From the IMG/VR virus record IMGVR_UViG_3300028399_000034, positions 1 through 21,191 of that record: DNA of 21,191 nucleotides; one strand, given 5' to 3'. The position numbers were made by a program, and so were the translations under genes. Below the pieces are notes generated by a model, which did not search any database, was not told where the DNA came from, and was given only the letters and a program-made list of their open reading frames with translations. The DNA is from a virus. Shown here piece after piece: positions 1 through 21,191 of this stretch (position 1 is the stretch's first letter; each line of letters opens with the position of its first letter).

Positions 1-517
1 CAATACCTGTCGCCGTGGTGGATGAAGCAGTCAATACCTGCCTATCATTTCCCACTGGAAGTCTTGCGTCTGCGGTGTCGTAAGTATAAAGGTCGCCTTT
101 GGTTGTTAATGGGCTTGAACCGCCACCGCCTGTTATACAAGTTCCATTTATAGCATAACAACCGGAAGAGATGTCCAATCCGCCAATGGAAGAAAATGAA
201 GATGTGGCGGTTGAGAAATTTATGCCGTTTGCATCTCCTACAGAAAGGATAGAATTTGGAGTAGTCGTGCCGACACCTACTCTTCCTGAATTTCTGTCAT
301 ACACCAAGCCACCAGAACCGATGTTGACCCCACCGGCGAAAGTTGAGGTGGCGGTTGTTGAGGTGGCTGTGAAATGATCGGCTTTAACGCCCCAACTCTC
401 GTCAACTAATACTGCTTCATTATTATCTGGATACCAAATACTCGCGGCACGAACAACGCCGCTGATTATTAACGTACAAAGTATGATTGAAATTGTAGTT
501 CGTATGAAAAGTTTCAT
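1..517 (-). CDS. Secreted or anchored tail-fibre-like protein (partial)
   Basis: The gene starts at the ATG complementary to 515-517 and runs off the left edge, so only about 172 N-terminal residues are seen. Residues 1-24 (MKLFIRTTISIILCTLIISG then VVRA) look like a signal peptide. The mature part is rich in Thr, Ser, Gly and Ala. It contains RVGVGTTTPNSILSV and, further on, SPLTTKGDLYTYDTADARLP, a segment common in phage fibre shafts. The GVGTTTP motif is shared with the protein at 3359-3877. A role as a fibre or receptor-binding protein is inferred. A Sec-type signal on such a protein is unusual. It is the last gene of the leftward module seen here and lies 14 bases after the previous gene. 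No Shine-Dalgarno sequence precedes the start. Confidence 0.72.
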   Translation of the reverse strand, partial: MKLFIRTTISIILCTLIISGVVRAASIWYPDNNEAVLVDESWGVKADHFTATSTTATSTFAGGVNIGSGGLVYDRNSGRVGVGTTTPNSILSVGDANGINFSTATSSFSSIGGLDISSGCYAINGTCITGGGGSSPLTTKGDLYTYDTADARLPVGNDRQVLTASSTTATGI

Positions 518-531
518 TTGTGTAAATTCAT

Positions 532-1485
532 TTATGTAAAAACGATTATTTCAGCCGTTTGGTCAGCTTTAGGCGATTGAAAATAAATCGTTTTGTTATC
601 TAAATCCATATTATACTCAAAACTATCAAACCTATCGTTCTGTGGGATGGTAAGATAATTTGTACCAGACTCTCCGCTAGTAAAAGCCAACTTTAACAAA
701 GCATTTTGTGATCGCAATTTCAGATGGAACCCCTTCGTATTATTGGGCAAATTATAACCGTATTCAGTATTCGCCAAAGGCATAGAAACGTTTACTACAG
801 TAGGCGTCATCTTAGCCTGCCCAGACGCAGCTGACGACGCTTGTAATTCCGCCAATATGGAATCCAATTTATCCTCGACTCTCTGATTAGTCGCGCCAAG
901 CGTCGTCCTACTCGTATAAAAATATCCTTTGTCCTCAGTTACTAATCTTACAGCGAGAGCTTCTTTCTTGTCTTGATATTTGTCCAAACTAAATTCTTGT
1001 TCTTTAATAGCCTGCAGGATTCTATTATCGTCGAATTTTATATTTTTTATCGCTTTTAGGATGTTTGAAGCAGACTTGTTTATCGCTTCCACGATTATTT
1101 TTAAATCAACCTCTTGGTACCAATCAGGTTTTTCCACTCTCACACTATTAGTAACTTCAACTTTATTTTGCGGTTTAGGTATCTTAATCTCACGCAAATT
1201 GGATATTCTAACTTCTCCTGGGGGTACAGGTAATTTAATGCGTGCGATTTGCTCCAACTTCTTTTTAATATTGTATAACAAACCCAATAACGTATTATCC
1301 TCGTATGTTGTTTTATAATCTACTTCGTGCTCTTTTGTGAACCGCTTATCCACCTTTTTGACGTCCATATTCTTTTTACTACCATTATCGTTGATGATAG
1401 TATTTCCCCCATCATTAGTGGTTTTACGAGTATTTTTGAAAAGATTGGATAAATTTGAATGAAAATCAGTTTGATATTTAATCAT
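532..1485 (-). CDS. Virion structural protein (neck or tail associated), 317 aa
   Basis: The ATG at 1485 is preferred over a TTG at 1506, because it leaves only an 8-base overlap with the upstream gene. The first ~120 residues are basic and Asn-rich, with KKVDKRFTKEHEVDY followed by a possible helix. The middle has short helical segments (EAINKSASNILKAIKNIKF). The C-terminal ~90 residues (VNVSMPLANTEYGYNLPNNT and onward) look like a beta-sandwich, the kind found on phage tail or head-fibre proteins for attachment or trimerisation. No enzyme motif is visible. Position after the adaptor-like gene and before the fibre gene supports a role in the tail or neck. The family is not recognised with certainty. 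Confidence 0.6.
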   Translation of the reverse strand: MIKYQTDFHSNLSNLFKNTRKTTNDGGNTIINDNGSKKNMDVKKVDKRFTKEHEVDYKTTYEDNTLLGLLYNIKKKLEQIARIKLPVPPGEVRISNLREIKIPKPQNKVEVTNSVRVEKPDWYQEVDLKIIVEAINKSASNILKAIKNIKFDDNRILQAIKEQEFSLDKYQDKKEALAVRLVTEDKGYFYTSRTTLGATNQRVEDKLDSILAELQASSAASGQAKMTPTVVNVSMPLANTEYGYNLPNNTKGFHLKLRSQNALLKLAFTSGESGTNYLTIPQNDRFDSFEYNMDLDNKTIYFQSPKADQTAEIIVFT

Positions 1486-2230
1486 AATTTTTTGACTCAC
1501 GACCAATTTTATATATTATGTTTCTATTCTGGTTCATATAATGCTCTTGTAACATAGTTTTAAGCGCGCCAGGGTCTCCTTCTCCGCCACCGAATACTTT
1601 CAGACGACACTTTTGGAAAATGTCGGGGTTACGACCGATCGCCCAATCCATAACTGGTCCGTAAACTACCAACCAATGAAAACGCTTCTCAAACCCAGGT
1701 TCTTTAGTGGTATCAGACACGACAAACTCCGTACCACGTCTGTCATAAGTAATCCTATATTTATCAGTCTTAGTAATATCGACTGGGACATCGACTATCA
1801 AATTTCTACCTTGCATAAAATATTTAGACGGTGATCCACTATCTTGCCCGTATAAATCTTCAATCCTGTCAGATTCATAATAATAGTCAGCATCCGACCA
1901 ACCCTTGCTAGCATTTTTAGTAGCGTCGTGGAATTCAACTTTCCTTATTTTGGTAATATCATTGTCTAATGTGTAAATCTGCGTATCAGCGGAAAAATTA
2001 TAAACTTCAGGTATGCTACCAGTATTGTTATCATCATCGTACGGCCATTCATCATTCACCTCTTGTATCCAATGTTGAACGATATGCAACCACTCATTAA
2101 TTTTCATCGTGAAATAATCCAAATAATAATCAGGAGCTGCATTATCGGACACAGTGCCAAGCCCGAGTTTACTCTCTCTCTCGATAGCTTGAATTATACC
2201 GTTACGGTTGGTAACGTCATTAAATTGCAT
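1478..2230 (-). CDS. Head-tail adaptor / neck protein candidate, 250 aa
   Basis: This acidic, aromatic-rich protein has an N-terminal helical part (about residues 1-65, including DYYLDYFTMKINEWLHIVQH). A beta-rich part follows (NFSADTQIYTLDNDITKIRKV, then the YRITYDRRGTEF strands). The C-terminus is helical, with GGGEGDPGALKTMLQEHYMN. A four-helix core with an inserted beta region and a QIYTL-type strand is how gp4-like or gp11-like adaptors of short-tailed phages look, so a neck role is inferred. Its position downstream of portal and capsid fits. The start at 2230 lies one base after the stop of the preceding gene, with only an A/T-rich spacer and no clear Shine-Dalgarno sequence. Confidence 0.6.
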   Translation of the reverse strand: MQFNDVTNRNGIIQAIERESKLGLGTVSDNAAPDYYLDYFTMKINEWLHIVQHWIQEVNDEWPYDDDNNTGSIPEVYNFSADTQIYTLDNDITKIRKVEFHDATKNASKGWSDADYYYESDRIEDLYGQDSGSPSKYFMQGRNLIVDVPVDITKTDKYRITYDRRGTEFVVSDTTKEPGFEKRFHWLVVYGPVMDWAIGRNPDIFQKCRLKVFGGGEGDPGALKTMLQEHYMNQNRNIIYKIGRESKNYD

Positions 2231-2231
2231 A

Positions 2232-2780
2232 TTATTTTTTTTCTAAAACGGCGTATAACGTAGATGAAGCTCCAGCCACGGAAAAAGTATATCTTAAATA
2301 ATTGGAAGCAAAATCATCTTCGTCCAAGAACACACTCAACCTTTGGTTTGAGCCAGCAGTCGGTGACCAAGAGTGGACATTAGCACCCACACCGTAAGTA
2401 GTAACATCAGCAGTAGTCGATGCAGTTCTTTCCGCATACCAATCTATACCATCGTTAGAGTAAGATTTAGTCCACCTAATGACGGCTGAGCTTGATGCGA
2501 CAGCATCCAATTCAAGTCGTCCTATCCTAGTAGAACCCACCTCACAATCCAAATTTACGGACGACACGTGGCTATCTGAAGATACCAAGCCAAGTTGTAT
2601 CGGACTAGTAGAAGCAAGAGCATTGGAGAATTTACAAGCTCTTATACTACCACCGCCGAGATTAATTTCTTGATCACGGTTCACTCCGCCATCATAATTT
2701 ATCCCGTTTGCGATATTGTAACCAATGGCTCCACCGATTAAAGCTATCACTAATATAACGCCGAGTATGATTTTTTTCAT
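2232..2780 (-). CDS. Membrane-anchored or secreted beta-rich protein, 182 aa
   Basis: The start at 2780 gives MKKIILGVILVIALIGGAIG, a typical signal-anchor: two lysines followed by a ~20-residue hydrophobic stretch. A GTG at 2816 would add 12 residues but would lie inside the stem-loop at 2804-2836, so it is rejected. The rest (about residues 30-182) is Ser/Thr/Ala-rich and predicted to be beta-stranded. It has two cysteines, in IRACKF and NLDCEV, and a strand SYSNDGIDWYAER that recalls phage surface or fibre domains. A role in the virion surface or in the host envelope is possible. No catalytic motif is seen. It is one of three structural-module proteins with an N-terminal export signal. Confidence 0.6.
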   Translation of the reverse strand: MKKIILGVILVIALIGGAIGYNIANGINYDGGVNRDQEINLGGGSIRACKFSNALASTSPIQLGLVSSDSHVSSVNLDCEVGSTRIGRLELDAVASSSAVIRWTKSYSNDGIDWYAERTASTTADVTTYGVGANVHSWSPTAGSNQRLSVFLDEDDFASNYLRYTFSVAGASSTLYAVLEKK

Positions 2781-2803
2781 AAATTTAAAATTAACAGTAA
2801 ACT

Positions 2804-2836
2804 CTAACCCCAGCACACATCGTGGACTGGGGTTAG
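2804..2836 (-). promoter_or_regulatory. Stem-loop 5' of the 182-aa gene
   Basis: A perfect 10-bp inverted repeat, CTAACCCCAG / CTGGGGTTAG, encloses a 13-base loop. It sits just after the stop of the upstream gene and 23 bases before the ATG at 2780. The linker is A/T-rich and has no Shine-Dalgarno sequence. There is no U-tract directly after the stem, so a simple terminator is unlikely. It is one of a series of similar elements in this window. Confidence 0.65.
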
Positions 2837-2838
2837 GA

Positions 2839-3252
2839 TTACCTGATTATTTTCCCTTCTATTTTCCTATTTTCTAACATTTTTAATCTATCTTGATATC
2901 CTGGGTTTCTGAATGCTTTAATCCTAGCCCGTAAAATAACGGTTGAATCACCCTTCTGGTACGGGATTTTTTCCCCTCTAGCATTATTACCGTTAAGGTA
3001 GTCGATCATTTCCTCTAAAGTCATTTGTGAAGGATAAAGCTTTTCCAAATCTCTCGGAAGTGTCGTATTATCTTTAGCCCTCTTCAACATTTCCCGTTGG
3101 AGGAAAACTTTATCGTCCGCGGTCTTTTTTTTCTTTTTTTGGACGTCCTTTATCCTCTTATCTCTTTCTTCCATTTCTTTTTTCTTTTTCTTTAATTCTT
3201 CTTGTTTTAATTCTTTTTTGGCTTTTTCCAAAAGTTCTTTGTCGTTTGACAT
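2839..3252 (-). CDS. Highly charged coiled-coil protein, 137 aa
   Basis: Residues 1-50 are almost wholly Lys, Glu and Asp (KKELKQEELKKKKKEMEERD) and should form a long helix or coiled coil. The C-terminal ~85 residues look folded, with SQMTLEEMIDYLNGNNARGE and VILRARIKAFRNPGYQDRL. No known domain is recognised. Its place among capsid and neck genes suggests a structural or assembly role, but nothing in the sequence proves it. The ATG at 3252 follows the stem-loop at 3265-3292 by 12 bases with the linker TGACCAAAATTT, and no good Shine-Dalgarno sequence is present. Confidence 0.6.
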   Translation of the reverse strand: MSNDKELLEKAKKELKQEELKKKKKEMEERDKRIKDVQKKKKKTADDKVFLQREMLKRAKDNTTLPRDLEKLYPSQMTLEEMIDYLNGNNARGEKIPYQKGDSTVILRARIKAFRNPGYQDRLKMLENRKIEGKIIR

Positions 3253-3264
3253 AAATTTTGGTCA

Positions 3265-3292
3265 CCCTGCAAATTGAGTCTAATTTACGGGG
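3265..3292 (-). promoter_or_regulatory. Stem-loop 5' of the 137-aa coiled-coil gene
   Basis: On the minus strand CCCCGTAAATT pairs with AATTTGCAGGG around a 6-base loop: 11 positions with one mismatch and one G-U pair. The stem ends 12 bases before the ATG at 3252. The rest of the 106-base gap up to 3358 shows only a weak 4-bp repeat (GGTA/TACC) and is otherwise A/T-rich with nothing recognised. Confidence 0.5.
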
Positions 3293-3358
3293 CACAATTA
3301 ATTATTAATATATTACGGGTACATTATCATACCACGATTTCACACATTGCGAACATTT

Positions 3359-3877
3359 TTAAATCCCAGTTGGGCAAGTAACTGTTTTCGCGGCTACCGT
3401 GCCGTCAATCGTCGTCAACTCAGAGCACCCGGCTCCATCAGCGTCCTCAATTATAATTCTGCCTCCTTTGGCGGAAGCGCCGCTGCTGACGATGACGGTC
3501 GTAGTGGCTGACGAATTTTCAACTTGGAACAAATCCAAGGGAGTGGTTGTCCCCACGCCAATTCTGTCCAAATCTGTTTGCACTACCAAGTCGCTTGTTC
3601 CGACGGTGGTTGTAGCCGTAACGGTTAGCGTGCTTGAAAATGTCCCCGTCGTTGAAGTAATCGGAGCGTCAACGTTTCCAGACCCATCGATGACCGTGAC
3701 ACCGTCAACTTTATACCCATCAGCACTATCCCAACTGCCGGCGGTGTAAACACCCAACGTTCTACTCCCAGATTCTGCCGTATTAACGTTACCGCATTCA
3801 TTATTGATGACGCTCATACTGAATCCTATAACCAAAAACACTGCGAGTATTAAAGACAAAAGTTTATACTTGTTCAT
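3359..3877 (-). CDS. Signal-peptide fibre-like protein, 172 aa
   Basis: It begins MNKYKLLSLILAVFLVIGFS, a clear signal peptide or anchor. The mature part is low-complexity and Thr/Ser/Val/Gly-rich: TTGTFSSTLTVTATTTVGTS, then DRIGVGTTTPLDLFQVENSS, ending in a short domain with two cysteines (GAGCSELTT, KTVTCPTGI). The GVGTTTP motif and the short repeats resemble fibre-like proteins frequent in CPR-associated genomes and in phage fibres; this is from general knowledge, not a search. Unusually, it sits directly after the major capsid gene. It may be a head fibre, or a protein exported to the host surface. The start at 3877 is 14 bases from the stem-loop at 3892-3913. Confidence 0.65.
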   Translation of the reverse strand: MNKYKLLSLILAVFLVIGFSMSVINNECGNVNTAESGSRTLGVYTAGSWDSADGYKVDGVTVIDGSGNVDAPITSTTGTFSSTLTVTATTTVGTSDLVVQTDLDRIGVGTTTPLDLFQVENSSATTTVIVSSGASAKGGRIIIEDADGAGCSELTTIDGTVAAKTVTCPTGI

Positions 3878-3891
3878 AAAATTTAACGAGC

Positions 3892-3913
3892 GGGGGGCAC
3901 AACTGTACCCCCC
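3892..3913 (-). promoter_or_regulatory. GC-rich stem-loop 5' of the 172-aa gene
   Basis: On the minus strand GGGGGGTAC and GTGCCCCCC pair over 9 bp around the loop AGTT. One pair is U-G, which exists only in minus-strand RNA (it would be C-A in plus-strand RNA). The linker to the ATG at 3877 is 14 bases and A/T-rich. There is no U-tract right after the stem. It separates the capsid gene from the fibre-like gene. Confidence 0.65.
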
Positions 3914-3931
3914 CCTACTTTATTTAATTAA

Positions 3932-4867
3932 TTAAGTCGTGCCTGTGCTACCATACCATTCGTGCGGTATGTTCCTGATACCTCTTTTCCAGAAAGCAGT
4001 CACGTTAGAACGAATGGCTTGATTACTCTCCACAATCGGGTCTCTCATAGCGGGAGACAGATTAATGCCCAATATTACTGAATTCCTAAAACTAGTATCC
4101 AAACCGAACCAATAAGTCTTGTTAGCGGTCGAAAGGTATGGGGTCTCAACCACCGTCTTTTCCCCCTCATAAATGTTAATATCGTTTACAGATATAGGGG
4201 AAATACCATACGCGAACAATCGTTTAGCCATTCTGGCAGCATCACTGCCCTTTTTGACTATGATAGTATCATAATCGTGCGGGAACGGCCTACTCGTATC
4301 AGTCGGGTCGTAAAAATCACCGCCAAACTCTTCCATATCGTCTATGGCATCCGCGTCTAAAGCAGCAGTGGCGCTGTTATCAAACGTTCCCCCAGTCGCC
4401 CAAGTATGCGTACCACAAAGCTCGACACCGTCTGGCGCCAATGTAGCGGAACTTGAGTTATGGGCGTTATTCAGCATATAAAACGCCGAAACCAACAATT
4501 TGTTTCTGAGAGCCAACAAAATTTGGTCTCTTTGTTCTTGCAAGAACAAATCAACTTTAGTAGTCGGGTCTCCTTCATCGACGGCGTACACTTTTTCAGG
4601 TATCACCAAAGCCCCACCATAACGGTCAGGGGACAGCGTGACCGAATAGCCGTCTTCGAGGGCTAAAGAAGGCGGGGTTTCTTCTTCACCAAGTTCTTCA
4701 ATACCGGTCAGACCTTCAGTGGAAGTGAAAATTTCATCATCCACGTTGGTCGTATAGAATTTGATAATTCTATTATCCATAAACTGTTCAAGCATTTCAC
4801 CCATTGCGTTGTTAAACACTTCTTTAATCCCCTTGACCGCTTGTAATGTATAATCTTGAGAATTCAT
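3932..4867 (-). CDS. Major capsid protein (HK97-fold candidate), 311 aa
   Basis: Length and composition fit a phage major head protein. An N-terminal helix (MNSQDYTLQAVKGIKEVFNN) and a charged arm precede the E-loop-like region with LEDGYSVTLSPDRYGGALVI. A long spine-like helix follows (TTKVDLFLQEQRDQILLALRNKL), then SAFYMLNNAHNSSSAT. The A-domain-like end contains YDTIIVKKGSDAARMAKRLF and YWFGLDTSFRNSVILGINLS. The pattern of a helix with 'nka' and 'fyml' flanking an inserted domain is like HK97-type heads. The gene order terminase, portal, scaffold-like, decoration-like, capsid supports the call. No protease domain is visible here, and no cleaved delta domain is obvious, so maturation may rely on a separate scaffold. 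Confidence 0.78.
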   Translation of the reverse strand: MNSQDYTLQAVKGIKEVFNNAMGEMLEQFMDNRIIKFYTTNVDDEIFTSTEGLTGIEELGEEETPPSLALEDGYSVTLSPDRYGGALVIPEKVYAVDEGDPTTKVDLFLQEQRDQILLALRNKLLVSAFYMLNNAHNSSSATLAPDGVELCGTHTWATGGTFDNSATAALDADAIDDMEEFGGDFYDPTDTSRPFPHDYDTIIVKKGSDAARMAKRLFAYGISPISVNDINIYEGEKTVVETPYLSTANKTYWFGLDTSFRNSVILGINLSPAMRDPIVESNQAIRSNVTAFWKRGIRNIPHEWYGSTGTT

Positions 4868-4895
4868 ATCAATGGACTTAATTAAGTAATGGTAA

Positions 4896-4923
4896 AATTA
4901 CTCAACCAAGTGGTTAGTGAATT
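4896..4923 (-). promoter_or_regulatory. Bulged stem-loop 5' of the capsid gene
   Basis: On the minus strand AATTCACTAACC pairs with GGTTGAGTAATT around the loop ACTT: 11 bp with one single-base bulge on each side. The distance to the capsid ATG at 4867 is 28 bases, longer than for the other members of the series. The linker also holds the palindrome ACTTAATTAAGT (4876-4887). Support is weaker because the stem is A/T-rich. Confidence 0.4.
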
Positions 4924-4927
4924 AAAG

Positions 4928-5341
4928 CTAAGCTCTATCATCGATTGGCTTATTAATTATGCATTTAATATCGGTAGTCGCACCGACAGTACCCGCATCT
5001 TGGCTCGGGTCAACCATTAATACTTTCGTAGAGGTACTTGATTGGTTGAGCGTCTGTTTACCGTTCGCATCAACCGCTATATCATATTCTCCACCTTTAT
5101 GCGAAACGGCGAAAGCGTCTTCACAATCAATTTTAATTTCTAAACGGCCTCGGCTTACAGTAATTTTAGTATCGCCTGAAGCAGAAGGTTCCATAGCACG
5201 AGCTATCTTGGTGGAAGAAGAAGTAGCTTTGACGATTAACCCATTGCTCAATGTAACCAAGTCACCCTCTTCGATGACGGTCGCTGATGCGATAGTACAC
5301 CGCATAGTACGCACTTTACCTGTAATCTTAGTATCTGGCAT
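4928..5341 (-). CDS. Head decoration / stabilisation protein candidate, 137 aa
   Basis: A small beta-rich protein directly upstream of the capsid gene in the transcript. It contains ATVIEEGDLVTLSNGLIVKA, then TKITVSRGRLEIKIDCEDAF and GGEYDIAVDANGKQTLNQSS. The combination 'EGDLV..NG.I.KA...' is typical of small capsid cement proteins of the DUF2190 or head-fibre type, which stabilise the capsid shell. The call rests on this resemblance and on gene order. One could also imagine a head-completion protein. The start at 5341 is preceded by TTCTAAAAAT and the stem-loop at 5352-5382, with no Shine-Dalgarno sequence. Confidence 0.55.
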   Translation of the reverse strand: MPDTKITGKVRTMRCTIASATVIEEGDLVTLSNGLIVKATSSSTKIARAMEPSASGDTKITVSRGRLEIKIDCEDAFAVSHKGGEYDIAVDANGKQTLNQSSTSTKVLMVDPSQDAGTVGATTDIKCIINKPIDDRA

Positions 5342-5351
5342 ATTTTTAGAA

Positions 5352-5382
5352 CGTGCGAGACCACAAAATGTAACCTCACGCG
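5352..5382 (-). promoter_or_regulatory. G-U-rich stem-loop 5' of the decoration gene
   Basis: On the minus strand CGCGTGAGGTTACA and TGTGGTCTCGCACG form 14 positions around a 3-base TTT loop: 9 Watson-Crick pairs, 4 G-U pairs and one mismatch. The G-U pairs would be A-C mismatches in RNA of the other strand, which points to a functional minus-strand RNA. It ends 10 bases before the ATG at 5341. Confidence 0.6.
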
Positions 5383-5387
5383 TTTAA

Positions 5388-5927
5388 TTATTTTTTCTTT
5401 TTTATTGAAAACCCTTTCGGCAAGTTTTGTGAAAATTTTTCCACCATCTTGTCGTGGTCGGTTTTCACTTTACCACTTGAACCTCCACTTGAAGGGTCTA
5501 ATTGAGCACCTCTACGCTTTATTAAAGCATCATTTTCTCTCTTCCAAGTCTTGAAGAGATTGTCATTCGCCGCATCTTCCCAATTTTTACCAGTCGCTTT
5601 CATTACTTTCTCGAGGTGTCTCACTTCAGTCCTACTCATTCCTTTAGCGAACAAGTAAGCTTTATCTTCAGTGGAGATTGATGATTCCACCCCTTTGGGC
5701 TTAATGCCTCCGCCCTTCTTGTAATATTCTTTGGCTTTCACCATTTTGTCTAATAATTCACGGGTCTTAGTTACTTTCTTCTTTTCCGAAGCCTTAAACT
5801 GTTCGTCCTTATAGCGGTCTTCAACGATTTTTTCGATTAAATCCGCGTTCTCTTCTTCACTAAGACCGTATTTTTCAATAACTTCTTGACGGAGTTCGTC
5901 TTTGCCTTTTGGCTCGAATTTAGTCAT
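5388..5927 (-). CDS. Scaffolding-protein candidate, 179 aa
   Basis: A charged, mostly helical and Lys/Glu-rich protein: IEKYGLSEEENADLIEKIVE near the N-terminus, a helix with TRELLDKMVKAKEYYKKGGG, and a basic tail ending SQNLPKGFSIKKKK. A long helical protein with a positively charged C-terminus, encoded between portal and capsid, is what phage scaffolding proteins look like; such tails contact the capsid subunit. No protease active site is seen. A short linker (SISTEDKAYLFAKGMSRTEV) may form a helix-turn unit. The call is from composition and position, because scaffolds share little sequence. The start at 5927 follows a stem-loop by 14 bases. Confidence 0.5.
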   Translation of the reverse strand: MTKFEPKGKDELRQEVIEKYGLSEEENADLIEKIVEDRYKDEQFKASEKKKVTKTRELLDKMVKAKEYYKKGGGIKPKGVESSISTEDKAYLFAKGMSRTEVRHLEKVMKATGKNWEDAANDNLFKTWKRENDALIKRRGAQLDPSSGGSSGKVKTDHDKMVEKFSQNLPKGFSIKKKK

Positions 5928-5941
5928 AGCGTTTGCTATAT

Positions 5942-5974
5942 CTGTTTACGCGGCGAATTTTCCCCGGCAAACAG
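5942..5974 (-). promoter_or_regulatory. Stem-loop 5' of the scaffold-like gene
   Basis: On the minus strand CTGTTTGCCGG pairs with CCGCGTAAACAG: 11 bp including one G-U pair and one bulged base, around a 10-base A-rich loop. It lies in the gap after the GroES-like gene. The linker to the ATG at 5927 is 14 bases, without a Shine-Dalgarno sequence or U-tract. Confidence 0.5.
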
Positions 5975-5985
5975 CTAATTAATAA

Positions 5986-6348
5986 TTATCTTATTATGGC
6001 TATTATATGTTTTTCTTCGCAAGCGAAATATCCTTCCAAACGTCCAGCAGTTTCGTCTTGTTTCAGTTTTTTTCCTTCTATTTCTTCGATATGTTTCGTA
6101 ATGTCTTCAAACTGTTTCACTGGAGTTAGAGGGTCTAGGATTACTTTATCCCCCGGCCTAATATCGATTTCTACTCCTTCACCTACTGAATGAACCGTGC
6201 AATCCCCGTATCTCCAACTCTTATGACTCTCGTAAGATTTCGTTTCCGGCACGATTATCGTCTCAACTCTCCTTTCTCTATTCGAATATAGAATGATAAA
6301 TTTGTTTTTCGGTATCAATTTTACTTTTGGTTGTACGTCGTTTGGCAT
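5986..6348 (-). CDS. GroES-like co-chaperonin (T4 gp31-like role), 120 aa
   Basis: The pattern follows the Cpn10 barrel. KVKLIPKNKFIILYSNRERR matches the first strands (compare 'I.PL.DRV.V.....'). VETIIVPETKSYE (about 28-40) matches the mobile loop that carries the GroEL-binding hydrophobic tripeptide, here IIV at 31-33. RPGDKVILDPLTP (64-76) matches 'GD.V....', and EGYFACEEKHIIAIIR at the end matches the final 'Y.....DI.AI'. A segment at about 78-103 is an insertion, Lys/Glu-rich and probably helical, where Cpn10 is short. Known phage co-chaperonins replace host GroES to help fold the capsid protein; its place between portal and scaffold-like gene fits that role. No search was possible, so the call is moderate. 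Confidence 0.5.
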   Translation of the reverse strand: MPNDVQPKVKLIPKNKFIILYSNRERRVETIIVPETKSYESHKSWRYGDCTVHSVGEGVEIDIRPGDKVILDPLTPVKQFEDITKHIEEIEGKKLKQDETAGRLEGYFACEEKHIIAIIR

Positions 6349-6359
6349 ATTTTACACGT

Positions 6360-6632
6360 TTATGAATAATCTTTTTGTTTATTCCTTATCGTTGTTTCCA
6401 AATACTCCACTCCATCAAAAACTTGCGTAAACATCTCTTTAGCTTTAAGCCGCCCCAATACTTCAGCCTTATACTCTACTGGAGGTAAACTCTTATCGAC
6501 ACTTTCAATGTCACATTCCTGCTTCATAATGTCGTTTATTATTTCCTGCACGACTTCCCAACCGATACTACCCCGTATCTTTAAGAATTCTTCCATAGCT
6601 TCGTCAGACATTTTTCCATTTGTTTTAACCAT
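6360..6632 (-). CDS. Hypothetical protein, 90 aa
   Basis: A small, acidic and probably helical protein with SDEAMEEFLKIRGSIGWEVV, then QEIINDIMKQECDIESVDKS, and a tail with LEAKE-like charge (GRLKAKEMFTQVFDGVEYLE). It has one cysteine and no known motif. It lies between portal and the GroES-like gene, with 11 bases to the next gene and 16 from the portal gene, so the three are surely co-transcribed. It may be a small head-assembly helper, but no function can be read from it. Confidence 0.5.
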   Translation of the reverse strand: MVKTNGKMSDEAMEEFLKIRGSIGWEVVQEIINDIMKQECDIESVDKSLPPVEYKAEVLGRLKAKEMFTQVFDGVEYLETTIRNKQKDYS

Positions 6633-6648
6633 ATTATTACTAATTTGT

Positions 6649-8451
6649 TTATTCTGAATCTATCAACGACATTAGTTTATCCTGCTTTTGCACGGGCTGT
6701 GGCTGTTCTACCGCCCCTTGTCTGATTTGTTGCATCTGTTCAGGAGTAAGATGGAAAGGAGTAATATTGTTCTTCTCAACATACTCTCTAAACGCCGGTA
6801 TGAGGTTAACGGTAGGGTTAGCTAACACCCAATTAATGACGTTGAAATAAGCATCGTTCATTTGCTCTTTATTCTCAATCTCCCCCGTTGCGTTTATGGC
6901 GAGCCCAAATTTGAAATCATAAAATTTCTCCGGCAGAATGAGTTTTCTACCTTCCCTTTCTATCCTCTGCATCAAATCATCAACAAACTTTTGCTTCTCC
7001 TCTTGCGTCGGATTGTTACCTTTAGCGAACTCGTCCAAAATATAATTATTGAGATGTTGAATGACCGCTATGGCATCATACATTCTCGCGTCCACGTCAA
7101 ATCCAGCAATTTCCAACGACTTCTCTTTATTCCACTCGCTTATTTCGTGCGGTAATATTCTATCTACTAAAAGTTTGGAAATGACGAACGAAACTCTGTC
7201 TCTAGCCTTTTTAAAAGCTGAATTGGCTAAATTGGTAAGCGCCGCTTGCCCCCTGAACGTCTGAGCGTTTGAACCTTCACCAGTAATGACATCCGGCGTC
7301 AGGCACAATTTGTCCGCTTTATCCTCGTACATCGCTACAGTATTGATAAATTCGCCAAAAGCAGTATTGGTTATCCCTATCTGTTCCAGATCGGCGTCAG
7401 TTATTAAACCAGATTCCGCCATTTGCAGGATGCTAGAACCGACGAATTTTTTATTCCTAGTCCTTAAAAGGAGCAATGAAGCAATCTGTTGAGTGTCTCG
7501 GTTATAATTGATACTTTCATTGACCATCTTCTGTAACCCGAATAACCTCTCGTACACTCCGATTCGTAACCATCTATCCTCATACTTACTGATGTGTAAA
7601 TCTACGTAGATGTCATCATCTTCTCCAATCTCTTCAGCATAAACTACCACTTCACCATCTCCATTTCCAGCGTGGATGGTGTGCATAAATTTCCAGTCGT
7701 CTTCTACAGGGTCTTCTATGTATCCCCCATTGACTAAATCTCCATTCTCATAATGAGCAACGTTATAATAACCGACTCTCTCCCAAAATTTCCTCTTCTC
7801 GGCAACCGCGTTAACGTTGTCATTCTTATCCGACTCCTGCTGATCCACTATTTCAGCCATTGCCCAAGCTTTCTCGTTATTGTCCCACCCGTCTTTGCCC
7901 AATACGGTATGTTTTTCTAACTCGTGCAATTCAATTTTCGTCTGCCCTTTAAAATTTTTAATGGTCGGATCAAACCATAATTTTAACAAATCTACTTCTT
8001 TTAAATCATAACCACCTTCCTTGCGTTCGACTAATTTTAGAGCACAAGAACCAAAATCTGCCAAAGCGTCACCAAAATCATCTAAATCTAAGGCAAAACC
8101 AGTATCTTTCGCCCACTTTCTGAATCTAACGTTAACTGCCCAAGCTTGGTAAGCGTTGTAATCTCCGTACCCCTCCACCCGGAAATGACGAGTATCAACG
8201 TCCAACTTCTTAGCGAAATGAGGAGACCTTTGTTGCCCCAACGGCCAAAAAATGGCATCATCATCATCCAAGTTATGAAATTTCCCTGCTTTATGATTAT
8301 TAATTTTTTTAACGGTATCTCTATGGTCAAATTGGACGCCATTGGAAAGAACGACTGTCCCGCCAAAAACTTCAACTTCCCGTTCAACCTGGGTACTCAA
8401 TCTAAGCTTGTGTTTACTCGTTTTTTCAAATTTTTCGTCTTTTTTGGGCAT
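6649..8451 (-). CDS. Portal protein, 600 aa
   Basis: Length (600 aa) and position directly after the large terminase fit a portal. It has an acidic N-terminal part (NLDDDDAIFWPLGQQRSPHF), then VNVRFRKWAKDTGFALDLDD and DFGDALADFGSCALKLVERK, a 'gyg-k-v' clip-like region. The stem-and-wing region has YYNVAHYENGDLVNGGYIED and, later, YERLFGLQKMVNESINYNRD, the long helix with the 'n...n..rd...' pattern typical of portals. TGEGSNAQTFRGQAALTNLA follows. The C-terminus is Gln/Pro-rich (RQGAVEQPQPVQKQ). Twelve subunits form the ring through which DNA enters and leaves the head. No fusion to another domain is evident. Confidence 0.8.
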   Translation of the reverse strand: MPKKDEKFEKTSKHKLRLSTQVEREVEVFGGTVVLSNGVQFDHRDTVKKINNHKAGKFHNLDDDDAIFWPLGQQRSPHFAKKLDVDTRHFRVEGYGDYNAYQAWAVNVRFRKWAKDTGFALDLDDFGDALADFGSCALKLVERKEGGYDLKEVDLLKLWFDPTIKNFKGQTKIELHELEKHTVLGKDGWDNNEKAWAMAEIVDQQESDKNDNVNAVAEKRKFWERVGYYNVAHYENGDLVNGGYIEDPVEDDWKFMHTIHAGNGDGEVVVYAEEIGEDDDIYVDLHISKYEDRWLRIGVYERLFGLQKMVNESINYNRDTQQIASLLLLRTRNKKFVGSSILQMAESGLITDADLEQIGITNTAFGEFINTVAMYEDKADKLCLTPDVITGEGSNAQTFRGQAALTNLANSAFKKARDRVSFVISKLLVDRILPHEISEWNKEKSLEIAGFDVDARMYDAIAVIQHLNNYILDEFAKGNNPTQEEKQKFVDDLMQRIEREGRKLILPEKFYDFKFGLAINATGEIENKEQMNDAYFNVINWVLANPTVNLIPAFREYVEKNNITPFHLTPEQMQQIRQGAVEQPQPVQKQDKLMSLIDSE

Positions 8452-8454
8452 ACG

Positions 8455-10029
8455 TTAGCTCAAATCTTTTTTCTTATTGTGACTGAACCCGCCGTCTGAT
8501 TCATAAACGATGTATTTTCGCATTTGCCAACAAATTGCCAAAGCAGTAAGCAAATCCCAATGGCGAGTTTGTTCTTTGTCAAATTTTACTCTATCCACGT
8601 CGTTCTCATCATAAGTCCTAGCTTCCCTGTTAATCCGCTTATCCGCCACTTCCAACAACTCGTCGTTATAAGCAGTCTTCAAGTCCAACATCATCTGCGG
8701 CTTAGTGCTACCCGTAGTCTTCCACCCTAATTCCTTGGTCTCTTGTTCTTCCGTTTTACCTTCTATCTTACGTACGAAAATGTTGGCGTATATTTTAGAA
8801 AGCTCCACGCAAGTCGCGTATCCTCTGTCGTTGTTTTCCGGCGCCATTAAACAATTCCCATAACGCTCACCGCCGTTCTTTATCTCGTACGCGAACACCG
8901 TAGCGTCTATTTCATTGTTCTCGTACACTGCCACTACTCTCGGTCTATGCGGCGTAAAGTCCATTATTACGATAGTAGAACTATCCCTTCCTTTACCGTG
9001 ACTGACGTCTGCAGCCCCAGCGTAAACGTGCCCAGGTTGGTAATCGGCGAAATACGTCCAATGTCCAACTTTAGTACCTTCCTTCTCATATTGTTTTTGT
9101 TTGTCTACCGCTTCCCGCTCGAACAATTTAACCCCAGAATATGCGAACGCTTCCTCCGGCGTAGTAGGGTACTGATTAAACAATTTAGAGAACTTATGAT
9201 TCAAACTAATCCACTTCGTGTACCAATAAGTTATCTCTCTGTCTGACAATCCGTGTTTATTCTGATAATTTTTAAAACTACCTTTTAATCCGATATGATA
9301 TTTCGTATAGTCTTTCGAACTTAAAAATTCATTAATCTGTTCCGGAGTGATGCTATCTAACTCATCATCGTCCCAAGTCCAATTATAAAAATGCGCTTTA
9401 TATTGTGTGGGAAATTTCGGTTCACCACGCTCCCACGCTTCCCAAAACATATTATAAAATTCGTCTTCTTCTCCTTCAGCCGTGCTTTCAATGTCTACTC
9501 TCGCCGTCGGTGGAGCTGCCGGAATGGTCCCAGATATCACTTCGTCAGCCGTCTGCGGATACGATTTGCACAATTTTGCGAACTCCGAAATATGTATCCG
9601 AGAATATGTACCCGACCTCCCGGAGGTGGAAACGGATATGGAACTTTCTTCTCCGCCTGGAAAATCAAACTTCAGAGCGTTAGTACGATTAGTGTCTACC
9701 ACCCAACGCAGATGATGTTTCAATTCCGGGTTAAGATTCTTCCACGCGTAATGTATCTTCTTACTGAAAATCTTATACGCTTCTTCTTTCTTATGGGCTA
9801 TTAAAAGCGCGTCAGCTCCCGGAGTGAACAAAACGTCGTCCAGAGCATCAATGCATTCGTCCGTAGTAAACCCTAACTGTCGCGATTTCAGAATGATGTT
9901 CCTCAAAGATTTATGCTTATTAAAATGTACTTGCGCTCTATTTCTCCGAAATTTCACTTTCCTCTTCCTCTTGTCCATTATCCAATAAAGCTTCCGCATC
10001 CTCCATTCTTTGTTCTTGATTCTGCTCAT
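8455..10029 (-). CDS. terL: Terminase large subunit, 524 aa
   Basis: All parts of a packaging motor are visible. The Walker A-like motif is KSRQLGFTT (48-56), the Walker B strand ends IHISE (145-149, with E149 as catalytic carboxylate), and the coupling motif is STAEG (182-186). The C-terminal nuclease has D341 in AGAADVSHGKGRDSS, E398 in MAPENND and D492 in HWD. Walker A lacks the usual final Gly-Lys-Thr form, as in many large terminases. The start at 10029 overlaps the small-subunit gene by 92 bases; in-frame ATGs at 9999 (with GGAGG touching it) and 9978 are alternatives. It works with the small subunit and the portal to pump DNA into the head. Confidence 0.92.
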   Translation of the reverse strand: MSRIKNKEWRMRKLYWIMDKRKRKVKFRRNRAQVHFNKHKSLRNIILKSRQLGFTTDECIDALDDVLFTPGADALLIAHKKEEAYKIFSKKIHYAWKNLNPELKHHLRWVVDTNRTNALKFDFPGGEESSISVSTSGRSGTYSRIHISEFAKLCKSYPQTADEVISGTIPAAPPTARVDIESTAEGEEDEFYNMFWEAWERGEPKFPTQYKAHFYNWTWDDDELDSITPEQINEFLSSKDYTKYHIGLKGSFKNYQNKHGLSDREITYWYTKWISLNHKFSKLFNQYPTTPEEAFAYSGVKLFEREAVDKQKQYEKEGTKVGHWTYFADYQPGHVYAGAADVSHGKGRDSSTIVIMDFTPHRPRVVAVYENNEIDATVFAYEIKNGGERYGNCLMAPENNDRGYATCVELSKIYANIFVRKIEGKTEEQETKELGWKTTGSTKPQMMLDLKTAYNDELLEVADKRINREARTYDENDVDRVKFDKEQTRHWDLLTALAICWQMRKYIVYESDGGFSHNKKKDLS

Positions 10030-10465
10030 TTTCTATTTCGTCTAATAATTGGTTAAAATTTTTCACTAACGTAATCTGTTTCTTCGTCACTCGACCCTTC
10101 AAAGCGTTGAATTCTTTTATGGCTCCCAGTTTGGAATGGAAATCAACGTGTTGATTCATTAAAAACAAAAGTTGCTTGTCAGCATTGATTTCGTTAAATC
10201 CACCTTCATCAAGTAAATCTCTGATTCGTGCCAACACCCTTTCGTTCCTCAACAATCTAGCCGCGTGTATCGCTACGTTTTTTTGCCATCCAGGCTTAGT
10301 CGTATCCGCGTTGAAAGCTCTCGCGTAGCATTGAGTACCGTTGCCGAAAAGTTCCGTGTCGTTACTGGTATATAACCGACAAAATTTCTCCTGTTTGAGG
10401 GTAATTCTATACTTCCTCCACGATAATGGTTGTTCACTAATTACAACTTTATTTTCCTCGCCCAT
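9938..10465 (-). CDS. terS: Terminase small subunit, 175 aa
   Basis: The start MGEENKVV at 10465 is chosen because it gives a normal-length protein and avoids an upstream extension with no Shine-Dalgarno sequence. The core LKQEKFCRLYTSNDTELFGN, followed by YARAFNADTT and VAIHAARLLRNERVLARIRD, matches the DNA-binding helices of small terminases ('.kq.kFc..Y....na..A..'). The middle helix region ends ALKGRVTKKQ, and the C-terminus is very acidic (DNGQEEEESEISEK). Such proteins form rings that recognise phage DNA and stimulate the large subunit. The gene overlaps the large-subunit gene by 92 bases in another frame and the upstream small gene by 17. Confidence 0.75.
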   Translation of the reverse strand: MGEENKVVISEQPLSWRKYRITLKQEKFCRLYTSNDTELFGNGTQCYARAFNADTTKPGWQKNVAIHAARLLRNERVLARIRDLLDEGGFNEINADKQLLFLMNQHVDFHSKLGAIKEFNALKGRVTKKQITLVKNFNQLLDEIENEQNQEQRMEDAEALLDNGQEEEESEISEK

Positions 10466-10589
10466 ATTTTTTCTTCTTATGTACAGAATAATAAATCTTC
10501 CCGCAATACCGTTTAGCGGCGGCTTTGCCCATAGTTTTACTTTTAGCTGCGACGCAAGAAGCAAAATTTTTATATTTACCCAACGGCAT
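10449..10589 (-). CDS. Small basic protein MPLGKYKNF, 46 aa
   Basis: The start at 10589 is fixed by a good Shine-Dalgarno sequence, AGGAG (10592-10596 on the minus strand), just upstream. A longer form starting at 10631 or 10679 has no such signal. The sequence MPLGKYKNFASCVAAKSKTM then GKAAAKRYCGKIYYSVHKKK has the pattern 'GkyknF.dCv....a.kYCgkI' seen in small phage-encoded proteins of unknown function. It has two cysteines and a Lys-rich tail. It overlaps the terminase small-subunit gene by 17 bases and the 49-aa gene by 14 bases, so it is part of the same operon. Confidence 0.62.
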   Translation of the reverse strand: MPLGKYKNFASCVAAKSKTMGKAAAKRYCGKIYYSVHKKKKYGRGK

Positions 10590-10725
10590 TTCTCCTAACG
10601 AACACTCCAACGAATGCTTTCTTTTTAGCATAATGTTGTGATGTCCCGCATTTAATGCAATAAACGTACCTCCAACCATTGATTGTAACGTCCGACCACT
10701 GATGGAAGCAAATTTTAATCTTCAT
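10576..10725 (-). CDS. Small zinc-ribbon-like protein, 49 aa
   Basis: The reading frame runs from the ATG at 10725 to the TAA at 10576: MKIKICFHQWSDVTINGWRY then VYCIKCGTSQHYAKKKAF. The pattern Cys-x-His-x-Trp followed by Cys-x2-Cys (residues 6, 8, 23, 26) resembles small zinc-binding proteins that phages often carry near the terminase genes. GGAG lies 9 bases upstream of the start, which supports it. It is the first gene after the leftward promoter, about 190 bases downstream of the expected transcript start, and overlaps the next gene by 14 bases. Function is unknown. Confidence 0.6.
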   Translation of the reverse strand: MKIKICFHQWSDVTINGWRYVYCIKCGTSQHYAKKKAFVGVFVRRNAVG

Positions 10726-10796
10726 ATACAAAAGCTCCAAAATTCCGCCCTTTACGCAACAACAAAACTAAGGTTCTGACACCTCCGTTCGTTCTT

Positions 10797-10831
10797 ACGA
10801 TAAAGTGCAGAGCTCTGGAGCCCTTTATCGT
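10797..10831 (-). promoter_or_regulatory. Leader stem-loop 2 of the leftward transcript
   Basis: The inverted repeat ACGATAAAG / CTTTATCGT (9 bp, perfect) encloses 17 bases that hold the 10-bp palindrome CAGAGCTCTG. No T-run follows on either strand, so it is not an ordinary terminator. It lies in the ~190-base untranslated leader between the leftward promoter and the first gene. It could be an RNA structure, or an operator for a dimeric DNA-binding protein such as the HTH protein encoded nearby. Confidence 0.6.
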
Positions 10832-10841
10832 TTAATCTATG

Positions 10842-10880
10842 GAACGCCGGCCCAAGACGAAAATCTTAGACCAGCGGTTC
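10842..10880 (-). promoter_or_regulatory. Leader stem-loop 1 of the leftward transcript
   Basis: On the minus strand GAACCGCTGGTCTAAGA pairs with TCTTGGGCCGGCGTTC around a short UUUUCG loop: 16 pairs, three of them U-G, with one bulged C. The three wobble pairs would be A-C mismatches in plus-strand RNA, so the structure belongs to the leftward transcript. Together with the stem-loop at 10797-10831 it forms a two-hairpin leader starting about 35 bases after the expected transcript start. Confidence 0.6.
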
Positions 10881-10920
10881 AGAGATTAATTTTTTTACCC
10901 CTTTTTTCCCTGTTAATTCC

Positions 10921-10949
10921 ATTATACCATATCTTGGAAAAGGGGTCAA
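10921..10949 (-). promoter_or_regulatory. Leftward sigma70-type promoter
   Basis: On the minus strand: TTGACC (10949-10944), a 17-base spacer, then TATAAT (10926-10921). This is consensus at 11 of 12 bases. It reads into the two-hairpin leader and the terminase operon. It shares TATAATGGAA with two of the rightward promoters. The 380-base gap 10726-11105 thus holds a leader, two divergent promoters and no gene that could be supported. Confidence 0.82.
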
Positions 10950-11021
10950 TTATTTCGTCATCCACAGGTCTAAGGAGACATATTTATCAAATACGCGAAT
11001 GGAATATGAATAAAAAACAGC

Positions 11022-11050
11022 TTGACAAGCTTCTCCGAGTGTGCTATAAT
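11022..11050 (+). promoter_or_regulatory. Rightward perfect sigma70 promoter P1
   Basis: TTGACA (11022-11027), exactly 17 bases, TATAAT (11045-11050): a full 12/12 consensus. It drives the HTH gene at 11106, with a leader of about 50 bases that includes a minimal start-stop (ATGTAA at 11067-11072) and no Shine-Dalgarno sequence. GTGTGCTATAATGG is shared with P3. Confidence 0.88.
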
Positions 11051-11105
11051 GGGGATAGATAAATTTATGTAATCGTCTTTTACCCCTTGCTCCTCTAATA
11101 CTAAT

Positions 11106-11294
11106 ATGATGAAACGCAATTTGGAAATAAAACGGTTGTACGACCAAGGATTAGGATTCCAGGAAATAGGGAACCTTTTCGGCATATCCAGACAACGAGT
11201 GCATCAAATAATCGTCAGATTTAATAAACTGGACGAAAATCGTGAGCAACCTGTGGACGAACGAAATCACGACGACGTCGTGCGCGTAAAATAA
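11106..11294 (+). CDS. Small helix-turn-helix regulator, 62 aa
   Basis: Residues 6-40 (LEIKRLYDQGLGFQEIGNLF then GISRQRVHQIIVRFN) form a clear helix-turn-helix like sigma70 region 4: a 'GlsfqEIG...GiSrqrVhqi' pattern, with the recognition helix around SRQRVHQI. The C-terminal 20 residues are charged and have no recognised fold. A start at the second Met (11109) is equally possible. It is the only gene served directly by promoter P1 and is surrounded by promoters and repeats, so a role as the phage's early regulator or repressor is inferred. The end of the gene has a hairpin CACGAC-GAC-GTCGTG (11268-11282) and overlaps one CCTGTGGAYGA repeat. Confidence 0.72.
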   Translation: MMKRNLEIKRLYDQGLGFQEIGNLFGISRQRVHQIIVRFNKLDENREQPVDERNHDDVVRVK

Positions 11295-11394
11295 CCTGTG
11301 GATGAAAACTGAAGCTTCCAATATTCTAATATTAACAGAAGCCCGTAAGGACGGTATTCAGAAATACTTTTGATATCAGCGAACAAACAAATAC

Positions 11395-11423
11395 TTGACA
11401 GCGAGCGTCCGATATGATATAAT
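11395..11423 (+). promoter_or_regulatory. Rightward perfect sigma70 promoter P2
   Basis: TTGACA (11395-11400), 17 bases, TATAAT (11418-11423), again 12/12. There is no clear gene right after it. The transcript would start near 11430 and meet a hairpin with eight T's at 11460-11513, so it most likely makes a short RNA. ATACTTGACA is shared with P3. Confidence 0.85.
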
Positions 11424-11429
11424 GGAAGT

Positions 11430-11513
11430 ATAATGATGGAACATTACAACCAACGAAAGAAACTAAACTCTTGCGACGGTAACATCGACGGCCGCGACAG
11501 CTTAGTTTTTTTT
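11430..11513 (+). ncRNA. Candidate short phage RNA (about 80 nt)
   Basis: It is bounded by promoter P2 and by a terminator-like hairpin. The 5' part is A/C-rich, and the 3' part is the hairpin. A 37-codon frame (ATG at 11433 or 11436, MMEHYNQRKKLNSCDGNI and on) crosses the hairpin and looks non-protein-like (LVFFNLFFLAT where the T-runs are translated), so an RNA is preferred over a peptide. The function is unknown; an antisense or protein-binding RNA is possible. Confidence 0.45.
11460..11513 (+). terminator. Intrinsic terminator after promoter P2
   Basis: AAACTAAACTCTTGCG (11460-11475) pairs with CGCGACAGCTTAGTTT (11493-11508): 16 positions, 13 Watson-Crick, one G-U and two mismatches. The T-run 11506-11513 follows at once. 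A second run of eight T's is at 11518-11525. Such a stem with a U8 tail is a standard factor-independent terminator. Confidence 0.6.
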
Positions 11514-11733
11514 AACCTTTTTTTTCTGGCAACTCTCCGTACCTGATGTTTAACACGACTTTCACGTTGACACTGTAATTGTAGAGGTTTTAGTGGTTTT
11601 TACGGCAAATAAACCACCCCCGTGACGATTTGGTGGTAACAATTGGGCTGGTATCAGGGTGGAGTGGACAGTAAGAAAACAAAAGGGGGGATATTGGACT
11701 ACAAGCTGTAGGACATAAATTTTGAAGAGATAC
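11514..11733. other. Untranslated gap with small inverted repeats
   Basis: No gene can be supported here. Small repeats exist: GTGGTTT / AAACCAC around an 11-base loop at about 11592-11616, and ACCACC / GGTGGT around 11613-11637, which partly compete. These could be an RNA fold before promoter P3, or chance. An antisense open frame across the region shows no protein-like features. Confidence 0.35.
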
Positions 11734-11762
11734 TTGACAAATCGTTTCTGGTGTGCTATAAT
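11734..11762 (+). promoter_or_regulatory. Rightward perfect sigma70 promoter P3
   Basis: TTGACA (11734-11739), 17 bases, TATAAT (11757-11762), 12/12. It lies 14 bases before the ATG at 11777, so the transcript would have a leader of about 8 bases or almost none. It probably drives the rightward operon that ends in the Z-nucleotide genes; no other strong promoter was found in 11777-20500. Confidence 0.87.
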
Positions 11763-11776
11763 GGAAATAGAATAAT

Positions 11777-11923
11777 ATGAAAGACGACAAGGTATTAATA
11801 CAAATGAAAACGCATTATTACTGGGAGAGGCATTTAGCTTGTTTGGCTAAGAATGACGAAGAAAACGCCAGAAAATGGTTAAACAAATTTAGGGATCTTT
11901 CAGAGCGACAAAAGCGGAAATAA
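11777..11923 (+). CDS. Small hypothetical protein, 48 aa, near-leaderless
   Basis: ATG at 11777, TAA at 11921-11923. The sequence MKDDKVLIQMKTHYYWERHL then ACLAKNDEENARKWLNKFRD is basic and probably two helices. It has one Cys and no known motif. The start is only about 8 bases from the expected transcript start of promoter P3, so translation would be almost leaderless. An alternative is that the 57-aa gene downstream is the first translated product. Confidence 0.5.
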   Translation: MKDDKVLIQMKTHYYWERHLACLAKNDEENARKWLNKFRDLSERQKRK

Positions 11924-11950
11924 TCAATTTATTAAAAAATCATTAATAGA

Positions 11951-11960
11951 AGGGAGGTGA
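11951..11960 (+). promoter_or_regulatory. Strong ribosome binding site
   Basis: AGGGAGGTGA ends 4 bases before the ATG at 11965. It is one of the very few strong Shine-Dalgarno sequences in the window and fixes the start of the 57-aa gene. Confidence 0.8.
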
Positions 11961-11964
11961 AAAT

Positions 11965-12138
11965 ATGATAATAAAATTTAAAAGTAAAGAATTATTCCCG
12001 TTAAAAGGGGATGGATACTTGAAAGAAGGAACAAACAAAGTGGGGGACAAAATAAGAGTTATAGATAACAGTATTTATAAAATAGTAAGAATAGTAAAAG
12101 GAGGATTGGAAATAGTTCCTTATAACGACAACGATTAA
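11965..12138 (+). CDS. Small hypothetical protein, 57 aa
   Basis: A strong Shine-Dalgarno sequence (11951-11960) and an ATG at 11965 give MIIKFKSKELFPLKGDGYLK then EGTNKVGDKIRVIDNSIYKI and VRIVKGGLEIVPYNDND. It alternates hydrophobic and charged residues in beta-like strands and could be a small SH3-like or OB-like barrel. No family is recognised. The clear ribosome site in a genome that rarely uses one suggests high expression early in infection. It follows the 48-aa gene in the P3 operon. Confidence 0.6.
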   Translation: MIIKFKSKELFPLKGDGYLKEGTNKVGDKIRVIDNSIYKIVRIVKGGLEIVPYNDND

Positions 12139-12159
12139 TTAATATAAAAAGGGTAAAAT

Positions 12160-12402
12160 ATGAATATAATACTTCAAAAATTAATTAAAAATGAACAGAT
12201 TACTGATGATGACATAGCGGAAGAATTGTATGATATATGTTGTGCCGTTCACGCAAGCTGCGATAGCGAATGCCCGATTTTCGCGCTTGAAAACAAAATT
12301 CCAATGAATGAAAACAAAGAGTGTTATTATTTCAAAAGTGGGCACAAAATGCTAAAAAAATTAAGACAAAATAATCAGAGCAGCCGAGGGGGAAGAGTAT
12401 AA
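12160..12402 (+). CDS. Small Cys-rich protein, 80 aa
   Basis: Residues 1-60 carry five cysteines (27, 28, 34, 38, 55) in YDICCAVHASCDSECPIFAL and NKECYYFKSG, enough to bind a metal ion such as zinc or an iron-sulphur cluster. The N-terminal half is acidic and helical. The last ~10 residues (QNNQSSRGGRV) are encoded inside a structured element (12372-12448). No family is recognised. There is no Shine-Dalgarno sequence of note; the leader is A/T-rich with one GGG. Confidence 0.55.
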   Translation: MNIILQKLIKNEQITDDDIAEELYDICCAVHASCDSECPIFALENKIPMNENKECYYFKSGHKMLKKLRQNNQSSRGGRV

Positions 12403-12448
12403 TCCGTGAGTGGGTTATCGCTCTGATTACCACTCCTCTTCCTCGGCT
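12372..12448 (+). promoter_or_regulatory. Stem-loop with a competing pseudoknot-like pairing
   Basis: The main stem is AGCCGAGGGGGAAGAGT (12382-12398) with ACTCCTCTTCCTCGGCT (12432-12448): 17 positions, two G-U pairs and one mismatch. Inside, ATAATCC / GGGTTAT (12399-12405 and 12412-12418, one G-U) makes a hairpin. A perfect 10-bp complement, TAATCAGAGC (12372-12381) with GCTCTGATTA (12420-12429), crosses the main stem. The two cannot easily form together, so it may be a switch. It ends 9 bases before the ATG at 12458 and overlaps the end of the upstream gene. Confidence 0.6.
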
Positions 12449-12457
12449 TAAAAAATT

Positions 12458-12682
12458 ATGAAAACACAAATTAACATCTTTTCCGCCGACGAGTGCCAAA
12501 CAGCTCTCGGCAGGAAAAACAGAAAACGATACTTTGTTAATGTTAAAAAAGAAGAGTGCAATTATTGTGAAGGCAAACGATACGATATATTCAATAAAAC
12601 AGAACCGTGCCCGTTTTGTGATGATATAACGAAAGAAGAACTAATCGACGAAAAAATTCGTCTTAATCATCAGTATGAATGA
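12458..12682 (+). CDS. Small zinc-ribbon-like protein, 74 aa
   Basis: Residues 34-54 (CNYCEGKRYDIFNKTEPCPFC) hold two CxxC pairs (C34/C37 and C51/C54), a likely zinc ribbon. The N-terminus (MKTQINIFSADECQTALGRK) and the acidic C-terminus show nothing else. No family is recognised; a DNA- or protein-binding helper is possible. The start at 12458 follows the structured element directly through a 9-base A/T linker. It overlaps the next gene by 8 bases. Confidence 0.55.
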   Translation: MKTQINIFSADECQTALGRKNRKRYFVNVKKEECNYCEGKRYDIFNKTEPCPFCDDITKEELIDEKIRLNHQYE

Positions 12683-12872
12683 ACAAAACAAAACTGAACC
12701 AATACGCTACAGACTCAGACCAACAACCAAAAGAGAATTACGACGTATCAAGAAGAGAATGAATGACAATTCCACTAATCTGATCTACGGTCATAAAATC
12801 AACAGATACAAAAACGTTACATACGATGATGTTTTTGCTTTCCTTATAAATTTGCACGATAGTATGTATTAA
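12675..12872 (+). CDS. Hypothetical basic protein, 65 aa
   Basis: A basic protein with RYRLRPTTKRELRRIKKRMN in the first half and TYDDVFAFLINLHDSMY at the end. The Arg/Lys-rich first helix could bind nucleic acid, and the pattern 'tkrel.rikkr...tyddvi..li' is like small ribbon-helix-helix-type proteins, but the evidence is slight. It overlaps the upstream gene by 8 bases and is followed by a structured element at 12875. Confidence 0.5.
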   Translation: MNEQNKTEPIRYRLRPTTKRELRRIKKRMNDNSTNLIYGHKINRYKNVTYDDVFAFLINLHDSMY

Positions 12873-12874
12873 TA

Positions 12875-12950
12875 CCTGCGGGGTAGGAGGAGTAAGAAGG
12901 ACGCGATTATGGCCACGAGAGTTTCTACTGAAACTCCTATCCTGCGGGGT
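12875..12950 (+). promoter_or_regulatory. Structured element with flanking direct repeats
   Basis: The direct repeat CCTGCGGGGT occurs at 12875-12884 and 12941-12950. Between them GGGTAGGAG (12881-12889) can pair with CTCCTATCC (12934-12942), 9 bp with one G-U, and GAGTTTC / GAAACTC (12919-12925 and 12930-12936) makes a perfect 7-bp hairpin with loop TACT. These two pairings overlap by three bases. It lies 16 bases before the start at 12967. Confidence 0.5.
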
Positions 12951-12966
12951 TAAAAATACGAAAATT

Positions 12967-13983
12967 ATGAAAAACCATTTACAAAACGCTTGGCGGTTTG
13001 CGGACGTATGGAATGCTTCTTTAGAAGAACGGGCAGAGCGGGAAATGAAAATCCGCGATAATGTTTGGGCTTCTGAATTAGGTCGTGCTCCCATAGATGT
13101 ATGGCTGAAAATGAGAGCTACCCCATTCACTAATCCACCAAACGCCCGTTCCTTACGTAAGTTTGAGGCCGGCAACGTATTTGAATGGATCGTCTCTCTA
13201 ATACTGAAACGAGCCGGAATTTTACAAGAATCCCAGAAATGGTCTTCGTACCAATACGAGGGGTTGATTGAAGTAACGGGCAAAGCGGATTTTATCGCTG
13301 GCGGTAAACCCGATATAGAAAAGTGGAAATCAGAATCAAGAAGTCTGGGATTACCAGATGTTTTCTTACGAGTAGGAGATAGCATTCTAGAATATTTTGA
13401 GAAGAATTATCCGGACGGCTTAGCTATTATGCCTTTAGAAATTAAAAGCGTTTCCGCTTTTATGTTTGAAGCTCTAGAACGCAACCAACAATCAAGCAAA
13501 ATACACAGGATGCAACTTTTCCATTATCTAAAGAGTGATAATCATCCGTTCGGTTCTATCGTCTATATTTGCCGAGACGACCTTAGGATAATCGAATTCT
13601 TAGTAGAAAACCCATCTGACACTGAACAAGAGTATAAAAACACCATCGAGATTCTTTCCGCATACCATCAAGAAAATAAACAACCACCATTGGAACAACC
13701 AATTGTATTTGATGAAGATATTGGTAAATTCGCTAAAAATTTTAATGTGGCATATAGTCCTTATTTGAAAATGCTTTATGGATTTAATGATCAGAATGCT
13801 TTTGACAACGTTTATCAGCCGAAAGTCGCTCGTTGGAACCGCGTAATGTGTAGAATACGCGATGGGAAGAATATGACTAAATTAAATGAAGAAGTAAAAC
13901 AAGAAATAACTGATGCTGGTTTCAATATTGATGAATTGATCCCCAAATTCGTTCCCAATAAAGACGAAGAAGATAATTTATAA
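12967..13983 (+). CDS. Cas4/RecB-like PD-(D/E)XK exonuclease, 338 aa
   Basis: The nuclease motifs are in order: ASELGRAPIDVWLKMR (35-50, the Cas4-like N-terminal 'S....R..WL'), FEAGNVFEW (66-74), TGKADFI (104-110, with D108), LEIKS (157-161, with E158 and K160) and MQLFHYL (182-188, the QxxxY motif). This is the typical layout of phage RecB-family nucleases. The Cys ligands of an iron-sulphur Cas4 are not evident. The C-terminal third has no recognised domain. It probably acts with the OB-fold-like protein encoded next to it in DNA recombination or repair. There is no Shine-Dalgarno sequence; the start follows an A/T linker after the element at 12875-12950. Confidence 0.75.
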   Translation: MKNHLQNAWRFADVWNASLEERAEREMKIRDNVWASELGRAPIDVWLKMRATPFTNPPNARSLRKFEAGNVFEWIVSLILKRAGILQESQKWSSYQYEGLIEVTGKADFIAGGKPDIEKWKSESRSLGLPDVFLRVGDSILEYFEKNYPDGLAIMPLEIKSVSAFMFEALERNQQSSKIHRMQLFHYLKSDNHPFGSIVYICRDDLRIIEFLVENPSDTEQEYKNTIEILSAYHQENKQPPLEQPIVFDEDIGKFAKNFNVAYSPYLKMLYGFNDQNAFDNVYQPKVARWNRVMCRIRDGKNMTKLNEEVKQEITDAGFNIDELIPKFVPNKDEEDNL

Positions 13984-14002
13984 TTAATTAATACAAAAAC
14001 TT

Positions 14003-14398
14003 ATGCGTGTACAAAAAAAATCAACCACCCAACGCGATTGGGCAAAAGCGCGAGTAGATTATAATGATGGAGACATTATCATAATCAAAAACGCAGGTGA
14101 AGAAGTTGAAGGAGATTATGGTACTCGTTTAGTGTTTGCTGTGGACACTAAAAATGGAGAAAAACATTTGTCTTTCAACCAAACGACCATTAATAATCTA
14201 ATAGACGCTTACGGCGAAGAAACTTCTCAATGGGTAGGGAAAGAAGTAAAAGTTTGGATAATAAAATCGAACATTCAAGGCAAACTGAGAGACGTTACTT
14301 ATCTTACCGCTCCAGATTGGAGGATGTTAGATGAAGGATTTTTCCCACCACCACCTAATAACCAAGAGCCAACAATTACTCAAGAAGGATACAATTAA
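14003..14398 (+). CDS. OB-fold-like single-strand DNA-binding candidate, 131 aa
   Basis: The middle (GDIIIIKNAGEEVEGDYGTR, LVFAVDTKNGEKHLSFNQTT, then WVGKEVKVWIIKSN) follows the pattern 'GD...i..eg....yg...vf.v....g..k.l.lN.tsin.Li.ayG..t..WvGk.V.v' of small OB-fold proteins that phages encode beside a RecB-like nuclease. Acidic residues and PPPP occur near the C-terminus (EGFFPPPPNNQEPT). A role in single-strand DNA binding and annealing is inferred from this context, not proved. The ATG at 14003 follows an A/T spacer of 19 bases with no Shine-Dalgarno sequence. Confidence 0.6.
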   Translation: MRVQKKSTTQRDWAKARVDYNDGDIIIIKNAGEEVEGDYGTRLVFAVDTKNGEKHLSFNQTTINNLIDAYGEETSQWVGKEVKVWIIKSNIQGKLRDVTYLTAPDWRMLDEGFFPPPPNNQEPTITQEGYN

Positions 14399-14405
14399 TA
14401 AACAT

Positions 14406-14900
14406 ATGTTAAGGGAGGATTTATACAATCTATCAAGGAAATATTTTAAAGGTTTACATTTTAAGGTTTATATGGATGGGACTGTAAAGACGAAACAAGG
14501 GAAAGAGATAGGATATATATCAAAGGAGTATATGGAGAAAATTGAAAGTGAAATTTTGAAAGGGTTTGCGTTAGATAAATTAGTCAAGAAATATGTTGTA
14601 ATCCCAATCAACATCAGGAGCAACGTTAGTATATACTTCAAAGACATTAAAAAAAAGATAAAACCACTACGAAAAGTGAAAAAGAAACCGTGGATTACGA
14701 TGTACCGTCTCAATAAATATAAAAACTTGCTTACTGAATTGGAGTATGAGATTATGAAAAAATCAATCAAGGGACAAAACGCGAAAACTATTGGGCATCA
14801 ACTCGGGATAAAAGACACGACTGTTAACACTTATAAACATTCAGCCAAAAAGAAAATATATGGTGAAAAATCTAAAAGAAAAAGTAAAACATTGTCTTGA
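14406..14900 (+). CDS. LuxR-type HTH / sigma-like regulator, 164 aa
   Basis: The start at 14406 (MLREDLYNLSRKYFKGLHFK) is chosen because a start at 14331 would lie inside the previous gene. The last ~60 residues (LTELEYEIMKKSIKGQNAKT then IGHQLGIKDTTVNTYKHSAK) are a LuxR- or region-4-type helix-turn-helix: 'Lt..E.eim.....G...k.Ig..LgIk..TVn.y...'. The N-terminal ~100 residues are Lys-rich with no recognised domain. A phage transcription regulator, perhaps switching on a later set of genes, is plausible. It overlaps the next gene by 41 bases. Confidence 0.6.
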   Translation: MLREDLYNLSRKYFKGLHFKVYMDGTVKTKQGKEIGYISKEYMEKIESEILKGFALDKLVKKYVVIPINIRSNVSIYFKDIKKKIKPLRKVKKKPWITMYRLNKYKNLLTELEYEIMKKSIKGQNAKTIGHQLGIKDTTVNTYKHSAKKKIYGEKSKRKSKTLS

Positions 14901-15198
14901 AAAGTATCCTGAAACAAGAAACTCTGATATTAAGCTTACAAATGCAATTTGGTATGAGTATTATAGAAACAAATTGTTTCTTGATTATAGAGACAATAGC
15001 AGCGGAGATTTAGCTGTTAGATTAAAAGATTTATACAATCTACCGCGGGAAGATGAAATAAAACGTATTAGGGCTTATTTTCAAAATGATAAAAAACTTT
15101 ATTTACCTACTTCTTGGGAAGTAGCCCGTCGGCGTAAATGGAAAGAAGAAGAATGGAGGTCGATTATGGGATACAATCCTGAGTTGAGGACAATCTAA
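14860..15198 (+). CDS. Conserved phage protein of unknown function, 112 aa
   Basis: KVKHCLEKYPETRNSDIKLT and LPREDEIKRIRAYFQNDKKL, followed by LPTSWEVARRRKWKEEEWRS, form a recurring pattern in phage and CPR-associated genomes: 'k.clek.PetRnsD..Lt..iw...', 'LpreD.ikRiRa..qn', 'lPtswevakrRk...e.wr...gynp'. No enzyme motif is present. Two helical regions suggest a DNA- or helicase-binding role, but this is a guess. The ATG at 14860 lies inside the upstream gene. The recalled pattern comes from memory, not from a search. Confidence 0.6.
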   Translation: MVKNLKEKVKHCLEKYPETRNSDIKLTNAIWYEYYRNKLFLDYRDNSSGDLAVRLKDLYNLPREDEIKRIRAYFQNDKKLYLPTSWEVARRRKWKEEEWRSIMGYNPELRTI

Positions 15199-15202
15199 AT
15201 TT

Positions 15203-15439
15203 ATGAAGAGAACATTTTTAGCTACTGTAACAGCTCCTACAGTGGGAGAAAAACAGTACATCATCGAAGCTACCGGCTGGCACGTGGTAGCACGTAATGC
15301 CGTTAAAAATTTTAGAAAAGATTTTACGGGGAAAATATTTACGGAAGTGTCAGTGACTGTTTCCCGTGCAAAGGTCGAACAAAAAAATGAAGAAACACCA
15401 AAAGAGATAGAAACACCAGAAAAATTCTATGCTAAATAA
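15203..15439 (+). CDS. Hypothetical protein, 78 aa
   Basis: A small protein with TVTAPTVGEKQYIIEATGWH and AVKNFRKDFTGKIFTEVSVT, giving a beta-strand-like first two thirds, then a charged, probably flexible tail (KNEETPKEIETPEKFYAK). It resembles the small basic folds phages carry next to replication genes, but no family is recognised. The stop lies within the first copy of an 18-base tandem repeat. It starts 4 bases after the preceding gene, with no Shine-Dalgarno sequence. Confidence 0.5.
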   Translation: MKRTFLATVTAPTVGEKQYIIEATGWHVVARNAVKNFRKDFTGKIFTEVSVTVSRAKVEQKNEETPKEIETPEKFYAK

Positions 15440-15468
15440 TCTATATTAAATAAATAATCTATATTAAA
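15433..15468 (+). repeat. 18-bp perfect tandem duplication
   Basis: TAAATAATCTATATTAAA occurs twice head to tail (15433-15450 and 15451-15468), then a partial third TAATA. It spans the stop of the 78-aa gene and ends 4 bases before the start of the MazG-dUTPase gene. It may be a slipped-strand duplication or a binding site. Confidence 0.8.
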
Positions 15469-15472
15469 TAAT

Positions 15473-16195
15473 ATGATACAAGCAACAAAAACAAACGCTC
15501 GGAAAATGTTTTCCGATATACAAAATTTATTCGAAAAAAAATTAGAAGATTATGGAACATCGGATATTAAAAATTTAGAACAGGTACTGACGCGTATGAA
15601 CGAAAAGATAGAACGTATTCGTAATCTGCAACACAAAGAAGCAAACAACGAATCTGTTTTGGACAATTTTTTTGACATAGCCGGGTATGCTGTTATAGGT
15701 GGTCTTTTCTACTCTAAACAGTGGGGGGAGGGTGCGACGACGGGCACTACTAATGTTTGGTTTAATAATGATAAAGTTTTAGTGAAACATAACTCGGAAC
15801 ACGGTGGTATTAACACACCTGCCAAACAAGGTGATTGTGGGTATGATTTAATAGTAGCTGAAGATATGGTCATAGAACCGCACGGTGAGTTACCGGTAGA
15901 TGTACCTTGTAATGTCAGTATAAAGATACCAGAAGGATACTGGGCTATGATAATAAACCGTTCTTCTACCACGCGAAAATTAGGATTGCGAGTAGTGTCT
16001 GGCGTGATCGATAATGGTTATACTGGTCCCTTGTACGCTTGCGTGTACAATATGACTAATCAGCCAGTCGAAGTCAAAAAAGGAATGCGGCTTGCTCAAT
16101 TAATCTTTTTCCCCTTGATTACGCCTGCCTGTCAGAAAGTGGATGAACTACCTAAAACTGAAAGAGGTGAAGATGGATTTGGCTCCACTGGGTAA
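15473..16195 (+). CDS. Fused MazG-like (DUF1599-type) and dUTPase protein, 240 aa
   Basis: Residues 1-88 match the all-alpha NTP pyrophosphatase type (MazG/DUF1599): KKLEDYGTSD, RMNEKIERIRNL (E44 and E47), then ESVLDNFFDIAGYA (E60, D64, D68), the acidic residues that hold magnesium. Residues 108-240 are a complete trimeric dUTPase with five motifs: GDCGYDL (120-126), NRSST (162-166), GVIDNGYTG (177-185, with D180 and Y183), GMRLAQLIF (204-212) and RGEDGFGSTG (231-240). The dUTPase would hydrolyse dUTP to dUMP. The MazG-like part could cleave dGTP to dGMP, as MazZ does in phages with 2-aminoadenine DNA. The gene lies just upstream of the lyase and PurZ genes, which supports that role. Confidence 0.8.
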   Translation: MIQATKTNARKMFSDIQNLFEKKLEDYGTSDIKNLEQVLTRMNEKIERIRNLQHKEANNESVLDNFFDIAGYAVIGGLFYSKQWGEGATTGTTNVWFNNDKVLVKHNSEHGGINTPAKQGDCGYDLIVAEDMVIEPHGELPVDVPCNVSIKIPEGYWAMIINRSSTTRKLGLRVVSGVIDNGYTGPLYACVYNMTNQPVEVKKGMRLAQLIFFPLITPACQKVDELPKTERGEDGFGSTG

Positions 16196-16234
16196 ATCCA
16201 ATGTGAAGATTATAGAATATGCGTTTAAATAATT

Positions 16235-17278
16235 ATGAACACAAACAGACTACAACACATTTGGAGCGAGAAATTCTGGAATGAGTGTGCAGAATGGATA
16301 GAAAATAAATATTTTAATCTGTTGCCGCAAAATTTGAAAAATATCCCCAACAAAAGCCCACTCGAGCCAACTAATCATAGGATAGAAAAATTTGTACGTG
16401 AGCTTTGTCATAAAACTGGGCGTGGAGCTTATCATATAGGATTAACTAGTTCTGATTTGGAAGACAATATTCGCACGATACGCATCGTCGAGAGTTATAA
16501 TCATATTAGTAAAAAATTAGAATCGTTGACAGAAAGCTTGGCAAAAATGTTAACCAACAAGGTGATAAGAGCTTACACGCATTTGTTACCAGCAGGGCAA
16601 ACAACATTAACTAATAGATTCGCTCATCTATTAGAATACCAAAAAAACATACCAGACCCTGTCATTCATTTTAAAGGTATCGGCGGTTCCGTTGGTAGGA
16701 AACACGTTCAAAAGCACCTAAAGATAGATGTTGTGGGATTTTTCCCGCCAGAGTACGCAAAAACGCAAACATATTGTTCACAAACAGGTAATCATCTGAG
16801 TGAAATCGAAATTACTCGGTGGATTTCTGAACAAACCGTATTCCTTACTAAGTTGGCCAATGATTTGAGAATGATGGTAGTCTTTAATCAAATAAAGATT
16901 ACCGAAAAAGATGTAGCTTCTACTGCATTAGTTCAAAAACCGAGACCGAATCCTTGGAGATTAGAACGAGTTGTTGGGATGTCCAACGAAATCTTTAACA
17001 AATTTCCTACCGTCTGTCGAGCAGCCGCCGATTGTATGTTAGAAAGGACTTTAACCAACCAGTCAGTACTTAATTACGCTTTGAAAGAATTGTTTTTATT
17101 AATAGAGAGTATGATACGAGATATTAATGAATTTCTGCAAAATTGTGAATTTATCGTGGAAGAAGAAGAAAATGATCCAGAAATTGAATTGGCAGATTTG
17201 ATGACGGAGAAAAGAATAGACCGCCGTGCCGCTTATAAAATAATAAATAATAAACACAAAAATCTATGGAAGATTTAA
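16235..17278 (+). CDS. Adenylosuccinate lyase homologue (PurB-like), 347 aa
   Basis: Clear signatures of the fumarase/aspartase superfamily appear: YHIGLTSSDLEDN (66-78, the substrate-binding loop with H67), YTHLLPAGQTTLTNRFAHLL (114-133, with the catalytic-His position H116), GIGGSVG (148-154), and ASTALVQKPRPNP (228-240, the flexible loop usually GSSxMPxKxNP). E243 follows. At 347 residues it is shorter than the usual 430-460. The second Ser of the SS pair, normally catalytic, appears as T230, and one residue is added before NP. The lyase would remove fumarate from succinylated dZMP precursor (and possibly adenylosuccinate). It overlaps the PurZ gene by 13 bases. Confidence 0.85.
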   Translation: MNTNRLQHIWSEKFWNECAEWIENKYFNLLPQNLKNIPNKSPLEPTNHRIEKFVRELCHKTGRGAYHIGLTSSDLEDNIRTIRIVESYNHISKKLESLTESLAKMLTNKVIRAYTHLLPAGQTTLTNRFAHLLEYQKNIPDPVIHFKGIGGSVGRKHVQKHLKIDVVGFFPPEYAKTQTYCSQTGNHLSEIEITRWISEQTVFLTKLANDLRMMVVFNQIKITEKDVASTALVQKPRPNPWRLERVVGMSNEIFNKFPTVCRAAADCMLERTLTNQSVLNYALKELFLLIESMIRDINEFLQNCEFIVEEEENDPEIELADLMTEKRIDRRAAYKIINNKHKNLWKI

Positions 17279-18567
17279 AACAACGAAAACCAATCATCGT
17301 GGTAATCGGAGCACAATATGGTTCCGAGAGCAAAGGACTCGTAGTCGGACATTTATCCATTGAGAAAGATGCCGATTACGCAGTCCGTACAGGCAGTATA
17401 AACGCCGGGCATACTGTCTATTATAAAGGTAAAAAATACGTTAATCAAGTATTACCTACGGCGTGGGTTAATCCTAAAACGAAGTTAATCATCGGCGCAG
17501 GTGCTTATGTTAATTTGGACATCTTGGAACGTGAAGTTGAAATGATAAACGAGATTATGGAAGGAGACGTCAGGGATAGGATTTTTATAGACCCACGTTG
17601 CGGAGTACAATCTACCGCCCACCAGAAAATGGAAGAAAAAATGCAACTACACCAAAATATGGGGTCTACTGCTAAAGGTTCAATGGCATCGATTATAGAT
17701 AAAATGCAACGCTCTCAGGATTATAAATTGCTCGGTCAGCGGTTTTTGAAACATTACCAAATAACAAACACAGTAGAACTCTTAAATGATGCCTATCAAA
17801 ACAAAAAACAGATAATCATAGAAGGTACGCAAGGAGCTCTGCTTGATTTTCATTTCGGACATTACCCATATGTTACGGCAAGACAAACTGGAGCGTCCGC
17901 GTGGATTACGGAATGCGGATTACCTTTAAATTTTAATTATACTATTGTATCAGTGGCCAGGACTTTCCCCATACGAGTGGCCGGCAATTCTGGGCCGATG
18001 GGGGAAGAAATAAAATGGGTGGATCTGTTGCGAAGTGTGAACAAAAAAAGAGCAAAATATAATATGGAACCGATAATCAGAGAAGAAATCCTTGCTCAAT
18101 TCGCAGGTGCTGAGCGTAAAGTACTGAACGACCACCGTATCCAAAGACACCCAGTCGATATGTCTTGCAGGTCTAGCGAAATGCACTCTGGATTTTTGTC
18201 TAAATTTTATCAATTAGTGTTTGACGAATTATCTGATGATGCAAAGCACGAAATGTCTAAGATTCTAGAAATGACTACAGTAACGCGTAAAGTTAGGAGG
18301 ATAGCTAAATTTAATATTAACGAATTACGGTGGTCTAATACACTAAACAACCCCAATTATTTTGTTATTAATTTTTTGAATTATTTATTCCCTACTTGTT
18401 GGGGAGCGCGTACTATGGAAGAATTGGAAGATAGCCCTGAGTGGCCAGAGATTAAAAAATATTTGGAAAACTTCGCGCAAATTTTTAAACATCCAGTATT
18501 ATATGTTAATTGTGCCCCAGATTGTATCATTAAACTAAAATATACTTACGGTGCAGAATACCTATGA
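17266..18567 (+). CDS. purZ: PurZ-type succino-2-aminodeoxyadenylate synthetase, 433 aa
   Basis: A full-length member of the adenylosuccinate synthetase family. The first motif is GAQYGSESKG (15-24); Ser20 replaces the catalytic Asp13 of E. coli PurA, the change that marks PurZ and lets it use dGMP. His49 (INAGHT) is the catalytic histidine. Further motifs are GSTAKGSMA (133-141), EGTQGALLDF (186-195), FPIRVAGNSGP (234-244) and TTVTRKVRR (337-345). Several of these agree with phage PurZ as recalled from memory. The Gly after the Glu of the P-loop is Ser22. About 75 residues at 257-333 seem inserted relative to shorter phage PurZ proteins. The enzyme joins aspartate to dGMP, using ATP (or dATP) as energy source, the committed step to 2-aminoadenine DNA. 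Confidence 0.93.
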   Translation: MEDLKQRKPIIVVIGAQYGSESKGLVVGHLSIEKDADYAVRTGSINAGHTVYYKGKKYVNQVLPTAWVNPKTKLIIGAGAYVNLDILEREVEMINEIMEGDVRDRIFIDPRCGVQSTAHQKMEEKMQLHQNMGSTAKGSMASIIDKMQRSQDYKLLGQRFLKHYQITNTVELLNDAYQNKKQIIIEGTQGALLDFHFGHYPYVTARQTGASAWITECGLPLNFNYTIVSVARTFPIRVAGNSGPMGEEIKWVDLLRSVNKKRAKYNMEPIIREEILAQFAGAERKVLNDHRIQRHPVDMSCRSSEMHSGFLSKFYQLVFDELSDDAKHEMSKILEMTTVTRKVRRIAKFNINELRWSNTLNNPNYFVINFLNYLFPTCWGARTMEELEDSPEWPEIKKYLENFAQIFKHPVLYVNCAPDCIIKLKYTYGAEYL

Positions 18568-18953
18568 ATTTAACCAAAAAAGGAGTATGGAAAAATTTTA
18601 GCTTATACGTCAGGTTAAGAGATTCAGACCAGCGTGGATATTGTTCCTGTATTTCTTGCGGTACTATTAAACATTACAAAGAATGCCAGGCGGGGCATTT
18701 TATCCATAATAAAAACATAATATTTTTTGATGAAGACAACGTTCACGCTCAATGCGTGCGATGCAACCAATATTTGCACGGAAATTTATATTATTACGGC
18801 AAAACTTTAGAACAGAAGATAGGTAAATCAGCTATAAACCGATTGCTAACGCTAAAAAACAAACACCATAGATTCAATCAAACGGAGCTTAAATTAATAA
18901 ACGAATATTGCAAGGAAGAAATACGAAAATACAAAAAAGAAAAACTAATATGA
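18564..18953 (+). CDS. NinG-like recombination protein, 129 aa
   Basis: Residues 10-75 follow the lambda NinG pattern: FSLYVRLRDSDQRGYCSCIS then CG, CQAGHFIHNKNIIFFDEDNV and HAQCVRCNQYLHGNLYYYG. Zinc-ligand candidates are C27, C29, C32, C41, H45, C64, C67 and H72. The invariant 'RLRD', 'AGH', 'eDNvh.QC..CN' and 'GN...Y' elements are all present. NinG is linked to phage recombination. The C-terminal 50 residues are basic. It overlaps purZ by 4 bases (ATGA), so it is translated with it. Confidence 0.82.
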   Translation: MNLTKKGVWKNFSLYVRLRDSDQRGYCSCISCGTIKHYKECQAGHFIHNKNIIFFDEDNVHAQCVRCNQYLHGNLYYYGKTLEQKIGKSAINRLLTLKNKHHRFNQTELKLINEYCKEEIRKYKKEKLI

Positions 18954-19336
18954 ACAAAATTGTTTTACACGGACCAAAAACTTTATATACAGAATTTAGT
19001 GATTTTGATGACAACACTGATTACATTATTACGTTAATGGCTGCTTTAAAGGGTGAATATATCTCTCGCACTTATGATGACTCCGTGCAGAATGAACGGA
19101 AATTCTTCTTAGAAATTTCTGAAATCAAATCCATCGTAGATGCAAAGACTAACAAACGTTTACATTTTAGAATGAGGAAGATATCGTTAAGCCAAGATTG
19201 GCGTTTCCGCGTTGAAAATAAACTAGGGCATACAGAATACGAGCCGTTTATGAAATATCTATTCTCAAGGTTTGAAGAACTTACTGATGATTATATAGAT
19301 TATACTAACAAACGTTATGAAAATCCGCAATCTTAA
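18950..19336 (+). CDS. Hypothetical protein, 128 aa
   Basis: The start at 18950 is preferred to an upstream ATG at 18908, because it gives an ATGA overlap with the NinG-like gene. It begins MNKIVLHGPKTLYTEFSDFD. The rest has KKFFLE-like strands (NERKFFLEISEIKSIVDAKT) and RFRVENKLGHTEYEPFMKYL near the end. There are no cysteines and no catalytic motif that can be named. Mixed alpha/beta, slightly acidic at both ends. Confidence 0.55.
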   Translation: MNKIVLHGPKTLYTEFSDFDDNTDYIITLMAALKGEYISRTYDDSVQNERKFFLEISEIKSIVDAKTNKRLHFRMRKISLSQDWRFRVENKLGHTEYEPFMKYLFSRFEELTDDYIDYTNKRYENPQS

Positions 19337-19424
19337 CAAGATAGAAATCGCCCTCATACTCCTTGAATTCGCCTTTATTGTTTATCACACTTATTTACTT
19401 CATAAAATAATACAAAAAATATGA
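19317..19424 (+). CDS. Single-pass membrane mini-protein, 35 aa
   Basis: ATG at 19317, TGA at 19422-19424: MKIRNLNKIEIALILLEFAF then IVYHTYLLHKIIQKI. It has a positively charged N-terminus and one hydrophobic segment (about residues 9-28). It overlaps the previous gene by 20 bases and the next by 4 (ATGA). Such tandem tiny membrane proteins may be a holin-like or superinfection-exclusion pair, but no family is recognised. Confidence 0.5.
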   Translation: MKIRNLNKIEIALILLEFAFIVYHTYLLHKIIQKI

Positions 19425-19555
19425 AATTATATTTAGCCATAATAAATATTGTATTGATAATCTCAGGGACTTGGTTGATTGCGAACGGAAACCATTTTGG
19501 GTTAATCCCTCTGTGGATAGGAGCGGGGATGATTGGATGGGCGTGGGCTGAATAA
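19421..19555 (+). CDS. Two-pass membrane mini-protein, 44 aa
   Basis: ATG at 19421, TAA at 19553: MKLYLAIINIVLIISGTWLI then ANGNHFGLIPLWIGAGMIGW and AWAE. Two hydrophobic segments (about 3-20 and 26-42) are joined by a short polar loop (ANGNH). It begins inside the stop of the 35-aa gene (ATGA), which suggests coupled translation. Holin-like size, but there is no endolysin next to it in this window. Function is open. Confidence 0.55.
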   Translation: MKLYLAIINIVLIISGTWLIANGNHFGLIPLWIGAGMIGWAWAE

Positions 19556-19634
19556 ATTTTAAATATAAATAAAAATGTATTTACCGGATTTAAAAATACT
19601 TAACTAATTAACTAAGCCGTATGGCAATAAATTT

Positions 19635-19937
19635 ATGGAAGCTACAAACATAATGGACACAGCAGTTAATGCTGTTGCCAGCAAACGACAACCGCAAATT
19701 GTTAGTCAATTAGAAGCACTTAAAAATCAAACTGAAAGGCTATTAACTAAAACAGACCAATTAAAAGGCAGGTTAGAGCCAGTGTTGCGCCCGTTTAATT
19801 CACCCGAAGTTATTGAAGGAGCTGAAAAAGAACTAGAAAATTTAGCTGAAATTCCAAGTATTATGAAAGAAAGAAGAGCGGAAATAGAAACTGCGTTAAA
19901 TATTATTGATGAAATTTTAGGCAGATTAGAAATTTAA
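19635..19937 (+). CDS. Coiled-coil protein, 100 aa
   Basis: MEATNIMDTAVNAVASKRQP begins the protein. Residues 21-60 (IVSQLEALKNQTERLLTKTD then QLKGRL) and the last ~45 (EKELENLAEIPSIMKERRAE and NIIDEILGRLEI) follow a heptad-like spacing of Leu and Ile, so a helical bundle or coiled coil is likely. No known family. The leader 19556-19634 is A/T-rich with a tandem TTAACTAATTAACTAA and shows no Shine-Dalgarno sequence. Confidence 0.5.
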   Translation: MEATNIMDTAVNAVASKRQPQIVSQLEALKNQTERLLTKTDQLKGRLEPVLRPFNSPEVIEGAEKELENLAEIPSIMKERRAEIETALNIIDEILGRLEI

Positions 19938-19941
19938 AAAA

Positions 19942-20124
19942 ATGAGCAATTTTATCAAAAAAACATTCCATCCAAGAAAACACAAATGGGAAGACGCCGA
20001 ATGGATTGACAATTTTTTCGGCAACCATAAATACGGAGTTATTTTTCCGTCCGACAAGCAAAACGGCAAGCCGTTGAAAGCCATTGCGTTTAACCCAGAA
20101 AAGATTGAATTAAAAACTAATTAA
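19942..20124 (+). CDS. Hypothetical protein, 60 aa
   Basis: MSNFIKKTFHPRKHKWEDAE, then WIDNFFGNHKYGVIFPSDKQ and NGKPLKAIAFNPEKIELKTN. It is basic and aromatic-rich, with no Cys and no named motif. The last part has beta-strand character (YGVIFPSD). It begins 4 bases after the coiled-coil gene with five A's before the ATG. Confidence 0.45.
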   Translation: MSNFIKKTFHPRKHKWEDAEWIDNFFGNHKYGVIFPSDKQNGKPLKAIAFNPEKIELKTN

Positions 20125-20154
20125 ATCTATGACAAATTTAATGTTATAAAATAT

Positions 20155-20544
20155 ATGATAACAAATTCAATACTAAAAACAAATGTGCAAAAAATAGAAC
20201 AAATGATAAAATCGTCAGAAATAAAATGGGAGAATGTTTTTTTGGAATTATTATTGGAAGATAAAATAAATTTTGCCAATCTGTTAAATTTATACATACA
20301 GTCTTTAAAAGAAAAAGAAAAAGAACAAAGAATGAATATAAACGGACTGGCATTGATGTTGTCAAAATTTATCCCTTATAATAAAAAATATAAACCTGAT
20401 AAATTTGTTATAGCCAAGTCTGCTTATCATTTAATAAAATCAAAAGTATTTCATACTGCTCCTATAGAAAAAAAGTTATTCAAAATAATCAAAGAAAACA
20501 AATATTCAGAAGATGAAAATGGCATTTCTCAAATAAAAAGTTAA
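20155..20544 (+). CDS. Hypothetical helical protein, 129 aa
   Basis: A Lys-rich, A/T-biased protein. MITNSILKTNVQKIEQMIKS, then ENVFLELLLEDKINFANLLN and SLKEKEKEQRMNINGLALML, suggest an all-helical fold. A later region has KYKPDKFVIAKSAYHLIKSK. No known motif. There is no clear Shine-Dalgarno sequence in the 30-base leader. Confidence 0.45.
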   Translation: MITNSILKTNVQKIEQMIKSSEIKWENVFLELLLEDKINFANLLNLYIQSLKEKEKEQRMNINGLALMLSKFIPYNKKYKPDKFVIAKSAYHLIKSKVFHTAPIEKKLFKIIKENKYSEDENGISQIKS

Positions 20545-20551
20545 TTGTTAT

Positions 20552-20992
20552 ATGAACCCACTCGCTAAAAAATTGCGCGCCATCAGAAACAAACACTTTC
20601 CGCCGAAGCTGGAGTTTGGGTGTGAAATAAATAGTTGTGGCAATGTCTGGAAAATAATTGATGGTAGATGGAAAAAAGTTGACAAAGAAAAAGAAAAATA
20701 TCTCATTAAAAACTTTGGTTATGGTAAGAATTGGCATAATAAAATAGGCACAAGCCATTATGAACCATTCACAGAAGTTCTTGGCAAACCAGTTTCCTTG
20801 GAAGAGATTTTGAAAATGATAAGATTAAAAGATAATAAAAAAAGGTCAATGTTTATTGGAACCGATAATGATAAAAGATTTATTTGGATAGGAGTATCTC
20901 CGAGCGAAAATAGTATTAAATATGACCTCACCCGCTCTCCCGAAGGACAGGATGACGAAACGCTAAAAAAAATTATAAATTTAATCAAATAA
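20552..20992 (+). CDS. Conserved phage hypothetical protein, 146 aa
   Basis: It starts MNPLAKKLRAIRNKHFPPKL. A pattern known from several phages appears after residue 65: IGTSHYEPFTEVLGKPVSLE then EILKMIRLKDNKKRSMFIGT, close to 'lGrpitl.dvl.ai'. A further region has FIWIGVSPSENSIKYDLTRS. Cysteines at 24 and 29. The function of this family is unknown. Base composition is more A/T-rich than the purZ region. A long stem-loop follows directly after the stop. Confidence 0.55.
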   Translation: MNPLAKKLRAIRNKHFPPKLEFGCEINSCGNVWKIIDGRWKKVDKEKEKYLIKNFGYGKNWHNKIGTSHYEPFTEVLGKPVSLEEILKMIRLKDNKKRSMFIGTDNDKRFIWIGVSPSENSIKYDLTRSPEGQDDETLKKIINLIK

Positions 20993-20996
20993 TTAG

Positions 20997-21080
20997 TCCC
21001 TTCCACCGCCCGACTTAGGTCGGGAAAATCTGTGCCACTTACAGACCGTTCAACCTTTTTAAGTTGGGCGGTGGAGGGGA
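20997..21080 (+). promoter_or_regulatory. Long structured RNA element
   Basis: The arms 20997-21016 (TCCCTTCCACCGCCCGACTT) and 21061-21080 (AAGTTGGGCGGTGGAGGGGA) pair at all 20 positions, 18 Watson-Crick and two G-U. The wobble pairs are possible only in plus-strand RNA. Inside, AGGT/ACCT, CGG/CCG and TCTGT/ACAGA continue the stem, with a small loop GCCACTT. An alternative hairpin CCCGAC-TTAG-GTCGGG competes with it. It lies 4 bases after one stop codon and 16 bases before the ATG at 21097. Confidence 0.75.
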
Positions 21081-21096
21081 TATAAAATTAAAAAGT

Positions 21097-21191
21097 ATGA
21101 GAAACCAGCAAATAGAAAATAAAATAGAGGAAATAGAACTAAAAATACAAGCGATATTAGAACCATATTTTGTAGTTTTGGACGGGAGATG
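21097..21191 (+). CDS. Partial hypothetical protein (N-terminus)
   Basis: ATG at 21097; 31 full codons are seen before the window ends: MRNQQIENKIEEIELKIQAI then LEPYFVVLDGR. The N-terminus looks like an alpha-helix with Glu/Lys alternation. It follows the long structured element. Nothing more can be said because the rest is missing. Confidence 0.4.
   Translation, partial: MRNQQIENKIEEIELKIQAILEPYFVVLDGR

Follow-up and report, generated by a model that had tools for sequence, protein, structure and literature searches.

A third-lineage phage PurZ overlapped by a divergent PurB homologue: candidate core of a 2-aminoadenine DNA pathway

The PurZ enzymes described so far fall into two subgroups. 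Vibriophage phiVC8 and cyanophage S-2L encode ATP-using PurZ proteins that combine a Ser at the position of PurA Asp13 with a dGMP pocket, a TTVT loop, and an N-F-N/Q donor pocket. The GTP-using PurZ0 of Gordonia phage Archimedes and Arthrobacter phage Wayne has the same Ser, retains the GTP-type Asp, and is accompanied by a dUTPase-type gene nearby. The PurB step that follows is credited to the host enzyme in one open-access paper (PMC8342488) and to bacterial PurB in another (PMC12783734), and the paper describing DutZ enzymes, which hydrolyse dATP and dGTP, does not mention PurB (PMC12884076). Depositors have nonetheless annotated PurB in Streptomyces phages Hiyaa, Keanu, and Galactica and in Gordonia phages Ghobes and Archimedes, so the presence of PurB in a Z-phage genome is already known. 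The three Streptomyces phages carry a canonical PurB; in Keanu, whose PurZ lies in the PurZ0 clade, the purZ and PurB genes are about 4.5 kb apart, and in Archimedes the PurB gene is likewise not adjacent to purZ, and its product shows a normal GSSSMPHK loop. The locus described here differs in that a divergent purB directly overlaps a purZ from a separate third clade.

We analyzed the 21,191-nt IMG/VR virus record IMGVR_UViG_3300028399_000034, a fragment of a virus genome that we refer to as the window (Table 1). The gene for the terminase large subunit identifies the contig as a tailed phage. The original prediction described the neighbors of purZ as structural, packaging, and NinG-like genes, which holds for the terminase large subunit, a small-subunit-like protein, and NinG, each backed by profiles; the portal and capsid genes are putative, assigned from size, position, and conservation only. 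Absent from that prediction were the purB gene upstream of purZ, with which it overlaps by 13 nt, and the DUF1599-dUTPase gene preceding purB. The end of purZ, in turn, overlaps the start of ninG by 4 nt. ORF and profile searches found no DNA polymerase, DatZ, or MazZ within the 21-kb fragment, which thus differs from phiVC8 and S-2L in having PurB, and not MazZ/DatZ, beside purZ. The early-gene block also encodes a protein with a LuxR/GerE-type helix-turn-helix C-terminus (14331–14900), a possible regulator. Searches for tRNAs and Rfam families over the window were empty, a TerL scan returned weak relatives only, and two close structural relatives detected with the capsid, L129 and L130, lack purZ in their fragments.

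Table 1. Principal features of the window.
Feature	Position	Strand	Description
Terminase large subunit	8455–10029	-	Profile-supported
Sigma-70 consensus promoter-like sites, extended -10	11022–11050, 11395–11423, 11734–11762 (span 11022–11762)	+	Consensus match only
Cas4/PD-(D/E)XK-like exonuclease	12967–13983	+	Same early-gene block; PHROG 1990, 3e-8
DUF1599-dUTPase/DutZ-like fusion	15473–16195	+	DUF1599, residues 23–76; dUTPase/DutZ-like domain, residues 112–240
purB	16235–17278	+	Divergent, short (347 aa) adenylosuccinate-lyase homologue
purZ	17266–18567	+	433 aa, ATG start, uninterrupted by stops
NinG/Rap-like nuclease gene	18564–18953	+	Marks unit as phage-borne

The PurZ protein carries the substitution that was first noticed in it, a Ser (Ser20, with Lys23, in GSESKG) in place of PurA Asp13, and the motifs GSTAKGSMA, FPIRVAGNSGP, and TTVTRKVRR are all found in its sequence, together with a NAGHT motif containing His49. 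We compared it with the pocket residues of S-2L PurZ (PMC8342488). Ser20 aligns with Ser23 of the S-2L enzyme, and nearly all other pocket residues are kept in the alignment, namely K23, N46-A47-G48-H49, G133-S134-T135, R149, Q189, R237-V238, T337–T340 (TTVT), and R344. Seven of these, N46, A47, G133, S134, T135, Q189, and V238 (the Val next to C2'), are identical to S-2L PurZ. The donor pocket consists of N369, F370, and N372, the N-F-N of phiVC8 PurZ, whereas PurZ0 and PurA have T/S-M/K-D; Asn372 sits where these enzymes place their Asp. From this pocket, the window PurZ is predicted to use ATP as donor.

Profile searches identify the family of the protein without separating PurZ from PurA. 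It matches Pfam PF00709 (Adenylsucc_synt, 7e-43), PHROG 1211 (9e-63), and the NCBIfam PurZ model NF038379 (3e-63, 214 bits, under the 300-bit cut-off). The archaeal-type PurA model NF003295 scores slightly above the latter (222.8 bits, under its cut-off of 368), and the near equality of the two scores means that profiles alone cannot tell PurZ from PurA here. In a PDB sequence search, phiVC8 PurZ entries lead, and Pyrococcus PurA and PurZ0 also appear.

We built a maximum-likelihood tree of 71 proteins from columns filled in at least 30% of rows. PurA and PurZ are split in it with support of 100/99, and the window protein is placed on the PurZ side. It forms a clade of ten (100/99) with nine IMG/VR relatives (L003, L004, and L007–L013) that are 34–42% identical to it, apart from both the PurZ0 and the phiVC8/S-2L groups. 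The window PurZ thus appears to belong to a new third lineage outside both known subgroups. The data neither favor joining this clade to the phiVC8/S-2L group (94/56) nor reject it (p-AU 0.18 for a forced single clade). The clade is marked by an ATP-type donor pocket and by an insert of about 69–85 residues between GNSGP and TTVT, compared with 10–17 residues in the other Ser-type proteins of the alignment. In the window PurZ, the insert spans about residues 249–330 (about 80 aa), and the predicted model (pLDDT 86) folds it into three helices (res. 251–264, 273–289, and 301–320). Because sparse columns were dropped, most of the insert had no influence on the tree. The identity claimed for the protein is well supported by residues, tree, and gene context, with the amendment that it is not an ordinary phage PurZ. 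Cellular PurA was rejected on the residues and the tree, and PurZ0 on the donor pocket and the tree.

Two further PurA/PurZ homologues deserve mention beside this clade. Flavobacterium phage MaF61 has an annotated adenylosuccinate synthetase (L093, 3959–5302) with GSSGKG, an N-F-N donor pocket, and a very long branch, which may represent another deep PurZ-like lineage. A divergent Ser-type homologue in L016 and L017 also has GSSGKG, on a branch of 1.93, and its H-G-D donor pocket is unlike those of PurZ and PurZ0.

The protein encoded upstream of purZ is probably a divergent adenylosuccinate lyase (PurB). It matches TIGR00928 at 2e-19 (69.6 bits), far under the 326-bit cut-off, and its PDB sequence matches are adenylosuccinate lyases. 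These enzymes also head the Foldseek results, with TM values of about 0.5–0.6 for a low-confidence model (pLDDT 69). In alignments, it keeps the catalytic residues of the superfamily, H48, H116, S229 (aligned with E. coli Ser295), K235 (Lys301), N239, and E244, as well as H67 and T115. At about 20% identity, the window PurB sits on a long branch and departs from cellular PurB in its short C-terminus, in HR for HD and AYTH for GRTH, and in the signature loop, ASTALVQK-PRPNP, where MPH is replaced by LVQ and two residues are inserted after K235. We found no usable published description of ribose-site geometry in PurB, so the change from HD to HR is not read as a 2'-deoxy preference. A single-sequence IMG/VR scan with the window PurB returned zero relatives.

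The closest counterpart of the arrangement is IMG/VR contig 3300009103_000084 (L011), in which a long-insert PurZ is likewise overlapped by a short divergent PurB. The two PurB proteins are 27% identical and group with support of 98/96, a join between two long branches; both carry the HR and AYTH changes, and the loop of L011 is intact (GSSSIPHK). Here, DUF1599 lies upstream and the dUTPase downstream as separate genes, whereas in the window the two are fused. More broadly, a PurB profile run on 50 records was positive in 16, comprising 15 of the 39 with a Ser-type or in-clade PurZ and 1 of the 11 with an Asp-type PurA. L012, whose PurZ is cut at its start, was counted with the third clade among the 39, and the PurB ORF of L043 was taken as 15477–16850. 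With near copies and fragments counted in, this enrichment is not significant alone (one-sided Fisher p 0.064). The purB label requires a minimum of 13 changes on the PurZ tree, a count that we do not use as evidence, since a fragment is an uncertain guide to absence. The purB gene lies next to purZ, or almost so, in five records (the window, L011, L014, L038, and L044). L038 (8646–9896) and L044 (8655–9866) display a second type of adjacency, with the two genes divergently transcribed and ~39 nt apart. A canonical phage PurB has matches in 38 of 50,697 phage records, the five annotated phages named above among them. Separately, the contig of a human faecal phage clone (L127, MT835488.1) encodes a PurB of the ADSL type, which is eukaryote-like.

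The gene preceding purB encodes a fusion of DUF1599 and a dUTPase domain, as indicated by Pfam, NCBIfam, and PHROG profile matches. Its dUTPase motif, RSST-RK-GL-V-GVID-GYTGPL, is shared with several DutZ-type proteins of PurZ0 phages and is unlike the E. coli form, in a comparison that held few canonical dUTPases. DUF1599 recurs in the clade: in L003 and L013 it immediately precedes purZ, in L011 two genes separate it from the downstream purZ, and in L007 a dATP/dGTP diphosphohydrolase domain takes its position. By analogy with the DutZ enzymes, the fusion would be a dATP/dGTP pyrophosphohydrolase that yields dGMP and removes dATP, an activity that is putative for the DUF1599 part. Other genes of DNA metabolism accompany the clade: a family A DNA polymerase lies near purZ in all seven members checked, and YfbR-like HD proteins of the DatZ type are encoded by L007, L008, and L012. 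In combination, the polymerase, DatZ-like, and dATP/dGTP hydrolase genes point by association to Z genomes in this clade. In L007 (11274–13976) and L008 (12371–14959), the polymerase is fused to a uracil-DNA-glycosylase superfamily domain.

The order and overlap of the genes, their conserved catalytic residues, the existence of a third clade of PurZ, and the recurrence of PurB with PurZ are observed directly, and from them we propose that the three genes at 15473–18567 probably form the core of a phage pathway to Z-DNA. The fusion protein would hydrolyse dATP and dGTP, removing the former and supplying dGMP; PurZ, judging from its residues, fold, and tree position, would condense dGMP with aspartate, using ATP or dATP, to N6-succino-2-amino-dAMP; and the overlapping PurB would release fumarate from this succino-dZMP to give dZMP. 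Host kinases would then convert dZMP to dZTP, for incorporation by a polymerase encoded outside the fragment. On the same evidence, a 2-aminoadenine genome is likely for the window phage. A more specific version, to which we hold only tentatively, is that the window represents a third Z-phage lineage whose two-enzyme operon leads from dGMP to dZMP, with a PurB specialized for succino-2-amino-deoxyadenylate.

Part of this proposal could be right while PurB plays no role in it. The lyase homologue may be degenerate or act on another substrate, with host PurB completing the pathway as in known Z-phages. The low identity, altered loop, short C-terminus, and low-confidence model of the window protein fit such a situation, as does the fact that most named PurZ phages have no recognized PurB of their own. 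We consider it unlikely, given that the catalytic Ser, Lys, Asn, Glu, and His are kept in an intact frame overlapping purZ, and that L011 repeats the arrangement with an unaltered loop. Still less probable is a pair that has nothing to do with Z-DNA, namely an ordinary adenine module that provides AMP or dAMP in a host poor in purine synthesis. PurA-like and PurB enzymes catalyze consecutive steps on the way to AMP, the window PurZ scores as high with the archaeal PurA profile as with the PurZ profile, and Foldseek ranks Pyrococcus PurA first among the nearest folds to its model, which also include PurZ0 and phiVC8 PurZ. Against such a module stand the Asp13-to-Ser20 exchange, the ATP-type donor pocket, and the position inside PurZ in the tree, along with the DatZ-like and dATP/dGTP hydrolase genes of clade members. 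We give similarly little credence to a phage that synthesizes dZTP yet replaces only part of its adenine, for instance because it relies on a host polymerase, and so carries mixed A/Z DNA. The fragment has neither polymerase nor DatZ, which would fit such a phage, but the record is incomplete and the seven clade members with a family A polymerase near purZ argue otherwise. The three-gene Z-DNA pathway remains our preferred reading.

Expression of the unit may begin between two oppositely oriented gene blocks, where a cluster of promoter-like sites is found. Three on the plus strand are perfect matches to TTGACA-17-TATAAT with an extended TG -10 (Table 1), and one 11/12 site on the minus strand (10949–10921) faces left; the shuffle control for these sites concerned the total site count, not 12/12 matches. 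The plus-strand sites are possible starts of early transcription towards purB-purZ. A Shine-Dalgarno-like sequence precedes 4 of the 30 genes checked (532–20992), and most window genes start after an A/T-rich leader, e.g., TAAAATATG or AAATTTATG. No host-labelled match was found for the window, and scanning genomes for matches to the PurZ alignment gave just two Thermotogota loci, both with Asp-type PurA, and no provirus or host. Low-complexity structural or fiber-like proteins with VGVGTTTP/TATST (VGIGTTTP-type) repeats are encoded in the window (2–517 and 3359–3877), in L129 (7794–9509), and in L130 (13616–15280). Repeats of this type occur in Patescibacteria surface proteins and are a possible hint to the CPR (Patescibacteria) host that the original prediction considered.

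With its own PurB beside purZ, the phage may replace adenine with less help from the host than known Z-phages. The overlapping genes, together with the occurrence of PurB in 15 of 39 metagenomic PurZ records, suggest that many Z-phages supply the PurB step on their own. As a new enzyme group with a large insert, the third clade invites study of donor and substrate choice, and it also offers a compact candidate gene set for Z-DNA in laboratory cells. If an operon with a specialized PurB is indeed present, it would free Z-DNA synthesis from host purine enzymes and allow Z-DNA in hosts such as Patescibacteria, which often lack them.
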